Assembly (NCBI RefSeq): GCF_022808935.1
Contig: NZ_JAKZFR010000001.1
Coordinates: forward strand, 186,001-250,000
Direction of reading: 5' to 3'
Source of the DNA: Geothrix sp. SG200
Lineage (GTDB): Bacteria; Acidobacteriota; Holophagae; Holophagales; Holophagaceae
DNA: 64,000 nucleotides
The notes beneath the pieces were generated by a model that saw nothing but the letters and a program-made list of their open reading frames with translations, did not search any database and had not been told where the DNA came from. This document shows, one piece after another, positions 1-64,000 of the stretch (the stretch's first letter is position 1; each line of letters begins with the position of its first letter). The translations under genes and the position numbers were made by a program.

Positions 1-28
1 GTCGCCTTCGGCCCTGGTGGCGATCTCG

Positions 29-1111
29 TCACCGAGATCTACAGGCCCTAGACGGTAGGACCTCCTTCAGCAGGTTCCTCGTCTCCCGGAGCATGGCGGC
101 GGTGTCGTCCCAGCCCAGGCAGGCGTCGGTGACCGAGCAGCCATAGCGGAGGGTGGATAGGTCCGCGGGGATGGGCTGGTTGCCTTCTTCCAGGAAGCTC
201 TCCACCATGACTCCGACGATGGAGCTGTTGCCGCGCCGGATCTGGTGGGCGCAGTCCTGGAGGACCAGGGGCTGGAGGCGGGGGTTCTTGTGGCTGTTGG
301 CGTGGGAGCAGTCCACCACGATGTTCCCGGGCAGCCCCGCCTTGCGCAGGGCCTCCTCCGCCAGGGCGATGCTGACGGTGTCGTAGTTGGGCCGCCCCCC
401 GCCGCCGCGGAGCACCAGGTGGCCGTGGGCATTCCCCCGGGTGCGCACGATGGCCGCCGAGCCCTGGTCGTTGAGGCCCAGGAAGCTGTGGGGACGCGAG
501 GCCGAAAGGATGGCGTTCACCGCCGCCGCCAGGTCGCCGTCCGTGGCGTTCTTGAAGCCCACGGGCGTGGAGAGGCCGCTGGACATCTCCCGGTGGGTCT
601 GGGATTCGGAGGTTCGGGCGCCGATGGCGGTCCAGCTGATGAGATCGCCGATGTACTGGGGCGTGTTCGGATCCAGGGCCTCGGTGGCCGCCGGGAGGCC
701 GAGCTCCCCGATGCGGAGCAGGAATTCCCGGGCCTTCCGCATGCCCTCCTCGATGTGGAAGGAGTCGTCCATGCGGGGATCGTTGATGAAGCCCTTCCAG
801 CCCGTGGCGGTGCGGGGCTTCTCGAAGTAGACCCGCATGACCAGCAGGAGCGTGTCCGCGACCTCGTCCGCCAGGACCTTGAGCCGCCGCGCGTAGTCGA
901 GGCCCGCCACGGGATCGTGGATGCTGCAGGGCCCCACCACCACCACGAGGCGGGGATCCTCCCGCGCGAGGATGCGCTGGAGATTCCGACGACCGCCGGC
1001 CACGGTCTCGGCCACGGCGTCCGGGACGGGCAGGGCCGCGTGGATCTCCGCCGGGGAGGGCATCCGGTCGAAGGAGTCAATGTTCAGGTTCTCGAGCGCC
1101 TGGTGGGTCAT
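29..1111 (-). CDS. aroG: 3-deoxy-7-phosphoheptulonate (DAHP) synthase, class I
   Basis: Condenses phosphoenolpyruvate and erythrose-4-phosphate to DAHP, the first step of the shikimate pathway to Phe, Tyr and Trp. The 360-aa product has the family hallmarks GPCSIHD (PEP/metal site, near residue 62), KPRTATGWKG, the R-T-S-E-S-Q stretch, and VDCSHANSHKNP near the C-terminus. Length fits AroF/G/H enzymes (about 350 aa). I chose the ATG at 1111 because it follows a strong GGAAGG ribosome site by five bases. A longer in-frame start at 1168 would translate through the terminator hairpin and is rejected. The gene lies downstream of an aromatic leader peptide and attenuator, so supply of charged aromatic tRNAs probably controls it. 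Which amino acid feeds back on the enzyme cannot be read from the sequence. Confidence 0.95.
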   Translation of the reverse strand: MTHQALENLNIDSFDRMPSPAEIHAALPVPDAVAETVAGGRRNLQRILAREDPRLVVVVGPCSIHDPVAGLDYARRLKVLADEVADTLLLVMRVYFEKPRTATGWKGFINDPRMDDSFHIEEGMRKAREFLLRIGELGLPAATEALDPNTPQYIGDLISWTAIGARTSESQTHREMSSGLSTPVGFKNATDGDLAAAVNAILSASRPHSFLGLNDQGSAAIVRTRGNAHGHLVLRGGGGRPNYDTVSIALAEEALRKAGLPGNIVVDCSHANSHKNPRLQPLVLQDCAHQIRRGNSSIVGVMVESFLEEGNQPIPADLSTLRYGCSVTDACLGWDDTAAMLRETRNLLKEVLPSRACRSR

Positions 1112-1127
1112 GGGGGCCTTCCGGGAT

Positions 1128-1161
1128 AAAGAAAAACCCCGATCCGGGGAACGGATCGGGG
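1128..1161 (-). terminator. Intrinsic terminator acting as attenuator before aroG
   Basis: On the minus strand a perfect 10-bp stem (CCCCGATCCG / CGGATCGGGG, 5-nt loop TTCCC) is followed directly by TTTTTCTTT, a textbook intrinsic terminator. It lies between the leader peptide stop and the aroG ribosome site, so it would stop transcription before the gene. CGATCCG in its 5' arm is exactly complementary to CGGATCG just after the Tyr-Tyr-Trp codons of the leader. A mutually exclusive antiterminator can therefore form. Confidence 0.85.
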
Positions 1162-1184
1162 TGGTCATGGGGATGTTCCAGGGA

Positions 1185-1259
1185 TCAGGCTGGACCCTCG
1201 CCGTGCCACGCGCGATCCGCGCGCGGGGACCAATAATAGCGATGGAAGCGGGGCGTCAT
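1185..1259 (-). CDS. Aromatic leader peptide of the aroG attenuator
   Basis: A 24-codon reading frame upstream of aroG encodes a peptide with one Phe, two adjacent Tyr and a Trp (F-H-R-Y-Y-W), and a second Trp later. It ends 24 nt before the terminator hairpin. The following codons carry a protector hairpin (CGCGCG, loop CGGAT, CGCGCG) whose loop and second arm can pair with the terminator's 5' arm. A ribosome stalled at Tyr-Tyr-Trp would break the protector and favour antitermination, as in trp and phe leaders. No convincing Shine-Dalgarno lies within 10 nt of the ATG, which is the weakest point. It is too short for ordinary gene callers. Confidence 0.78.
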   Translation of the reverse strand: MTPRFHRYYWSPRADRAWHGEGPA

Positions 1260-1280
1260 GGTGGGGTCCGAAGGTGCTCC

Positions 1281-1309
1281 ATCCTGGACCTGGGGCGCCG
1301 GGGCGTCAA
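1281..1309 (-). promoter_or_regulatory. Candidate sigma-70 promoter of the aroG leader
   Basis: The minus strand has TTGACG (1309-1304), a 17-bp spacer and CAGGAT (1286-1281). This would start transcription about 15 nt upstream of the leader-peptide ATG. The -35 matches consensus at five of six positions and the -10 is fair. Confidence 0.5.
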
Positions 1310-1435
1310 GGCAAGAACAGGTTCCGGATGCGTGCCCCTGATGCGTCGAATATCCAATCAATGAATGTTTTTTGACATTCGATTTTATGTTTGTCGAGAC
1401 ATGGACTAGGCTTGGCTTCTTTCCAGGGAGTCGCC

Positions 1436-2128
1436 ATGGATCGCCGCACCCTTCTCGGAACCCTCGCCGCCGGCGCCGTGGGCGCCGGACTGCACGCCAA
1501 GGGACTGGGCCCCGGCGCCACGGACGCGAAGCCCACGGAAAACCCCCTGGCGGACTATGCGGCCCGCGCCTTCGACTTCGGCACGGGGCTGCCCGGCCTC
1601 GGCAAGGAGCTGCTGGCAGAGCATCTCGCGCTCTACAAAGGCTACGTGAGCCGCACGAACGCGCTTCTCAGGGACACGCTGGCCGCGGAGCGGGAGGGCA
1701 AGGCCGGTCCCGCGGTGCAGGAGCTGCGCCGGCGGCTGGGCTTCGAGTTCAGCGGCATGCGCCTCCACGAGCTCTACTTCGAGGCCCTGTCCGCCAGCGC
1801 GGCCACACCCAGCGCATCACATCCCCTCCACCAGGCCATCGCCGCCACCTGGGGCTCCTTCGATGCCTGGTGGGCCGCCTTCAGGGCCACCTGCACCATG
1901 ACGGGCATCGGCTGGGGTGTCCTCCTGAAGGATCCGGCCACGGGCCGGCTCATGAACGCCTGGTTCCAGGACCACGAGAACGCCGTGGCCGTGGGGGCCC
2001 AGGCGCTCCTGGTCGTGGATGTGTGGGAGCACGCCTACGTGAGGGACTACGGCGCTACGGGCCGGGCCAAGTACGTGGATGCGGTGAAGTCCCTCATCGA
2101 CTGGCGCGTGGTCGAGAAGCGCTTCTGA
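1436..2128 (+). CDS. Tat-exported Fe/Mn superoxide dismutase family protein
   Basis: The 230-aa product begins with a twin-arginine signal (DRRTLLG followed by an Ala/Gly-rich hydrophobic stretch to about residue 20), so it probably acts in the periplasm. The Fe/Mn-SOD fold is recognisable. Likely metal ligands are His63 (AEHLALYKGYV), His111 (LHELYFEAL), Asp195 and His199 (DVWEHAY). The usual H-H-x-x-H-H cluster around the first ligand is reduced to one His, with Tyr and Lys in place of the second pair, so dismutase activity is likely but not certain. The ATG at 1436 gives the complete Tat motif. A longer frame from 1391 adds no domain. It is transcribed divergently from aroG; an AT-rich stretch with TTGACA at 1372-1377 may supply its promoter. 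Confidence 0.85.
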   Translation: MDRRTLLGTLAAGAVGAGLHAKGLGPGATDAKPTENPLADYAARAFDFGTGLPGLGKELLAEHLALYKGYVSRTNALLRDTLAAEREGKAGPAVQELRRRLGFEFSGMRLHELYFEALSASAATPSASHPLHQAIAATWGSFDAWWAAFRATCTMTGIGWGVLLKDPATGRLMNAWFQDHENAVAVGAQALLVVDVWEHAYVRDYGATGRAKYVDAVKSLIDWRVVEKRF

Positions 2129-2151
2129 AACCTGGGGAGTCTTGGGGAATT

Positions 2152-2193
2152 TACAAAATTGTAAGATCGAATCAAAGTCTGTACAATTTTGTA
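2152..2193. promoter_or_regulatory. Paired TACA-N4-TGTA operators before the NifA-like gene
   Basis: Two 12-bp sites, TACAAAATTGTA (2152-2163) and TACAATTTTGTA (2182-2193), are exact reverse complements of each other and centred 30 bp apart. The same pair with the same 30-bp spacing recurs at 3766-3807 upstream of amtB. The first site overlaps a possible -10 (TAAGAT, 2162-2167), which would fit autoregulation of the 2214 gene. Confidence 0.7.
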
Positions 2194-2213
2194 GACCACT
2201 CGCCGGAGCCCCC

Positions 2214-3755
2214 ATGGCCGCCTCGGAGGACGCCCTTCACCTCTCGCCCCTGCTGGAGCTGAGCCAGGCCCTGGCCGCCTCGGACATCCGGGCCTCCCTG
2301 CCCCGGGTGCTGGAGATCCTGGCGGAGGCCTTCGGCGCCCTGAATGGCGCCATCCTGCTGGCGGACGAGGAGGGGGGCGCCCTCCGGGTCGAGGCGGCCC
2401 GGGGCCTCTCCAGCCAGGAGGTGGCCCGGGCCCGCTACCGCGTGGGGGAGGGCATCAACGGGCGGGTGCTGGCCAGTGGCAAGGCCATCGTGGTGCCCCA
2501 GGCCAGCCTGGAGCCCCTCTTCCTGGACCGCACCGGCGTCCTCAAGGCCCAGAAGCGGAAGAAGTCGGACATGTCCTTCTTCTGCATCCCGGTCTTCCTG
2601 GACCGGAAGACGGCCGGGACCCTCTGCCTCACCGTGCCCTACGACAGCCGCCGCGACTTCGACCGGGACACGAAGCTCCTCCAGATCGCGGCCTCCATGG
2701 TGGGCCTGGCCATGAAGGTGGCCCGGCTGGTGGCGGCGGACCGGCAGCGGCTGGTGGAGGAGAACCAGCAGCTCCGCCTGGAGCTTCGCGAGCGCTACGA
2801 GCTGCACCACCTCATCGGCCACAGCCATGCCATGCAGCGGGTCTACGAGGCGGTGGCCCAGGCGGCGCCCAGCAGCACCACCGTGCTCATCCGCGGAGAG
2901 TCCGGCACGGGCAAGGAGCTGGTGGCCCACGCCCTCCACTACAACTCGCCGCGGGCCGAGAAGCCCTTCGTGAAGGTGAACTGCGGGGCCCTGCCCGAGC
3001 CCCTCATCGAGTCCGAGCTGTTCGGCTACGAGCCCGGCGCCTTCACGGACGCCCGCCAGGTGAAGAAGGGCCGCTTCGAGCTGGCTCACGGCGGCACGCT
3101 GTTCCTGGACGAGGTGGGCGAGCTGACCCCGGCCACCCAGGTGAAGCTGCTGCGGGTCCTCCAGGAGCGCGAGTTCGAGCGCCTGGGCGGCGTGCGGCCC
3201 GTGAAGGTGGACGTGCGGCTCCTGGCCGCCACCAACCGGGACCTGGAGGCCGCCGTGCGGGCCGGCACTTTCCGGGAGGACCTCTACTACCGCCTCCGCG
3301 TCTTCGAGATCTTCCTGCCGCCCCTGCGGGAGCGCCAGGCGGACATCCTGCTCCTGGCGGACCACTTCGTGGAGAAGATCGCGGCGGCCCAGGGCAAGGA
3401 CGTCCGCCGCATCTCCACCTCGGCCATCGACATGCTCACGGCCTACCACTGGCCCGGCAACGTGCGCGAGCTGGAGAACGCCCTCGAGCGGGCCATCCTC
3501 GTCTGCGAAGGCGGCGTCATCCACGCCCACCACCTGCCGCCCTCCCTCCAGACGGCGGAGGTCTCGGGCACCGTGCCGGGGACGGGCCTGGGCGAGGCCG
3601 TGGCGGCCTTCGAGCGCGACCTGCTCCAGGACGCCCTGAAGTCCGCCCGGGGCAACCGCTCCCGCGCCGCCCGGCTCCTCCAGACCACCGAGCGCATCCT
3701 GAACTACAAGGTCCAGAAGTACGGGCTGGAGCCCGAACGGTTCCGGTCATCTTGA
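2214..3755 (+). CDS. NifA-like sigma-54-dependent activator (GAF, AAA+, Fis-type HTH)
   Basis: A 513-aa enhancer-binding protein predicted to switch on sigma-54 promoters. An N-terminal GAF domain (about 25-165) is followed by a coiled linker and an AAA+ domain with Walker A GESGTGKE (near 230) and Walker B LFLDEVGE. The C-terminal Fis-type helix-turn-helix ([10 protein letters not shown]...NYKVQKYG) closely resembles NifA. The sigma-54 contact loop reads GAFTDA instead of GAFTGA. The ATG at 2214 follows a GGAG site; an in-frame ATG at 2142 is rejected because it would translate across the operator pair. Downstream lie amtB and glnK, with the same operators and a -24/-12 promoter, so its likely job is nitrogen-limitation control. 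No nif genes are visible, so nitrogen fixation itself is not implied. Confidence 0.88.
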
Positions 3756-3765
3756 GGCGAAATGG

Positions 3766-3807
3766 TACAAAAATGTAATTAAACCGAGTTGTCATTACAT
3801 TTTTGTC
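3766..3807. promoter_or_regulatory. Paired TACA-N4-TGTA sites, putative upstream activating sequence of amtB
   Basis: TACAAAAATGTA (3766-3777) and TACATTTTTGTC (3796-3807) are inverted copies centred 30 bp apart, part of a perfect 13-bp inverted repeat (ACAAAAATGTAAT / ATTACATTTTTGT). They lie roughly 90-135 bp upstream of the -24 element at 3899, the usual enhancer position for a sigma-54 activator. The 2214 regulator is the obvious candidate ligand. Confidence 0.72.
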
Positions 3808-3897
3808 AATTCGATTCTAAGAGAATTCGCTGTTCATCTGGCATTCAAGAGCCGCATTTTCATTATTTGGATGAAATGCCCCCTCGTGCCCGTGAAT

Positions 3898-3913
3898 AGG
3901 CACGTTCCCTGCT
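3898..3913 (+). promoter_or_regulatory. Sigma-54 (-24/-12) promoter of the amtB-glnK operon
   Basis: AGGCACGTTCCCTGCT contains GG (3899-3900), exactly ten bases, then GC (3911-3912). It matches the TGGCACG-N4-TTGC consensus at all but two positions. Transcription would start near 3924, leaving a leader of about 130 nt before amtB. Confidence 0.75.
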
Positions 3914-4056
3914 CTCTCTTCTGGGCACGGGGAGCCGGTGGTCGGCTCCCGGACTCCAGGGAGGATCGGAAGAGAGCCGTGGCCTGAGCCGATCCACCGG
4001 ATTCCCTCGGTGAAGGCCACACCGATCCCCTTGTTCCACAAGAAGGAGAAACTCCC

Positions 4057-5673
4057 ATGAACCGCCGAACCCTGTTCCGGGGTCTCGCGGTGGCGTTGGC
4101 TTTTGCGGCCATCTCCCCGCTGCTCTTCGCGGCCGACCCAAATGGCGGCGCCACCGGAGGCATCCAGAATGTGCCCGCCCAAGCGGCCGGTGCCCCCACC
4201 CTCCAGGAGCTGGGCGCGGCCGTGGGCCAGACCCGTGTCGCCCTGAATTTCGTATGGGTCCTGGTCGCGGGATTCCTGGTGATGTTCATGCAGGCCGGCT
4301 TCGCCCTGGCGGAGACGGGATTCACCCGCGCCAAGAACGCCGCCCACACCATGATGATGAACTTCATGGTCTACGCCCTCGGCATCCTGGGGTTCTGGGC
4401 CGTGGGCTATGCCCTGCAGATGGGTGGCTCGGGGGCCCCGATGGGGGCGGCCCTGAGCGCGCCCGAAGGCATGGCCAGGCTCGTGGGCCCCACCATCCAT
4501 GGGAACCTGTGGGGCCTCTTCGGCGCCAAGGGGTTCTTCCTCACGGGCCCGGCCTATGACGTGTCGGCCTTCGCCGTGTTCCTGTTCCAGATGGTCTTCA
4601 TGGACACCACCCTGACCATCCCCACCGGGGCCATGGCGGAGCGGTGGAAGCTGTCCGCCTTCATCGTCTACGCCCTGGTCGCATCCAGCTTCATCTATCC
4701 CATCTACGCCTGCTGGGCCTGGGGCGGCGGCTGGCTGTCGGCCCTGGGTCGCAACCTCGGCCTGGGTCACGGGTACGTGGATTTCGCGGGGTCGGGCGTG
4801 GTGCATCTCACCGGCGGGGTGATGGCCTTCACGGGCGCCCTCGTCCTCGGCCCCCGGCTCGGGAAGTATGTGAAGGGGAAGGCCCAGGCGCTGCCCGGCC
4901 ACAACGTGCCCATGGCGGTGCTCGGGTGCTTCATCCTGGCGTTCGGCTGGTTCGGCTTCAACGCCGGCTCCACCCTGGCGGGCACGGACCTCCGGATCGC
5001 CGTGGTGGCCACCAACACCATGCTGGCCTCCGCCTCCGGCGCCCTGATGGCCTACCTCTACACCTGGGCGAAGTTCGACCGCCCTGATCTCTCCATGGCC
5101 GTGAACGGCATGCTGGCGGGCCTGGTGGCCGTCACCGCCCCCTGCGCCTTCGTCACCGCCCCCTCGGCGGTGCTCATCGGAGCGGTGTCCGGCGTCCTCG
5201 TGGTGGCCGCGGCCCTCTTCGTGGAGAACACCCTCAAGATCGACGATCCGGTGGGCGCCATCGCGGTCCACGGCGTGAACGGCGCCTGGGGCCTCATCGC
5301 CCTTGGCCTGCTGGCGGACGGCACCTACGGCCAGGGCCTGAATGGTCCCGCCTCCGGCGTCACGGGTCTGTTCTACGGCGACGGGCGGCAGCTCGTGGCC
5401 CAGCTCATCGGCATCGGAGCCAACCTGGTGTGGGTCGGCGTCACGAGCTATGTCCTGTTCAAGGTGATCGACAAGGTCATCGGCATGCGGGTCACCCCGG
5501 AGCAGGAGATGGCCGGTCTCGACTTCCACGAGATCTCAGCCCCGGCCTACCCGGGCGACGGCGCCACGGTGAACACACCGGTGATCGTCTTCCCCAAGGT
5601 CGCCAAGCCGGCGCCGGTGGTCCTGCCCACTTCCCCCAACTCCATTCCCGCTCGCCTGGGAGGTGAAGCATGA
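4057..5673 (+). CDS. amtB: Ammonium transporter
   Basis: An inner-membrane Amt/MEP/Rh-family channel for ammonium uptake. The 538-aa protein has a cleavable signal peptide (about residues 1-26, ending LLFA|ADP) and then about 11 membrane segments. The twin pore histidines are visible in FAGSGVVHLTGG and AVHGVNGAWG, along with the ADTGFT-like stretch LAETGFTRAKN. It is longer than typical AmtB (400-450 aa), with extra residues in the N-terminal leader, a periplasmic loop and the C-terminal tail. Its stop overlaps the glnK start (ATGA), so the two are translationally coupled. It sits behind the sigma-54 promoter and paired upstream sites. Confidence 0.95.
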   Translation: MNRRTLFRGLAVALAFAAISPLLFAADPNGGATGGIQNVPAQAAGAPTLQELGAAVGQTRVALNFVWVLVAGFLVMFMQAGFALAETGFTRAKNAAHTMMMNFMVYALGILGFWAVGYALQMGGSGAPMGAALSAPEGMARLVGPTIHGNLWGLFGAKGFFLTGPAYDVSAFAVFLFQMVFMDTTLTIPTGAMAERWKLSAFIVYALVASSFIYPIYACWAWGGGWLSALGRNLGLGHGYVDFAGSGVVHLTGGVMAFTGALVLGPRLGKYVKGKAQALPGHNVPMAVLGCFILAFGWFGFNAGSTLAGTDLRIAVVATNTMLASASGALMAYLYTWAKFDRPDLSMAVNGMLAGLVAVTAPCAFVTAPSAVLIGAVSGVLVVAAALFVENTLKIDDPVGAIAVHGVNGAWGLIALGLLADGTYGQGLNGPASGVTGLFYGDGRQLVAQLIGIGANLVWVGVTSYVLFKVIDKVIGMRVTPEQEMAGLDFHEISAPAYPGDGATVNTPVIVFPKVAKPAPVVLPTSPNSIPARLGGEA

Positions 5674-6032
5674 GGCTCATCACAGCCGTCATCCGACCTG
5701 AGAAGCTGGAAGACGTGAAGACCGCCCTGTTCGCGGCCGAAGTCACGGGCCTCACGATCCTGCGCGTGGCGGGCCACGGCGGCGAAAAGATCGCCGTGGA
5801 GACCTACCGCGGGGCCCAGATGGCCTATGAGTTCCATGAGAAGGTCCAGCTCGACATCGCCGTCTCCGAGCCCTTCGTGGATGTGACCATCAAGGCCATC
5901 CTCGGGGCGGCGCGGACCGGTGAAGTCGGGGACGGCAAGATCTTCGTCCAGCCCCTGGAGCAGGTGATCCGGATCCGGACCGGGGAATACGACATCGAGG
6001 CGCTCACGCCCGAGCCCATGCGCCACCACTGA
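5670..6032 (+). CDS. glnK: PII nitrogen signalling protein, GlnK type
   Basis: A 120-aa PII protein that would gate AmtB and relay 2-oxoglutarate/ATP status. The PII C-terminal signature (TGEVGDGKIFVQPLEQVIRIRTGE region) is intact. The T-loop keeps Y-R-G-A at 46-49, but position 51, the tyrosine uridylylated by GlnD in proteobacteria, is Met (YRGAQM). The T-loop sequence before it (GHGGEKIAVET) also departs from the usual GRQKGHTEL. Uridylylation at the classical site is therefore not possible, and control by ligand binding alone is the simplest inference. The start overlaps amtB by 4 nt. Confidence 0.93.
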   Translation: MRLITAVIRPEKLEDVKTALFAAEVTGLTILRVAGHGGEKIAVETYRGAQMAYEFHEKVQLDIAVSEPFVDVTIKAILGAARTGEVGDGKIFVQPLEQVIRIRTGEYDIEALTPEPMRHH

Positions 6033-6160
6033 ATGCCTGGGCCGCCGCGGCCCTGCCTCTGCTCTTCCCTCCCTGCGGCCCGCCGGGCCGCCGGGAGGTG
6101 GGCCGTGCCCTATCCACGCCTTCCTCCCACCCACTGCCCCCCCCCTTTCTGGAGCCCATC

Positions 6161-6949
6161 ATGTCGGTCTCATTCAGGCCCCTCGCCCTGGGGCTTGCCC
6201 TCCCCCTATCTCTGAGCGCCGAGAGTCCTGCGCCTCCCCCCGCGATCCTCGGGGCCGCCCTGAGCGGTTCGGCCACCTTCGGGTCCCAGTACATCTTCCG
6301 CGGCCTCACCCAGACCGACGGGAAGCCCACCATCCAGGGAGAGCTGGACCTGGTCCATCCCTCGGGCTTCTACCTCAGCGCGAGCTTCAGCAACATCACC
6401 TGGATCACGGACCTCTACGCAGGTTCCGGCGGCAAGGTCTCCTCCGGCGTGGAAGCGGACCTCTTCGGGGGCTACAAGTGGGCCTTCGCCAAGGACTGGA
6501 CCCTGGACCTCGGAGCCTACCGCTACCTCTACCCCGGCACCTACCAGAACGTCGGCTCCTTCAACCCCAACACCACCGAGGCCTACCTGGGCCTCAGCTA
6601 CACCTGGGCCAGCCTGAAGTACTCGCGGGTGGTCAGCGCGGGCAACTTCGGGGTCGCCGACGCCGAAGGCTCCAGCTATGTGGACTTGAGCCTGGCCATC
6701 CCGATCGGCGAAAGCGGATGGACCGTGCTCGCCCACGGGGGCAGGACCACCTACACCACCGGCGATCCGGCGGTCGAATCCCTGCTCAACTACACGGACT
6801 ACAAGCTGGGCATCGCCAAGGAGTTCAAGGGCTACACCTTCACCTTGGCGGGCACGAAGGCCGACACCAAGGACCTGGGGTACAACAACGCCTTCGGCCG
6901 GAACATCGGCGGAACCCGCGGGACCTTCACCATCGCCAAGAGCTTCTGA
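6161..6949 (+). CDS. TorF-family outer-membrane porin
   Basis: A 262-aa outer-membrane beta-barrel protein with a short signal peptide (MSVSFRPLALGLALPLSLSA). Alternating aromatic/polar strands begin GSATFGSQYIFRGLTQTDGKPTIQG, the characteristic opening of the TorF putative porin family. The C-terminus ends in Phe (TIAKSF), as expected for an outer-membrane barrel. The ATG at 6161 is chosen because the signal peptide starts there. It follows glnK by 128 nt and precedes a transporter, so it may feed small nitrogenous or anionic solutes into the same pathway. The substrate is unknown. Confidence 0.75.
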   Translation: MSVSFRPLALGLALPLSLSAESPAPPPAILGAALSGSATFGSQYIFRGLTQTDGKPTIQGELDLVHPSGFYLSASFSNITWITDLYAGSGGKVSSGVEADLFGGYKWAFAKDWTLDLGAYRYLYPGTYQNVGSFNPNTTEAYLGLSYTWASLKYSRVVSAGNFGVADAEGSSYVDLSLAIPIGESGWTVLAHGGRTTYTTGDPAVESLLNYTDYKLGIAKEFKGYTFTLAGTKADTKDLGYNNAFGRNIGGTRGTFTIAKSF

Positions 6950-6959
6950 GACCCTCCCG

Positions 6960-8369
6960 GTGCCCCTCGCAGCGCTGACCCCGCCCGCCGGGGACCTGGG
7001 CCTCGAAGCCTTCCGCAGGCTCGGTCCCTGGTCTTCGGCCCTGGGGTTCGCACCGTTCTCCCTCCTCCTGGCGGCCATCGCCGTCCTGCCCCTGGTGCCC
7101 AAGGTCGCGGGGTGGTGGGGCCGCCTGCCGAACAAGTGGGCCCTGGCCCTCCTGTGCAGCGTCGCGGGGGCCGGGTTCCACTACACCGTGGCCGGGGATC
7201 CCGCGCGGCTGCTGGACACCCTGCTGGACTACCTGGCCTTCATCGCCCTGCTTTCCTCGCTCTACGTGGTGAGCGGGGGGATCCATATCTCGGGGGCCTT
7301 CTCCGGGCTGCCCTGGCTGAACACGGTCTTTCTCGCCCTCGGCGGCGTGCTGGCCAACGTCATGGGCACCACGGGAGCCAGCATGGTCCTGATCCGGCCG
7401 CTGCTCCACGCAAACCGGCGCCGGCGCCACAAGGTCCATGTGGTGGTCTTCTTCATCTTCGTCGTATCGAATACCGGCGGGCTGCTGACGCCGCTGGGGG
7501 ATCCGCCCCTCTACCTGGGATTCCTCAAGGGCGTGCCCTTCGCCTGGACGCTGGGGCTGTTGCCCCAGTGGGCACTGCTCCAGGGGCTCCTGCTGACCAT
7601 CTTCCACTTCCTGGACGAAATCGTGTTCCACCGGGAGGAACTGGAGGTCAAGCACGCGCTGGTCGAGGACCTCCGGCAGGCGGAGCGCCCGCTCCACGTC
7701 CAGGGCAAGGCGAATGTGGGGCTGCTCCTCGGGATTCTGGCCGTCGTGATCGGCGCAGGCCATTGGCTGCTTCCCGCCCTGCAGGCCAGGTGGGGCGAGG
7801 CGCACGCGGCGCTCCTCGGCAAGGCGGTGCAGATCCTGGCCTTCGGAGGCATCACGGGGCTGGCGCTCTGGCTGAAGGCCAGCCCGGCCGGCGGCGTGCC
7901 GTTCCGGCGGAACCACTTCAGCTTCGAACCCCTCGAGGAGGTGGCCGCCGTATTCCTGGGCATCTTCGGGGCCATGCTCCCGGCCCTGGACCTGCTGCAG
8001 GCCCGGGCTGCGGACCTGCCCCTGCACAGCCCCTGGCAGTTCTTCTGGATGACCGGCGTGCTGAGCAGCTTCCTGGACAACGCGCCCACCTACCTCACCT
8101 TCGCCTCCCTGGCGGCGGTCAAGGCGGATGCGGCCGGGGGTTCCCTGGGCGCCCTGGCCCATGCGTCTCCGCTCCTGCTGAAGGCGGTGGCCTGCGGCGC
8201 CGTGTTCATGGGCGCCAACACCTACATCGGCAACGGTCCCAACTTCATGGTGAAGGCCATCGCGGAACGCAGTGGCTTGGAGATGCCGTCCTTCCTCGCC
8301 TATGTCGGCTGGTCTGCGGCCGTGCTGCTGCCGCTGTTCCTCGTCGAGACGCTGGTGTTCTTCCGCTGA
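6960..8369 (+). CDS. CitMHS/NhaD-like sodium:proton antiporter or citrate-type transporter
   Basis: A 469-aa integral membrane protein with about 11-12 hydrophobic segments, starting at GTG ten bases after the porin gene. Motifs typical of the ion-transporter superfamily are visible: NVMGTTGASMVLIRPLL, SNTGGLLTPLGDPPLYLGFL, SSFLDNAPTYLTF and ANTYIGNGPNFMVKAIAE. The last two resemble the transport-site repeats of arsenite/citrate/NhaD carriers. The family is often annotated as sodium:proton antiporter. The substrate cannot be decided here. Its place after amtB, glnK and torF suggests co-transcription. Confidence 0.75.
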   Translation: MPLAALTPPAGDLGLEAFRRLGPWSSALGFAPFSLLLAAIAVLPLVPKVAGWWGRLPNKWALALLCSVAGAGFHYTVAGDPARLLDTLLDYLAFIALLSSLYVVSGGIHISGAFSGLPWLNTVFLALGGVLANVMGTTGASMVLIRPLLHANRRRRHKVHVVVFFIFVVSNTGGLLTPLGDPPLYLGFLKGVPFAWTLGLLPQWALLQGLLLTIFHFLDEIVFHREELEVKHALVEDLRQAERPLHVQGKANVGLLLGILAVVIGAGHWLLPALQARWGEAHAALLGKAVQILAFGGITGLALWLKASPAGGVPFRRNHFSFEPLEEVAAVFLGIFGAMLPALDLLQARAADLPLHSPWQFFWMTGVLSSFLDNAPTYLTFASLAAVKADAAGGSLGALAHASPLLLKAVACGAVFMGANTYIGNGPNFMVKAIAERSGLEMPSFLAYVGWSAAVLLPLFLVETLVFFR

Positions 8370-8419
8370 GGCTCGCTGGAGGGGCCGCCGGGGGCCCGGG
8401 ATTCCGATAAGCTGGTCCC

Positions 8420-8587
8420 ATGCCGCTCGACCCGCGCCTCCTCGAGATCCTCTGCTGTCCGGCCTGCCACGGCGACCTCGTGGAGAAGGCGGAGGGTCTG
8501 CACTGCCAGAGCTGCGGGCTGCTCTATCCCATCGAGGACGGCATCCCCGTGATGCTGGTGGACCAGGCCAGGCAGGTGGACCTGTGA
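8420..8587 (+). CDS. Trm112-like (YcaR-type) small zinc-ribbon protein
   Basis: A 55-aa protein with two CxxC pairs (CCPAC near residue 12 and CQSC near 29) and the family ending Y-P-I-E-D-G-I-P-V-M-L. This is the pattern of Trm112/YcaR proteins, found as methyltransferase partners and beside LPS genes. The stop overlaps the next gene's GTG by 4 nt (GTGA), coupling it to heptose kinase synthesis. Confidence 0.85.
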   Translation: MPLDPRLLEILCCPACHGDLVEKAEGLHCQSCGLLYPIEDGIPVMLVDQARQVDL

Positions 8588-9588
8588 GGCTCGACCGCGC
8601 CCAGGCCGAGTCCCTGCTCCAGCGCGTCCAGGGCCGCAAGGTGGCCGTCCTGGGCGACGTGATGCTGGACGAGTACCTCTTCGGCGAGGTGAGCCGAATC
8701 TCGCCGGAAGCGCCCGTGCCCATCGTGCGGGTGGTGCGTGAGCAGGCGGTGCTGGGCGGGGCGGCCAACGTGGCGGCCAACCTCAAGGCTCTCGGGGCGG
8801 AACCCTTGCTCATCGGGACGCTGCAGAAGGACATCGCTGGCGACCGGCTGCTGGGCCTCCTGGGCCGGCTGGACATCTCCATCTCGGGCCTGGTGCTGGA
8901 TCCCTCCCGCCCCACCATCATCAAGACCCGCGTCATCGGCCAGCAGCAGCAGATGCTCCGCATCGACCGCGAGGAGTCCGGCCCGCCCGAGGCCGCCGTG
9001 CTGATGGGCCTCAGGGACCGCCTGACGCGGGCTCTGGGTGAGGCCTCGGCCCTCATTGTGTCCGACTATGCCAAGGGCACCGTGAACGAACCGGTCATGG
9101 AGACGGTGCGGGAGCTCTGCGCCGCCAAGGGCCTGCCCTGGATCGTGGATCCCAAGCCCGCCCACAAGGCCCTCTACCAGGGCGCGACGCTCATGACCCC
9201 CAACACCAAGGAGACCTCGGAGCTTACGCACCGCGCCGCGAAGTCGGATGCGGAAGTGACCGAGGCCGGGAGGTCGCTGGTGGCGGAGCTGGGCCTGAAG
9301 GGTCTGCTGGTGACCCGCAGCGAGCGGGGCATGGCCCTCTTCGCGCCGGACGGGGACCACCGGGCGCCCTGGATGGTGCCCACGGAGGCCCGGGAGGTCT
9401 TCGACGTGAGCGGCGCGGGCGACACCGTCATCGCGGCCTTCAGCGCCGCCGTCGCCGCGGGTGCCGACTGGCGGGAGGCCGCCATGCTGGCCAATGCCGC
9501 GGCGGGCCTGGTGGTGGCCAAGGTGGGAACAGCCACGGTCACGCCCGCGGAGCTGCTGGCCCACTACCACGAGCAGGAAGCGAACTGA
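8584..9588 (+). CDS. hldA: D-glycero-beta-D-manno-heptose-7-phosphate kinase
   Basis: Phosphorylates heptose-7-phosphate at C1 on the way to ADP-heptose for the LPS inner core. The 334-aa product has the PfkB/ribokinase fold: a GGAANVAANL substrate motif near the N-terminus and the catalytic DVSGAGDTVIAAF anion-hole motif near residue 275. Only the kinase half of HldE is present; the cytidylyltransferase half is absent here and must be encoded elsewhere. The GTG at 8584 is chosen for the 4-nt overlap with the Trm112-like gene and because upstream residues are not family-like. Confidence 0.9.
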   Translation: MRLDRAQAESLLQRVQGRKVAVLGDVMLDEYLFGEVSRISPEAPVPIVRVVREQAVLGGAANVAANLKALGAEPLLIGTLQKDIAGDRLLGLLGRLDISISGLVLDPSRPTIIKTRVIGQQQQMLRIDREESGPPEAAVLMGLRDRLTRALGEASALIVSDYAKGTVNEPVMETVRELCAAKGLPWIVDPKPAHKALYQGATLMTPNTKETSELTHRAAKSDAEVTEAGRSLVAELGLKGLLVTRSERGMALFAPDGDHRAPWMVPTEAREVFDVSGAGDTVIAAFSAAVAAGADWREAAMLANAAAGLVVAKVGTATVTPAELLAHYHEQEAN

Positions 9589-9603
9589 CCGCCCCCGGCG
9601 GGC

Positions 9604-9996
9604 CTAGGTCCGCCGATGCCACTGCTCCCAGGCTCCTGCGGCGGCGAACAGGAAGAAGGCGGCGGTCGCGCTGAGGGCCATCCTTCCCGGCTGGTTGAAG
9701 TAGTCCCGTTCCATGATCTTCCAGACGGCGAGGGCGGCCAGGCTTCCGAGCAGCAGACCCGGGACGATCCGCGGGCCCTTGACCAGGCGGTCGGCGGCGA
9801 AGACCAGGACCAGCAGGACCCCTAGTCCCGCCCAAAGACCCCAGGCCTTTCCGCTCAGGAGCGCGAGGACCACCACCGCCAGGGTTCCGCCGCAGCCCAG
9901 CAGGCACCCCGCGGCGCCCCCGCAGCCATCCCCGCGGACGGTGGAGGGCGGGAGGGGGCGGTAGCGGAGGCGGTTCCAGTCCGGAGTGGGGATCAT
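9604..9996 (-). CDS. Small membrane protein of unknown function
   Basis: A 130-aa product starting MIPTPDWNRLRYRPLPPS. It has a Gly/Cys-rich stretch (GCGGAAGCLLGCGG) leading into a first membrane segment, then three more hydrophobic segments separated by short charged loops. I do not recognise the family. It is the last of four consecutive minus-strand genes (11978 down to 9604) that all encode small membrane proteins, spaced 0-25 nt apart. Confidence 0.6.
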   Translation of the reverse strand: MIPTPDWNRLRYRPLPPSTVRGDGCGGAAGCLLGCGGTLAVVVLALLSGKAWGLWAGLGVLLVLVFAADRLVKGPRIVPGLLLGSLAALAVWKIMERDYFNQPGRMALSATAAFFLFAAAGAWEQWHRRT

Positions 9997-10019
9997 GGCT
10001 GGGCTACGGGAAGAGGCGC

Positions 10020-10622
10020 TCAGGCCGCGGGACGGAAGATGCGCGGCACCTCCCGCTTGTGAATCAGCACGTGCTGGTAGCCCCGACCGCTGGCGTAGGG
10101 GAGGAGCACCTCTTCGCAGAACAGGCGGGTGCGGATGATCGTGGCGAAGAGGGCCGCGAAGGTGAGCGCGGCCAGGCCGGCGGTCACGCGGTCTGCGGGA
10201 GCCAGGGCGGCCCCTCCAGGCAGGAGGAAGGATCCCGCGGCCAGGGTGCCCATGCCGGTCATGAGGATGGGCCCCCAGGTGCGCGTCGGGTGGCGGAGAT
10301 ACAGCAGGCAGGCGCCGGCCTCCACCTGCCGGTCGAGCCGACCCTGGGCGTAGAGAGCCAGGGCGGATCCCCGACGCACCATTGCTTTCGGATGGCCCCT
10401 GCGGCGGACTTCGTAGGCGCCCAGGAGGACGGCTCCCAGGATGGCCCCGCCCAGGGCGAGGGCCCCGCCTCCGTCCAGCTTGGCGGGCTGGAAGGCCGTG
10501 AGCTGCGCGAAGGTGGCGCAGGCCAGGGCCCAGGCGGCCGGGGCCCACCCGAAGGCCTCGGGGATGCGCTCGCCTTCGGGCACCTGGGCCAAGTCGGAGG
10601 GGAAGGGAGCCGGATCGGCCAT
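10020..10622 (-). CDS. Membrane protein of unknown function
   Basis: A 200-aa product with four probable membrane segments in two hairpins (about 25-70 and 115-165), an Arg-rich cytoplasmic loop between them, and a basic tail. The start at 10622 lies 4 nt after the stop of the 10627-11340 gene, so they are probably one operon. No family recognised. Confidence 0.65.
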   Translation of the reverse strand: MADPAPFPSDLAQVPEGERIPEAFGWAPAAWALACATFAQLTAFQPAKLDGGGALALGGAILGAVLLGAYEVRRRGHPKAMVRRGSALALYAQGRLDRQVEAGACLLYLRHPTRTWGPILMTGMGTLAAGSFLLPGGAALAPADRVTAGLAALTFAALFATIIRTRLFCEEVLLPYASGRGYQHVLIHKREVPRIFRPAA

Positions 10623-10626
10623 GGGA

Positions 10627-11340
10627 TCACCGGAAGATGGCGTAGGGGATGAAGGCGATGAGGAGGACCCCCAGGACGCGCAGCCAGATCTCGGAGGCCG
10701 GATCGAGGAGCTTCCCGGCGAACCCCGGCGCCGGTGCCGGTGGAAGGCCTTCGGTGAGGCTCCGCCTCCCGAGCCGCGGCAGTTCAGGTGTGATCTCTCC
10801 TTGGCCTGCCGACCGGGCCAGGGCCAGCACGCGATCCGCGGCGGCGATGTCCTCCGGACGGCGGAGGGAGAACCGGACCTGCTCTCCGCCGTCGAAGTCG
10901 AAGCGGTACCCCAGGCCGGTCCAAGTGGAGCCGTGGTACTCCTCCACCCGCTGGAAGGCCCGGGCGAGGGAGAGCCGGTGGATGTCCAGGGGGCGGTGGC
11001 CGCCCGTGCACTGGACCAGGTCGTAGGGTGTGAGCAGCAGGCAGGGACGCCATCCGCCCGTGCGCCCCCGGAGGACCTCGACCAGGGCGAGGGGGCCGTA
11101 GGCGAGGCCCAGCAGCGCCACCCTGGCCGCCCAGGCATCCGCGGGCCGGGGCCATTCCGAGAAGCCGGACACCAGCCCCCAGGCGGACCCGAGCCCCGCG
11201 GCAAGGCTGAGGAGACCCATGGCCAGCAGCCATCGTCGTGGGCGCTTCTGGGAAAAGGCCCCGTCCACGCCACCGGCCCCCAGAACGCTCTGGAGGGAGG
11301 CGGCCCGGTCCGCCGGCAGGTCCTGGATCCGCACGCGCAT
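10627..11340 (-). CDS. Membrane-anchored protein of unknown function (PH-like region)
   Basis: A 237-aa protein with two membrane segments near residues 38-60 and 75-95, a soluble middle rich in short beta strands (LLLTPYDLVQC, YRFDFDGGEQVRFSLRRPEDI) and a C-terminal membrane segment. The middle part resembles bacterial PH-like domains, but this is impression, not proof. The ATG at 11340 overlaps the preceding gene's stop by 4 nt. Confidence 0.6.
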   Translation of the reverse strand: MRVRIQDLPADRAASLQSVLGAGGVDGAFSQKRPRRWLLAMGLLSLAAGLGSAWGLVSGFSEWPRPADAWAARVALLGLAYGPLALVEVLRGRTGGWRPCLLLTPYDLVQCTGGHRPLDIHRLSLARAFQRVEEYHGSTWTGLGYRFDFDGGEQVRFSLRRPEDIAAADRVLALARSAGQGEITPELPRLGRRSLTEGLPPAPAPGFAGKLLDPASEIWLRVLGVLLIAFIPYAIFR

Positions 11341-11978
11341 CAGGCGGGTCCGAAGGGGCGGCCTGGTTTGGACGCCTCGGGCCGCGTGCCGCCCGTGATC
11401 CCCTGGTAGGAGGCCTCGTCCACCTGGTCCGGGTTGGCCTTCGCCAGGGCCGCGATCCATTCGGGACGGGCGGCCAGGTAGACGGCGGTATGGGCGTCGA
11501 GGCCCCAGCGGGACTTGCCGGCGTAGTAGGCGGCCATCCCCCACACGGCCTGGTCCGGGCGGCGGGGATGCCTGCGCCGCTTGACGAAGCGGGCCGCCAG
11601 GTAGAAGAGGATCCCGGCGAGGATGCCCAGCGCGGCACCGCCGGCGACCACGAAGTCCGCCTGGAGCGGCGTGCAGACGCCGGTCACCGGGTCCTTCAGG
11701 ACCTCGCCCAGCGCGAGGACCCCGGCCACCGCCCCCAGGAAGGCCACCAGCAGGCTGGACCAGCCCCAGCGGCGCAGCCCGTCGGCGGAGCGGGCCTGGG
11801 GAAGGCAGGAGGGGCAGTAGTGGAAGGACTGGTAGAACGTGGTGCGGGTGAGCCAGCCTTCGAGGCCCTTGTAGCCGTAGCGGAGGTGTTCGCGGCCCTC
11901 GGCCAGGCAGTTGGGGCAGACCGGGGGGATGACCTGGGCCTCCCCCTTCATCACGATTCGGGTCCAGTCCTTGGGCAT
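11340..11978 (-). CDS. Zinc-ribbon membrane protein of unknown function
   Basis: A 212-aa protein with an N-terminal treble-clef-like zinc site (CPNC near residue 21 and CPSC near 55), two membrane segments (about 74-93 and 108-130) and a soluble C-terminal region with an alpha-helical AYYAGKSRW/YLAARPEWIAALAKANP pattern. The start has a GAGGAG ribosome site. It heads the four-gene minus-strand cluster. The function is not recognisable. Confidence 0.65.
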   Translation of the reverse strand: MPKDWTRIVMKGEAQVIPPVCPNCLAEGREHLRYGYKGLEGWLTRTTFYQSFHYCPSCLPQARSADGLRRWGWSSLLVAFLGAVAGVLALGEVLKDPVTGVCTPLQADFVVAGGAALGILAGILFYLAARFVKRRRHPRRPDQAVWGMAAYYAGKSRWGLDAHTAVYLAARPEWIAALAKANPDQVDEASYQGITGGTRPEASKPGRPFGPA

Positions 11979-12113
11979 GGCTCCTCGCGGGGGTCGATTC
12001 AGAGACCGTATCGGTAGATCGGGACGCGATTCAAGAATCGGATACGTTGGTGCCTTGACGGGGGGGTGGCGGCTGCGATCCTGAGTCCGCCCCCTCTCGC
12101 CCCCAGGACCCGG
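11979..12113. promoter_or_regulatory. Divergent promoter region with a 14-bp palindrome
   Basis: This stretch separates the zinc-ribbon operon (minus) from the 12114 gene (plus). It contains a perfect palindrome CGATTCAAGAATCG (12027-12040). On the minus strand TTGAAT and TACGGT are 18 bp apart and would serve the operon. The palindrome overlaps that -35, suggesting an operator. Confidence 0.4.
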
Positions 12114-12755
12114 ATGGCCTCCCGAAACCCGGATGAACGCAGTCTTGCCCGTGTCCGGGCGGGGTTCGTGCGGCACGATCTGTATCTCCTGGTGGCTGTC
12201 CTCCTGGTGGCCCTGGCCTTGGTCGTGCCCCGCCTCGCCCTGGGCGAGTGGAAGGGCGCCTTCCTCGCGCTCCTGGTCCTGGCGGCGGTGGTCCTGGGCG
12301 GGATCGGCCTCCTGGTGGGAGCCCAGTGGATCGGGGACGGATCTGGAGAGGGGCGGGGGACCTGGCGATCCGCCCTGGCCAAGGGCATCGGAGACCTGGC
12401 GCGATTCGGGCTCTCGGGGCTGGCCGGCGCGGTGATCGCCTCTGGGCTGGCCGCGAACCACCACCTGGGCGCCCGTGGAGAGGACTGGGCCGCCGGCCTC
12501 GCCGGAGGTCTGGCCGGCCTGACGGGAGTGGTCCTGGGCCGGTGGATGGGCGGCCCCCGGTTCTGGCGGCTCTTCGGGTGGTTCAGCCTTGCGCTGCTCG
12601 GCGCGTTCGTCGGCGGAATTCTCGGCCTCCTGGGCCCCGAGCCCTGGGGCGTGGATGTGGGCGTCCTGGCCCCGCTTGCGGCCTTTGCCGCGCTGGCTGC
12701 CTCGGGGCGGTTCCGATCCCGGGTGTCCCCCCAGCCCCCGCCGCCTTCCGCCTAG
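12114..12755 (+). CDS. Membrane protein of unknown function
   Basis: A 213-aa product with about six hydrophobic segments (starting LYLLVAVLLVALALVVP) and a proline-rich tail. The two hydrophobic blocks around 100-150 and 160-200 are Gly-rich. The ATG at 12114 follows AGGA by six bases; an in-frame ATG at 12066 is possible but less favoured. It is followed after 17 nt by the PrcB-like gene. No family recognised. Confidence 0.65.
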   Translation: MASRNPDERSLARVRAGFVRHDLYLLVAVLLVALALVVPRLALGEWKGAFLALLVLAAVVLGGIGLLVGAQWIGDGSGEGRGTWRSALAKGIGDLARFGLSGLAGAVIASGLAANHHLGARGEDWAAGLAGGLAGLTGVVLGRWMGGPRFWRLFGWFSLALLGAFVGGILGLLGPEPWGVDVGVLAPLAAFAALAASGRFRSRVSPQPPPPSA

Positions 12756-12772
12756 GTTTCCCTGGAGGTCCC

Positions 12773-13210
12773 ATGCCGAAGATCCTGATGTCCCTCATGC
12801 TGCTCGGCGCCCTCGCCGGGTGGTCGCAGGTGCCTCCCTCCCCGCCCGGGAGCGGGGCGCCGGTGCTGGAGTGGCGCGGCCAGTACCACGGCCAGCCCCA
12901 GCCGGGCGCCGAGGCGGTGATGGACGCGCATCGCTGGGAGCGCCTGTGGAGGAGCCTGGACCAGCGCGCCCCGGCCCTGGACTTCACCACGCACTGTGCG
13001 GTGGTGGCCTACGCCGGCGAACGCCCCACAGGCGGCTTCACCCTCGAGTTCCTTGATCCTGTGGCCCAGGGAGATGACCTCCTGATCCGCTGGCGGGTGC
13101 GCAGGCCCTCGCCGGACAGCTACACGACGCAGGCCCTTGCCCAGCCCTGGAAGGTGAAGGCCCTGCCGCGCCCCCGCGGCTCCGTGCGGCTGGTCCGCCT
13201 CGACGACTGA
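12773..13210 (+). CDS. Secreted PrcB C-terminal domain-like protein
   Basis: A 145-aa product with an N-terminal signal peptide (MPKILMSLMLLGALAGWSQ). The remainder matches the PrcB_C pattern: a helix (AHRWERLWRSLDQ), then CAVVAYAGERPTGGFTLEFLD with the conserved P-T-G-G-[FY] turn, ending in a V-K-A-L-P strand. In spirochaetes PrcB is part of a protease complex. No protease partner is next to it here, so the role is open. Confidence 0.7.
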   Translation: MPKILMSLMLLGALAGWSQVPPSPPGSGAPVLEWRGQYHGQPQPGAEAVMDAHRWERLWRSLDQRAPALDFTTHCAVVAYAGERPTGGFTLEFLDPVAQGDDLLIRWRVRRPSPDSYTTQALAQPWKVKALPRPRGSVRLVRLDD

Positions 13211-13230
13211 CCTTTCCTCCGAGGGCATCC

Positions 13231-14067
13231 ATGGCCGTCTCCGCTGCCGAAGCCGCCGTACGCTTCCTCGCCTCCATCCACGAGCGCCTCCAGATGGCGG
13301 AGCACCAGGATTCCCGGGGCCGCCGGATCGAGGCCCTCCTGCCCGCGGAGGAGGCGGCGATCCTGGAGGCCGCGGCCCAGTGGGCGGCGCGCCGGGAGGA
13401 CAAGAACCTCGAGCTGGTCCTGGAGCTGGACGAGGAGGCCCGGAAGCACGTGGTGGCCTTCTTCGGGCTCCTCCCCCTGCTGGAGGCCGACCTGGCGGGG
13501 CGCGGCGGGATCCTCTACCTGGCCTGCGACGGCAATGGCGAGGCCGGCGCCCAGCTCGACTACAGCGCCTTCCCCATCCTCAGCCCCCCGGTGGCCTTCG
13601 GGACCTGGGAGGAGGTAGTCCCGCGGTTCGAGAACGGCTACAAGCAGGTCCCTCTGGCGAACCTGTGGGTGATCGGGGACCTGGACTGGAGCGGGAATCC
13701 CGTGGGCGACCCCATCGCGGCCCAGCGCCGGGAGGGACTCGACCTGGTCCGGAGGTCGCCGGCCTGCCGCAAGGTGCTGCTGCACCAGCGGGGGAAGGGC
13801 ACCCTCGTCCCCTTCCCGTTGAAGAAGGGCGGCTGCTTCATCGCCACCGCCGCCTGCGGATCGCCGGAGGCCTGGGAGGTGGCGGCGCTCCGTTCATTCC
13901 GGGACCGTCGGCTCTCCACCTCCTATGTCGGCCGGCTCGCGGTGGCGGCCTACTACCGGGTCTCGCCCCCGCTGGCCCGGTGGATCGAAGGTCGGCCCGG
14001 GGTCCGGGCCTGGGTCCGCCGGCGCCTCATCGCCCCGCTGGCCCGCCTCGTGTCTCAGCGGTCGTAA
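13231..14067 (+). CDS. CFI-box-CTERM domain protein
   Basis: A 278-aa soluble-looking protein whose last 80 residues carry the CFI box: CFIATAACGSPEAWEVAALR, then a basic/hydrophobic tail with SPPLARWIEGRP. This C-terminal module recurs in many unrelated proteins and is presumed to direct processing or localisation through its Cys, but the mechanism is unknown. The N-terminal 200 residues match no family I recognise. The gene ends by overlapping the convergent kinase gene's 3' end by 13 nt. Confidence 0.75.
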   Translation: MAVSAAEAAVRFLASIHERLQMAEHQDSRGRRIEALLPAEEAAILEAAAQWAARREDKNLELVLELDEEARKHVVAFFGLLPLLEADLAGRGGILYLACDGNGEAGAQLDYSAFPILSPPVAFGTWEEVVPRFENGYKQVPLANLWVIGDLDWSGNPVGDPIAAQRREGLDLVRRSPACRKVLLHQRGKGTLVPFPLKKGGCFIATAACGSPEAWEVAALRSFRDRRLSTSYVGRLAVAAYYRVSPPLARWIEGRPGVRAWVRRRLIAPLARLVSQRS

Positions 14068-15965
14068 GCGGCCTCCGCCCTCAGGAGGAGGGCATTCCCC
14101 GGCAGGAGGCGCAGCCCGTTGCGGATGCAGGCGCAAGCCGCCTCCAGCCGCCCCAGGCGGGCCAGGGCCGCGGCCTTCGCCGCATAGGCGCCCGCCAGTC
14201 GCGGATCCAGCTCCAGGGCCCGCCCGGCGGCTTCCAGGCCCTCCTCCAGCCGGCCCAGCTCCACCAGGGCCGTGGCGCGGTTGCTCCAGGCCTTGGCATA
14301 GAGCGGGTTGATGGCGAGGGCCCGGTCCGCGCTGGCGGCCGCCTCGGCGGGAAGTCCCAGGCGCCGCAGGAGGACGGCGCGGTTGTTCCAGGTCATCACC
14401 GCCGCGGGGTCCTCCTCGAGGATCCGGTCCAGGAGGGCCAGGGCCTCCTCTCCGGGAAGGTGCTCCACCAGCAGGAGCGATGCGGTGTCCAGGTCCACGT
14501 ACCGGTTGCGGGCCTCGCACAGCCGCAGGCCCCGCTCCAGCCAGGCGGCGGCTACCTGAGCCTCCCCGCCGTCGCGGGCCGCCAGGGCCGCGTTGAGGAG
14601 AGGGGCCACCTCCCCGGGGGCTGCGCGGTGGGCGGCCTCGAAGCTGGCCAGGGCGCCGCCGGGATCGCCCTGGCGCAGGCGGGCCTCTCCCAGGGCGCAG
14701 TGGGCCTTCCAGTGATCCGGATCAAGCCTCAGGGCCTTGCGGGCGGCTTCCACCGCCTCCGCCAGGCGGCCCAGGTTCGTCCAGGAGGCGGCCAAGTTGG
14801 CCAGGGCATCCGCCTGGGCGGGGGCGTCGGGCTCGGGAGACGCGGGCGGAGCGGTTCCCAGCAGGCGGAGGTGGAGGGCCTCCAGGGCCGGCAGGAGCTC
14901 CTGGAAGCCCCCCGGCCGCGCGTCGGGATCGCGGTCCAGGCAGGCGAGGATCAGGTCGGCGAAGGGGGAGGGCAGGTCGCCCTGGATCCGCCGCGGATCG
15001 GGAGCGGCCTGCACCCGATTGAGCCAGGGCTGGTCGGGAGGGAAGGGCGTCCGCCCCGTGACGGTTTCGTAGAGGGTGGCGCCGAAGGCGTACATGTCCG
15101 TCCGGGCCGTGCGCTGGGGGGCCTCGAACCACATCTCGGGCGCCAGGTAGGCGGGGGTTCCGGCCAGGGTCTCCGCGTCCTGCGCCTCCGCCAGGGCCCG
15201 GGAGAGGGACAGGCCGAAGTCCGCGACCTTCACGGAACCGGAGGGCGTGAGCAGGAGGTTGAGGGGCTTGAGGTCCCCGTGGACCAGGCCCAGCCGCTGT
15301 TCCGCATAGGCCAGGCCCCGGGCGGTGTCCAAGGCGATCCAGAGGGCGCGCAGCCAGTTCATCCGGCCGGCCTGGATCTCCTGGTGCAGGCTGCAGGCGC
15401 CCTCCACGTACTCCATGACGAGGAAGGGGAGGCGGAGATGCTCCTCGACGCCGTAGGCCAGGACCAGGTTCGGGTGGGCGCCCAGGGCGATCCACTGGGC
15501 AGCCTCCCGGTGGAAGGCTTCCAGGGTTCCCAGATCCGCGAGGCGGTGGCGGAGGGGCGTCTTGAGCGCCACCCGCCGGTTTCCGCGGGCGTAGGCCTCG
15601 CCCGTCCGGGCCTCGCAGACGAGGATGCGGCCGAAGCCTCCGCGCAGGACCTCAAGGATGCGGTACCGTCCCGCGATCCAGTCCCCGGGTCCCAGGGCCT
15701 CCGCTTCCTCCGGCGGGACCGCCCCGTCCTCCGCCAGGCGGCTGAGGGTCTCGGGCTTCGCCAGGAGGACGGTGGAGCCGTAGAGCTCGGCCAGGCGCGC
15801 GGGGTCGAGGCGCAGGTCCCCGAGGACCGATCTCTCGGCGGGATCACGGCTCGTCAGCTCCCGGAACCGCGCGGGGGTGATCCAGCCGTGGTGGAGGGCG
15901 ACCAGGGCCCGGGCCAGGTCCAGCCGGGGAAGGGGCGTGGTCGGTCCCGGGACGTCGGGTGGCAC
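14055..15965 (-). CDS. Serine/threonine protein kinase with C-terminal TPR repeats
   Basis: A 636-aa Hanks-type kinase. The glycine loop is degenerate (RGGFGRIL); the VALK lysine (RRVALKTP), catalytic loop HGDLKPLNLLL (HGD in place of HRD), DFGLS and APEMWFEAP are all present, so it is probably active. From about residue 380 at least six TPR-like 34-residue repeats follow (for example AWSNRATALVELGRLEEGLEAA), suited to protein-protein contacts. An unusual 95-residue N-terminal region precedes the kinase. No membrane segment is obvious. The next minus-strand gene upstream (15973) is 7 nt away, so they may be co-transcribed. Confidence 0.9.
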   Translation of the reverse strand: MPPDVPGPTTPLPRLDLARALVALHHGWITPARFRELTSRDPAERSVLGDLRLDPARLAELYGSTVLLAKPETLSRLAEDGAVPPEEAEALGPGDWIAGRYRILEVLRGGFGRILVCEARTGEAYARGNRRVALKTPLRHRLADLGTLEAFHREAAQWIALGAHPNLVLAYGVEEHLRLPFLVMEYVEGACSLHQEIQAGRMNWLRALWIALDTARGLAYAEQRLGLVHGDLKPLNLLLTPSGSVKVADFGLSLSRALAEAQDAETLAGTPAYLAPEMWFEAPQRTARTDMYAFGATLYETVTGRTPFPPDQPWLNRVQAAPDPRRIQGDLPSPFADLILACLDRDPDARPGGFQELLPALEALHLRLLGTAPPASPEPDAPAQADALANLAASWTNLGRLAEAVEAARKALRLDPDHWKAHCALGEARLRQGDPGGALASFEAAHRAAPGEVAPLLNAALAARDGGEAQVAAAWLERGLRLCEARNRYVDLDTASLLLVEHLPGEEALALLDRILEEDPAAVMTWNNRAVLLRRLGLPAEAAASADRALAINPLYAKAWSNRATALVELGRLEEGLEAAGRALELDPRLAGAYAAKAAALARLGRLEAACACIRNGLRLLPGNALLLRAEAAYDR

Positions 15966-15972
15966 GCTCGGC

Positions 15973-16488
15973 TCAGTTCCTCAGCTCGATGGCCAGCAGG
16001 AAGCGGTCGCCCTTGGGGAGGCGCTCCTTCACCTGGGTGAAGTTCAGGTCGAAGGTCTCGGTCTCGCCGGGCTTCACGGTCCCCAGCTTGGTGCCGCCGG
16101 AGGCCACGCCCAGCAGCTTGCCGTCCTTGTCCAGCACGGCCACTGCGAAGCCGGGGATGCGGGGATACTTGGCGGTGTTGGTCACCTCCACCTGAGCCCG
16201 CGTGCCGAACTCGGCCCCCTTGAGGATGTTGAAGAACCCGGGCTGCATGACGCGCCGGTTGAAGAAGATGCTGCTGACCTTGAGGCCGTCCACGTTCACG
16301 GACAGGGGGATCACGCGGTCCCAGGCGAAGGGGAGTGACTCCGAGAAGTAGGAGAGTGAGGCATCGGGGATGGGCGCGGCGGCCGGCGTGGAAGTCGGCG
16401 TGGAAGTCGGCGTGGAAGTCGGCGTGGGAGCGGGGGCAGGCGGGGTCTGCGCCAGGCAGAGGAGGGCGGCGAGGGCGAGGGTCTGCAT
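15973..16488 (-). CDS. Secreted protein of unknown function with a PTST repeat linker
   Basis: A 171-aa product with a signal peptide (MQTLALAALLCLA), a linker of perfect P-T-S-T repeats encoded by 12-bp DNA repeats, then a beta-rich domain. The phrases VEVTNTAKYPRIPGFAVAVLD and KLGTVKPGETETFDL resemble FxLYD-type immunoglobulin-like domains. It is probably a periplasmic or lipoprotein-like accessory factor, encoded 2 nt from the zinc-ribbon gene upstream and 7 nt from the kinase gene downstream. Confidence 0.65.
   Translation of the reverse strand: MQTLALAALLCLAQTPPAPAPTPTSTPTSTPTSTPAAAPIPDASLSYFSESLPFAWDRVIPLSVNVDGLKVSSIFFNRRVMQPGFFNILKGAEFGTRAQVEVTNTAKYPRIPGFAVAVLDKDGKLLGVASGGTKLGTVKPGETETFDLNFTQVKERLPKGDRFLLAIELRN
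16385..16424 (-). repeat. 12-bp tandem repeat coding PTST units
   Basis: GGCGTGGAAGTC occurs three times in perfect tandem (16385-16420), followed by a partial copy. It lies in frame, so gain or loss of a unit adds or removes four residues of the linker without a frameshift. Confidence 0.85.
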
Positions 16489-16490
16489 GA

Positions 16491-17615
16491 TCAGTTCTTC
16501 CCGAAGAGGCCGCCGAAGAGGCTCTTCTTGGGAGCGATCTCCGGGATGGACGAGGCGTCGAAGCCGGGGGCGCCCTCGCGCCCTCGGCGCAGGCGATCGA
16601 AGACCAGGCGGAGGCCGGGCACTTTGTGGGCCTCCAGCCAGTTCTCGCTGTGCTGGCGGGCCACCAGGTGATGTTCGAGCACGCGCCCTTCTTCGATCCA
16701 GGCGGTGAGCTGGGCCATGGTGAGCCCCGGATAGATCTCCTCCCCGATCTTCAGCCGCAGCCGCTCGGCACCGGCCTCCTCGGCCGCTGGCGCGGCGGGG
16801 GCGGGCGGCTCCGGCAGTGGAACCGCCAGGTCTGAAGGCCGCAGGGCCTCGGTGGCAGGCTCCGCTGGGGGGGCGGGTTTGGCCGCGGCCAGGGCGGTCT
16901 GGAGATCTTCCTGGGACAGGCGCAGGGTGGTGGTGGAGGTGGCCTGGAGCACGTCAGAGAGGCTGCCCGCGGAAGTGGGTTCGTCCCCATCCGGAAGGGA
17001 AGGCGCCAGAGGGCCGGTGGACTTGCCCAAGGTGGCCTCCAGGGCCGAGAGGGTGGCCTCCATGTCCATGGTGCCGGGGTCCTTCGGCGCCTTGGACACT
17101 GAGGGGAGATCCGGCATGCCGGCGAACAGCTTGCTGATGGCGTCCTTGGCGGAGCTGTAGGTGCCCGTGAGGGTGTCCTCCCCGGCTTCCGCCACCTGGG
17201 CGGCGGGGGCAGTGGGGGCTGGAGTGGGGATGGCAGCGGGGGCCGGCGGTTCCACCTCAGGAGCGGAAGGCGCGTCGGGAACCGCCAGGACGGCGGCGGG
17301 AACGGGCTCGGCGGAAAGGCCCGAGAGGGTCTTCTCCAGGATGTCCTCGTCGGTGCTTTCCAGGTCCCCCAGCGTGAGGGAGGACGGAGCGGCGGGAACC
17401 GGCTCCAGGGCGGCGGCCACGTCGGCCAGGTCGAAGGAGGCGGTGGCCGCGGGCGACTCGGCGGGCGGAGGGGGAACCAGGTCCGGCATCGCGAGGCCCA
17501 GGGGGAACACCTCGCCGCAGCTGAAGCAGCGGGCCCGGCGGTAGGCCGGCCTCCACCGCTCGGGACGCAGGCGGTATCGGGTGGAGCAGCTGGGGCAATG
17601 GATCGCTTCGGCCAC
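16491..17615 (-). CDS. MJ0042-type zinc-ribbon protein with long Ala/Pro-rich region
   Basis: A 374-aa protein whose N-terminus is a four-cysteine zinc ribbon (CPSC...CFSCGEVF, residues about 7-33) of the kind annotated zinc-ribbon/MJ0042. A 220-residue low-complexity Ala/Pro/Glu-rich stretch follows, then a compact C-terminal domain (LKIGEEIYPGLTMAQLTAWI... EHHLVARQHSENW) and a KKSLFGGLFGKN tail. It starts at GTG (17615) preceded by GAGGAG; a longer reading to 17699 lacks a ribosome site and runs toward the tmk promoter. The function is unknown; it may be a scaffold or sensor. Confidence 0.7.
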   Translation of the reverse strand: MAEAIHCPSCSTRYRLRPERWRPAYRRARCFSCGEVFPLGLAMPDLVPPPPAESPAATASFDLADVAAALEPVPAAPSSLTLGDLESTDEDILEKTLSGLSAEPVPAAVLAVPDAPSAPEVEPPAPAAIPTPAPTAPAAQVAEAGEDTLTGTYSSAKDAISKLFAGMPDLPSVSKAPKDPGTMDMEATLSALEATLGKSTGPLAPSLPDGDEPTSAGSLSDVLQATSTTTLRLSQEDLQTALAAAKPAPPAEPATEALRPSDLAVPLPEPPAPAAPAAEEAGAERLRLKIGEEIYPGLTMAQLTAWIEEGRVLEHHLVARQHSENWLEAHKVPGLRLVFDRLRRGREGAPGFDASSIPEIAPKKSLFGGLFGKN

Positions 17616-17713
17616 CTGGAACTCCTCGAGTTTCGAGCAGGATAGCACTGCGGCGGAAGGCGGCCAAACCGCGAAGGGCCGGCCCCCGGGTATCCTCATC
17701 GGGCGGAGGTCCG

Positions 17714-18379
17714 GTGCGGGGCGTGTTCATCACCATCGAAGGCGTGGAGGGTTCGGGGAAATCCACCCAGCTGCTGAGGCTCTCCGAGCGGCTGCGGCAC
17801 CTTGGCCTCCCCCTGGTGGTGTCCAAGGAACCCGGCGGCACGGCCCTGGGCCGGGAGCTGCGGCGCCTCCTGCTGGAGCGCCATGCCAGCGGCGAAGCCT
17901 GGTGCGCGGATGCCGAGCTTCTGCTCTTCTACGCGGACCGGGCCCAGCACCTGGAGGCCGTGGTCCGGCCGGCCCTGGCCGAAGGCAAGGTGGTGCTGGT
18001 GGACCGCTTCGAGGACTCCAGCCGAGCCTACCAGGGCGCCAGTGGCGTGTCCGAGGCCAACCTGGACCGCCTCAGCGAGGTGGTGCTGCGGGGGCTGCGG
18101 CCGAACCTCACGGTGCTCCTCGACATGGATCCCGAGGTGTCCCTCCAGCGCGTGGAGGTGCGCAACCTGTCTCTGGGTACCGAGTTTGCGGAGACGCGCT
18201 TTGACGAGGCGGCCCTGGAGTTCCACCGCAAGGTGCGGAACCGCTTCCTGGTCATCGCGCAGGCCCACCCCACCCGCGTGGCGGTGGTTCCCGCGAGGGA
18301 TCCCGTGGACCAGGTGGAGGCGGCCATCTGGTCCCGGGTGGCGCCGCTCCTGCGCAGCGCCGGGTTCAAGGTCGACTGA
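17714..18379 (+). CDS. tmk: Thymidylate kinase
   Basis: Phosphorylates dTMP to dTDP. The 221-aa product shows the P-loop EGVEGSGKST at residues 9-18, the DRFEDSSRAYQG motif near residue 97, and a basic lid (RNLSLGTEFAETRFDE). Length and order fit Tmk. The start is GTG. Nine nucleotides separate it from holB, a common gene pairing. Confidence 0.96.
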   Translation: MRGVFITIEGVEGSGKSTQLLRLSERLRHLGLPLVVSKEPGGTALGRELRRLLLERHASGEAWCADAELLLFYADRAQHLEAVVRPALAEGKVVLVDRFEDSSRAYQGASGVSEANLDRLSEVVLRGLRPNLTVLLDMDPEVSLQRVEVRNLSLGTEFAETRFDEAALEFHRKVRNRFLVIAQAHPTRVAVVPARDPVDQVEAAIWSRVAPLLRSAGFKVD

Positions 18380-18387
18380 GGAACCGC

Positions 18388-19401
18388 ATGTTCGCCCCCG
18401 AGATCGTCGGCCACCACACCATCCGCCAGCGCCTGCTGGACCGTCTCCGGTCCGGGCGGATCCGGGGCTCGCTCCTGTTCACGGGGCCCGAGGGCATCGG
18501 CAAGCGCCGCGTGGCCCTGGAGCTGGCCCGCCGCGAGATCTGCCTCCGCCGGAACGCCTGCGGGCAGTGCGAAGGCTGCCGCATGGTGATGGGCGAGGAC
18601 CTGCCCTTCGAGCTTCCGAACCTTCTGCGCCTCTCGCCCGAGGGCAAGGCGGGTGTCATCCGCATCGACCAGATCCGCGAAGGCCTCGATTCGAACAACC
18701 AGCCGCGCTTCAGCCGGGGCGTCATCGAGTGGGCCTCCCTGGCGCCGCCCGTGGGCTGCCACCGCTGGGTCCTGGTGGAGGAGGCCCACCGCCTCCACGA
18801 GAACAGCGCCAACCTCCTGCTGAAGACCCTCGAGGAGCCGCCCGCGGACACCCACTTCATCCTGGTGACCCACCGCCCCGAGGCCCTGCTCCAGACCATC
18901 CGCAGCCGCTGCGAGCGCATCCCCTTCGCGCCGCTCGGGCCCGAGGAGGCCTGGGCCGTGGCCCTCCAGCAGGGGTGGACCGAGGCCGACCGCCCCCGCT
19001 GGACCGCCCTGGGGGAAGGTGGGCTGCGCCTCCTCGACGAGGCCGCCTTCCGCCGGGCCGAGGCCCAGGTCGACGCCTGGCTGGCTCTCCTGGGAGGCCA
19101 GCCCTTCAGCGAGGTCGGCGGGGCCCTTTTGCCCGACAAGGAGTCCACCCTGGCCCAGGGTGAGCAGCTGCGCCAGCCCCTGGAACTGCTCCTGCGCCTC
19201 CTGGCGGACCTGGCGCGGCTCCGCGCCGGCCAGGCTCCGGCGCTGGAGCCCTGGCGCGAGGCCCTGGAACTCCTGGCCGCCCGGGACCGGGACCTGGGAC
19301 CGCCCCAGCAGGCGGTCCTCGAAGGGCTCCGGCACCTGCCGCGGAACCTCAGCCCCGAGCCCCTGCTGCGGGAGGTGGGCCTGGCGCTCCAGGGGACTTG
19401 A
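18388..19401 (+). CDS. holB: DNA polymerase III subunit delta-prime
   Basis: Part of the clamp-loader complex. The 337-aa product has the AAA+ fold with GPEGIGKRR as its P-loop-like motif, the four-cysteine zinc module (C-x8 region, CGQCEGC) near residue 60, LLKTLEEPPADTHFIL and the sensor SRC stretch (IRSRCERIPF). It follows tmk closely and is probably co-transcribed with it. Confidence 0.93.
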   Translation: MFAPEIVGHHTIRQRLLDRLRSGRIRGSLLFTGPEGIGKRRVALELARREICLRRNACGQCEGCRMVMGEDLPFELPNLLRLSPEGKAGVIRIDQIREGLDSNNQPRFSRGVIEWASLAPPVGCHRWVLVEEAHRLHENSANLLLKTLEEPPADTHFILVTHRPEALLQTIRSRCERIPFAPLGPEEAWAVALQQGWTEADRPRWTALGEGGLRLLDEAAFRRAEAQVDAWLALLGGQPFSEVGGALLPDKESTLAQGEQLRQPLELLLRLLADLARLRAGQAPALEPWREALELLAARDRDLGPPQQAVLEGLRHLPRNLSPEPLLREVGLALQGT

Positions 19402-19440
19402 GGGGCCGTGACCCCCGTCACCGCCGGGGCCGATAGACTT

Positions 19441-19466
19441 GGTTCAGGAGTCACGACTCCTGAACC
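19441..19466 (+). promoter_or_regulatory. Perfect 12-bp inverted repeat immediately before yecH
   Basis: GGTTCAGGAGTC, a 2-bp spacer (AC), and the exact reverse complement GACTCCTGAACC end next to the GGAG ribosome site of yecH. A possible -10 (TAGACT, 19434-19439) would place the repeat at the very 5' end of the mRNA. It could be an operator or an RNA hairpin that masks translation. A terminator is unlikely because no T-tract follows. Confidence 0.65.
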
Positions 19467-19476
19467 GGAGCCCGAC

Positions 19477-19719
19477 ATGTCCGAACCCCTCTACGGCCAC
19501 GACCTGCTTTCCCTGCTGGTGGAACGGGGCGGGAGCTGTCTCCTGGAAGAGCTGCGCGCGGCCTCCGCGGCCGCCCACGGCGTCTCCGCGGTCTACTGCA
19601 ACTGCCACGGCGACCAGTTCGACTTCGACGGCGTCATCGCCTTCCTGGGCAGCAAGGGCAAGGTGCAGGTGGCGGACGGCACGGTGACCCTGGGCATGGC
19701 CCCGGCCTGCCAGCACTGA
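19477..19719 (+). CDS. yecH: YecH-family (DUF2492) putative metal-binding protein
   Basis: An 80-aa protein that opens with the family pattern MSE-x-x-x-G-H-D-L-L and has a CNCHGDQFDFDGVIAFL segment and a C-terminal Cys-x-His pair (ACQH), suiting metal coordination. The ATG at 19477 follows a GGAG. It is preceded by the perfect inverted repeat at 19441-19466. The physiological role of the family is unknown. Confidence 0.78.
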   Translation: MSEPLYGHDLLSLLVERGGSCLLEELRAASAAAHGVSAVYCNCHGDQFDFDGVIAFLGSKGKVQVADGTVTLGMAPACQH

Positions 19720-19776
19720 AGGTCGTCCGGGAGGATGCCGCTAGGATCTCTGCAGGACGTCTTTCCAGCGGATTCC

Positions 19777-20982
19777 ATGGCACCCCCTCGATCCACCTCT
19801 GTCCAGATCTTCGCGCCCAAGTGCTTCCTGCTCCTGCTGGGGGCGGGCGTCCTGGTCCTCAACCTCTTCGTCATCCTCATGGCCTGGGTCTCCCTCCAAA
19901 AGGCCCTGAGGACCCACCGGGACCAGGCCGCGGCCACGGCCCAGAACCTGGCCCGGGTGCTGGACGACTCCGTGGGAGGGACCTTCGGCAAGGCCGACCT
20001 CGCCCTGCAGGCGGTGCGGGACGAGGCCGAGCGCGCGCTCGCGGACCCCGCCCGGGCCGGCGCGGCCCTGGATGCCTTCATCGGCCGCCAGCAGGCGCGG
20101 GTGCCGGAGGTGAAGGCCCTGCGTGTGACCAACGCCGAAGGCGTGGTCGTGCGTGGCCTCGGCGCCGGCATGGCCACCCCCGTGGATCTGTCGGACCGGG
20201 CGCACTTCCTCCGCCTCCGGAACAATCCCAGTGCTGGGCTGGTGATCTCCAAGCCTCTGGTGGGGCGGCTCACGGGCACCTGGGTGATCGTCCTGGCCCG
20301 GCGCATCGAGCGTCCGGACCACAGCTTCGCCGGCATGGCCCACGCCGTCATCGAACTGGACCAGTTCAGCCGGACCTTCTCGGCCCTGGATGTGGGGCCC
20401 CGCGGCTCCGTGGCCCTCCGGGGTCTGGATCTGGAGCTGATCGCCCGCCACCCTGAGCCCGTCAGCGCCGGCACCGCCATTGGACAGAGCGTTGTCTCTC
20501 CGGAGCTCGAGGCCTTCGTACGATCCGGCCGGGGCGCCGGCACCTACCGCGCCCTCACGCCCTTCGATCGCATTCGGCGCACCTTCGCCATCCGCCGGGT
20601 CGAGGGGCAGCCTTTCTATGTGGTGGTGGGCCTGGCCGATCAGGATGTCCTGGCGGAGTGGCGGCAGGACATGGCCCAGGAGGTGCTGGAGGTGGTCCTC
20701 TTCACCTGCCTGACCCTGGCGGCCTCGTGGCTGCTGCATCGCATATGGGTCCGCCAGCAGGCCGCCCATGCGCGTCTGGAGGCCCTCCTCGCCGAAGTGA
20801 AGACCCTGGGAGGCATGCTCCCCATCTGCAGCCACTGCAAGAAGATCCGGGATGACAAGGGCTACTGGAACCAGCTCGAGGCCTACCTGAATGAGCACAC
20901 CGATGCCGAGTTCACCCATGGCATCTGCCCGGACTGCGCGAAGGAGGTCTTCCCCAACTCCGGGAAGGGTCGTTCCGCCTAG
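19777..20982 (+). CDS. Membrane cache-domain sensor with C-terminal CxxC/CxxC module
   Basis: A 401-aa protein with a first membrane segment (about 15-40), a periplasmic cache-like sensor region (about 45-290, including a DLSDRAHFLRLR motif typical of double-cache domains), and a second membrane segment near 310. A short coiled stretch leads to the C-terminal module LGGMLPICSHCKKIRDDKGYW...HGICPDCAKE. That module recurs at the ends of many bacterial response regulators and PAS proteins and looks like a metal or redox site. No kinase, cyclase or methyl-accepting output is present. Confidence 0.75.
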   Translation: MAPPRSTSVQIFAPKCFLLLLGAGVLVLNLFVILMAWVSLQKALRTHRDQAAATAQNLARVLDDSVGGTFGKADLALQAVRDEAERALADPARAGAALDAFIGRQQARVPEVKALRVTNAEGVVVRGLGAGMATPVDLSDRAHFLRLRNNPSAGLVISKPLVGRLTGTWVIVLARRIERPDHSFAGMAHAVIELDQFSRTFSALDVGPRGSVALRGLDLELIARHPEPVSAGTAIGQSVVSPELEAFVRSGRGAGTYRALTPFDRIRRTFAIRRVEGQPFYVVVGLADQDVLAEWRQDMAQEVLEVVLFTCLTLAASWLLHRIWVRQQAAHARLEALLAEVKTLGGMLPICSHCKKIRDDKGYWNQLEAYLNEHTDAEFTHGICPDCAKEVFPNSGKGRSA

Positions 20983-21027
20983 GCCCGAGGCTCCAGTCTC
21001 GTCCTACACTGGTTCCGGGAGTCCCGC

Positions 21028-21432
21028 ATGAAGCTGCTTCGGATCAACCACCTGGGCATCGCGACGCCGGGCCTGGAGGAGGCCATGGTGCGCATGGCGC
21101 GGCTCTTCGACATGAAGGCCGACCACACGGAGGCCGTGCCCGAGCAGAAAGTGACGACGGCCTTCTTCCCCGTGGGCGAGAGCACCCTGGAGTTTCTGGA
21201 GAGCACGGATCCCGAGGGCCCCATCGGGAAGTTCCTCGCCAAGCGCGGGCCCGGCATCCACCACGTCTGCTTCGAGGTGGACGACATCGACGCGGCCGTG
21301 GCTCAGCTGCTCGCCAAGGGCGTCCGCATGATCGATCAGGCTCCGAGGGACGGCGCCCATGGTTGCCGTGTGGCCTTCATCCACCCCGCGGAGACCGGCG
21401 GCGTGCTCATGGAGCTGAGCCAAGGGCGTTGA
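21028..21432 (+). CDS. mce: Methylmalonyl-CoA epimerase
   Basis: Interconverts the (R) and (S) isomers of methylmalonyl-CoA in propionate metabolism. The 134-aa product is a two-module VOC-fold enzyme with metal ligands suggested by INHLGIAT (His near residue 8), GIHHVCFEVDDI, and a Glu in GVLMELSQ. Length is typical. No mutase genes are within the window. Confidence 0.9.
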   Translation: MKLLRINHLGIATPGLEEAMVRMARLFDMKADHTEAVPEQKVTTAFFPVGESTLEFLESTDPEGPIGKFLAKRGPGIHHVCFEVDDIDAAVAQLLAKGVRMIDQAPRDGAHGCRVAFIHPAETGGVLMELSQGR

Positions 21433-21439
21433 GGCGCCC

Positions 21440-21970
21440 TCAAGGCCAGGCGCTGAGGCGGCTTCGGGGCCGGCCGCCGCCCAGGCGGGCGAGCAGCTCT
21501 CGCTGGGCCGGACCCTGGGCGAGCTTCCGGTAGGCGTCGACCATGTCCTCCGTGGCGAGTTCGAGCATGACGCGGTTCTCCACCCAGAACTCGTAGAGCT
21601 CGAAGAGCCGGGTCTGGGGGTTGGGCCCCCGCCAGAAGTGCAGCGTCCGCCAGCCCTCGCGCGCGCCGATCCGCTCGATCTCCGCCCGACCGGCCTTGAC
21701 CGAGATCAGGGCATGGAAGGCGACGGCAGCGGGGGCCTCGCGCAGCGCGACGGCGCCCATGCTCCCGGCCTCGCCGGGCACCAGGGTGGTCCGCTCGGGG
21801 TAGACCTCGATCCCGGTGCCGTGGGCGTCCTCCGCGTACGCGACCCAGGCGCCGGGGATGGGGCCGACGAAGGGGCCTGCGTAGCCGCCCGTGTGGCCGC
21901 CGATCAGCTCCGCGAGCACCTTGGCCACGTGTTCCGGGTCGCGGGCGGGAATCGAGATGTGATGGATCAT
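21440..21970 (-). CDS. VOC-family (glyoxalase-like) protein
   Basis: A 176-aa protein beginning MIHHISIPARDPEHVAKVLAE, the usual opening of the vicinal oxygen chelate fold, with a second half carrying Phe-His-Ala (AFHALISV) where the second metal ligand would sit. The substrate is unknown. It is divergently paired with a MarR regulator across 55 bp holding two identical operator-like sites, so it is probably the regulator's target. Confidence 0.75.
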   Translation of the reverse strand: MIHHISIPARDPEHVAKVLAELIGGHTGGYAGPFVGPIPGAWVAYAEDAHGTGIEVYPERTTLVPGEAGSMGAVALREAPAAVAFHALISVKAGRAEIERIGAREGWRTLHFWRGPNPQTRLFELYEFWVENRVMLELATEDMVDAYRKLAQGPAQRELLARLGGGRPRSRLSAWP

Positions 21971-21983
21971 TCCTGGCTCCGAT

Positions 21984-22023
21984 GGTCAGTTGACCTGACT
22001 AGATATGGTCAGCTAAACTGACT
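21984..22023. promoter_or_regulatory. Twin GGTCAG-N5-CTGACT operators between VOC and marR genes
   Basis: GGTCAG-N5-CTGACT occurs twice, at 21984-22000 and 22007-22023, centred 23 bp apart. The second ends two bases before the marR ATG at 22026. MarR dimers bind such short inverted repeats, so repression of both divergent genes is the likely role. Confidence 0.7.
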
Positions 22024-22025
22024 TC

Positions 22026-22502
22026 ATGTCAAGACCCCGATCCTCCGTCCGCCGCACGGACCCAGCTGAGCGCCCGCTTCTCGGAGCGCTGCTCCGGCTG
22101 GCCAACCAGGTCATGGGGCAGGAGCTGGTCCGATGGCTCGCCGCTTCAGGGCACGCGGACATCCAGCCTGCCCACTGCGCCGCCATCCAGGCGCTGTGGA
22201 ACCGGCCCGAGGGGGCCCGCTTGACGGATCTCGCCCAGACGGCGCACGTCACCAAGCAGTCGATGGGGGCCCTCGTGGATCACCTGTGCCGGGCCGGCTA
22301 TGCGGAGCGCGTGGGCGATCCCGACGACCGCCGGGCCTCGCGCGTGCGTCTCACGGCGCGGGGGCGCGCCTTCACGAAGGAGGTCCGCGCCTTCGTCCGC
22401 GGCGTCGAGGCGGACTGGGCCCGACGGGTGGGCGCCCGCCGTATCCGGGACCTGCAGGAGACGCTGGCGACGATCGTCCTCGAGCCCGCGGAGACGCCCT
22501 AG
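22026..22502 (+). CDS. MarR-family transcriptional regulator
   Basis: A 158-aa winged-helix protein. The recognition region (LTDLAQTAHVTKQSMGALVDHL) and wing (GDPDDRRASRVRLTARG) are typical of MarR. The ATG lies two bases after an operator copy and lacks a visible ribosome site. The transcript may therefore be nearly leaderless. It probably represses itself and the VOC gene. Confidence 0.88.
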   Translation: MSRPRSSVRRTDPAERPLLGALLRLANQVMGQELVRWLAASGHADIQPAHCAAIQALWNRPEGARLTDLAQTAHVTKQSMGALVDHLCRAGYAERVGDPDDRRASRVRLTARGRAFTKEVRAFVRGVEADWARRVGARRIRDLQETLATIVLEPAETP

Positions 22503-22534
22503 GGTCGGTTTCAAAGTGGATGCGAACCGCGACC

Positions 22535-23449
22535 CTAGCCCACCACGCCCAGGTACCCCAGCCACAACGCCCGACCGAAGAACACCACGATGGGTGTAGC
22601 CAGGGCGAGGAAGCAGCCGAAGGGGAGCATGGTCTGGCCGCCAGAGCGGCGCGTGAGCATGAGCGGCACGCCCACGGCGGCCCCCAGGCCCGCGCCCAGG
22701 AAGAGGATGCCCAGCATGGGGCCCCAGCCCCAGAAGGCGCCCAGCCAGGCCAGCATCTTGAAGTCGCCCATGCCCAGGCCGTCGGTCTTGCGGATGGCCT
22801 TGTAGAGCAGGTTCAGCAGGGCCGGGGCGCCGTAGCCGATGGCCAGGCCCAGGAGGCTGGCCTGCCAGGTGACGGTGGGCTCGAAGCCCCGATAGGCCGG
22901 GGCGGGCTGGAGGCCGTTGTGGAAAGCCAGAGCCTGGATGAGCGTGTCGCCGCGGCCCCAGGCCTTCAGGAGCGCCTCCGACCAGGCCAGCTGCGGCAGG
23001 GCGAAGAGCACGCCCAGGGCCATGAGGGGAAACTGCAGGACGTCCGGCAGGATCATCTCCGTGAAATCGGTGAAGAACAGCACCAGCAGCGCGTAGGCGC
23101 AGATCACCGCCTTGACCCAGATGAGCGTCCCGAAGGGGAAGAGCCAGTGGGCCCCGCCGAGGATCAGGCCCCCCAGCAGCTCCACCAGCGGGTAGCGGAC
23201 GGGGATGCGCCAGCCGCAGGCCGCGCACTTCCCTCGCAGCCACAGCCAGCCGAAGAGGGGCACGTTGTGCCAGGGCCTGATCTTCGCCTTGCAGGAGGGG
23301 CAGTGGCTGGCCTTCGTCACCACGTTGCGGTCCTCGGGCGCCTCCTGGGGCAGCCGGTGGATCAGCACGTTGCAGAAGGAGCCGATCATCAGGCCGAAGG
23401 GGGCCAGGAAGAGGCTGAGGATCCAGGGCGGCAGGTCCAGGAAGGGCAT
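22535..23449 (-). CDS. pilD: Prepilin peptidase / N-methyltransferase (A24 family)
   Basis: An inner-membrane aspartic protease that cleaves and methylates type IV pilins and type II secretion pseudopilins. The 304-aa product carries the two N-terminal CxxC pairs (CPSC and CAAC) on the cytoplasmic domain, the first catalytic Asp in FTDFTEMILPD and the second in GLGMGDFKML, plus about eight membrane segments. No pilin genes are in the window. The start at 23449 is the first ATG that preserves the GSFCNVLIHRLP motif in context. Confidence 0.94.
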   Translation of the reverse strand: MPFLDLPPWILSLFLAPFGLMIGSFCNVLIHRLPQEAPEDRNVVTKASHCPSCKAKIRPWHNVPLFGWLWLRGKCAACGWRIPVRYPLVELLGGLILGGAHWLFPFGTLIWVKAVICAYALLVLFFTDFTEMILPDVLQFPLMALGVLFALPQLAWSEALLKAWGRGDTLIQALAFHNGLQPAPAYRGFEPTVTWQASLLGLAIGYGAPALLNLLYKAIRKTDGLGMGDFKMLAWLGAFWGWGPMLGILFLGAGLGAAVGVPLMLTRRSGGQTMLPFGCFLALATPIVVFFGRALWLGYLGVVG

Positions 23450-23516
23450 AAGACACGATACCGGGGACTTCTTGGCGGTTCGCGGCAGAATGGAAGGGAA
23501 CGCCCCAGGAGTTCCC

Positions 23517-24155
23517 GTGTCCCGCCTGCTTCCGTGCCTCCTCCTTGCCACCTCCCTGTCCGCGCAGGCGCCTGCGCCGGCCCCGCCCGCCCAGGCCCCC
23601 GCGCCCGCCCCGGTGGCCACGCCCGCGCCGGTGGCGAAACCCCGCGTGCAGCTCATGACCAGCTATGGGCCCATCGTGGTGGAGCTGGAACCGGGGCTGG
23701 CGCCCAAGACGGTGGAGAACTTCCTCCAGTACGTGAAGGACGGGTTCTACAAGGGCACCATCTTCCACCGCGTCATCGAGGGCTTCATGATCCAGGGCGG
23801 CGGCCTGCTGGAGACCATGGACGAGAAGCCCACCCGGCCGGCCATCCTCAATGAGGCGCCCGAGACCTTCCGCGGAGGCCTGAAGAACACCCGCGGCACC
23901 ATCGCCATGGCCCGCACGGGCTCCCCCCACAGCGCCACCGCCCAGTTCTTCATCAACACCGTGGACAACAAGGCCCTCGACCACCGGGACATGAGCGAGG
24001 ACGGCTACGGGTACTGTGCCTTCGGCCGGGTGGTGTCGGGCATGGACGTGGTGGACAAGATCGAGAAGGTACGGACGGAATGGCGCAAGGGCCAGAGCGG
24101 CGTGCCCCAGTACGCGGTGCGCATCAAGGACGCCGTGCTCCTGCCGCCGCAGTAG
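23517..24155 (+). CDS. Periplasmic cyclophilin-type peptidyl-prolyl isomerase
   Basis: A 212-aa product with a signal peptide (VSRLLPCLLLATSLSAQA), an Ala/Pro linker, then a cyclophilin domain with the FHRVIEGFMIQGG and GTIAMAR...SATAQFFIN signatures that form the active site. The start is GTG at 23517, with AGGAG five bases upstream. It probably helps fold exported proteins. It lies 6 nt from plsC and may share its transcript. Confidence 0.9.
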   Translation: MSRLLPCLLLATSLSAQAPAPAPPAQAPAPAPVATPAPVAKPRVQLMTSYGPIVVELEPGLAPKTVENFLQYVKDGFYKGTIFHRVIEGFMIQGGGLLETMDEKPTRPAILNEAPETFRGGLKNTRGTIAMARTGSPHSATAQFFINTVDNKALDHRDMSEDGYGYCAFGRVVSGMDVVDKIEKVRTEWRKGQSGVPQYAVRIKDAVLLPPQ

Positions 24156-24161
24156 GCGCCG

Positions 24162-24896
24162 GTGGGAAGGCCCTTCGTCCGTCCGCTCCTGGTCTGGACC
24201 TTCGGCGCCATGATGCTGGCGCTGGCCGTCTGCCTCTGCTTCCTCCTGGCGCCCTTCCTCGGCGGCCCGCGCGCCTTCTGGATCGTGGCGCCGTGGTACA
24301 TCCGCGGGACCGCGGAAGCCTTCGGCATCCGGCGCGAGTTGGAGGGTTGGGACAGCCTGCCGGAGGACCTGCGCACGGGCCGGCGGCCCGGCGTGTTCAT
24401 CGGGAATCACACCTCGCTCTTCGATCCGCCCCTGATGATCTCCACGCTGCCCTGCCGCCCCGTCTTCGTGGCCAAGCGGGAGCTGGCGCGGGTGCCCTTC
24501 CTGGGCTGGGTGATCTGGCTGGCGGACTTCATCTTCATCGACCGCCGCGACCGCGCCGCCGCCATGGCGAGCTTGGCCGAAGCCGCCGTGCGCATCCGCG
24601 CGGGCCAGGCCATCGTGGCCTTCCCCGAGGGCACCCGCAGCCGCGATGGAAGCCTGCTCCCCTTCAAGAAGGGCGCCTTCGCCCTGGCCTTCGAGGCCGG
24701 CGTGCCCGTGGTGCCCTTCGCCATCCACGGTGGTCCCGCGATCCTGCCCAAGGGCGCCTGGCGCGTGAAGGGCGGCCACTACCGCATCACCGTGGGGGTT
24801 CCCATGGAATCCAGCGCCTACGCAGATCCCGACGCCCTGCGGGAAGCCGCGAAATCGGCGGTACAAGGGCTATTGGAAAAGACGAAAAACATTTAA
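24162..24896 (+). CDS. plsC: 1-acyl-sn-glycerol-3-phosphate acyltransferase
   Basis: Transfers an acyl chain to lysophosphatidate in phospholipid synthesis. The 244-aa product has an N-terminal membrane anchor, the catalytic NHTSLFD motif (NHx4D, near residue 84) and the substrate motif FPEGTRSRDG near residue 155. The start is GTG. The coding end runs directly into an inverted-repeat element. Confidence 0.93.
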   Translation: MGRPFVRPLLVWTFGAMMLALAVCLCFLLAPFLGGPRAFWIVAPWYIRGTAEAFGIRRELEGWDSLPEDLRTGRRPGVFIGNHTSLFDPPLMISTLPCRPVFVAKRELARVPFLGWVIWLADFIFIDRRDRAAAMASLAEAAVRIRAGQAIVAFPEGTRSRDGSLLPFKKGAFALAFEAGVPVVPFAIHGGPAILPKGAWRVKGGHYRITVGVPMESSAYADPDALREAAKSAVQGLLEKTKNI

Positions 24897-25034
24897 CCGC
24901 AGAGAACGCAGAGGGCGCAGAGTGGGGCGGAGTCGGGCGTATTTCCAGGATCGGCTCAGGCATCAGGTCACCCGAACGCGGTACCTAACCTGCCATCACC
25001 CGCTTGTCTCTGCGCTCTCCGCGATCTCTGCGGT
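24896..25034. repeat. 139-bp MITE-like element with 27-bp inverted ends built of CGCAGAG units
   Basis: The left arm (24896-24922) carries CGCAGAG-type units at roughly 9-bp intervals. The right arm (25008-25034) is its reverse complement at 24 of 27 positions. The 85-bp centre has no convincing gene. Similar CGCAGAG-rich intergenic repeats are known in several bacterial phyla. It lies exactly between plsC and the convergent gene at 25045, and the first base is the last base of the plsC stop codon. Confidence 0.75.
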
Positions 25035-25044
25035 GAATGCCTTT

Positions 25045-25446
25045 TCAGTTCACGATCTTGATGCGCTGGGCCGGCCCCTGGGGGCGCTGGCGGTCCTTGG
25101 GGATGAAGAGAGTGCCGAGGATCGAGGCCACGACGCTGGTCACCAGGGCGCCGAAGAAGCCGGCCCAGAAGCCGCTGACGGTGAACTGGAGGCCCAGCCG
25201 CGCGGAGAGCGTGCCGGCCAGCCAGAACACCAGGCCGTTGATGACCAGGCTGAAGCAGCCGAGGGAGCAGGCCATGGGCACGAAGGCGATGACCTTCAGG
25301 AGGCTGCCCACCGTGGCGTTCAGGGCGGCCAGGATGACGGCCACGATGAGCAGGTCCAGGAAGGCGCCGTGGCCCAGGCCGGGCACGACGGCGCTGGCCA
25401 CCAGGAGCCCGATGGCGGAGAAGAGGAAGCGCAGCAGGGTGGTCAT
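25045..25446 (-). CDS. Phage-holin superfamily IV-like membrane protein
   Basis: A 133-aa protein with four hydrophobic segments and the family pattern L-x-x-L-I-V-A-V-I-L-A-L-N-A, as in the PF04020-type 4-TM membrane proteins often labelled holin. The label does not imply prophage; no phage genes adjoin it. The start overlaps the epsC stop (TGATG), so it is translationally coupled. Confidence 0.75.
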   Translation of the reverse strand: MTTLLRFLFSAIGLLVASAVVPGLGHGAFLDLLIVAVILAALNATVGSLLKVIAFVPMACSLGCFSLVINGLVFWLAGTLSARLGLQFTVSGFWAGFFGALVTSVVASILGTLFIPKDRQRPQGPAQRIKIVN

Positions 25447-26342
25447 CAGGGCATCCCGTCCTTCTCGTTGGCCTGGGTGATGACGCTGCCGGCGGGCACG
25501 CTGCGGGTGAGCCAGACGTTGCCGCCGATGGCAGAACCCCGGCCGATGGTGATGCGGCCCAGGACCGTGGCGTTGGAGTAGATGATCACGTCGTCTTCCA
25601 CCACGGGGTGGCGGGGGATGCCCTTCACGGGGTGCCCGCCGGCATCCAGGGGGAAGCTCTTGGCGCCCAGGGTCACGCCCTGGTAGAGGCGGACGTTGCG
25701 GCCGATGACGCAGGTCTCGCCGATGACGACGCCCGTGCCGTGGTCGATGAAGAACCGCTCGCCGATCTGCGCGCCAGGGTGGATGTCGATGCCGGTGAGG
25801 CTGTGGGCGTGCTCGGTGATCATGCGGGGCAGCAGGGGCACGCTCAGCTTCAGCAGCTCGTGGGCCAGGCGCTGGTTGGTGATGGCCAGCAGGCCCGGGT
25901 AGCTGAAGAGCACTTCGTCGGGACTGGTGGCGGCCGGATCGCCCTCGAAGCCGGCCTGGATGTCCGTGGCCAGGAGGCGGCGGACCTCCGGCAGCCGCGC
26001 CAGGAAGGCCCGGGCCAGGGTCAGGGCCCGTTCGGCGCAGTCGCCACAGGCGGGATCCGAGGCGGTCATCCCCCGTTGGATCTGGTCGGCGAGGCCGTGG
26101 AGCACACGGTCCATGCGGGCGCCCAGGTGGTAGCGCAGGGTTTCCGCGTTCAGTTCCGAGGCGCCGAAGTAGCCGGGGAAGAGCAGGGCCCGCATCTCCT
26201 CCACCAGCGCGGCCAGCGCGGTGCGCGACGGGAACTCCCGACAGCCCAGGGACATCTCCGTGAGGGCGGAGGAAGCCTCCGCCAGCGCCTCGACCACCGC
26301 GTGGAGGTCGGGCCGGTTCTCCAGGTGTCGCGTGCCGGGCAT
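25446..26342 (-). CDS. epsC: Serine O-acetyltransferase, EpsC type
   Basis: Makes O-acetylserine for cysteine synthesis. The 298-aa product ends in left-handed beta-helix hexapeptide repeats (DIHPGAQIGERFFIDHGTGVVIGETCVIG, catalytic His-Asp in the first), GAKSFPLD and HPVVEDDVIIYSNATVLG. The longer N-terminal helical domain is typical of the EpsC branch. The ATG at 26342 has GGAG six bases upstream; an in-frame upstream ATG at 26396 is less likely. Confidence 0.92.
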   Translation of the reverse strand: MPGTRHLENRPDLHAVVEALAEASSALTEMSLGCREFPSRTALAALVEEMRALLFPGYFGASELNAETLRYHLGARMDRVLHGLADQIQRGMTASDPACGDCAERALTLARAFLARLPEVRRLLATDIQAGFEGDPAATSPDEVLFSYPGLLAITNQRLAHELLKLSVPLLPRMITEHAHSLTGIDIHPGAQIGERFFIDHGTGVVIGETCVIGRNVRLYQGVTLGAKSFPLDAGGHPVKGIPRHPVVEDDVIIYSNATVLGRITIGRGSAIGGNVWLTRSVPAGSVITQANEKDGMP

Positions 26343-26400
26343 GGGTTCTCCAGGATCCGTCCGGACCGGGAAGGTCCGGTTGGATAAGGATGCCATGCGC

Positions 26401-27483
26401 CTAGTCACGCACGTAGTGGCAGGTGTAGCCGCCCGGGTGCTTGATCAGGTAGTCCTGGTGGTATTCCTCGGCCTTCCACCACGGGCCGGCGGGCGTGATC
26501 TCCGTGACGACGGGGCGCTTCCACTTGCCGCTGGCGTCCACCTCGGCCTTCACCCGCTCGGCGGTCTGCCGCTGGGCCTCGCTGTGATAGAAGATCGCGC
26601 TGCGGTACGAGGTGCCCACGTCGTTGCCCTGGCGGTTGAGCGTGGTGGGGTCGTGCATGCGGAAGAAGAAGCGCAGCAGCGCCTCGAAGGTGGTCTTCGT
26701 AGGGTCGAAGCGGATCTGGACGGCTTCGGCGTGGCCCTCGTGGTGCTCGTAGGTGGCGTTGGGCACCTTTCCGCCGGTGTAGCCCACCTCGATGGCGAGG
26801 ACGCCGGGCTGCTTCCGCAGCAGGTCCTCCATGCCCCAGAAGCAGCCGCCGGCCAGGGTGGCGATCTCCTCGGCCGAACCCGTCTTCGGGGTGGGTGCGG
26901 CCTTGGCCGTCCGCCCGAATAGGGGCAGGAAGCGGCCGAGGCCCTCCTGCTCCAGGTCGTCCACGGGCACGAAGCGCAGGGAGGCGGAGTTGATGCAGTA
27001 GCGAAGGCCGCCCTTGTCGCGGGGACCGTCGTCGAACACATGGCCCAGGTGGGAGTCGGCGCCCTTGGACCGCACTTCCGTGCGGATCATGCCGTGGGAG
27101 GTGTCGCGGTTCTCCACCACCTCATCGGCGGCCAGGGGCTTCGAGAAGCTGGGCCAGCCGCACGCCGAGTCGAACTTGTCCTTGGAGGAGAAGAGCGGCT
27201 CGCCGCTCACCACGTCCACGTAGACCCCCTCCCGGTGGTCGTTCCAGAAGGCGTTCTGGAAGGGCGGCTCGGTGCCGGCTTCCTGGGTGACGTGGTACTG
27301 CATGGGCGTGAGCTTCTTCCTGAGCACGTCCTGGCTGGGCTTCTCGGGTGCGTTCACCTTCACCTCGCGATCAATCTGAGTCATCTGCCCGAATGCCGGC
27401 TCGTGGCGGGGAAGAGCCAGCGCCGCCCCAGCGGCAAGCACCACCGTCCCGGCCATGGCCAGCCAAATCTTCCCGCTCGACAT
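26401..27483 (-). CDS. msrAB: Exported MsrB-MsrA methionine sulfoxide reductase fusion
   Basis: A 360-aa bifunctional repair enzyme with an N-terminal signal/anchor ([20 protein letters not shown]). The MsrB domain (about 45-175) has [16 protein letters not shown] and catalytic Cys in [11 protein letters not shown]. The MsrA domain (about 205-355) has GGCFWGMED and GYTGG. Order is B then A, the reverse of PilB-type fusions. The MsrB zinc cysteines are missing (the two CxxC positions read V-x-x-G and S-x-x-A), so it is the zinc-free kind. It reduces oxidised Met in periplasmic proteins, and a thioredoxin-like electron donor must exist elsewhere. Confidence 0.92.
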
Positions 27484-27576
27484 GGATGGCTCCTCCAGAT
27501 GCAGAGTTGGATGCCGGCGGGGGGCCGGGCGTTCCGCCCGCGAAGGGCGTGGGGGACAATGGGGCCGGAGGCGCCC

Positions 27577-28242
27577 ATGCGGTTCATCTTCGAGCAGATC
27601 AAGGTGGGCGGGGACCGCAACTTCGGCTATCTCCTGGGCGATCGGGAAGCCGGTGAGGGCGTCCTGGTGGATCCGTCCTACGACCCCGGCGCCCTGGTGG
27701 CCCGGGCCACGGCCCAGGGACTGCGGATCACGGCCATCCTCAACACCCACGGGCACGCGGACCACAGCAACGGCAACGGCGGGGCCCAGGCGCTCACCGG
27801 GGCCCCCGTGCTCGGAGGCCCCGGCCATCCCGGCCCCCTGGACCGGGTGCTGAAGGACGGCGAGCGCGTCCCCTTCGGCGCCTGGCGCCTGGGCGTGTGG
27901 CACGTGCCCGGCCACTGCCCGGACCACCTGGCCTTCCTGACCGAGGGCCTGCCCGGCGACCTGGCGGCAGGGCTCACCGGCGACCTCCTCTTCGTGGGGA
28001 AGGTGGGCGGCACACCGGACGACCGGGACGCCCGCACCGAGTGGGACAGCCTCCAGCGCCTGCTGCGCGAGTGGCCCGCCCACACGACGATCTGGCCTGG
28101 CCACGACTACGGCGCCCGGCCCAGCTCCACCTTGGCCTGGGAGCGCGAGGCCAACCCCTTCCTCCGCTGCCCCGACGTGGTGGCCTTCATCCGCCTCAAG
28201 GCGGAGTGGCCCGCCTTCAAGGCGATGTACGGGCTGCGCTGA
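27577..28242 (+). CDS. MBL-fold hydrolase, glyoxalase II-like
   Basis: A 221-aa metallo-beta-lactamase-fold enzyme with the THGHADH metal motif near residue 53, a second His in GHCPDHLAF, a metal-bridging Asp in [12 protein letters not shown], and PGHDYG. It most resembles hydroxyacylglutathione hydrolase and persulfide dioxygenase relatives. Which of these it is cannot be settled. The ATG at 27577 follows GGAG. It diverges from msrAB. Confidence 0.82.
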
Positions 28243-28284
28243 GCGGCCAAGGCGAGAGGGACAGGCCGGCCAGGGCAGGCGCGG

Positions 28285-28923
28285 CTAGGCGGCGTGTCGC
28301 CGTTCCACCGCCAGGCGGATGGCCAATCCGGTGAGGACGAACCCCATGAAGTAGCGCTGCGCCGACAGCCAGAGCGGGTTGCGGCCGAACCAGGCTGCCA
28401 GCCGGGCGGCGGAGAGCGCGATGGCGAGGTTGACCGAGAAGCTGACGGCGATCTGTGTAAGGCCCAGGGTGATGCTCTGCGTGAAGATGGAGCCATGCGC
28501 CGCAGAGACGAACTGGGGGAACACCGAGAGATAGAACATGGCGATTTTGGGGTTCAGCAGGTTCGTGAGGAATCCCATGGCGAACAGCCGGGAAGGTGGA
28601 TCCGCCGGCAGGGACTTGGCCTCGAAGGGGGAGCGGGCTCCGGGGCGGACCGCCTGCCAGGACAGCCACAGGAGGTAGGCCGCGCCAGCCCACTTGAGCA
28701 CCTCGTAGGCCAGCGGGACGGCCAGGAAGAGCGTCGTCAGCCCCACGGCGGCGGAGAACATGTGGACCAGGAAGCCCGCGATGACCCCAAGAAGGGAGAT
28801 GACCCCCGCCTTGCGGCCCTGGCAGATCGAGCGTGAGATCAGGTAGATCATGTTGGGCCCAGGGCTGAGCACCATGAGCAGCGCGGCACCGGCGAACAGG
28901 ACGAGCTCTTTGGGAGGGACCAA
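28285..28923 (-). CDS. LysE/RhtB-family amino-acid exporter
   Basis: A 212-aa membrane protein with six segments and the family opening FAGAALLMVLSPGPNMIYL. It exports amino acids or similar small metabolites in known relatives. The start appears to be TTG at 28923, with AGGAG eight bases upstream; no ATG or GTG fits. It diverges from a nitroreductase gene across 167 bp containing the palindrome TGTATATACA. Confidence 0.85.
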   Translation of the reverse strand: MVPPKELVLFAGAALLMVLSPGPNMIYLISRSICQGRKAGVISLLGVIAGFLVHMFSAAVGLTTLFLAVPLAYEVLKWAGAAYLLWLSWQAVRPGARSPFEAKSLPADPPSRLFAMGFLTNLLNPKIAMFYLSVFPQFVSAAHGSIFTQSITLGLTQIAVSFSVNLAIALSAARLAAWFGRNPLWLSAQRYFMGFVLTGLAIRLAVERRHAA

Positions 28924-28969
28924 TCGACGCTCCTGGAGGATGGGACGGACAGAACCGATTGATGTTGAT

Positions 28970-28979
28970 TGTATATACA
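28970..28979. promoter_or_regulatory. TGTATATACA palindrome in a divergent AT-rich promoter region
   Basis: A perfect 10-bp palindrome in the AT-rich island between the LysE-type exporter (minus) and nitroreductase (plus) genes. It may be a regulator site, since GntR- and Fur-type proteins bind such motifs, or just part of a promoter. No regulator gene is adjacent. Confidence 0.35.
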
Positions 28980-29090
28980 GGCGAATGCCTGGCCAGGAAT
29001 CGGATCGAGGATGATGTAGTGGAGGGATCGGCGTTCGAGCCGCACGAGCCCCACCCGCGCCGCCGGACGCTTCCCAGAAGGATCAATCCC

Positions 29091-29804
29091 GTGAACCTGT
29101 TCGACGAACCCAGTGAGGTCCACACCGCCGCGGTCGATGCCGCCATCACCAGCCGCCGCTCCATCCGCGCCTTCCTTCCCACGCCCGTGCCCCGGGCCCT
29201 GGTGGAGGACATCCTGCGCGTGGCGTCCCGGGCGCCTTCGGGCACCAACATCCAGCCTTGGCAGGTCCACGTGCTGACGGGCGCGGCCAAGCAGCGCCTT
29301 TCCGCACGCATCCTCGCCATCTACGGGGATCCCGCCGAGCGGGCGAAGCACGAGCACGAATACGAGTACTACCCGAAGGAGTGGGCCTCGCCCTACCTCG
29401 ACCGGCGGCGCAAGGTGGGCTGGGACCTCTATGGCCTCCTCGGCATCGAGAAGACCGACAAGGCCCGCATGCACGAGCAGCACGGCCGCAACTACCGGTT
29501 CTTCGACGCGCCCGTGGGCCTGATCTTCAGCATCGACCGGATCATGCAGGTGGGCAGCTGGCTGGACTACGGCATGTTCCTCCAGAGCGTGATGGTCGCC
29601 GCCCGGGCCCGGGGCCTGCACACCTGCCCCCAGGCGGCCTTCACCCAGTTCCACCGCGTCATCGCCGAGGAGCTGGCCTTCCGGCCCGACCAGATGCTGG
29701 TCTGCGGCATGGCGCTCGGCTACGCCGACCCGGAGGCCGTGGAGAACCGCCTGGAGACCGAGCGTGCCCCGGTCTCCGAGTTCGCGCGGTTCCTGGAGGA
29801 CTAG
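29091..29804 (+). CDS. Nitroreductase-family FMN oxidoreductase
   Basis: A 237-aa protein with the FMN phosphate-binding pattern SRRSIRAF (near residue 25), RAPSGTNIQPWQVHV near residue 50 and the family C-terminal segment GMALGYADPEAVENR. It resembles NAD(P)H-dependent nitroreductases acting on nitro-aromatics or quinones. The GTG at 29091 follows an AGAAGGA site; the longer frame to 28959 is not supported. Confidence 0.87.
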   Translation: MNLFDEPSEVHTAAVDAAITSRRSIRAFLPTPVPRALVEDILRVASRAPSGTNIQPWQVHVLTGAAKQRLSARILAIYGDPAERAKHEHEYEYYPKEWASPYLDRRRKVGWDLYGLLGIEKTDKARMHEQHGRNYRFFDAPVGLIFSIDRIMQVGSWLDYGMFLQSVMVAARARGLHTCPQAAFTQFHRVIAEELAFRPDQMLVCGMALGYADPEAVENRLETERAPVSEFARFLED

Positions 29805-29808
29805 GCCC

Positions 29809-30042
29809 TCAGCCCCCGCCCACCAGGGGGAAGAGGGCCAGGGTGTCGCGCTCGCTCAAGGGATGGTCCAGGGGCGCGTGCTGGCCGTTCACCATGACGA
29901 TGCCCATCTCGCCCAGGCGGAAGCCCAGCCCGAGGATGACGTCGCGGCAGGCTGTGCCCGGCGGGAACTGGTGGTCGGCCTCCTTGAACCGGCCATGGCG
30001 GAAGTGGGCGAAGAGCTTGATGGTGACGGTGATCGGCGCCAC
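29809..30042 (-). CDS. MoaD/ThiS-family sulfur carrier for the AOR cofactor
   Basis: A 77-aa ubiquitin-like protein ending in Gly-Gly-Gly, as required for thiocarboxylate formation, with a MoaD-like ending LALFPLVGGG. It begins at GTG two nucleotides after the AOR stop, so it is co-translated with it. Tungsten- and molybdenum-pterin enzymes of the AOR family are often paired with their own MoaD homologue. The partner MoaE is not visible. Confidence 0.82.
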   Translation of the reverse strand: MAPITVTIKLFAHFRHGRFKEADHQFPPGTACRDVILGLGFRLGEMGIVMVNGQHAPLDHPLSERDTLALFPLVGGG

Positions 30043-30043
30043 C

Positions 30044-31774
30044 TCAGAAATCCCAGAAGGCGTCGATCTCCTCGTTCGTGAAGTCCCACACGGCCTGGTG
30101 GGGCGACACGGGGTCCGAGCAGAAGAACTCCGGCAGGCGGTCATCGGCGCTGGTCAGGCCGGCCGCCAGGTTGAAGGCGCGCTCGAGCTTCAACACGGAC
30201 TTGCCCAGGCCCGTGACGTCCTCGCCAGTCAGCTTCGCGCCGAAGCGGGCGTTGATCATGCCGATCAGGGCCGGCAGGCACTCGGGGATGTCCAGGGCCG
30301 GGAAGGCGATGAAGATGCACATGCCCGTGGAATCCACGGCGGCGGTGGCGATCTGGAGGTTCCGGGAGAGCTCGACCTGCCCTTCCTTCTTCAGCGGGTC
30401 CACCTGGCCGCCCACGTTGAGGATGTTGGTGGCGATGGTGTAGCCCGCGGTGTGGTCCGCGCCCATGGGGCTGGTGCAGTAGGTGATGCCGATGCCCTTG
30501 ACCGAGCGGGGGTCGTAGGCCGGGATGGCCTGGTTCTTCACCACGGGCACCCGGGTGACGCCGTAGGTGCGGCCCACGGCGCCCGCGCCGGAGCCGATCA
30601 CGCGGCCCAGGGCCGTGCCCTTGCCGACCTCCTCGCGCAGGATGCGGACCACTTCCTTGCCGTCGCCCCAGGGGAGGATGCCCGCCTCCATGGCCACGCC
30701 GAAGGCCACGGCGGTCTCGATGGAGTCGAGGCCGAGGTCGTCCATGACGCTGTCCGCCAGGGCGATGTCGTCCAGCTCCTTGATGAGGCAGTTGGCGCCC
30801 AGGCCCCAGATGGTCTCGTACTCGAAGCCGGAGGTCAGGTACTGGCCTTCCTTGTCGTGGTAGACCTGCGAGCACTGGATGACGCAGCCCGCGTGGCAGC
30901 CGTGCCGGGGCTTGCCCCCGCGGGCCACGATGGTGTCGTGCATGGTCTCGCCGCAGATCTGCTCGTGCCCGTCGAACTGCCCGTGGGTGAAGTTGCGGGT
31001 GGGCAGGCCGCCGGCCTCGTGGAGGATGTTGACCAGCACGTTCGTGCCGTAGGTGGGGAGGCCCTGGCCGCTCACGGGATGGTCCATGAGGGCCTTCGTG
31101 AAGACGCAGGAGGCAGCCTTGAAGGCCTCGGGATCCGCGATCTGGATGCCGGGAGCGCCCTCGTCGTCGATGGCGATGAACTTGATGCGCTTGGAGCCCA
31201 TGACGGCGCCGAGGCCGCCGCGGCCGTGGCTGCGGATCTTGCCCGAGGGATCCTTCACCGAGATGTTCGCCGAGGTGAGCTTCATCTCGCCCGCGGGGCC
31301 GATGGCGATCACGCCGGTCTTCTTGCCCAGCAGCGCCTGGAGGGCGTCGATGACGGCGAAGTTGCCCAGGCCCAGGAGCCCGCGCTCCTCCTCGATGGTG
31401 ACACCGTCCTTGCCGACCTTGAGCGCGTACCAGCCCTCGCCCGGGGGCACGCCTTCGACGATGAGGGCCTTGATGCCGAGCCGGGCGAACATCTGGGCCG
31501 CCGTGCCGCCCACGTTGCTCTCCTTGATGCCCCCCGTCAGCGGGCTCTTGGCGCCGGCGGAGAGCCGGCCCGAGTTGGAGGCCGCCGTGCCCGACAGCAG
31601 GCCGGGCGCGAAGACCAGCTTGTTGTGGGGCCCGAGGGCGTGGCAGGCGGGCGGGACCTCCTTCGCCACGATGGTCGACGTGAGGGCCCGGCCCCCCAGG
31701 CCGGCCCACTCGGCGGGCGTCTCCTCGACCCGGGTGGTCAAGTCGGTCATGTTCACGCGCAGGATCTTGTCCAT
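30044..31774 (-). CDS. aor: Aldehyde:ferredoxin oxidoreductase, tungstopterin family
   Basis: A 576-aa cytoplasmic enzyme that oxidises aldehydes to acids (or the reverse) with ferredoxin. Visible hallmarks include the N-terminal WAGLGGRALTSTIV and SGRLSAGAKSPLTGG pterin-binding region, RSHGRGGLGAVMGSKRIK, and a Cys cluster (HGCHAGCVIQCSQ) for the 4Fe-4S centre, with a fourth Cys nearer the C-terminus. The start at 31774 follows a purine-rich AAGGGG site. It sits behind a predicted -24/-12 promoter and is paired with a MoaD-like protein downstream and a sigma-54 activator across the intergenic region. Confidence 0.93.
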   Translation of the reverse strand: MDKILRVNMTDLTTRVEETPAEWAGLGGRALTSTIVAKEVPPACHALGPHNKLVFAPGLLSGTAASNSGRLSAGAKSPLTGGIKESNVGGTAAQMFARLGIKALIVEGVPPGEGWYALKVGKDGVTIEEERGLLGLGNFAVIDALQALLGKKTGVIAIGPAGEMKLTSANISVKDPSGKIRSHGRGGLGAVMGSKRIKFIAIDDEGAPGIQIADPEAFKAASCVFTKALMDHPVSGQGLPTYGTNVLVNILHEAGGLPTRNFTHGQFDGHEQICGETMHDTIVARGGKPRHGCHAGCVIQCSQVYHDKEGQYLTSGFEYETIWGLGANCLIKELDDIALADSVMDDLGLDSIETAVAFGVAMEAGILPWGDGKEVVRILREEVGKGTALGRVIGSGAGAVGRTYGVTRVPVVKNQAIPAYDPRSVKGIGITYCTSPMGADHTAGYTIATNILNVGGQVDPLKKEGQVELSRNLQIATAAVDSTGMCIFIAFPALDIPECLPALIGMINARFGAKLTGEDVTGLGKSVLKLERAFNLAAGLTSADDRLPEFFCSDPVSPHQAVWDFTNEEIDAFWDF

Positions 31775-31813
31775 GGTGGATTCCCCTTGAGGGTTCGGGT
31801 TGATTCCCGACCA

Positions 31814-31830
31814 AGGCAGGAGGTGTGCCG
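31814..31830 (-). promoter_or_regulatory. Sigma-54 (-24/-12) promoter of the aor operon
   Basis: On the minus strand CGGCACACCTCCTGCCT has GG (31829-31828), ten bases, then GC (31817-31816), close to TGGCACG-N4-TTGC. The predicted start near 31804 gives a 30-nt leader before aor. A sigma-54 activator is encoded divergently about 200 bp away. Confidence 0.7.
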
Positions 31831-31973
31831 GGAGCCCGAGGCCGGAAGTCATTCACGACATGGACATCCACGAAGCTCGGCCCTCCTGGGCGAAGATGGG
31901 AAAAAAGACGAGCCGGGTTCCCCTGGGGCCCTCGCCTGCCTTTGTGCTGAAACGTTACTTATTGATCTTTTAT

Positions 31974-31993
31974 GTATCGAATTGCTACGATAC
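31974..31993. promoter_or_regulatory. GTATCG-N8-CGATAC inverted repeat, putative enhancer for aor
   Basis: Six-bp arms lie 145-165 bp upstream of the aor -24 element. They overlap a possible sigma-70 promoter (TTGATC, 18 bp, TACGAT) of the divergent activator gene. This is the right position to activate aor and control the regulator at once. Confidence 0.5.
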
Positions 31994-32037
31994 TGGAACA
32001 GTTCGGCGCGGTTCCGGGACCGGCCTCTGGAGGGGCC

Positions 32038-34041
32038 ATGGCACAGAAGGAGGGAGAGGCCACGGAGCGCTGGGCGGTCTGGGATCGCTTCATCCGGGAG
32101 GGGGTCCTCGAGCCCGGCACGCTGGGGCCCGAGCTGGAGGCCTCCTGGCGCCGCTGCAAGGCCGCGGGCGTGGACCCGCTGGCGGAGCGCTCCACGAGGG
32201 TGCTGGGGTCCGCTGAGTTCGCGGCGCTGGCGGAGCGGAAGCAGGACCTGATCCGGGTCGCCAAGCCCTTCATGGAGAACCTGTACAGCCTGGTGGCGGG
32301 CTCCAGCTTCGTGGTGCTGCTCTTCGACGAGCAGGGCTACCTCCTGGAGGCCGTGGGCAACCCAGACCGCATCCTCGCCTCCCAGGACCTGAACCTGAAC
32401 AAGGGGGCGCTCTGGGCCGAGGCCGAGGTGGGCACCAACGGGGCCGGCACGCCCCTGGTGCTGGGCCGCCCCTTCCAGGTCTCGGGCGCCGAGCACTACT
32501 GCCAGAAGCACCACCGGTGGACCTGCTCCGGGGCGCCCATCTTCGATCCCCGGGGGAAGACCATCGGCCTGCTGGACATGACCGGGCCCGTGGACGAGAC
32601 GCACATCCACACGCTCGGGCTGGTGATGGCCGCGGTGGAGGCCATCCAGCACGAGCTGGAGGTGGGCCAGAAGAACCGGGAGCTGAGGCTGCTGAACAAC
32701 CGGCTCTCCAGCATCATCCTCACGGTCACCGACGGGGTGCTGGTGCTGGACGTCGACGGCGTCCTTGATCAGATCAACCCCGTGGCGGAGCGGCTGCTGG
32801 GAGTCTCCAGCCAGCAGGCCGCCGGCAAGCGCATCACAGACCTGGTCCGGGACCTGGGACCCATCCGCGAGCTGCTGGCCTGGGGCCGCGAGTTCCTGGA
32901 CCGGGAGCTGGAGCTCGCCTCCGGAAAGGGCGCCCTCCAGTGCGTCGCCAGCGGCAAGCCCATCCTGGACGAGGGCGGCGTGGTCAAGGGGGCCGTGCTG
33001 TTCGTGAACCCCATCAACAAGATCAAGGGGCTCATCAACCGCTTCAGCGGAGCCCAGGCCACCTTCCGCTTCGAGGACATCCTGGGGCAGGGGGAGGTCC
33101 TGCAGCGCGCCGTCCAGCTGGGCCAGCTGGCTGCCGCCAACGAGAGCAACGTGCTGCTGACCGGGGAGAGCGGCACGGGCAAGGAGATGTTCGCCCACGC
33201 CATCCACAACCAGTCGGAGCGCCGGACGGGGCCCTTCGTGGCCATCAACTGCGGCGCCATCCCCCGGGAGCTCATCGCCAGCGAGCTGTTCGGCTACCAG
33301 GACGGGGCCTTCACGGGCGCGGCCCGGGGCGGGCGCCCGGGGAAGTTCGAGCTGGCCAGCGGAGGCACCCTCTTCCTGGACGAGATCGGGGACATGCCCC
33401 TGGAGCAGCAGATCGCCCTGCTCCGCGTGCTCCAGGACCGGACCATCACCCGCCTGGGCGGCGACCGGCCCTTCGTGGTGGACGTGCGGATCATCTGCGC
33501 CACGCACAAGGACCTACGGGAGGAGATCCGCAAGGGGACCTTCCGCCAGGACCTCTACTACCGGCTCAACGTCTCCATGATCAAGCTCCCGCCTCTGCGG
33601 GAGCATCCCGAGGACATCCCGGAGCTGCTGGAGGCCTTCCTCCACAAGTTCGCCGCCCGCAAAGGGGCCGCCAACCTCCGCATCGATCCCGGCGTGAGCG
33701 GCGCCCTCCAGGGCTATGCCTGGCCCGGCAACATCCGCGAGTTCCAGAACGTGGTCGAGCGCATGGTCCACGCCGTCCGGGGCGCGGTACTCCTCCCGGA
33801 GGGCGTCCCCGACGAGATTCTCCGCCCCCCGGAACCCCCGGCCTCCATCTCAGGCCCCGCGGCGCCGGGCCCGTTCCGCGCCTCGGGCTCCGCCAGCCTC
33901 CGGGACCAGCTGCTGGAGGAGGAGCGGGAGCAGATCCAGGCCTGCCTACGCGCCTGGAAGGGGAACATGAGCCAGGCGGCCCGGGAGCTGGGGATGGCCC
34001 GGAACACCCTCTACCGGAAGGTGCAGAAGCTGGGCATCTGA
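32038..34041 (+). CDS. AcoR-like sigma-54-dependent activator (GAF, PAS, AAA+, Fis HTH)
   Basis: A 667-aa regulator. The N-terminal LEASWRRCKAAGVDP motif is typical of the AcoR class. A GAF-like sensor (about 55-200), a PAS domain (about 205-310) and an AAA+ domain follow, the last with GESGTGKE, an intact GAFTGA loop and LFLDEIGD. The protein ends in a Fis-type helix-turn-helix (MSQAARELGMARNTLYRKVQKLG). The ATG at 32038 is chosen for the GGAGGGG before it. It is transcribed divergently from aor, which carries a -24/-12 promoter, so it probably turns on aldehyde metabolism in response to an aldehyde or related ligand. Confidence 0.9.
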   Translation: MAQKEGEATERWAVWDRFIREGVLEPGTLGPELEASWRRCKAAGVDPLAERSTRVLGSAEFAALAERKQDLIRVAKPFMENLYSLVAGSSFVVLLFDEQGYLLEAVGNPDRILASQDLNLNKGALWAEAEVGTNGAGTPLVLGRPFQVSGAEHYCQKHHRWTCSGAPIFDPRGKTIGLLDMTGPVDETHIHTLGLVMAAVEAIQHELEVGQKNRELRLLNNRLSSIILTVTDGVLVLDVDGVLDQINPVAERLLGVSSQQAAGKRITDLVRDLGPIRELLAWGREFLDRELELASGKGALQCVASGKPILDEGGVVKGAVLFVNPINKIKGLINRFSGAQATFRFEDILGQGEVLQRAVQLGQLAAANESNVLLTGESGTGKEMFAHAIHNQSERRTGPFVAINCGAIPRELIASELFGYQDGAFTGAARGGRPGKFELASGGTLFLDEIGDMPLEQQIALLRVLQDRTITRLGGDRPFVVDVRIICATHKDLREEIRKGTFRQDLYYRLNVSMIKLPPLREHPEDIPELLEAFLHKFAARKGAANLRIDPGVSGALQGYAWPGNIREFQNVVERMVHAVRGAVLLPEGVPDEILRPPEPPASISGPAAPGPFRASGSASLRDQLLEEEREQIQACLRAWKGNMSQAARELGMARNTLYRKVQKLGI

Positions 34042-34066
34042 TCGGCCTATCGCCCGCCGGCCATCA

Positions 34067-34978
34067 TCAGGGGCCGGATCTCGGCAAGGCCCGTCCTGAC
34101 GTGGCTTCCTTCAGCACCGCCAGGAAGGCGGCCAGGAGGGGGGAGGCGTCGCCCTGCCGGTAGGCCGCGGCGACTTCGATCTGCACCTGGGGCGGCGCCA
34201 GGGGCACGTAGGCCACGCCCGCGTGCGAGAGGCGGCGCACGGCGCGGGGCATCAGGGACACGCCGTAGCCGGCGGCCACGAAGCCCACCACGGTCTGGAT
34301 CTCCTTGGCCTCCTGGGCGATGTGGGGCGTGAAGCCGGCGGCGAGGCAGGCGCCCATCACCAGGTCCAGGATCCCCAGGCCGTGGCTGCGGGGGATCATG
34401 ATGAACGGATCGCCGGCCAGGGCGGCCAGGGGGATGCGCGGCCGGCCCGCCAGGCGGTGGTCGGCCGGGAGCACCGCCACCAGGGGTTCCCGCAGGACCG
34501 TGGTGGTGGCGAGGCCCGGCTCGTGGATGGGCGGGCGCAGCAGGCCCACCCGGATTCGGTCCTCCCGAAGCGCCGCCACCTGCTCGCCGCTGCTCAGCTC
34601 GTGGAGGGTGATGGCCACGTCAGGATGGCGCTCGCGGTAGGCCCGGAGGATGCGCGGAAGCGTGTCCTCGTAGGAGGCGGAGCTCACCAGGCCGATGGCG
34701 ATCTCGCCCACCTCGCCCCGGGCGGCGCGCTGGACCTGGAGCACGGCGTGGTCCACCCGGGCGAGGATCTCCTGCGCCGAGCCCAGGAACTGCCGGCCGG
34801 GCTCGGTCAGCTCGACGTGGCGCCGGGTTCGGACGAACAGCGGGACGCCGATCTCCTGCTCCAGCTGCTTGATCTGCTGGCTCAGGGGGGGCTGGGCCAT
34901 GTGAAGGCGGGCGGCGGCCCGGCTGAAGTGCAGCTCCTCGGCGACGAGGGTGAAGTAGCGGAGCAGGCGGAGTTCCAT
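34067..34978 (-). CDS. LysR-family transcriptional regulator
   Basis: A 303-aa regulator with an N-terminal winged helix (LRYFTLVAEELHFSRAAARLHMAQPPLSQQIKQLE) and the usual two-lobed effector domain. The ATG at 34978 has GGAG upstream. It diverges from an MFS transporter gene, the classic arrangement in which the LysR protein controls the transporter. AT-rich T-N11-A-like motifs lie in the 74-bp gap. Confidence 0.92.
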   Translation of the reverse strand: MELRLLRYFTLVAEELHFSRAAARLHMAQPPLSQQIKQLEQEIGVPLFVRTRRHVELTEPGRQFLGSAQEILARVDHAVLQVQRAARGEVGEIAIGLVSSASYEDTLPRILRAYRERHPDVAITLHELSSGEQVAALREDRIRVGLLRPPIHEPGLATTTVLREPLVAVLPADHRLAGRPRIPLAALAGDPFIMIPRSHGLGILDLVMGACLAAGFTPHIAQEAKEIQTVVGFVAAGYGVSLMPRAVRRLSHAGVAYVPLAPPQVQIEVAAAYRQGDASPLLAAFLAVLKEATSGRALPRSGP

Positions 34979-35052
34979 TGATATCTCCTGAATATCAGAT
35001 AGCACTCCAATAGATATTTTTCATCGGATATGAAGGTTCCGACCATGGAGCC

Positions 35053-36300
35053 ATGCGCGAAGGTGATCTATCCCCGACCCCTGTTTCCGGCTCAGACTCC
35101 CGGGGGGCGGAGGGCCGCCGCACCCTGGCCGTGGCCTTCGCGGGTTTCTGCGCCTTCCTGGGTCTCTACGCCACCCAGCCCCTGCTGCCGATGCTGGAGC
35201 GGCTCTTCCACGCCAGCAAGGCGGCCGTGGGCCTGACGCTCACGAGTTCCACCCTGGGCGTGGCGATCGCGGCGCCCCTGGTGGGGTCCGTGGCCGACCG
35301 GCTGGGCCGGAAGCGGGTGATCGTCTTCTCCGCCAGCCTGCTGGCGCTGGTGACCCTGCTGAACGCCACGGCGACGGGCCTCCCCGCCCTGGTCTTCTGG
35401 CGCTTCCTGCAGGGGCTCTTCACGCCGGGCGTCTTCGCGGTGACGGTGGCCTACGTGCAGGAGGAGTGGGCTGGAGGAGGGGTGGGACGGGCCATGGCCA
35501 CCTACGTCACCGGCACCGTCATCGGCGGCTTCACAGGGCGCATGACCACCGGGCTCATCGTGTCCCGCTGGCACTGGTCCTGGGCCTTCCTCGCCATCGG
35601 GATCATGGGCGTGGTCTCGGCCTTCCTCCTCCAGGCCTGGCTCCCCGAAGAGCGGAGGTTCACCGGCCGGGTCCAGGGCGAATCACCGTGGGCGGGCGCG
35701 CTCGCGCACCTCCGCAACCCCCGCCTCCAGGCGACCTTCGCCGTGGGCTTCGGCGTCCTGTTCTCGCTCATCGCCTGCTTCTCCTACGTGACCTTCCACC
35801 TGGCGGGGGCGCCCTTCCACCTGAGCCCCGTGGCCATCGGGCTCCTGTTCGTCACCTACCTCGTCGGCGCGGTCATCACGCCTTCCGCGGGTCGCATCAT
35901 CGACCACTACGGCCACCGGACGGCCATGGTGCTGGCCATGGGCACGGGCATCGCCGGCATGCTGCTCACCATGATCCCGAACCTCTGGGCCGTGGTGGCG
36001 GGCCTGGCCCTCAGCTGCACGGGCGTGTTCGTGGCCCAGGCGGCCACCACCAGCTACATCGGAGTGGCGGCGCGCCAGGACAAGGCCCTGGCGGTGGGGA
36101 TCTACGTCACCTGCTACTACATCGGCGGCTCCCTCGGCGGCGAGCTGCCGGCCTACCTCTGGCGCTTCGGCGGCTGGTCCGCCTGCGTGGCGCTGGTCAT
36201 CCTCGTCCAGCTCCTGACCATCGCCATCACCCTCGCCGGCTGCACCGACCCCGCGAAGGAGGCCGGCCCGGCTCTCGAGCCCCTGACCGAGTTCAAGTGA
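35053..36300 (+). CDS. MFS transporter, YnfM-like
   Basis: A 415-aa major facilitator protein with 12 membrane segments, the loop-2 motif GSVADRLGRKRVI and a Pro/Gly-rich fifth segment. The relationship to YnfM rests on the LysR-divergent pairing and on its general sequence. The substrate is unknown, possibly a drug or metabolite. It overlaps the convergent hemY gene by 8 nt. Confidence 0.85.
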   Translation: MREGDLSPTPVSGSDSRGAEGRRTLAVAFAGFCAFLGLYATQPLLPMLERLFHASKAAVGLTLTSSTLGVAIAAPLVGSVADRLGRKRVIVFSASLLALVTLLNATATGLPALVFWRFLQGLFTPGVFAVTVAYVQEEWAGGGVGRAMATYVTGTVIGGFTGRMTTGLIVSRWHWSWAFLAIGIMGVVSAFLLQAWLPEERRFTGRVQGESPWAGALAHLRNPRLQATFAVGFGVLFSLIACFSYVTFHLAGAPFHLSPVAIGLLFVTYLVGAVITPSAGRIIDHYGHRTAMVLAMGTGIAGMLLTMIPNLWAVVAGLALSCTGVFVAQAATTSYIGVAARQDKALAVGIYVTCYYIGGSLGGELPAYLWRFGGWSACVALVILVQLLTIAITLAGCTDPAKEAGPALEPLTEFK

Positions 36301-37609
36301 GTCCAACCCTGGGCAGCGCGCTGGCCCAGACCTCCACGCCCTCCGCCAGATGAGGGATCCCAGGTCCGAAGCGGGCCGCGCCAAGCCAGTGGAGGCCCGG
36401 CGGAACCCCCTGGAGCACCCGCGCCACCCGGGCGCCGTGGCCCGGCTCCAGCAGGGGGAAGGCGCCGGGGCAGGCTTCCTCCCGCACCTGCACCGCCTCG
36501 TCCAGCTCCGGCAGCCAGCGGCGCAGTTCCCGGAAGACGCCCGGCCAGGCCGCCAGCGCCGGGTCCACGGGATAGGCGCCGCCCACATAGGCGCACAGTT
36601 GGAGCAGGCCCGGCACGCCCCGGGGGTCGTCCGCCGCGAAGGACACGGCGCCCAGCAACCCCCGGCCCTCCGGCGGATGCACCAGCAGGCCGAGGCCCCG
36701 CTCCCAGCCCCGCACCAGGGGATGGCGGCTGTGCCAGACGCGGAGATCCAGGTGGGGGATGGCCGCCAGCTCCGCGGCCACTCCGGGGGCGAAGGGTCGC
36801 AGGAGTCCTGCGGCTGCGGGCGCCGGCAGGGCCAGGACCACCGCTCCGGCCTCCACATGGGGGCCGTTGCCGTGGATCCGCCACTGGCCGTCGGGCAGAG
36901 GCTCCAAGGCCATGGCCGCCCGGCCCGTGGACACCCCGCCAAGCCGCTCCGCCAGTGCCTGCGCCAGCGCGCCGGTACCGCCCACGGGCTGGCGCGTGCG
37001 CTCGAGGCCCGTTCGAAGTCCGCCCAGGACCAGGCCGCCATGCGCCTCCAGGCGCTTCAGGCGCGGCGCGGCCTCCAGGCCCAGGCGCTCCGGCGGAGCC
37101 GCCAGCACCCCGGCCACCAAGGCCGGCAGCAGCTCCCGGGCGAAGCCCTCCCCCAGCCGCCGGGCGAAGAACGCGTGGAGGGTCTCCTCAGGCCTGGATC
37201 CTGCCGGGATGAAGGGTTCCGCCAGCATCCGCAGCTTCCCGCCGAGACCCAGGCCCGGCGCGCGCAGCACTCCCGCCAGCGAGGCCGGCCCGGGATGCCG
37301 GCGCCCCGCCTTGCCCAGCCAGCGGGGACCCCTGGGCCGGGAGGGACGCAGCTCGATGGCCAGCGCACGCAGCAGGCGGTCCAGCGCGCCGCCGCGACCC
37401 ACGAGCAGGCCCTGGGGTCCGCGCTCCAGCCAGCCCGGCTCGCCCGCCGGCCCCGGCCAGGGCAGGGTCTGCGCCCATCCGCCCAGCGCCGCGGAGGCCT
37501 CCCAGACCGTCGGGTTGTAGCCCTGTTGGCGCAGATGCCACCCCGCCAGCAGGCCGGTGATTCCGCCCCCCAGGACGACGACCTGCGCGCGCTCCCCGTT
37601 CCCGTCCAC
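36293..37609 (-). CDS. hemY: Protoporphyrinogen oxidase
   Basis: A 438-aa FAD enzyme of the penultimate step of heme synthesis. The Rossmann motif VVVLGGGITGLLAGWHLRQ is at the N-terminus, followed by ERGPQGLLV and a PVGGTGALAQALAERLGG stretch like that of HemY, and a C-terminal HWLGAARFGPGIPHL. The start is GTG at 37609 after a GGAG. It is more Ala/Gly/Pro-rich than average, in line with local GC. No other heme gene is adjacent. Confidence 0.82.
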   Translation of the reverse strand: MDGNGERAQVVVLGGGITGLLAGWHLRQQGYNPTVWEASAALGGWAQTLPWPGPAGEPGWLERGPQGLLVGRGGALDRLLRALAIELRPSRPRGPRWLGKAGRRHPGPASLAGVLRAPGLGLGGKLRMLAEPFIPAGSRPEETLHAFFARRLGEGFARELLPALVAGVLAAPPERLGLEAAPRLKRLEAHGGLVLGGLRTGLERTRQPVGGTGALAQALAERLGGVSTGRAAMALEPLPDGQWRIHGNGPHVEAGAVVLALPAPAAAGLLRPFAPGVAAELAAIPHLDLRVWHSRHPLVRGWERGLGLLVHPPEGRGLLGAVSFAADDPRGVPGLLQLCAYVGGAYPVDPALAAWPGVFRELRRWLPELDEAVQVREEACPGAFPLLEPGHGARVARVLQGVPPGLHWLGAARFGPGIPHLAEGVEVWASALPRVGLT

Positions 37610-37688
37610 ACCGCTCCGATGTCCGCCCTCCCATCGCGGGGAACCGGCGCCTGGGGCCAGGATACAGCGGGGGGATTCCTTCCCGAGG

Positions 37689-40331
37689 CTAGGAACGTCC
37701 CTTCCCGCGGAGGAACCGGGTGCTGGCCTCCAGGTCCCGCCGACCCCGGGTCTGATGAACCTCCATGGATTCCAGGGCGCGGGTCAGGGCCAGGGGGCCG
37801 CCGTCGAAGGGCTGGACCCGGGGCCGGAGGAAGGCCTCGAAGGACTCGCGGCTCACGGTGTCCCACAGGGCCTCGCCCAGGCGCCCGACGAGACCGCAGA
37901 AATCGTCGCTGCGGAACAGCGGGGCCATCTCGTCGAAGTGCCGCTGGAGCCAGGCCCAGGCCACGGGGCGGGTCTCGGGGTCGGACAGGGCGCCATCCAG
38001 GATCAGCACGGACTCCCGGATGTCGAAGTCCTTCCGGAGCAGCAGGTCCAGCGCGGCGTTCACGAGGACGGGGGCGCGGAAGGCGCCGAGCCCTGCCATG
38101 AGCCGGGCGCGCTCCTGGCGATCCTGGGTCGCGCGGGCCTGCGCCACCATCCGGTCGAAGTAGGACCGGCCGGAGGCCCGGGCAGCAGTGGCGAGGATCG
38201 GGACCACCAGATCCGGGTCCACACCCTTCCTCGACTTCAGCCAGCGGGCCGCGAGGGTCTTCGCGTCCCGGGTAAGGGCGGGGTCCTGGCCTCGGAAGGC
38301 CACGAGGGGCACCAGGAGGGCCCGGAGGCGCCGGGTCTCCACGTCCTCGCCCGGTCGCGGCGTCCAGCCCAGCGTCCGGGCCCGAGCCCCCCAGGTGGCG
38401 CGGAGGTACCATGCCAGCCGCAGCCGGTCGGCCGGGCCCAGGAGCCCGGCGGGGATGCGGGCGGCAAGGGCCAGGGACTGGGCCACGATGAGCCGGTCGG
38501 GATCCTGGGCCGCCGCCCCCGCGAGCCGCATCGTAGAGGGCAGGTCCAGGGCCCCCGTCTCACCCATGGCCTTCGCATCGTCCAGCAGCCGGAACCGTTC
38601 CTGGGCTGTCAGCGCCGAGGCCGGTGCCTGCAGGAGCGCCGTCAGCTGGTCCGCCTCGTAGGCCACCCGGTAGTAGCCCGAGCCGCCGGCGTTGAGCAGG
38701 ATCCACTCGGGCCGCTGGCCGCTGGGGATGGGAAAGGTGGCCGACTTCTCCGTGAGCACCGCGTAGAAGGGCTCGGAGGTCCGGTCTGTCCGGATCCCCA
38801 CGGGGATGGTCCAGACCGCCGGGGTCCTTGGCTCCGTGCCTGCAGACAGGAATCGCCTCTGGGTGAGCTCGAGGCTCCAGCCCCCGGGTGTCTGGACGCA
38901 GCGGCCCGTGAGGACCGGGACGCCGGGCTGGCCGATGAAGGTCTCGAACACCGCTCTGGCCGGGGCGCTGGCCCCGTCCTGCACGGCCTTGAGCCAGTCC
39001 TCGGAGGTGGCATTGCTCCACTGGTGCTGCTGGATGTAGGTCCGCACGATCCCCTGGAAGCGCTCGGGGCCCACCCATCGCTCCACCATGGACATGAGGG
39101 CGTTGCCCTTGAAGTAGGTGAGGTTGTTGTCGAAGGAGTTCTCGATGTTGTCCTTGGAGGCCACGGGCTGGCGAACCCGCTTGGCCGAGGGCAGGGCATC
39201 CGCGGCCATGGCGTTGGCCATGAGCTGGAGCCGGTTCGCGGGGACCCGCCAGGACGGCTCGAAGGCCTCCATCATCTTGGCGTCGATCCAGGTGGTCATG
39301 CCCTCGTTCAGCCAGGTGTCGTCCCACCAGGCCATGGTCACCACATCGCCGAACCAGTAGTGGCCCAGCTCATGCACGGCGATGGTGCTGTAGAACTCCT
39401 TCCGGGCCGGCGTCTCCTCGCCGGGCTTGATGAGCGTCAGGGGCTGGCCCAGGGCCACCAGCCCGGGGTGCTCCATGGTGCCCCAGTAGCGCGGGACCAC
39501 GGCCACGTCGAGCTTCCCGAAGGGGTAGGGCATGCCGAAGAAATCCTCCAGCAGGCTCACCAGCCGCGGTGTGGCTTCCGCCGCGTAGCGGGTTTCCGCG
39601 CCGCGGCCCTTGGGAACCACGAACCGGAGCGGCGTGCCGTGGTGCCCGGCCGTGCCCGCGGGGATCACGTCGAAGGGACCGACTACCAGGGCCACAAGGT
39701 ACGAAGGCAGGGGGCGGGACTCCGCGAACGTGATCCGCTTCATGCCGCCGGGCTCGGCGGTTTCCTCCGTGGCCGGGGCGTTGGCCAGCCCCACCTGGTC
39801 CTGGGGCACGTGGAGCACCAGGGTCCATGGGATCTTGAACCCGGGCTCATCGAAGCAGGGGAAGGCCCGCCGCGCGTCGATGGGCTCGAAGAAGGTGTAG
39901 GCGTACCAGTCGTCGCCCTCCTTCACCCGGTAGAGGCCCTGGCTGCGGGTGGAATCCAGCGCGCCCTCCCAGGCGAGCGTCAGCCGCGCAGGGCCAGACA
40001 CCACGGGCGCCGCGAAGCGCAGGCCCACCACGTCCTCGTTTCCGGGGATCACCGTGGCGGTCTGGCTCGCGCCGCCCGCCGCGAGCTCCGCGCGCTGGAA
40101 CCTGAGGCCCGTGGCGTGGATCCAGAGGGTCGCCGTGGGCTCCGAGATCGCCAGGTCGTACGTGGCGGTTCCCGTGAAGGACTCCCGCGAGGGGACGATG
40201 GTCAGCTCCAGCCGCCCCCGGAGCGGGCGCACGGAGGCCGGAAGGCGCAGCGTGGGGGGTGTGGCCTCCCCGCTCCAGAGGGCGGCCCCCATCGCGCAGA
40301 GCACCGTGCCGACGATCGCCTTGAGCCGCAT
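37689..40331 (-). CDS. Secreted M1-family aminopeptidase
   Basis: An 880-aa zinc aminopeptidase with a signal peptide (about residues 1-20, ending WSG|E). The zinc site HELGHYWFG (HExxH) and the downstream Glu in WLNEG are intact, and the ERAP1-like C-terminal domain seems complete. The substrate-binding GxMEN motif reads GTMEH, with the Asn replaced by His and Pro following. It lies 145 nt downstream of the LytTR regulator in the same direction, so it could belong to the peptide locus and trim exported peptides; it may equally serve general protein use. Confidence 0.92.
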   Translation of the reverse strand: MRLKAIVGTVLCAMGAALWSGEATPPTLRLPASVRPLRGRLELTIVPSRESFTGTATYDLAISEPTATLWIHATGLRFQRAELAAGGASQTATVIPGNEDVVGLRFAAPVVSGPARLTLAWEGALDSTRSQGLYRVKEGDDWYAYTFFEPIDARRAFPCFDEPGFKIPWTLVLHVPQDQVGLANAPATEETAEPGGMKRITFAESRPLPSYLVALVVGPFDVIPAGTAGHHGTPLRFVVPKGRGAETRYAAEATPRLVSLLEDFFGMPYPFGKLDVAVVPRYWGTMEHPGLVALGQPLTLIKPGEETPARKEFYSTIAVHELGHYWFGDVVTMAWWDDTWLNEGMTTWIDAKMMEAFEPSWRVPANRLQLMANAMAADALPSAKRVRQPVASKDNIENSFDNNLTYFKGNALMSMVERWVGPERFQGIVRTYIQQHQWSNATSEDWLKAVQDGASAPARAVFETFIGQPGVPVLTGRCVQTPGGWSLELTQRRFLSAGTEPRTPAVWTIPVGIRTDRTSEPFYAVLTEKSATFPIPSGQRPEWILLNAGGSGYYRVAYEADQLTALLQAPASALTAQERFRLLDDAKAMGETGALDLPSTMRLAGAAAQDPDRLIVAQSLALAARIPAGLLGPADRLRLAWYLRATWGARARTLGWTPRPGEDVETRRLRALLVPLVAFRGQDPALTRDAKTLAARWLKSRKGVDPDLVVPILATAARASGRSYFDRMVAQARATQDRQERARLMAGLGAFRAPVLVNAALDLLLRKDFDIRESVLILDGALSDPETRPVAWAWLQRHFDEMAPLFRSDDFCGLVGRLGEALWDTVSRESFEAFLRPRVQPFDGGPLALTRALESMEVHQTRGRRDLEASTRFLRGKGRS

Positions 40332-40476
40332 GGGGAAACCTCCCGGTCCGGGGCCTGAGGGGCCCGGGATCCTGGGTTCGATTGGATCACGGGCGGGGTC
40401 GCGGGGGTATCCGCGCCGGGAGGGTGCGGGCGACGAGGCGCGTCTCGACCAGACACGGGCGGGTCCGGGCTCCCCG

Positions 40477-41217
40477 TCAGGTTCCCTCGCCCCGGATGCA
40501 CTCCTTCGTCCGCGAGGTCATGGCCCGGCTGACGGTCAGCTCCACCTGGGGCGCCACCAGCACCTTGATGCGGCCCACCGTGGATGGGCGGATCCCCTTG
40601 ACCATCTGGGGCCGCAGCAGCAGGTTCCGCTGGATGCGGAGCATGCCAGCTTCCGGGAAGGCCTGCTCCACTTCCGCCAGGGTGGACCATCGGGTCAGGT
40701 AGCGGTTCTGGCCCCGGCAGGCCCACACGCGGTCGCTCTCGAGCTCGAAATGCGTCACCAGCTCCAGGTCCATGTAGATCTCGCCGTCTCCAGCCCGGAT
40801 GGGGAAGCGGACGGGAGGCGGCATGAGCGTCTTCAGCTCCGAAGGGCTGAGCCGCCGGACCAGGCGGTCGCGGAGGCGCTGCAGGCACTTGGCGAGGCGG
40901 TCCTCGAACACCGGCTTGAGCAGGTAGTCCACCGCGGCGAGCTCGAAGGCCCGCACGGCGTAATCGGAGAAGGCCGTCACGAACACCACCGGCGGGCAGT
41001 CCGGAACCTCGGCCAGCACCTCCAGCCCGTTGAGGCCGGGCATCTGGATGTCCAGGAAGATGACGTCCACCTCGGCCGGCTGCTTCAGCCACTGGAGCAA
41101 CGCGACGCCGTCCCCGAGCTCATCCACGATCGTGCATTCGGCCTCCTGAAGGAGCCGCGAGAGGCGCTCCCTGGCCAGAGGCTCGTCATCAACTACCAGG
41201 GCCTTCAGAGGCTTCAT
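40477..41217 (-). CDS. LytTR-family response regulator
   Basis: A 246-aa regulator with a receiver domain (VVDDEPLARERL at the N-terminus, phospho-acceptor Asp in FLDIQMPG, Thr in VFVTAF, Lys in LLKPV) and a C-terminal LytTR DNA-binding domain from about residue 145. LytTR proteins bind pairs of 9-bp direct repeats; two strong pairs occur in this locus (42562-42592 and 45846-45875). Its start lies inside the last 29 nt of the sensor kinase gene, so the two are co-translated. Confidence 0.93.
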   Translation of the reverse strand: MKPLKALVVDDEPLARERLSRLLQEAECTIVDELGDGVALLQWLKQPAEVDVIFLDIQMPGLNGLEVLAEVPDCPPVVFVTAFSDYAVRAFELAAVDYLLKPVFEDRLAKCLQRLRDRLVRRLSPSELKTLMPPPVRFPIRAGDGEIYMDLELVTHFELESDRVWACRGQNRYLTRWSTLAEVEQAFPEAGMLRIQRNLLLRPQMVKGIRPSTVGRIKVLVAPQVELTVSRAMTSRTKECIRGEGT

Positions 41218-42277
41218 GGGGCCATTCTACTTGGGTCGCCTCGAACTGGATGCAGGCGAGCGTGCCCTGGCCCGAAGGCCCTATGACGAGCTCGGCGCCG
41301 GAGCCGAAGTGCAGGGCGAGGCGCGAGCGCAGATTCTTCAGGCCGATGCCGCTTCCGTTCACCTGGCTCGGGAAAGGCCTGCCGGAGTTCCAGATCTCCA
41401 GCCGGACCGAGCCGTCCCGGGAGCGGGCCCGGATGATGATGTCGCCGCCCGGGATGCTCGGCGCGATCCCATGCTTGATGGCGTTCTCCACCAGGGGCTG
41501 GAGAAGGAGCGGCGGGATCTCGATGGAATCGAGCCCCTCGTCCCAGTCCCACAGGACCCTGAGCCGGGGCCCCAGCCGGATGGCCTCCAGGGCCAGGAAA
41601 TCGGAGATGATCTTCCGCTCTTCGCCGAGGGGCAGGCGCATGTGCTCGGAGGCCCGCAGGATCCGGCGGAGCAGGTCCGACAGGTGCCGGATGGCGGTTT
41701 CGGCCGCCTTGGGATCCTTGTGGACCAGCTCCGCCAGGCCGTTGAGCGCGTTGAACAGCACATGGGGGTGGACCTGCCCCTGGAGCAGGCGGTTCTTGGC
41801 GACCTGCGCCTCGGCCTCGGAGGCCGCCCGCAGCTCCTCCGACCGGGCCCGTGACGCGGTGAGACCTCCGACGATCATCATAGCTGGCCCCACGAATGAG
41901 CTGTAGACGGCCGTGGCGCGGGCCATGTTGAACTGGTGGCCCGCTCGCGAGAGCAGCCACCCGTCGAAGATGGGCAGGAGGTAGGAGACGGATTCACAGG
42001 CGACCACCGAGGCGACGAACCCCACGGCGAACCTCCACGGGGAGGGAAGCCGGCGGGACAGGGTCCAGGGCAGGGGGGCCAGCCCTGCGAAGGCGGTAAT
42101 GTGCGTGAAGGGCCCGGAGAGGAGGCTGGCCCAGAACCAGATGTTCCCGAGCCGGTGGGTGGTCTGGTAGCTGTACATGAGGACCGCCACCCAGAGGAGG
42201 TAGCAGACCAGGAGGACCCGCCAGTTCCGGGCCAACGGGAACAGCCGGACCCATGGCTTCGACGCATCCACCTCCAC
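41189..42277 (-). CDS. LytS/YehU-type membrane histidine kinase
   Basis: A 362-aa sensor with four to five membrane segments (about 15-165), no large external domain, and a His_kinase motif QVHPHVLFNALNGL, where the phospho-His is expected, followed by an HATPase region with PLVENAIKHG and GSGIGLKNLRSRL. The GTG at 42277 has GGAG upstream. It begins 25 nt after the stop of the peptide gene, so peptide, kinase and regulator probably form one operon. By analogy with AgrC-type sensors the modified peptide may be its ligand, which is inference. Confidence 0.9.
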   Translation of the reverse strand: MEVDASKPWVRLFPLARNWRVLLVCYLLWVAVLMYSYQTTHRLGNIWFWASLLSGPFTHITAFAGLAPLPWTLSRRLPSPWRFAVGFVASVVACESVSYLLPIFDGWLLSRAGHQFNMARATAVYSSFVGPAMMIVGGLTASRARSEELRAASEAEAQVAKNRLLQGQVHPHVLFNALNGLAELVHKDPKAAETAIRHLSDLLRRILRASEHMRLPLGEERKIISDFLALEAIRLGPRLRVLWDWDEGLDSIEIPPLLLQPLVENAIKHGIAPSIPGGDIIIRARSRDGSVRLEIWNSGRPFPSQVNGSGIGLKNLRSRLALHFGSGAELVIGPSGQGTLACIQFEATQVEWPHEASEGPGS

Positions 42278-42302
42278 GGCAAGGGCTCCATGCAGGTCGC
42301 CC

Positions 42303-42461
42303 CTAGATCGTGAAGACCGTGGTGGTGAGGGTGGGCGCCCAGGGCTCATGAGCGGTCCTCTGGCCCTGGCCCTCGGCGGCGGCCTTCTGCCGGTTCAGCG
42401 TCTCGCTGACGCTGCTCGCCTGCTGGATGGATTCTTTGCGGAAGGAAAGGGTGGTGGTCAT
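42303..42461 (-). CDS. Putative RiPP precursor peptide (class I lanthipeptide-like leader, cysteine-free Thr-rich core)
   Basis: A 52-aa peptide with an excellent ribosome site (GGGAG five bases before ATG). The leader MTTTLSFRKESIQQ resembles the L-x-[LF]-x-K-E-[ST]-[IL] leaders bound by LanB dehydratases in class I clusters. The C-terminus APTLTTTVFTI is rich in Thr, which LanB enzymes dehydrate. There is no Cys, so classical lanthionine rings cannot form. Divergent to it lies a full LanB gene and downstream a LytS/LytTR pair. The cleavage point is uncertain; no GG motif is present, though Gly residues in AEGQGQ are possible. Confidence 0.7.
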   Translation of the reverse strand: MTTTLSFRKESIQQASSVSETLNRQKAAAEGQGQRTAHEPWAPTLTTTVFTI

Positions 42462-42535
42462 GGGAGCTCCCAGGTGGCGCCGCGCGGCGCGACCTCGTTT
42501 GTGAGCCCTTGCGGGAGCCCTTCCAACCGATTTCC

Positions 42536-42566
42536 ATGAACGGTATGTAACCACGGCTCGAACCGT
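42536..42566 (-). promoter_or_regulatory. Possible LytTR box pair for the precursor operon
   Basis: On the minus strand ACCGTTCAT (42544-42536) fits the LytTR consensus at all nine positions. A degenerate box ACGGTTCGA (42566-42558, seven of nine) lies 13 bp upstream. It overlaps the plus-strand pair, because the boxes are partly palindromic. Confidence 0.45.
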
Positions 42567-42592
42567 TCGGCCCCCCACCTGCTACCGTTCGG
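42562..42592 (+). promoter_or_regulatory. LytTR box pair before lanB
   Basis: ACCGTTCGG occurs at 42562-42570 and again at 42584-42592, separated by 13 bp (22 bp centre to centre). Each matches the LytTR pattern [TA][AC][CA]GTTN[AG][TG] at every position, and the 12-13 bp gap is characteristic of LytTR operators. The orientation points toward lanB. Confidence 0.75.
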
Positions 42593-42662
42593 CCCTTCCC
42601 GGGCCGGCATCCGCGGGACATGTTCTCCTGGGAGGGATTCTCTTCGGAAAGACCATCGGTCC

Positions 42663-45600
42663 ATGCCGCAGCCTTCCTGTCAGACCACCGATTTCTTCGT
42701 GCTCCGGAGCCCGGGTCTCCCCCTGGATGCGCTCGCCGTGACGGTTCCGCCGCCGCAGGAAGGCCTGTCGCGGGAAGGTTTGGCGGAGGAGACCCCGGAA
42801 GCCCGGCTGGAGCGGGATCGGGAGGCACTGCGCGCCGCGCTTCGCGCGCAGATCCGCCAGCCCGCCGTGCGGGAGGCCGTGGCGCTGGCTTCGCCGGACC
42901 TGGCCGGGCGCCTGGATGCCTGGCTGGAGGGCGCGCTGGACGACGCGGCGACCCGCGGGGTGGAGCGGGCCCTGGTGAAGTACCTCAGCCGGATGAGCAG
43001 CCGCGCGACGCCCTTCGGGCTCTTCGCGGGGGTGTCCACGGGCGCCTGGGGACCGGAAAGCCGCCTGGCCCTGGCCTCCTGGCGCTCGTGCCGCAAGGCC
43101 GTGCGTCTGGACTGGGGCATCCTGGAGGCCCTGGTGAACCGCCTGGAGGGGGATCCGGAGGTGCGGTCCCGCGTGACCTACCGGCCCAATTCCAGCCTCT
43201 ACGCCTGGGGCGGATGGCACCGCTACCTCGAGACCCGCGACGCGGAAGGGAAGGGGCGGTCGTACCACCTGGAGGCGGTGGAGACCACGCCCCACCTCGA
43301 TTTCGCGCTCCAGCAGGCGCGGGCGGGGCAATCCTTCGGGGACCTGGCCGTGCGGCTGGCGGTTCGCCTGAAGGTTGATCTGTCGGACGCGCGCGCCTTC
43401 CTCGAACAGATCGTGGAAGCCCAGGTGCTGCGCGGGGACCTGCACCCGCCCTTGACCAGCCCCGATCCCCTGGGCCACGTGGTCGCCGGGCTTCGGGCCC
43501 ATGCCCTGACCGCACCCCAGGCGGAACCGCTGGTGGCCCTCGGCCGGGACCTGGACCGCCTCCGCCAGGCGCCCCTCGGCGCCTGTCCTGAAGGCTACCC
43601 GGCCCACCTGCCGTCCCTCCAGGGGCTGGACCTGCCCACGGGAATCCGGGACCTCCTCCAGGTGGACCTCTTCCGCCCGGCGCCGGGCCTGGCGCTGTCC
43701 ACCGGGATCCGCCGGGCCCTGGAGGAGGGCGCCGACACCCTTCGGCGTCTGACGCAGGGGCCGGTCGACCGGCCCCTGGAGAGGTTCTGTTGGGCCTTCA
43801 GAGAGCGGTACGGCCAGCGGTGGATGCCCCTGCTGGAGGTGCTCGACGAGGAGAGCGGCATCGGGTTCGACGGCGCTCCCGCCTACGACGATCCCCTGCT
43901 GGAGGGTCTGCCCTTCCAGGCGCCGGCGCCCCCGCGGAGCCTGTCGCCCCGGGATCAGTTCCTCCTGGCCCAGCTCCCGAGGTGGGCGGGGACGCGGATC
44001 TGGACCCTGGAGGAGGCGGATGTGGAGGCGCTGGCCCAGCCGGATCCCCAGCCCTTCCCCGCGGCTTTCGCGGCGCTGGCCACCCTGGTGGCCTCCAGCC
44101 CCGCGGACCTGGATCGCGGCAACTTCCAGTTCTGGATGGAACAGTATTCGGGTCCCACGGCGGCCCGGTGGCTGGGGCGCTTCGCCTCCGGCGACCCGGG
44201 CCTCCAGGCCTCCCTCCAGCGGCACCTCCGGAAGGAGGAGGCGCTGCGGCCGGAGGCGGTGTTCGCCGAGGTGGTCCACGTGCCCGAGGGCCGCATGGGC
44301 AACGTCCTGGCCCGGCCCGCCCTGCGGGAGTACGAGATCCCCTTCCTGGCGGCGGCGGGCGTCCCCCAGGATCATGTGATTCCCCCGTCCGACCTCCAGG
44401 TGACCGTGCGGGGAGACCGGGTGGTGCTGGCCTCCGTGCGCCTGGGGCGGGAGGTGATCCCCCGCCTGTCCTCCGCCCACAACTTCGCCCGCGGTCCCGT
44501 GGTCTACCGGTTCCTGTCCCACCTGCAGGACCAGGACGGCCGGGCCGGCGGCTGGTCCTGGGGGGCCCTGGCCGAGCAGCCGTTCCTGCCCAGGGTGGTC
44601 CGTGGACGCCATGTCCTCAGTCGCGCGCGATGGCGGATCCGCGCCGAGGAGCTGAAGGCGGCCCTGGCCGCCGGCGGCGAGGGGGCCTGGGGGGCTTTCC
44701 AGATCCTGCGGGAGCGCCTGGGGCTGCCGCGGTTCGTCACGCTCACCGATGCCGACAACAGCCTGCGGGTGGACCTGGATCGCGTGCTCTGGGTGGAGAC
44801 CCTGCACCACCTCGTGGCGGGCCGGTCCGCCTTCATCCTCACGGAGTGCTTCCCGGATGCCGGGCAGGCGCCGGTCACCTCGCCCGAAGGGACCTTCGCC
44901 CACGAGCTGGTCATCCCCTTCGAGGCTGCTCCCGCCGCGCCGCCGCGACCGGTGCGGCTCCCGCCGGATTCCACGGCCACTGAGATCCGCGCCTACCCGC
45001 CGGGCTCGGAATGGCTCTACCTGAAGCTCTACGGCGGCGCCGCCAGCGGGGACCGTCTCCTCGTGGCGCTGGAGCCCCTGCTCCGGTGGACCCGGGCGCA
45101 GGGATTCTGGGACCGCTGGCACTTCGTCCGGTACCGCGATCCGGAGCCCCACCTCCGCGTCCGGTTCCATGGCCTGCCCCTCCGCCTCCTCACGGGCCTG
45201 CTGCCCGAGGTCCACCGGCACCTGGAGAACTGCCGAGCCCAGGGCCTCCTGTGGAAATGGCAGGTGGACACCTTCGAGCCCGAGCTGGAGCGCTACGGCG
45301 GGCCCCGGGGGTTCGACCTCGCGGAGGCGTGGTTCTTCGAGGACAGCGAGTGGATCCTGAGCCACCTGCTGGTGGGCCTGGGTCGGAAGGACCGATGGAA
45401 GGCGGGCCTCCGGCAGGTGGACGCGATCTGGGCCGCCCTGGGGCTGGACGACCTGGCGCGCCGGGATCTGTCCCGGGACACGCGGGACGCCCTCCGGAAG
45501 GAGTTCGAGGGCACGGGACCCGGGGTCGTGGCGATCGGCGCGAGGTTCAGGCCGCTGAGGAAGGATCTGGAGGCGGAGCTCTCCCGGCCTCCCGGGACGG

Positions 45601-45860
45601 GGGAGGTGTTCGGCCTGCGGAGCCTGGGGGCCATCCGCGAGGCCTGCGACCAGGGGCAGCTGCGGGAGGACCGGGCCGCCCTGGCCGGGAGCCTGGCGCA
45701 CATGCACCTCAACCGGCTGTTCCGCACCCACCCCCGGGAGCAGGAGTGGATCCTCATGGAATTCCTGGCCCGCCTCTACGAGTCCCGGCTGGCCAGGCCC
45801 GGGGAGGGGAGGCCGGCGCCGGGGCCGGAATCGCCGGGGGTCGAATCCGTTCGGCCCTGA
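42663..45860 (+). CDS. Full-length lanthipeptide dehydratase (LanB, with SpaB-type C-terminal domain)
   Basis: A 1065-aa protein with both LanB domains. The glutamylation domain contains SSRATPFGLFAGVSTG, and the C-terminal elimination domain (about 790-1050) contains EWLYLKLYGG and FVRYRDPEPHLRVRFHG. Together they install glutamate from Glu-tRNA on Ser/Thr and eliminate it to give dehydro residues. The length fits the class I enzyme and not the short LanB of PEARL systems. No LanC, protease-exporter or immunity gene adjoins it. The likely substrate is the divergent Thr-rich peptide at 42303-42461. The start is the ATG at 42663, but the only strong ribosome site is 29 nt upstream, so the exact start is uncertain. 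Confidence 0.9.
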   Translation: MPQPSCQTTDFFVLRSPGLPLDALAVTVPPPQEGLSREGLAEETPEARLERDREALRAALRAQIRQPAVREAVALASPDLAGRLDAWLEGALDDAATRGVERALVKYLSRMSSRATPFGLFAGVSTGAWGPESRLALASWRSCRKAVRLDWGILEALVNRLEGDPEVRSRVTYRPNSSLYAWGGWHRYLETRDAEGKGRSYHLEAVETTPHLDFALQQARAGQSFGDLAVRLAVRLKVDLSDARAFLEQIVEAQVLRGDLHPPLTSPDPLGHVVAGLRAHALTAPQAEPLVALGRDLDRLRQAPLGACPEGYPAHLPSLQGLDLPTGIRDLLQVDLFRPAPGLALSTGIRRALEEGADTLRRLTQGPVDRPLERFCWAFRERYGQRWMPLLEVLDEESGIGFDGAPAYDDPLLEGLPFQAPAPPRSLSPRDQFLLAQLPRWAGTRIWTLEEADVEALAQPDPQPFPAAFAALATLVASSPADLDRGNFQFWMEQYSGPTAARWLGRFASGDPGLQASLQRHLRKEEALRPEAVFAEVVHVPEGRMGNVLARPALREYEIPFLAAAGVPQDHVIPPSDLQVTVRGDRVVLASVRLGREVIPRLSSAHNFARGPVVYRFLSHLQDQDGRAGGWSWGALAEQPFLPRVVRGRHVLSRARWRIRAEELKAALAAGGEGAWGAFQILRERLGLPRFVTLTDADNSLRVDLDRVLWVETLHHLVAGRSAFILTECFPDAGQAPVTSPEGTFAHELVIPFEAAPAAPPRPVRLPPDSTATEIRAYPPGSEWLYLKLYGGAASGDRLLVALEPLLRWTRAQGFWDRWHFVRYRDPEPHLRVRFHGLPLRLLTGLLPEVHRHLENCRAQGLLWKWQVDTFEPELERYGGPRGFDLAEAWFFEDSEWILSHLLVGLGRKDRWKAGLRQVDAIWAALGLDDLARRDLSRDTRDALRKEFEGTGPGVVAIGARFRPLRKDLEAELSRPPGTGEVFGLRSLGAIREACDQGQLREDRAALAGSLAHMHLNRLFRTHPREQEWILMEFLARLYESRLARPGEGRPAPGPESPGVESVRP

Positions 45861-45875
45861 AAATCGACCGTTCGG
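45846..45875 (+). promoter_or_regulatory. LytTR box pair before the DUF3606 gene
   Basis: TCCGTTCGG (45846-45854) and ACCGTTCGG (45867-45875) are direct repeats 12 bp apart, matching the LytTR consensus. A -10-like TAGGAT (45908-45913) follows 32 bp later. The first box lies in the last codons of lanB. The repeat is the same motif as that upstream of lanB. Confidence 0.72.
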
Positions 45876-45975
45876 GGGGAAATCTCGCCCCGCCGGCGGG
45901 CGGGGCCTAGGATCCCACGTAGGGACACGCATCTGGGCCCCTGCCCGGGTGCGATATCGATCCACAGGAGGTTCT

Positions 45976-46152
45976 GTGCCCGACAACCTGCAGATCCCAT
46001 CGTCCGAAAGCCAGGAGCTGATCCATATCGAGGACCCCTACGACCTGCGGGACTGGGCCATCTACTTCAGCATCTCCCGCGAGCGGCTCCGGGAGGCGGT
46101 CCTGGCCGTGGGCCCTGCCATGGTGGATGTGAAGCACTTCCTCGGGAAATGA
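45976..46152 (+). CDS. DUF3606-family small protein
   Basis: A 58-aa protein starting at GTG with AGGAGG four bases upstream. The pattern I-H-I-E-D-P-Y-D-L-R-D-W-A, then I-S-R-E-R-L-R-E-A-V-L-A-V-G, fits the DUF3606 domain. The function is unknown. It lies just after lanB and behind a LytTR box pair, so it may be part of the peptide system's response. Confidence 0.75.
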   Translation: MPDNLQIPSSESQELIHIEDPYDLRDWAIYFSISRERLREAVLAVGPAMVDVKHFLGK

Positions 46153-46195
46153 CCCTGGTCCAGGTAGAGTCGAAGGCCGGGAGGCCTCGGCTGGC

Positions 46196-47428
46196 ATGGC
46201 GCTTTCAGGGTGGGCGACGGACTATGTGAGGCTGGTGCTGGCGGTGGGTCGCCATGACGCCGATTTCGTGGATGCCTACTACGGGCCCCCGGCCTGGAAG
46301 GCCGAGGCGGAGACCGGGGATCCGCGGCCCCTTCCGGCGCTGAGGGCGGAGGCCGGGCGCATCCTGGACGGCGTGGCCGCGGCCGAGGTCCCGCCCGGCG
46401 AGGCGCCGCGGCGCGACTACCTGCTGGGGCAGCTGGGGGCCGTGGCGGCCCACCTGGCGCGCCTGGACAGCCAGGGCTTCAGCTTCGACGACGAAGCCGA
46501 GGCCCTCTACCAGGTCCGCCCGCCCCGCACGCCGGAAGCCACCTTCGAGGCGGCCCTGGCGCGGCTGGACCTGGCGCTCGAGGGCGCCGGCTCCGTGCAG
46601 GACCGCTACCAGGCGGCCCGGGCGCGGGTGCTCATTCCGGAGGACCGGGTGGACGCGGTCTTCCAGGCCGCCATCGCCGAGGCCCGTGAGCGCACGCGGC
46701 TTCACGCGACGCTGCCGGCCTCGGACCATTTCCGCGTGGAGTATGTGCGGGGCAAGGCTTGGTCCGGCTACAACTGGTACCAGGGCGGCGGCAGCTCGGT
46801 GATCCAGGTGAACCTGGACCTGCCCATCGCCATCGACCGCGCCCTGGACCTGGCCGCCCACGAGGGCTACCCGGGCCACCATGTCTACAACGCGCTCCTG
46901 GAGCAGCGCTTCGCCCAGGCGCCCCCGGCGGGCCGGGGCTGGGTGGAGTTCACGGCCTATCCGCTCTTCTCTCCCCAGTCCCTCATCGCCGAAGGCACCG
47001 CCAACTTCGGCGTGGAGGTGGCCTTCCCCGGCGAGGAACGGCTCGCCTTCGAGCGTGATGTCCTCTTCCCCCTGGCCGGCCTGGATCTCGCCGAGGCGGA
47101 GCGCTGGGCCCGGGTGCAGGCGGAGCTGAAGCTCCTGGCCTTCGCCGACAACGAGGCCGCCCGCGGCTACCTGGACGGCCACCTCCGGCGCGACGAGGCC
47201 GAGGCCTTCCTGGTCCGCTACTCGCTGCGGACTCCGGCCCAGGCCGCCCAGCGCCTGCGCTTCATCGACACCTACCGCAGCTATGTCATCAACTACAACC
47301 TGGGTGAGCACCTGGTGCGGAGCTGGGTGGAGAAGCAGGGCGGCACCGTGGCCGACCCCGCCCGCCGCTGGGCCGCCTTCGTGGACCTCATCTCCAGCCC
47401 GCGGCTGCCGAAGGCGCTGGGGCTGTAG
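46196..47428 (+). CDS. DUF885-family putative zinc metallopeptidase
   Basis: A 410-aa protein, predicted soluble, with a HEGYPGHH metal motif near residue 221 and a downstream AEGTANFGVEVAF helix with likely Glu ligands, matching DUF885 peptidase-like proteins. No signal peptide is evident, so it may act in the cytoplasm. It follows the DUF3606 gene by 43 nt. A link to the lanB locus as a leader peptidase is possible but unproved; these enzymes occur in many settings. Confidence 0.75.
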   Translation: MALSGWATDYVRLVLAVGRHDADFVDAYYGPPAWKAEAETGDPRPLPALRAEAGRILDGVAAAEVPPGEAPRRDYLLGQLGAVAAHLARLDSQGFSFDDEAEALYQVRPPRTPEATFEAALARLDLALEGAGSVQDRYQAARARVLIPEDRVDAVFQAAIAEARERTRLHATLPASDHFRVEYVRGKAWSGYNWYQGGGSSVIQVNLDLPIAIDRALDLAAHEGYPGHHVYNALLEQRFAQAPPAGRGWVEFTAYPLFSPQSLIAEGTANFGVEVAFPGEERLAFERDVLFPLAGLDLAEAERWARVQAELKLLAFADNEAARGYLDGHLRRDEAEAFLVRYSLRTPAQAAQRLRFIDTYRSYVINYNLGEHLVRSWVEKQGGTVADPARRWAAFVDLISSPRLPKALGL

Positions 47429-47477
47429 AGCATTCCCTGCGTCCCCCTACAATGGGACTCGCTCCCGGGAGCCACCC

Positions 47478-49496
47478 CTGCGCCTGATCATCGCCGAGAA
47501 ACCGAGCATGGGCCGAGCCCTGGCGGAGGCCCTGGGCGTGACCGGGCGGGGCCGAAGCCTCCTCGAGGGGAACGGCCTGGTGGTGACTTGGTGCGTGGGG
47601 CATCTCGTGGAGGCCCTGAACCCCGAGGGCTACGACCCGGCCTGGAAGCCCTGGCGCTGGGACCGGTTGCCCATCTTCCCGGAGGCCTTCCGCTACGCCC
47701 CCATCGCGCAGACCCGGGACCAGTTCGACGTGGTGGCGCGGCTGCTGAACCGCGAGGACATCACGGAGGTCGTGAACGCCACGGACGCCGGGCGCGAGGG
47801 CGAGCTGATCTTCGACCTGGTGTACCGGCTGGCGGGCTGCGCCAAGCCCGTGCTGCGCTTCTGGACCTCCAGCCTCACGCCCGAGGCCGTCCGCGAGGCC
47901 TACGGCGCCATGAAGCCCGGCGAGGCCTACGCGGGCCTGCGCGACGCCGCCCGCAGCCGCCAGGAGGCGGATTGGCTGGTGGGCATCAACGCCACCCGGG
48001 CCCAGACCCTGCGCATGCGCCGGGCCGGGCTGGAGGAGGGCGTGTGGAGCGTGGGCCGCGTGCAGACGCCCACGCTGGCGCTGCTCGTGCGCCGGGAGCT
48101 GGACATCCGCACCTTCAAGCCCCAGCCCTTCTGGACGCTCCGGGCCCGCTTCGCCCACGTCAACGGAGCCTACGAGGGCCGCTGGTTCAAGGATCAGGAG
48201 GGCCAGACCCAGGAGCGTTTCGCCACCGAGGAAGAGGCCCGGGCCCTCGCTGCGCGGCTGGCGGGCAAGCCGGGGAAGATCAAGAGCGCCACAGGCCGCA
48301 CCGAGAAGAAGAAGCCCGAGCTGCTCTACGACCTCACGGCCCTCCAGAAGGAGGCCAACAAGCGCTTCGGGTTCACGGCCGAGGGCACCCTGGCCCTGGC
48401 GCAGGCCCTCTACGAGAGGCAGCTCATCTCGTACCCCCGCACCAGCAGCCGCCACCTCACGGAGGCCGACGCCCAGAAGGCGCCGCACTGGATCAAGGCC
48501 CTGGCCCAGGGCCAGCTCGCGGAGCTGCAGCCCTTCCTGGACGAGCTCCGGAAGCACTGGCCCGTGAAGCTGGACAAGCGCTTCGTGAACGACAAGGAAG
48601 TGGAGGACCACGCGGCCCTCGTGCCCACGGAGAAACCCGCGCGGGGCCTGGAGGGCGACGAGCTGCGGATCTACGACCTCATCGCCCGGCGCTTCCTCGC
48701 GGCCTACTTCCCGGACCGCGTGGAGGCCAAGACCACGATCATCACCGAGGTGGAGGGCGAGACCTTCAAGACCAGCGGTACCGTGGTGAAGGAGGAGGGC
48801 TGGTCCGCCGTGGATCCGCCCCACCGCAGGAAGAAGGCGGAGAAGGCCGCCGATCCGGCCGAAGCCGAGGAGGAGGCCGACGAGGAGGCCGAAGGCGGCC
48901 TGCCCGCGGTAAAGAAGGGCGAGGCCGTGGACGTGGCCTCCCTCCACCCCAAGGAAGGGAAGACCACGCCCCCCAAGCGCATGAGCGAAGGCGACCTGCT
49001 GGCGGCCATGCAGGGCGCGGGCCGGGAGCTGGACGACGAGGCCCTGCGGGGCGCCATGCGCGACTGCGGCCTGGGAACGCCCGCCACCCGCGCCAACATG
49101 ATCGAGACCCTCATCAAGCGCGCCTACATCGAGCGCAAGCGCAACGTCCTGCTCCCCACCGAGAAAGGCATCCGCCTCATCGAGGGGCTGCCGAGCGAAG
49201 CCCTGCGCAGCGCCGAGCTGACCGGGAGTTGGGAGGCCCGCCTGGAGCGCATGCGCCGCGGCGAGGAACCCCGCGAGGCCTTCATGGCCGACATCCGGGG
49301 CTTTGTCTCAGGAATCGTCGCCGAGCTCCAGGATGCTCCCACGCCGCAGGTCCACGGCGGGCCCTGCCCCAAGTGCGGCCAGCCCCTGCGCATCCTCCCC
49401 AGCACCCGTCGCGGCGAGTTCGTCCACCGCTGCATGGCCTGCCGGCACGTGGAAGCGGGGAAGCCCACCCCGGCCGAAACCGAGTCGCCCCACTGA
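47478..49496 (+). CDS. topB: DNA topoisomerase III
   Basis: A type IA topoisomerase of 672 aa. The TOPRIM motif LRLIIAEKPSMGRALAEAL begins the protein, DAGREGELI supplies the acidic residues, and the catalytic Tyr is in LISYPRTSSRHL. A zinc-ribbon tail (CPKCGQP...CMAC) lies at the C-terminus, and a Lys/Glu-rich insert near residue 450. No ATG, GTG or TTG precedes the TOPRIM motif in frame; CTG at 47478, five bases after GGGAG, is the best start. The first internal Met would delete part of the motif. Confidence 0.9.
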   Translation: MRLIIAEKPSMGRALAEALGVTGRGRSLLEGNGLVVTWCVGHLVEALNPEGYDPAWKPWRWDRLPIFPEAFRYAPIAQTRDQFDVVARLLNREDITEVVNATDAGREGELIFDLVYRLAGCAKPVLRFWTSSLTPEAVREAYGAMKPGEAYAGLRDAARSRQEADWLVGINATRAQTLRMRRAGLEEGVWSVGRVQTPTLALLVRRELDIRTFKPQPFWTLRARFAHVNGAYEGRWFKDQEGQTQERFATEEEARALAARLAGKPGKIKSATGRTEKKKPELLYDLTALQKEANKRFGFTAEGTLALAQALYERQLISYPRTSSRHLTEADAQKAPHWIKALAQGQLAELQPFLDELRKHWPVKLDKRFVNDKEVEDHAALVPTEKPARGLEGDELRIYDLIARRFLAAYFPDRVEAKTTIITEVEGETFKTSGTVVKEEGWSAVDPPHRRKKAEKAADPAEAEEEADEEAEGGLPAVKKGEAVDVASLHPKEGKTTPPKRMSEGDLLAAMQGAGRELDDEALRGAMRDCGLGTPATRANMIETLIKRAYIERKRNVLLPTEKGIRLIEGLPSEALRSAELTGSWEARLERMRRGEEPREAFMADIRGFVSGIVAELQDAPTPQVHGGPCPKCGQPLRILPSTRRGEFVHRCMACRHVEAGKPTPAETESPH

Positions 49497-49605
49497 CCGA
49501 CTTCCTCTCCGGGGCCGGACCGGGAATTTCGGGGAAATGTGGAAGTCATGGGAAGTAGACTGGTTGTATTCGGCATTTCCGGCTCGTCTGCCGCAAGGAG
49601 AACGG

Positions 49606-50688
49606 GTGGTCCAGGTACGAAGCGTCATCACCGGCACGGGCAGCTGCATCCCTTCCCGGAAGGTTCCGAACGAGGCGTTCCTCGGCCAGGCCTTTTACGA
49701 AGGCGAAGGGCGGCCCTATCCCGCCGGCGAGACGGCGCGGATGGTGGGGAAGTTCCGGGAGATCACCGAGATCGCCGAACGGCGCTACGTCTCAGAGGAT
49801 CAGGTCGCCTCGGACCTGGCCCTGGAGGCCGCGCAGAAGGCCCTGGCTTCGGCCGCCATCGACCCGGAGACCCTGGACTACATCATCGTGGCCCACAACT
49901 TCGGCGACGTGACCGCGGGCAGCCGGCAGCCCGACCTGGTCCCGACCTTGGCCGCGCGGGTCAAGGCGAGGCTGGGCATCGCCAACCCCTTCTGCGTGGC
50001 CTACGACCTGCCCTTCGGATGCCCCGGCTGGGTCCAGGCCGTGATCCAGGCGGACTACTTCCTGCGCTCGGGGGACGCGAAGCGGGCCCTGGTGATCGGC
50101 GCCGAGACCCTCTCCCGCGTGTCCGATCCCGTCGACCGGGACAGCCTGATCTATGCCGACGGCGCCGGGGCCGTGGTGCTGGAGGCCCAGGCCCATGACG
50201 GGACCGTGGGCATCCTCTCGCACGCCACCCGGTCCGACGCTCTCGACCATGCCGGGCTGCTGAAGATGGGCCCCTCCTTCAATCTCGAAGGCGGCGATCG
50301 CCAGCTCTACATCAAGATGCAGGGGCGGAAGCTCTACGAGTACGCCATCGCCACCGTGCCGGGCCTGGTGCGCCTGAGCCTCGAGCGGGCGGGGCTCTCC
50401 CTGGAGCACGTGGACAAGGTGCTGATCCACCAGGCCAACGGGAAGATGGACGAGGCCATCCTCAAGCGGCTCTTCCGGCTCTACGGCAGGGCCGAAATGC
50501 CCGCGGGCATCATGCCCATGACCGTCTCCTGGCTGGGCAACAGTTCGGTGGCCACCGTGCCCACCCTCCTTGACCTGATCGTGAGAGGCCAGCTGGAGGG
50601 CCACACCCTGGCGAGCGGGAACATCGTCGTGTTCGCCTCGGTGGGCGCGGGCATGAGCATCAACGCCATGGTCTACCGCTGGCCCTGA
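49606..50688 (+). CDS. 3-oxoacyl-ACP synthase III (KASIII)-like enzyme
   Basis: A 360-aa FabH-like condensing enzyme with the Cys-His-Asn catalytic triad visible in LPFGCPGWVQA, LIHQANGKMD and WLGNSSVATVP. It could start fatty acid or specialised lipid chains; the family is broad and the substrate is unknown. The GTG at 49606 follows AAGGAG. It is not next to other fatty acid genes. Confidence 0.85.
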   Translation: MVQVRSVITGTGSCIPSRKVPNEAFLGQAFYEGEGRPYPAGETARMVGKFREITEIAERRYVSEDQVASDLALEAAQKALASAAIDPETLDYIIVAHNFGDVTAGSRQPDLVPTLAARVKARLGIANPFCVAYDLPFGCPGWVQAVIQADYFLRSGDAKRALVIGAETLSRVSDPVDRDSLIYADGAGAVVLEAQAHDGTVGILSHATRSDALDHAGLLKMGPSFNLEGGDRQLYIKMQGRKLYEYAIATVPGLVRLSLERAGLSLEHVDKVLIHQANGKMDEAILKRLFRLYGRAEMPAGIMPMTVSWLGNSSVATVPTLLDLIVRGQLEGHTLASGNIVVFASVGAGMSINAMVYRWP

Positions 50689-50720
50689 GGCTCAAGCGGC
50701 CACGCACCCGCGATCGGCAC

Positions 50721-52625
50721 TTACAGCGAAGGTTCGGCCCTGAGGGCGGCGCCAAGTCCCGTGAACCGGCGGCTGGTCTGTTCCAGCCCCGCGTCGAGGG
50801 CTGCTCGGGTCCCAAGGATGGTGGCCGCGGTGCGCGCACGCGTGAGGGCCGTATAGAGGATCTCGCGGGTCAGCAGGGGGCTGTCGGCGGGTGGGAGGAC
50901 CAGGACCACGCGGTCGAACTCGGAGCCCTGGGCTTTGTGGACCGTCAGCGCCCAGGCCAGCTCGAGCTGGGGCTGGAGGGGGCGGTAGGGCAGGAGCCTG
51001 AAGCCGGTGGAGGTCCGGAAGGCCACGGCCTGGTGGACGCCGTCCTCCTGGCGGGCCTTGAGCACGACGCCCTGGTCGCCGTTGAAGAGGCCGCGGCGGT
51101 AGTCATTGAGGGTGACCATCACGGGCTCGCCGGCGTAGACGGCCAGGTCGCGATCGAGCGCGCCGGCGGCTTCGCGCCCGGTCAGGTGATGGAGCCGCTG
51201 GTTCAGGCCGGCCACGCTCCGAAGGCCGGGCGTCTCGCGCAGGGGGCAGAGGATCTTGGCGTGCTCATGGGCCCGGAAGAGGGCCTCCAGGGCCGCTTCA
51301 TCTCCCGCGGCCCAGGCGCCTCCGTCGTGGTGGTAGATCCGGTCGGAGGCCTCCCGGAATCCAGGTTGGTCGAGGATCTCCTGTTCGAGGTACTCCCGCA
51401 GGAAGGCCCTCAAGGCGGCATCGTCCACGTCGGCGTGCTCGGCGCCCCGGCCCTGGAGGTCGGCGGCGGAGGGCCGCGTGGCGAGCGCGCCCTCCGCATC
51501 CAGGGCGGCGGCCTCGCCGGCGCGAAGGGCCTGGGCCGCCAGCAGCACGGAGCGGCCGTCGGGATTGGCGGCATCCATCCGGTAGCTGTGGGTCAGGCGG
51601 AGGGTGGCTTCGGGCAGGGCCTCCACCAGGTCGCGGAAGACCGCGCCGGCCTCGACGGACGGAAGCTGCTCCGCGTCCCCGAGCAGGACCAGCCGGGCCT
51701 GCGGGTCGAGGGCGCCGGCCAGGCCGTCCATCAGGTCCAGTCCCACCATGGAGCTCTCGTCCACGATCACCAGGCGCTGGGGCAAGGGATTGTTCCGGTG
51801 ATGCCGGAAGGTCTGGCGGAAGGGCAGGAAGGCCAGGAGGCGATGCAGGGTCTGGGGCTCGGGCAGGTTCTCCAGAAGCCGCCGGTCCTCGTCGCTGGGG
51901 GACGCGATCCTGCCCAGGGTCCCGCGGAGGCTTTCGCCCATGCGCTGGGCCGCCTTGCCCGTGGGCGCGGCCAGGGCGATCTCGGATGGATCGAAGCCGA
52001 GGCGCATCGCCGCCCGGAGGATGGTCACCACGATGGAGGTCTTTCCCGTGCCCGGCCCGCCGGTGAGCAGCGTGAACGGCGCGCGGATGGCCCGACTCAC
52101 GGCCTGGCGCTGTTCCCCGGAGAGGATGATGGGCGCCTCGGGCAGGTCCCCCAGGTCTGGGTGGTCCGCTTCCCCAGCGGAGCCTGCGGCCGTCCGCGAT
52201 CGGGTGGTCTCGGACAGCCGCGTTTCCGCCGCATGCAGCCGGGCGGAGGCGAGCCATTCCCCGGTGCGCACGAAGGGCCGGGCGGGTTCTCCGGGGGCTC
52301 CGAAGGCCACCGAGAGGGCCGGGCGATCGAGAAGGTCGGTCAGGGGCACCTCGGAGCCGGTGAAGAGGGCCAGCCGCGCCTGGGCCTCCTCGCCGCCGGT
52401 GCCGGCGAGCGGCAGGCGGGTGTGGCCGTCCTGGGTGGAGAGCAGCACCAGCAGGGCCACCAGGGTGAGGGCGTCCCGGTCCTGGCGTTCCAGCCCCGGG
52501 GGAATGCCCGCGAAGGTCTCGGCCAGGGTCAGGAGTTCCGGCCCATGGCCCATGCGGACGAGGGTCTCCCGCCAGGCCTTCGGATCGCCCAGGGGGCGGG
52601 CGGTGCGTGCGGCGCGCTCAGCCAT
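50721..52625 (-). CDS. recD: Exodeoxyribonuclease V subunit alpha (RecD)
   Basis: A 634-aa 5'-3' helicase subunit of RecBCD. It has the superfamily 1 motifs TGGPGTGKTSIV (Walker A, about residue 190), VDESSMVGLDL, GDAEQLPSV, and C-terminal ALTVHKAQGSEFDRV and YTALTRART. Length is near the E. coli protein (608 aa). It overlaps recB by 8 nt and closes the recC-recB-recD operon. Confidence 0.95.
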   Translation of the reverse strand: MAERAARTARPLGDPKAWRETLVRMGHGPELLTLAETFAGIPPGLERQDRDALTLVALLVLLSTQDGHTRLPLAGTGGEEAQARLALFTGSEVPLTDLLDRPALSVAFGAPGEPARPFVRTGEWLASARLHAAETRLSETTRSRTAAGSAGEADHPDLGDLPEAPIILSGEQRQAVSRAIRAPFTLLTGGPGTGKTSIVVTILRAAMRLGFDPSEIALAAPTGKAAQRMGESLRGTLGRIASPSDEDRRLLENLPEPQTLHRLLAFLPFRQTFRHHRNNPLPQRLVIVDESSMVGLDLMDGLAGALDPQARLVLLGDAEQLPSVEAGAVFRDLVEALPEATLRLTHSYRMDAANPDGRSVLLAAQALRAGEAAALDAEGALATRPSAADLQGRGAEHADVDDAALRAFLREYLEQEILDQPGFREASDRIYHHDGGAWAAGDEAALEALFRAHEHAKILCPLRETPGLRSVAGLNQRLHHLTGREAAGALDRDLAVYAGEPVMVTLNDYRRGLFNGDQGVVLKARQEDGVHQAVAFRTSTGFRLLPYRPLQPQLELAWALTVHKAQGSEFDRVVLVLPPADSPLLTREILYTALTRARTAATILGTRAALDAGLEQTSRRFTGLGAALRAEPSL

Positions 52626-55600
52626 GCATCCCCCGCTCCATGCGGCTCAGGGCCAGCTCCTCAATGTGCATGGCCCCAAGCTCCCGCCGCCAGGTCTGGA
52701 CCTCCTCCCAGCCGGGCCGGCGCGTCCAGATCCCCCCGGTCGGGAGACCGCGCAGGAACACGTACACCGCCCCGCCGAAGCCTGCCTTGAACGCGGCCTC
52801 ATCCTCGATCCCCGCGAAGGCCAGGGCGGCGAGGGTGTAGATGCGCACCTGCAGGTCATAGTGGGCGGCCATGGTGCGGTCCAGCGATTCCGCGCCGTAG
52901 TCGCCGCCCTCGAGGGTGTTGGTCTTCCAGTCAAGGACGTAGATCCGGCCTTCCCACTCGAACAGGAGGTCCAGCGAGCCTTCGAGGCCGTCGGGGTGGT
53001 CCGGGAAGGGCATCTGGAAGGGGACCTCGGGGAGTCGCTTCGTCACGTCGTCCAGCCGTATCGCAGGTCCTTCGGGCAGGTGGGTCTCGGTGGTCAAGGC
53101 GGCCCAGGCCAGGCGGAGGGCCTCGCCGGCCAGGGCAGGGCTCAGGCCCTGGCCCCGCAGGCATTCCGTGGCCAGCGGCAGGAAGGCCTCCCGCCAGGCG
53201 TCGGGAGCCAAGGCGCGGGTCCTCCCGGTGGGGATGCGCTCGAGCAGCTCATGCAGCGCCGTGCCCGTGGCAGTGCCGCCAGGGAGGCCGCCGGCCGGCC
53301 GCTGCGGTCGCGGCATCTGCACTTCGTCGGCCCGCGCTTCCTCCTCCTGGCTAGCGGCGCGCTGGGTTTCCCCGAAGGCCCGGGCCAGGGAGGTGAAGGA
53401 GTGGAGCTGCAGCGGTCGGCCCCGCCGGGCGAGGCCCGGGAAATCGGGCGAGGGCGGAGCGGGAGGGAGCCGGAGCAGCGCTGGCAGGGCGGGCGCTGGC
53501 CCCTCGGGGAGGGCGCGCACCGGGACCGGAAGGGGTGTCGTCCAGGCGCCCCAGGTGTCGGGCTCGGCCTCCTTCAGGGCCCGGACGCGCCGGTTGAGGC
53601 GGCCGTGGCGGCCCTTGGGATGGGCATCGGCGTCGAAGGAGCCCTGCGAGCTGGGTGGCTCGGGCCCCAGGGTGAACACAGGCAGCACCAGGTGCACCTT
53701 GGGCCGGGTGATGGCCACGTACAGCAGGCGCTCGTCCTCCCGTTCAGCATCGGCCTTGGCCAGTTCCTGGATCACCTCCGGCATGGCCCTCCGCGGCCCG
53801 AGGAAGGCGCAGCGGGTGTTCGCGGCGTCGTGGAAGCGATGCACGCTCCCCGCCTTCGCGAGCTGGTTTTCGCTGTAGCCTCCGAACAGGGCCACCACCG
53901 GCGCTTCCAGGCCCTTCGCCTTGTGGATGGTCAGGAGGCGCACAGCCATTGCCTGTCCTTCCGCCCGCTGGATGCCGGGCTCGGCGTCGAGGGTGGGTAG
54001 GTCCTCCTCGCGGATCCAGCGCCCCAGCCGCAGGAGCAGGTCCTCGGGATCGAGGTGGGACGCGGTGGCCTCCGTCAGCAGCTGCTCGACGAGGTGGTGC
54101 AGGTTGGTGAGGGAGCGGTCGCCCCGCTCCGTGATCAGGAGGCGCGGGACGATGCCGCTTTCCTCGAGGATGGCGTTGAACAGGCGGGGGTAGCGCCGCT
54201 GGTGCGCCAGCTCCCGCCAGCGTTCCAGCCGCGCCAGGACGGGATGGCCCGCGGGCAGGTCGAGGCAGGCCTCGGCCTCCGCGATCCCGAAGCCGAAGAA
54301 CCGGGTGAGCAGCGCCCGGCCCCGGGCGTCCGGATCATCCGGGCGCAGGATCGCGCCGAGCAGATCCTTCAGCTCGAAGGCCTCCCGCGTCTGGAAGAGC
54401 CCGTCGGCCTTGAAGAACGCCGAAGGCAGGCCAGCCTCCCGCAGGGCCTGGGCCATGAGCTGGGATTCCGCGCCCGTGTGGGTCAGCACCATCAGGTCCC
54501 CCGGGTGGAGGAGGCGGGACGGTTCGGACGTTCCGGAATGGAGGGTGGTCCCGCGGTCGATCAGCTCCCGGAACACGGAAGCGATGCCCGCGGCGATCTG
54601 CGCGCGCATCCGGCCTACAGGGCTTGCCACCGGGACCTCCAGCAGCCGCAGGGGCGGCAGGTCGCCCTCCGGCCCCGCCAGGCGGGGCTTCCGGCCGGCC
54701 GTGACCGGTTCCGGGTATTCGTTCGGCGCCGAGAAGAACCCGCCCTCGGGGGCCAGGACGGTGTTCACGGCCCCGATCAGCGCTTCGGAAGATCGGAAGT
54801 TCTGCTGGAGGGCGAGCCGCGCCCCGCCGGATTCCAAGAGGGTCTTCCGCGCCTCGAAGTAGGTGGGCAGGTCCCCGCCGCGGAAGTCGTAGATGGCCTG
54901 CTTGGGATCGCCCACGAGGACGAGGCGGTGGTCCGGGCCGTGGAACAGCCGCCGGAAGATCTCCCACTGGCGGCCGTCCGTGTCCTGGAACTCGTCGATG
55001 AGGGCGGCCCTGTAGCGCGCCTGGAGGCGGGCCGCCAGATCGGGATGCGTCACGCCCTCGGCCACCTGGTCGATCATGTCGTTGAAGTCGAAGAGTCCCT
55101 CGGAGTCCTTCCGGGTCTTCATGGCCTCTTTGAGCGGCGGCAGGAGCCGGTGGACGATCACGGCCTCCAGCGTGGGAAGAACCGCCTTCAGCGCCTGGAG
55201 GCCGTCCCGGATGCGCGTGGCGGGACCGGCAGGGAGGGCGTCATCCCACACGGCCTGCAGCCACTTCTTCTTGTCCGAAGGCGCCTCGAAGAGGTCGCTG
55301 CCGGTGAGAGCCTCCCAGGCTGCCAGCGTCTCCCCCGCCTGAAGCGAGCCCAGCAGGCGGTCCAGGAGGGCCAGCCGTTCGAGAGCCGTCTTGGCGGATT
55401 TCCCGTAGGCCGCTCGGAGCGCCTCGGTGTCTCTGAGATCCGCCATCGGGAAGACCCCGACCGCCGCCCTGGCCTGGGCCAGTTGGTTTTCGTCGGGACA
55501 CAGGGCTGCCCGCGTGGTCCAGCCGTCCCTGAGGAGCTTTTCCAGGTCCTCCGGGGATCCGGTCTGCTCCAGGGCCTCCATCAGGAACGCCTGGTCGGCC

Positions 55601-56085
55601 TCCGTGGCGCAGAAGGCGGTGCGCAGGTGGTTCTTGAAGACCTCCGCGAAGAGCTCGCCTTCGGCCATCCGCGTCTGGCGGAACAGGCGGCCCGTCTCGA
55701 AGGCGGCATCCTGGAGCACCTTCTGGCAGAAGGCGTGGATGGTGGAGATCACCGTGCGGTCGAAGGCCTGGAGGGCGGCGTCCAGCTTCGCGCGGGCCGC
55801 GTCGTCCAGCTCCCAGTGGGCGCGGCCGGGCTCGAAGCGGTCCTCCTGAAGGTCGCGCAGCTCCTGGAGCTTCTGGCGGATGCGCCGCCGCAGCTCCAGG
55901 GCCGCGGCTTCGGTGAAGGTGACGATGACGATCTGCTCGAGGGGCAGCCCGGCGGTCAGCACCAGGTCCACGACCAGGTGCTCCAGGGTGAAGGTCTTCC
56001 CGGTGCCGGCGCTGGCCTCCAGCACCCAGTGCTTGGGCTCCAGGTCCGGGAAGGCGGCGGGCTTGGGGTAGCGGAGGGGGCTCAT
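52618..56085 (-). CDS. recB: Exodeoxyribonuclease V subunit beta (RecB)
   Basis: A 1155-aa helicase-nuclease. The N-terminal Walker A EASAGTGKTFTLEHL (near residue 27), LIDEFQDTDGRQ, LTIHKAKGLEAP and the VAITRPK stretch mark a UvrD-like 3'-5' helicase. The C-terminal nuclease domain has GSLDLLFEWEGRIYVLDWKTN with the Asp and Lys active-site residues. It overlaps recC by 4 nt (ATGA) and recD by 8 nt, so the three are translationally coupled. Confidence 0.95.
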   Translation of the reverse strand: MSPLRYPKPAAFPDLEPKHWVLEASAGTGKTFTLEHLVVDLVLTAGLPLEQIVIVTFTEAAALELRRRIRQKLQELRDLQEDRFEPGRAHWELDDAARAKLDAALQAFDRTVISTIHAFCQKVLQDAAFETGRLFRQTRMAEGELFAEVFKNHLRTAFCATEADQAFLMEALEQTGSPEDLEKLLRDGWTTRAALCPDENQLAQARAAVGVFPMADLRDTEALRAAYGKSAKTALERLALLDRLLGSLQAGETLAAWEALTGSDLFEAPSDKKKWLQAVWDDALPAGPATRIRDGLQALKAVLPTLEAVIVHRLLPPLKEAMKTRKDSEGLFDFNDMIDQVAEGVTHPDLAARLQARYRAALIDEFQDTDGRQWEIFRRLFHGPDHRLVLVGDPKQAIYDFRGGDLPTYFEARKTLLESGGARLALQQNFRSSEALIGAVNTVLAPEGGFFSAPNEYPEPVTAGRKPRLAGPEGDLPPLRLLEVPVASPVGRMRAQIAAGIASVFRELIDRGTTLHSGTSEPSRLLHPGDLMVLTHTGAESQLMAQALREAGLPSAFFKADGLFQTREAFELKDLLGAILRPDDPDARGRALLTRFFGFGIAEAEACLDLPAGHPVLARLERWRELAHQRRYPRLFNAILEESGIVPRLLITERGDRSLTNLHHLVEQLLTEATASHLDPEDLLLRLGRWIREEDLPTLDAEPGIQRAEGQAMAVRLLTIHKAKGLEAPVVALFGGYSENQLAKAGSVHRFHDAANTRCAFLGPRRAMPEVIQELAKADAEREDERLLYVAITRPKVHLVLPVFTLGPEPPSSQGSFDADAHPKGRHGRLNRRVRALKEAEPDTWGAWTTPLPVPVRALPEGPAPALPALLRLPPAPPSPDFPGLARRGRPLQLHSFTSLARAFGETQRAASQEEEARADEVQMPRPQRPAGGLPGGTATGTALHELLERIPTGRTRALAPDAWREAFLPLATECLRGQGLSPALAGEALRLAWAALTTETHLPEGPAIRLDDVTKRLPEVPFQMPFPDHPDGLEGSLDLLFEWEGRIYVLDWKTNTLEGGDYGAESLDRTMAAHYDLQVRIYTLAALAFAGIEDEAAFKAGFGGAVYVFLRGLPTGGIWTRRPGWEEVQTWRRELGAMHIEELALSRMERGMHG

Positions 56086-59000
56086 TCGACCTCCTCCGTG
56101 GTGCCGGTCGCCGCCTGGCGGAGGAAGTCGCCCAGCCGCCGCTCAGCAGTCACTGCGGGATCGGGATCGAGGTCGAAGCGCTCGGCGCGGCGGAGGGGGC
56201 CGGCCTTGAAGGCGGCGAAGCTCCGGTCGTTCGCCGCCTGGTCGAGAACCCACTGCTGAAGCTCCGCCGCATTCCGCTGCGGGTCTTCCAGCAGGGCCTC
56301 GATGGGCAGCAGGCCGGGCTCCCGGGTTTCCAGGAGTTCGGTGATCCAGGATGTGAGCCGCGTCCGGGCCGCCGCTGGATCCAGGGGCGAGAAGGGCACC
56401 TCGCTTCGGTACGCCCCGGACGCCTTTCCGTCGGCGGATCGCCCGGCGATGCCGAGGGCCCTGTGGGTGATCTCCGACTCCGAAGCCGCGGCCAGCAGGT
56501 GCTGGTCCAGGTAGGCCCGAAGCAGCTTGCCCTTGAAGGCGTCCGTCAGGTTGTGATTCCGCTTGGCCCCGGCCTGCTTCAGGAGGAAGAGGCTGGCTTG
56601 CCCCGCCTGGGGCTGCAGGGAGCCCACCAGCCGGACCTTCAGGGCCTCCCCATGCACGGGAACGGCGAGCTCCAGGGCCGGCCGGACCTCATCGGCCGCC
56701 TCCTCCACGCTCATGGAAGGACCGAACCGCACCAGCCGGATCTTTTCCCCTCGCAGGGCCTTCACCTGGTGCCCGAGAAGCTCCAGATCCTCCTGGATTT
56801 CGGCCTGCCCGAAGATCCCCGGCGCGGCCCGTCCGGCGCGCTGGAGGGCCCGCCGGGCCTCGTGGTAGGCCGCGTCCGGATCCTGGTCCTGGCGGGCGAC
56901 GCGGAGGAGGGCCTCCTTGCGGAGCAGGGCCCGGTGCAGGGCCGAGGTGCCGAGGGCCTCCTCCTCCAGCTCCGCCACGTCCTCCTCCTCGTCCCGCAGC
57001 TGCAGCCGGACCTTGGCGGTGCCCTGGACGGGGCACTCCAGCCAGGCCCTCAGATGGGCCAGGCGCAGGGTCAGGGTCTCGGGGAGGCTCCGGCCGGAGG
57101 GGGCGGGACAGGGATCCACCAGGACGTCGAGGTCCTTGCGGATGGGCTCGGGCAGGGGCAGCGAGGACCAGGGCCGGTCCTCCGTCCCCGGGATGGAGGC
57201 GGCCACCAGCCGGCCGGCGGTTTGGGCCTGAGCTTCGCGGTGCGCAGAGGGGGCCAGCGAGCGGAGGCCGGTGGATCCTTCCGCGGGGAAGTAGGCCTCG
57301 TCGAACCGGTAGCGGGGGTGCTGCTCCTGGAGATCCGGCAGGGTGAGGGGCGCGAGGGACTGGACGAGGTCCTGGACGAGGCTCGAGGGGAGCCGCGCCT
57401 CCTTGCTGACGGGATCCTCGGTGGGGTAGGTCAGGCGCAGGCTCTCCCGGGCCCCCAGCACCATTTCCAGAAAGAGGTACCGGTCCCGCTCGGCCGCGCC
57501 GACATCCCCGGCCTTGCGCCTGGCATGGCGCAGGTCGAGGGGCTGCCGCTCCTCGGGCGACGGGAACTGGCCCTCCCCAAGCCCCATGAGGATGACGGCC
57601 CGGAAAGGCAGGGCCCGCATGGGCGCATAGCTGCCGACCACCACGCCCTGGAGGGGGCGCCCGCCGGCTTCGCCCCGGATGCCGGCGAGGGCCTGGCCGG
57701 CCAGCTCGCGGGCCTGCCGGTAGTTCAGGATGGGCGGCTCCAATCCCGGCGGCACGAGGGTCGAGAGGCGGAGGAGGGCCTGGGCCAGCTTGGCGCGGCC
57801 TCCGGCATCGGCGGCATCCTCGCCGCCGAGGTGGGCCAGCAAGTGGTCCGAGAGCCGCTCCCCCCAGGCGGCGGGCGTGCCGTGGAAGGTCCGAAGGCCG
57901 CGCACCCGCTGGATGAGGGCGGAAGCCTGATCCACGAAGGCCGCCGTGGCGGCGGCGTCCCCGGCGTGGGCGGAGGGGCGCTCGAAACCGGCGTCTGACC
58001 AGGTGAGCTCGGGGGGCAGGAAGGCGGAGAGGGCCAGCCGCTCGAGCCCCTGCTCCCAGTGGAAGAAGCCCGGCTCGACCAGGGCCTCGTCCGCCAGATC
58101 CTCGGGTCCCAGGCCCCGGACGATGCCCGCAGCCTCGGTCCACCGGGCCCAGACCTCCGTGTCCAGGTCGGGGAAATGCGCCGTCACGGCCGGATGGGTC
58201 AGGGCCCGCAGCAGGTCCCGGCGGCTGCCTCGGCCCAGGGGGAGATCCAGGAGCAGCTCGGCCCCGTCCAGCAGGGTTGCCAGCGCCGGCGAGGGGGCGT
58301 CCACCACCACCAGGGGGATGCGGCCCGTGGTGTCGAAGGCCGTGCGCAGGTGATCGATGTAGGCGGTGCGCAGGCTCCCCTCCGGCGGCACCACGACGGC
58401 GATGTCCGAGAACCGCAGCGGCCGCCCGGCGGGAGCCGCCTCCATCAGCCGCCAGATCTCGGAGGCCACCACCTCGGCCTCCCGCGCCGGGCTGGGGCAG
58501 GCCAGGATGCGCACGGAGCCGTCCGGCTCACCAGGCTCGCAGGCCGCACGGTGCTGGAGCGCGTCCTGCACCCGGCGCAGCAGGGTGGAGCGGTCCGGCT
58601 CCGGGAAGGCGCTCTGGAAGTCGCAGTCCGAGATCTCGTTGAGCAGGCGGACGTTTTCCCGCCCCGGACGCCCCCAGCGGCGCAGGAGCAGGGGATCGGC
58701 TTCGGACTCGAGGGCATAGGGATCGGCCTCGTCCAGTGCCTCAGGCAGGAGGGCCCGCCGCTGGCTCCGGCGGCGCTGCTCGGCCTCGGTGGGGAGGTCG
58801 TCCCAGAATTCCTGGCAGGGGTTCAGGGCGTACAGGTGGACGTCCACCCGCCTGGCGGCCGCCTCGAAAGCCCGGTGGTAGACCTCGGCCGCATAGCTCA
58901 ACCCGAAGACATGGATCCGGGGCGGCAGGGGGATCCGGTCGAAGCGTCCCTCCCGCAGGAGGCCGGCGAGGGTGGTCCAGCGCTCGGGGCCCGCCTCGGC

Positions 59001-59528
59001 CCCGGCGAGGATCCGGTTCCACAGGCCCCGCTGCCAGGCTTCCAGGTCGGTCGGCGCACCGGAGACGGACCGCCCAGCGGTCCAGGCCACCGCCCACTCC
59101 GGGCGGGTGAGGCTGTAGTCCTCCAGGAGGCCGGCGGCCTTCTCCGCCAGCTGCAAAAGCTTCAGGTCGGCCCCGTCGCCCTCGAGGTAGCGCTTCAGCG
59201 GCTGCAGGTCCACGGCCTCCAGGGCACCCGGCTGCGACAGCACGGACAGGATCGCGCCCTGGAGCGCGTGGCGGTTCCACAGCCGCACCGGCGGATCCAT
59301 CTGGCCCAGCGGCCCCCGCCACAGGCCATCCAGGTAGTCCACCTTGAAATGGGCCAGGATGCCCAGGGACTTCCCCAGGCCGTCCAGCAGGTAGCGCTTC
59401 ACATTCGGATTGGGCACCACCAGCTGGATGGGCTCCCACATCCCGAAGGCCTGCCGTTCCCGGCGCAGAGCTTCCGTCAGCGCCTCGAGGAGGCGCTCCG
59501 TGCGGTTGGCGTAGGTCAGGCTCAGCAT
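56082..59528 (-). CDS. recC: Exodeoxyribonuclease V subunit gamma (RecC)
   Basis: A 1148-aa subunit that splits duplex ends and scans for Chi-like sites in RecBCD. The order of inactive helicase and nuclease-like domains is recognisable, with the opening YANRTERLLEALTEALRRER and family stretches GEGQFPSPEERQPLDL and YLFLEMVLGARESL. The start at 59528 is chosen because upstream residues are not family-like; no strong ribosome site is visible. It heads the recC-recB-recD operon. Confidence 0.9.
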   Translation of the reverse strand: MLSLTYANRTERLLEALTEALRRERQAFGMWEPIQLVVPNPNVKRYLLDGLGKSLGILAHFKVDYLDGLWRGPLGQMDPPVRLWNRHALQGAILSVLSQPGALEAVDLQPLKRYLEGDGADLKLLQLAEKAAGLLEDYSLTRPEWAVAWTAGRSVSGAPTDLEAWQRGLWNRILAGAEAGPERWTTLAGLLREGRFDRIPLPPRIHVFGLSYAAEVYHRAFEAAARRVDVHLYALNPCQEFWDDLPTEAEQRRRSQRRALLPEALDEADPYALESEADPLLLRRWGRPGRENVRLLNEISDCDFQSAFPEPDRSTLLRRVQDALQHRAACEPGEPDGSVRILACPSPAREAEVVASEIWRLMEAAPAGRPLRFSDIAVVVPPEGSLRTAYIDHLRTAFDTTGRIPLVVVDAPSPALATLLDGAELLLDLPLGRGSRRDLLRALTHPAVTAHFPDLDTEVWARWTEAAGIVRGLGPEDLADEALVEPGFFHWEQGLERLALSAFLPPELTWSDAGFERPSAHAGDAAATAAFVDQASALIQRVRGLRTFHGTPAAWGERLSDHLLAHLGGEDAADAGGRAKLAQALLRLSTLVPPGLEPPILNYRQARELAGQALAGIRGEAGGRPLQGVVVGSYAPMRALPFRAVILMGLGEGQFPSPEERQPLDLRHARRKAGDVGAAERDRYLFLEMVLGARESLRLTYPTEDPVSKEARLPSSLVQDLVQSLAPLTLPDLQEQHPRYRFDEAYFPAEGSTGLRSLAPSAHREAQAQTAGRLVAASIPGTEDRPWSSLPLPEPIRKDLDVLVDPCPAPSGRSLPETLTLRLAHLRAWLECPVQGTAKVRLQLRDEEEDVAELEEEALGTSALHRALLRKEALLRVARQDQDPDAAYHEARRALQRAGRAAPGIFGQAEIQEDLELLGHQVKALRGEKIRLVRFGPSMSVEEAADEVRPALELAVPVHGEALKVRLVGSLQPQAGQASLFLLKQAGAKRNHNLTDAFKGKLLRAYLDQHLLAAASESEITHRALGIAGRSADGKASGAYRSEVPFSPLDPAAARTRLTSWITELLETREPGLLPIEALLEDPQRNAAELQQWVLDQAANDRSFAAFKAGPLRRAERFDLDPDPAVTAERRLGDFLRQAATGTTEEVE

Positions 59529-59726
59529 GGTCAGGAAGAGTCCAGCGTAGCGGAAGCGGGAAGAGATGAGGCTGCGTGCCCTCGGAGCGGCAGGCCCCGC
59601 GCCGGCCTGGGACAGGGGCATCCATGTATGGCACGTCACGATGGACAGCCACTGTCCGTTCAAGCCGCCGACATTCAGCTTCCCGAACCAGCCTGGACGA
59701 TCAACCTGGTTGGCACTTACACCCCG
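59529..59726. other. Intergenic region between the iorB-type gene and recC
   Basis: This 198-bp gap must hold the recC promoter. On the minus strand TTGAAC is present, but no clear -10 follows at the right distance. A short perfect hairpin GGACAG-CCA-CTGTCC lies at 59641-59655. No convincing gene is present. Confidence 0.4.
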
Positions 59727-61823
59727 TCACCTGGCTGGCGCGTGCTTCAGGGCCTCGAGGACCCGCTCTGGGGTGAAGGGCACGTGGGTGACCCGGGCAC
59801 CCGTGGCGTCAAACACGGCGTTGGCCAAGGCGGCGGCCACGGGCACGACGGGGGGCTCGCCGATGCCCTGCGTGACTGCGGTGGAGGTTTCCGGGAACAC
59901 GACCTGGATGCGGGGGATGGCGGAAAACCGGGGCAGCAGGTAGGTGTCGAAGTTCTTGTCGAGGATGCGGCCGCCCTTGAAGCGGATCTCCTCGCTGAGG
60001 GCCTGTCCGATGCACTGGGTGATGGCGCCCTCCACCTGCTGGCGCGCCCCGTCGGGGTTCACCACGAGGCCCACATCCACGGCCTCGAGGACGCGCTCCG
60101 TCTTGACCTTGCCGGTGGCCTTGTCCACGGAGACCTGGGCGATGGCGACCACGAGCCCCTGGCGCCAGGCGCCGCAGGCCAGTCCGATGCCCCGGCCTGT
60201 GGGGCCGGGCGCGGGCTCCCACCCGAAGGTCTCCACGGCCAGATCCAGGAGACTCAGCAGCCGGCCATCGGTGATGAGGCGGCGGCGAAGGGTCACGGGA
60301 TCCAGGCCAGCCTTGGCCGCCAGCGCATCCAGCTGGCTCTCCCGCGCGAAGGCGTTGGTGTGGGCGTTGGGGGCACGCCAGGCGCCGACCTTGAGGGGGT
60401 GGAGGTTGGGGACGGCCGGGGCCTGATACCGGTTCGACTGCATGTCGTAGGCGAGTTCAGCCTCGCCCTGGGAGACGCCCGCCACGGTGCTGTCCCAGAA
60501 GGTGATGGCGCCGCGCCCGGCATCCAGGCCGGAGCGGATCTTCACCACGGCGGCCGGCCGGTAGCCGTCCAGGAAGAAGTCCTCCTCCCGGTTCCAGGCC
60601 ACCTGGATGGGCACGCCGGGCACCTGCCGGGCGATGCGGGCAGCTTCGACCGCGTCCAGGCCCACGAGCTTGCCGCCGAAGCCGCCCCCCACGAACTGGG
60701 CGATGATGTGGACCTTGTCCGGGGGCAGCTTGAGGGCCTCGGCCACGGAATCGCGGAAGACGAAGGGCGACTGGGTGGAGGACCAGACGGTCATCCGGCC
60801 CCCCTCCCACTTGGCCACGGAGGCGTGGGGCTCCAGCGTGGCGTGGCTCTCGTACGCGTTGCGGTACTCCCCCTCCACCACGGTGGCGGCCCGCTTCTCG
60901 CCCGCCGCCACGTCGCCGCGAGAGATCATCACGCGCTGACCTGGTGCGGCCTTGTCCACGAGGTACTGGTAAATGCGGGCATCGTCCACATCGGGCTCCG
61001 GCCCTTCGAAGGTGCCCTTCACGAGGGCCAGGGCCTTGCGGGCGGTGTCGGGCTGGGGGTGGAGCACGGCCAGGAGGCTGCCGTCCCGCACGATGCGAAC
61101 CCCAGGCACCCGCTCCGCGGCCGAGGTGTCCGCAGCGACCAGGGTCTGGCCCTGGGCCGGGGGCCGGAGGATGCAGGCGTGGAGCGTCCCGGGAAGGCGC
61201 AGGTCGCCGGCGTACTTGGCGGCGCCGGTGACCTTGGCGAGGGCATCCTTGCGGGGCACGCGGCGCCCGATCAGGGTGCAGTCGGAGAGGGGCTTGGGCT
61301 TGACCTTGCCCAGGTGCCGCTCCAGCTTGCGTCCCTTCACCAGCTCTCCGAAGGTGGTGCGGCGGGCGGGGGCCGTCTTCACCCAGATGGCCCCATCCTT
61401 CAGGGCCAGGTCTGCGACCGGGGCGTTGAGGGAATTCGAGGCCATGCCCAGGAGCACGGCACGCGCCTCCGCGGCCGCGCCGCGCAGGACCGGGGCCGTA
61501 TGCCACATGGTGAGGGAACCGCCGGTGGGCAGGTCCCAGGGGCAGAGGTCCGTATCGCCCAGGACCATGTCCACCTTGGCGGGATCCAGCTCCAATTCCT
61601 CGGCCACGAGCATCGCCAGCACGGTCATGGCGCCCTGGCCCAGCTCCACCTTGCCCACGAAGCAGCCTACGCGGCCGTCGGCCGAGATCTTCAGGAAGGC
61701 ATTGAAGTCCTCGGGGTAGGCGCCCGGCCGGGTCGGCACGATGGGCGCCGAGCCCGCTGGGATGGTGAAGAGGAAGGTCACGGCCCCCGCGGCGACACCC
61801 TGAAGGAAGTCCCGGCGCCTCAT
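59727..61823 (-). CDS. iorB: Molybdopterin-binding subunit of an IorB-type xanthine oxidase-family oxidoreductase
   Basis: A 698-aa large subunit with a Tat signal (MRRRDFLQGVAAGAVTF), so the enzyme works in the periplasm. Family motifs are present: VELGQGAMTVLAMLVAEEL, GGGFGGKLVG (pterin site) and QGIGEPPVVPVAAALANA with the catalytic Glu. Relatives include isoquinoline 1-oxidoreductase and aldehyde dehydrogenases that pass electrons to cytochrome c. The start overlaps the iron-sulfur subunit by 4 nt. No cytochrome or maturation chaperone is encoded nearby. Confidence 0.9.
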   Translation of the reverse strand: MRRRDFLQGVAAGAVTFLFTIPAGSAPIVPTRPGAYPEDFNAFLKISADGRVGCFVGKVELGQGAMTVLAMLVAEELELDPAKVDMVLGDTDLCPWDLPTGGSLTMWHTAPVLRGAAAEARAVLLGMASNSLNAPVADLALKDGAIWVKTAPARRTTFGELVKGRKLERHLGKVKPKPLSDCTLIGRRVPRKDALAKVTGAAKYAGDLRLPGTLHACILRPPAQGQTLVAADTSAAERVPGVRIVRDGSLLAVLHPQPDTARKALALVKGTFEGPEPDVDDARIYQYLVDKAAPGQRVMISRGDVAAGEKRAATVVEGEYRNAYESHATLEPHASVAKWEGGRMTVWSSTQSPFVFRDSVAEALKLPPDKVHIIAQFVGGGFGGKLVGLDAVEAARIARQVPGVPIQVAWNREEDFFLDGYRPAAVVKIRSGLDAGRGAITFWDSTVAGVSQGEAELAYDMQSNRYQAPAVPNLHPLKVGAWRAPNAHTNAFARESQLDALAAKAGLDPVTLRRRLITDGRLLSLLDLAVETFGWEPAPGPTGRGIGLACGAWRQGLVVAIAQVSVDKATGKVKTERVLEAVDVGLVVNPDGARQQVEGAITQCIGQALSEEIRFKGGRILDKNFDTYLLPRFSAIPRIQVVFPETSTAVTQGIGEPPVVPVAAALANAVFDATGARVTHVPFTPERVLEALKHAPAR

Positions 61824-62296
61824 CGCGCACCTCCCATGGCCTGTCCTGCCGATTCGACCGCGTCCAGGATCCTCACATGGGCCCCGCAGCGGCAGAGGTT
61901 CCCTTCCATGGCCTCCACGATCTCGCTCCGGGTGGCTTTCGGCTTCTTCTTCAGGAAGGCCCAGGCCGCCATGATCATCCCGGAGGTGCAGTAGCCGCAC
62001 TGGAAGGCGTGGTGTTCCCGGAAGGCTTCCTGGACTGGGTTTAGCTTCCCGTCCAGGGCCAGGCCCTCGATGGTGAGCACGGCCTTTCCGGCCACGTCTC
62101 CCAACGTCGTGGAGCAGGAGGGCACCGCTTCAGAGTCGACGATCACGGTGCAGGCCCCGCAGAGCCCTGCCTCGCAGCCCACCTTGGTGCCCGTGAGGCC
62201 CAGCTCATCACGCAGGACCCACACCAGCATGCGGTCGCGAGGGCTCGCGACGCTCACGGGCTTGCCGTTGAGGACGAACGAGACCGTGGGCTCCAT
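61820..62296 (-). CDS. iorA: 2Fe-2S subunit of the IorA-type oxidoreductase
   Basis: A 158-aa small subunit with two [2Fe-2S] domains: plant-type ferredoxin cysteines (CEAGLCGACT then VPSC) and the helical-bundle set (QCGYCTSG and NLCRCG). It lacks a signal peptide and is expected to be exported with the Tat-tagged large subunit. Its transcript starts at a TATAAT about 45 nt upstream. Confidence 0.93.
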   Translation of the reverse strand: MEPTVSFVLNGKPVSVASPRDRMLVWVLRDELGLTGTKVGCEAGLCGACTVIVDSEAVPSCSTTLGDVAGKAVLTIEGLALDGKLNPVQEAFREHHAFQCGYCTSGMIMAAWAFLKKKPKATRSEIVEAMEGNLCRCGAHVRILDAVESAGQAMGGAR

Positions 62297-62582
62297 CGAG
62301 TACCTCCACTGATGCGGTCATGCCGGGGGATGGCCCGATTATAGGCCTGCTGCCGGGGAGCCGCTTCTATCGATCGCCCATGGTCATGGGACGTGTCTCT
62401 TGTGGTTCATCCGGAAGGGTGGCGGAATCTGCGTGGCTCAGGGCGGTTCCTTCGAGCTGGACGCAGGAAGGCCGCCATATCCCGGAAGGCACTCGGGACT
62501 GTGGGCCGGACCCTGGCGACAAACGCGTCGCCTCGCGGAGTGGATCACGCCGGGGACCGAATCCGCCTCCGGGGTCTCCAGC
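62297..62582. other. Intergenic region between GH15 and iorA genes
   Basis: A 286-bp gap. Apart from the TATAAT near the iorA side I see no convincing ribosome site with coding sequence, no inverted repeat with a T-tract and no clear operator. Confidence 0.5.
62338..62343 (-). promoter_or_regulatory. TATAAT -10 box of the iorAB operon
   Basis: A perfect TATAAT on the minus strand (62343-62338) would give a start near 62331 and a 35-nt leader before iorA. The -35 is poor, so an activator may be needed. Confidence 0.45.
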
Positions 62583-64000
62583 TCAAGACCAGGCGCGCAC
62601 CTTGCCTTCCAGCGCTTCCAGGTGCTCACCGATGGTGATGGCGGAATGGATGAGCCCTACGTGCGTGTAGGCCTGGGGGAAATTCCCCAGCAGGCGGCCC
62701 GTGGCGGGATCGATGTCCTCCGAAAAGAGGCCCAGCGGGTTCGCGTGACGGCACACGCGGTCGAAGACCTGGATCGCCTCCTCCAGCCGTCCAGCCAGCG
62801 CCAGGGCCTCGGCCCACCAGAAGGAGCAGATGGTGAAGGCGGAGGTCGTCCGCCCGAAGTCGTCGTCATTCCGGTAGCGGAGCATCAATCCTCCCTCGGT
62901 CAGTTCCTCGCTGTAGGCCTCCAGGGTGGAAAGGAAGCGGGGGTCCTTGGGATCGACCAATCCCAGGGTCGGGAGCAGCAGGATCGAGGCATCGGGGAAC
63001 TCCCCGTCGAGGGACTGGGTGAAGAACCCGCGCTTCGCGTTGAATCCCCGCTCCAGGATGGTGATATGTTCCCGGTCCGCCACGCGCTCCCAGCGCCTGG
63101 CGAAATCCAACTCTCCGAACCGCCTGGCGATGGCGGCCCCGCGGTGGACGGCGACCCAGCACATCGTGCGCGAGAACGTGTGGTTCCGCATCAAGGACCG
63201 GAACTCCCAGATGGACGTGTCCGGCTCGGGGGCGCGGAGGATGGCTTCCTCGACCAGCCGCTGGACCAGCGGGAAGAACCTCAAGTCCTCCTCGTCATGA
63301 ACGAGCCTCGGGTCCCGCAGCAGGGTCTCGAGGCAGAGCACCAGCTCTCCCATGAGGTCGTGCTGGCGCTGCTCCGTGGCGCCGTTTCCGATGCGCACCG
63401 GCCCGCAGCCCCCGAAGCCTTCCAGGTGATCCAGGATCTCCTCGGGAGCAGATGGATTCCCGTCCAGGGCGTAGAGGGGCTGGAGGGGCCCGGCTTCCGC
63501 GACGTCGCGAAGGAAGCGCAGGAAGCGCTCCCCCTCGCGGAGGTGGCTCAAGCGGCGGAGGGCCTCCACCACGAAGGCGGCGTCCCGCAGCCAGCAGTAG
63601 CGGTAGTCCCAGGTCCGGGAGGTGTTCAAGGCTTCGGGGATGCTGGTGGTGGTCGCGGCGATGATCGCGCCCGTGTCTTCGCAGGCATGAAGTTTCAGGC
63701 AGAGCGCGGATCGGAGCACGAGCTCCGGGTTGAACAAGGGAAGGGCGCACGACTTGGCCCACACGTGCCACCCCTGCTCGGTCAGTTCGAGCTCATGGCC
63801 CACTTGGGACATCGACACGCGGGTCCGACAGCCGTAGGACAGGTCGAAGAACACGGGCCCGTCCAGGACGAAATCACGGCGGTTGGCCACGTAGCTGATG
63901 GGAAGGTTGCTCTGGAGGAAGAGGGGGCCGCCTGGTCCGCGAACCTCGATGCCGTCGGGCATGGCCAGGAGTTCGGTCTCCCCCCGGGCGTAGTCGAGTC
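62583..64000 (-). CDS. GH15 glucoamylase/trehalase-like glycoside hydrolase (5' end beyond window)
   Basis: The visible 472 codons form the C-terminal and central part of a GH15 (alpha/alpha)6 barrel. TWDYRYCWLRDAAF supplies the conserved catalytic region, and LFSEDIDPATGRLLGNFPQAYTHVGLI holds the second catalytic Glu and the family C-terminal motif. The frame stays open to the window edge and reads ETELLAMPDGIEVRG upstream of the first Met, which is the family's N-terminal beta-domain. The gene therefore starts beyond 64000. It probably hydrolyses alpha-glucosides such as trehalose or maltodextrins. Confidence 0.9.
   Translation of the reverse strand, partial: LDYARGETELLAMPDGIEVRGPGGPLFLQSNLPISYVANRRDFVLDGPVFFDLSYGCRTRVSMSQVGHELELTEQGWHVWAKSCALPLFNPELVLRSALCLKLHACEDTGAIIAATTTSIPEALNTSRTWDYRYCWLRDAAFVVEALRRLSHLREGERFLRFLRDVAEAGPLQPLYALDGNPSAPEEILDHLEGFGGCGPVRIGNGATEQRQHDLMGELVLCLETLLRDPRLVHDEEDLRFFPLVQRLVEEAILRAPEPDTSIWEFRSLMRNHTFSRTMCWVAVHRGAAIARRFGELDFARRWERVADREHITILERGFNAKRGFFTQSLDGEFPDASILLLPTLGLVDPKDPRFLSTLEAYSEELTEGGLMLRYRNDDDFGRTTSAFTICSFWWAEALALAGRLEEAIQVFDRVCRHANPLGLFSEDIDPATGRLLGNFPQAYTHVGLIHSAITIGEHLEALEGKVRAWS

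Follow-up and report, generated by a model that had tools for sequence, protein, structure and literature searches.

A tyrosine-tryptophan leader peptide attenuator as the probable switch of an AroF-type DAHP synthase gene in Holophagaceae, and its relatives before asparagine synthetase genes

The window analyzed here, a stretch of 64,000 nucleotides from Geothrix sp. SG200, carries on its minus strand a DAHP synthase gene (aroF), which stands at the entry of the aromatic amino acid pathway, and, divergent from it, a superoxide dismutase-like gene on the plus strand, whose reading frame starts at 1391. The element described below lies between the two. All parts that a first-pass annotation of the sequence had named for this region were found on the minus strand within positions 1128-1309. 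On this strand, the leader (1259-1185) is followed by the terminator (1162-1136) and the DAHP synthase gene (1111-29). The individual features are as follows.

1304..1309, minus strand: likely -35 hexamer TTGACG, 17 nt before CAGGAT; TTGA is invariant in 16 leader-bearing relatives
1281..1286, minus strand: likely -10 hexamer CAGGAT, kept in nearly all relatives
1185..1259, minus strand: leader peptide ORF of 24 codons, MTPRFHRYYWSPRADRAWHGEGPA and stop, from sequence and conservation
1230..1235, minus strand: predicted sensor codons Tyr9-Trp10 (TAT TGG), at -6 and -5 counted from the chassis Asp
1206..1226, minus strand: protector hairpin 1:2 (CCGCGCGCG-GAT-CGCGCGTGG), codons 12-18, from folding and pairing
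1206..1219, minus strand: antiterminator strand 2, CGGATCG and GTGG (the Trp18 codon), which pairs with strand 3
1152..1164, minus strand: strand 3, CCAC and CGATCCG, common to antiterminator and terminator
1136..1162, minus strand: intrinsic terminator hairpin 3:4, 11 bp with a loop of 5, from an independent terminator scan; -20.9 kcal/mol
29..1111, minus strand: DAHP synthase, type I-alpha, AroF-like (Tyr-type), start MTHQ, from TIGR00034, PDB match and Gly212

Written out along the minus strand, TTGACG-17-CAGGAT precedes the leader ATGACGCCCCGCTTCCATCGCTATTATTGGTCCCCGCGCGCGGATCGCGCGTGGCACGGCGAGGGTCCAGCCTGA, which is followed by ACCCCGATCCG-TTCCC-CGGATCGGGGT-TTTTCTTT and then by aroF. The putative promoter is proposed from its conservation, since a simple sigma-70 scan did not list it. 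Because the region is intergenic and divergent, a transcript meeting the terminator should start at this promoter, which would be the leader's own. The independent scan found two terminator-like sites against 0.3 expected. The terminator stem had been given as 10 bp; these ten pairs are present, and a closing A-T pair extends the stem to 11 bp, followed by a T-tract at 1135-1127. The true start of aroF is MTHQ at 1111, as in the relatives. A longer ORF was rejected; its start at 1168, immediately ahead of the terminator, is not conserved.

The gene had previously been named aroG. Its product matches TIGR00034 with 459 bits, and the best match in the PDB is the Tyr-sensitive AroF 6agl (E 2e-124), ahead of the Phe-sensitive AroG. 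Moreover, it has a glycine (Gly212) at the Phe/Tyr switch position, where serine goes with inhibition by Phe and glycine with inhibition by Tyr, and glycine occupies this position in all 32 Holophagaceae homologues compared. Based on this closest match and the glycine, the name aroG was replaced by aroF-like.

Folding of the leader region yielded three competing structures: hairpin 1:2 (-16.2 kcal/mol; -6.5 to -16.2 in the orthologues), antiterminator 2:3, in which CGGATCG and GTGG pair with CCAC and CGATCCG, and terminator 3:4. The protector hairpin of the earlier description is present and comprises codons 12-18 (1226-1206), and the complementarity between CGGATCG (1219-1213) and CGATCCG (1158-1152) is exact. 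When tested against leader shuffles, this 7-nt complementarity is only marginal in a single sequence (p about 0.04-0.05). Therefore, we relied on the comparison across relatives, and it is the conservation that makes the pairing secure. In a joint alignment of 32 asnB and aroF elements (see below for the former), pairing holds in 99.7% of the cells of the antiterminator core, compared to 22-59% in slid controls, and in 87% of those of hairpin 1:2. One antiterminator pair varies through GC, GU, and AU, with the compensatory AU in six sequences. Hairpin 1:2 and the terminator are mostly invariant and therefore carry little covariation. Thus, the alignment of the relatives' upstream regions, which had been suggested as a check, bore out the conservation of leader codons and stems, but covariation rests on few pairs, given the lack of variation in the terminator pairs and in most of the antiterminator pairs.

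The AroF protein is present in 33 of the 47 genomes of the genus. In 16 genomes that were examined, the leader has the same frame, start, and stop, and strands 2 and 3 as well as the terminator are kept; 17 genomes have a match to a covariance model of the element (127-160 bits). The 24-codon leader, the hairpin, the exact 7-nt pairing, and the terminator with its T-tract, as originally described, are confirmed. Length, start, and stop are maintained in 14 distinct 24-codon leaders, with TGA, TAA, and TAG interchanging as stop codons, and Phe5 occurs in 13 of these 14. Among the distinct leaders, Tyr9 is found in 14/14 and Trp10 in 13/14, while codons 15-18 (GAT CGN GCG TGG) hardly vary even in their nucleotides. 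All of the distinct 24-codon leaders have TAT at codon 9 and TGG at codon 10; one relative (L100) has a leader of 25 codons with Tyr and then Arg (TAT CGT) at -6/-5. Leader control of aroF seems to be dispensable, since aroF is present but lacks an intact leader in at least five relatives (L089, L090, L092, L098, L101): the gene has a different upstream region in L089, L090, and L092, and in L098 the terminator is kept, the leader has decayed, and CCAC is lost. A scan of betaproteobacterial loci homologous to the enzyme (L003-L081) revealed no leader resembling the aroF leader. Additional aroF 3' fragments were noticed in several genomes (G001:C1:1529560, G004:C1:1560967, G011:C121:52205, G044:C76:77), some of them about 3 kb downstream of the intact gene. 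Elsewhere in the window, two inverted repeats, ACAAAATTGTA-N18-TACAATTTTGT (2153-2192) and ACAAAAATGTA-N18-TACATTTTTGT (3767-3806), flank a sigma54-activator-like gene (0 expected by chance); L091 and L093 have similar sequences ahead of aroF.

A covariance model built only from aroF elements identified a second element in the same genome (G000:C3:23116-23266, 61 bits, E 1.3e-14). Its leader, MTFPSLRTNRNFNNPLPRANRAWAGEGLT, precedes the gene for asparagine synthase B (asnB; NF006949, 730 bits). The same model finds asnB-type elements in most genomes of the genus and in several other genera. In 25 distinct asnB leaders, the codon at -6 relative to the chassis Asp/Asn is Asn in 25/25, and the chassis Trp (+3) is present in 25/25. 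In two other genera, homologous leaders with Asn codons are located before an asparagine synthetase A-like gene of archaeal type (L165, L166, L177), suggesting that related attenuators are found with two kinds of asparagine synthetase that are themselves unrelated. Like these elements, the aroF element combines the RA[D/N]RAW chassis and a sensor codon at position -6 with a strand 3 and a terminator that match, and it appears to be one copy of a Holophagaceae attenuator family rather than a one-off. A search of 396 genomes of the phylum gave no convincing element outside the family; the matches there (E 1e-4 to 1e-2) were treated as noise. Four weak model matches (L144, L146, L147, L182) were read and rejected as chance. 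At a further locus (L167, G071:C114), an RVDRAW-type leader has its Asn codons off the usual position, and the next gene encodes 579 aa with no family match.

In summary, the region upstream of aroF contains a short ORF rich in codons for pathway end products (Y9 in 14/14, W10 in 13/14), an intrinsic terminator between this ORF and aroF in 16/16 relatives examined, a mutually exclusive antiterminator competing with the terminator, and candidate sensor codons placed such that, according to our model, a stalled ribosome would mask strand 1 and free strand 2. None of the Rfam leader families (Trp_leader, Phe_leader, and others) reached its gathering score, all matches being at chance level (E >= 0.34), and the Rfam T-box model gave no match to a T-box riboswitch. 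Ribosome-mediated transcription attenuation is very likely and by far the best explanation for this arrangement. The earlier proposal that an aromatic leader attenuates a DAHP synthase gene is thus strongly supported by conservation, pairing, and the position of the sensor. That the whole system is an ordinary constitutive terminator behind a chance ORF has next to no probability, despite the marginal single-sequence complementarity, given that 16 genomes conserve the start and stop of the leader, its sensor codons, and the pairing, and that a constitutive terminator sited between promoter and gene in this divergent intergenic region would silence aroF.

If ribosome-mediated attenuation operates here, it would proceed as follows. 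With charged Tyr and Trp tRNAs, the ribosome would reach the leader stop codon, hairpin 1:2 would form behind it, and strand 3 would pair with strand 4, resulting in termination at 1136-1127. A shortage of Tyr (or Trp) would stall the ribosome while its A site holds codon 9 (or 10), so that it covers the 5' arm of hairpin 1:2 and leaves CGGATCG...GTGG free. This free strand 2 would then pair with CCAC..CGATCCG (2:3), blocking the terminator, so that aroF is transcribed. Hence, the switch very probably turns aroF on when tyrosine (or tryptophan) runs short.

The position of the sensor was modeled with the 3' edge of the ribosome at +15, that is, 15 nt past the first P-site base; results were similar with +12. 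The mean modeled probability of the antiterminator is 0.94 for a stall at -6, 1.0 at -5, 0.54 at -4, and 0 from -2 on. In the model, strand 2 stays free when the ribosome stalls with its A site at codon 9 or 10, a stall at codon 11 half covers it, and stalls from codon 13 on give no antiterminator, a pattern that holds across the orthologues. The Asn leaders show the same stall geometry in the model. The conserved Tyr-Trp pair is therefore predicted to sit at the decision point for stalling. Equilibrium folding without a ribosome gave antiterminator probabilities from 0 to 1.0, depending on the orthologue, and often predicted the antiterminator for early-codon stalls too. Since the antiterminator is also stable for early stalls, silence without starvation would depend on hairpin 1:2 forming first; we infer that it does so during transcription, for kinetic reasons.

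These results point to Tyr9-Trp10 as the sensor, rather than all three aromatic amino acids. A leader that mainly senses Trp, as a trp-type attenuator with W10 as the decisive codon, is unlikely. W10 is indeed the last fully productive stall codon and is present in 13/14 distinct leaders, but Tyr9 is more conserved and kept where W10 is replaced by Arg (L100), and the enzyme has the glycine of Tyr-regulated DAHP synthases.

It had also been suggested that the leader responds to the three end products simultaneously, through Phe5, Tyr8-Tyr9-Trp10, and Trp18, which we consider quite improbable. Phe5 is as frequent as stated above, but it lies four codons before the conserved stall position and precedes the point at which a stalled ribosome masks the protector hairpin. 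Several close relatives have Phe at codon 11, but in the window this codon is Ser, and a stall there would partly cover strand 2. The second Trp, likewise proposed as a sensor, lies in the alternating RNA stems and is equally invariant (25/25) in the Asn leaders before asnB, which argues for a structural role of Trp18. Furthermore, phenylalanine appears to have its own attenuator. The genome encodes two further DAHP synthases, both of type II, one of which (G000:C5:106045-107337) lies about 1 kb behind pheA. This pheA-type II DAHP synthase cluster is preceded by an FFFSF leader, MTAARAFFFSFRTPGARVGGV, with its own terminator (L253, G000:C5:104798-105045, plus strand). No leader was found in the stretch read for the other type II enzyme. 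Overall, it is highly probable that the Tyr9-Trp10 leader is a classical ribosome-mediated attenuator that senses charged tRNA-Tyr and, secondarily, charged tRNA-Trp, controls an AroF-type DAHP synthase, and is homologous to the asnB element, most likely as its duplicate. This best explanation stands on the sequence, its conservation, the compensatory pairing, the placement of the sensor codons, and the phylogenetic distribution; expression, stalling, read-through, and the direction of the duplication are the parts of it that we infer.

The choice of synonymous codons is consistent with stalling at this position. TAT makes up 11% of the Tyr codons and AAT 13% of the Asn codons in the long ORFs of the window. 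At codon -6, however, TAT is used in 16/16 aroF leaders and AAT in 29/32 asnB leaders. Asn in the asnB leaders is encoded by AAT in 22/27 cases at -8 and in 13/13 at -7, whereas AAC accounts for 28/30 at -10, ahead of the stall window. This pattern fits selection for stalling at -8 to -6, although a need to keep the RNA unstructured could also play a part.

A tree of 110 DAHP synthases places the Holophagaceae proteins within Betaproteobacteria, split into two separate groups. The leader-bearing AroF proteins form one group with several losses, in which L100 branches first (98/97); a protein from another genus (L111), encoded without a leader, falls outside this group. The TAT CGT of L100 at -6/-5 is intermediate between AAT CGG (asnB) and TAT TGG (aroF). 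In addition, asnB elements span more genera than aroF elements, and the latter show a higher mean similarity to asnB elements from their own genus (68%) than to asnB elements from other genera (60-66%). The intermediate in L100, the wider range of the asnB elements, and the closeness within the genus suggest that the asnB element was copied to aroF and that its sensor codons were changed. Since the tree of these short elements is poorly supported (44.9/73), this step is likely rather than proven. The aroF element is thus most likely an asnB element that was duplicated onto a horizontally acquired aroF, with AAT CGG changing to TAT TGG. An independent origin, with both elements alike only because they form the same kind of alternating hairpins, is unlikely. 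Attenuators do arise more than once, as the visibly different chassis of the pheA and proB/proC leaders of the same genomes indicate, and the element tree would leave room for it. But within the genus, the aroF-only model scores asnB elements at about 54-86 bits, residues of RA[D/N]RAW-x-G without an obvious structural role and the spacing from stop to terminator are shared, and the greater similarity within the genus also speaks against it.

Further leaders were noticed in these genomes, before pheA (FFPFSF), proB (NPRPNHPTP), and proC (HPRPS). The proC leader of the own genome (L145, G000:C5:230879-231019, plus strand) has Pro codons, a terminator, and a different chassis. Likewise, leaders with Pro codons, terminators, and a different chassis precede proB in relatives (L171, L172, L174, L211, L213, L214). 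In another genus, FFYYFGF and FYYFGF leaders, whose chassis resembles that of the pheA leader, precede a type II DAHP synthase (L168, G057:C144; L212, G059:C51). The own genome was searched with the models and in targeted stretches, so the attenuators listed for it are a lower bound.

That one leader can sense more than one amino acid is known from the ilvGMEDA/ilvB and thr attenuators, which use branched-chain or Thr/Ile codons, not aromatic ones. The trp (Rfam RF00513) and pheA leaders of Escherichia coli follow the same logic of protector, antiterminator, and terminator, with end-product codons upstream of strand 2. The Holophagaceae element differs from them in its Tyr-Trp sensor, in aroF as the regulated gene, and in matching no Rfam family at threshold. 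Leader peptide attenuation of a DAHP synthase gene through aromatic codons has likewise been described for AroR of Corynebacterium glutamicum, located before aroF (Neshat et al. 2014, as described in PMC11802643; PMC4046766). AroR has Phe-Tyr-Phe codons and is reported to respond to Phe, not Tyr. This leader of an actinobacterium differs from the Holophagaceae element, which has a Tyr-Trp sensor and is shared with asnB. The uORFC-13-1 motif before aroF in Acholeplasma (PMC8632094) also combines a predicted uORF with an intrinsic terminator before a DAHP synthase gene, but has Phe codons only, belongs to a different phylum, and comes with no described link to an asparagine attenuator. Leader attenuation of DAHP synthases thus has precedents, described for Corynebacterium and predicted for Acholeplasma, and it is the apparent asparagine relative that adds interest. 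A limited literature search revealed no description of leader attenuators that sense Asn, of duplicated leaders with exchanged sensors, or of Pro-sensing leaders on biosynthetic genes.

For Acidobacteriota, a survey from 2010 found hardly any leader attenuators with an associated function (PMC2965389), and the element described here would give such attenuators a function in this phylum. If our interpretation is correct, Holophagaceae have several leader attenuators (Asn, Tyr/Trp, Phe, Phe/Tyr, and Pro) and, with them, a leader peptide equivalent of the DAHP synthase isozymes that E. coli regulates separately. We consider it fairly probable that the chassis is modular and duplicable: the RNA switch would have been kept while two codons were point-mutated (Asn-Arg to Tyr-Trp), so that a resident Asn attenuator, one of several Holophagaceae leaders, took over a horizontally acquired DAHP synthase. 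This would be an apparent natural rewiring of an amino acid sensor through codon changes in a duplicated leader. Because an intermediate form seems to persist in one genome, the evolution of attenuators may be directly testable here by codon swaps.
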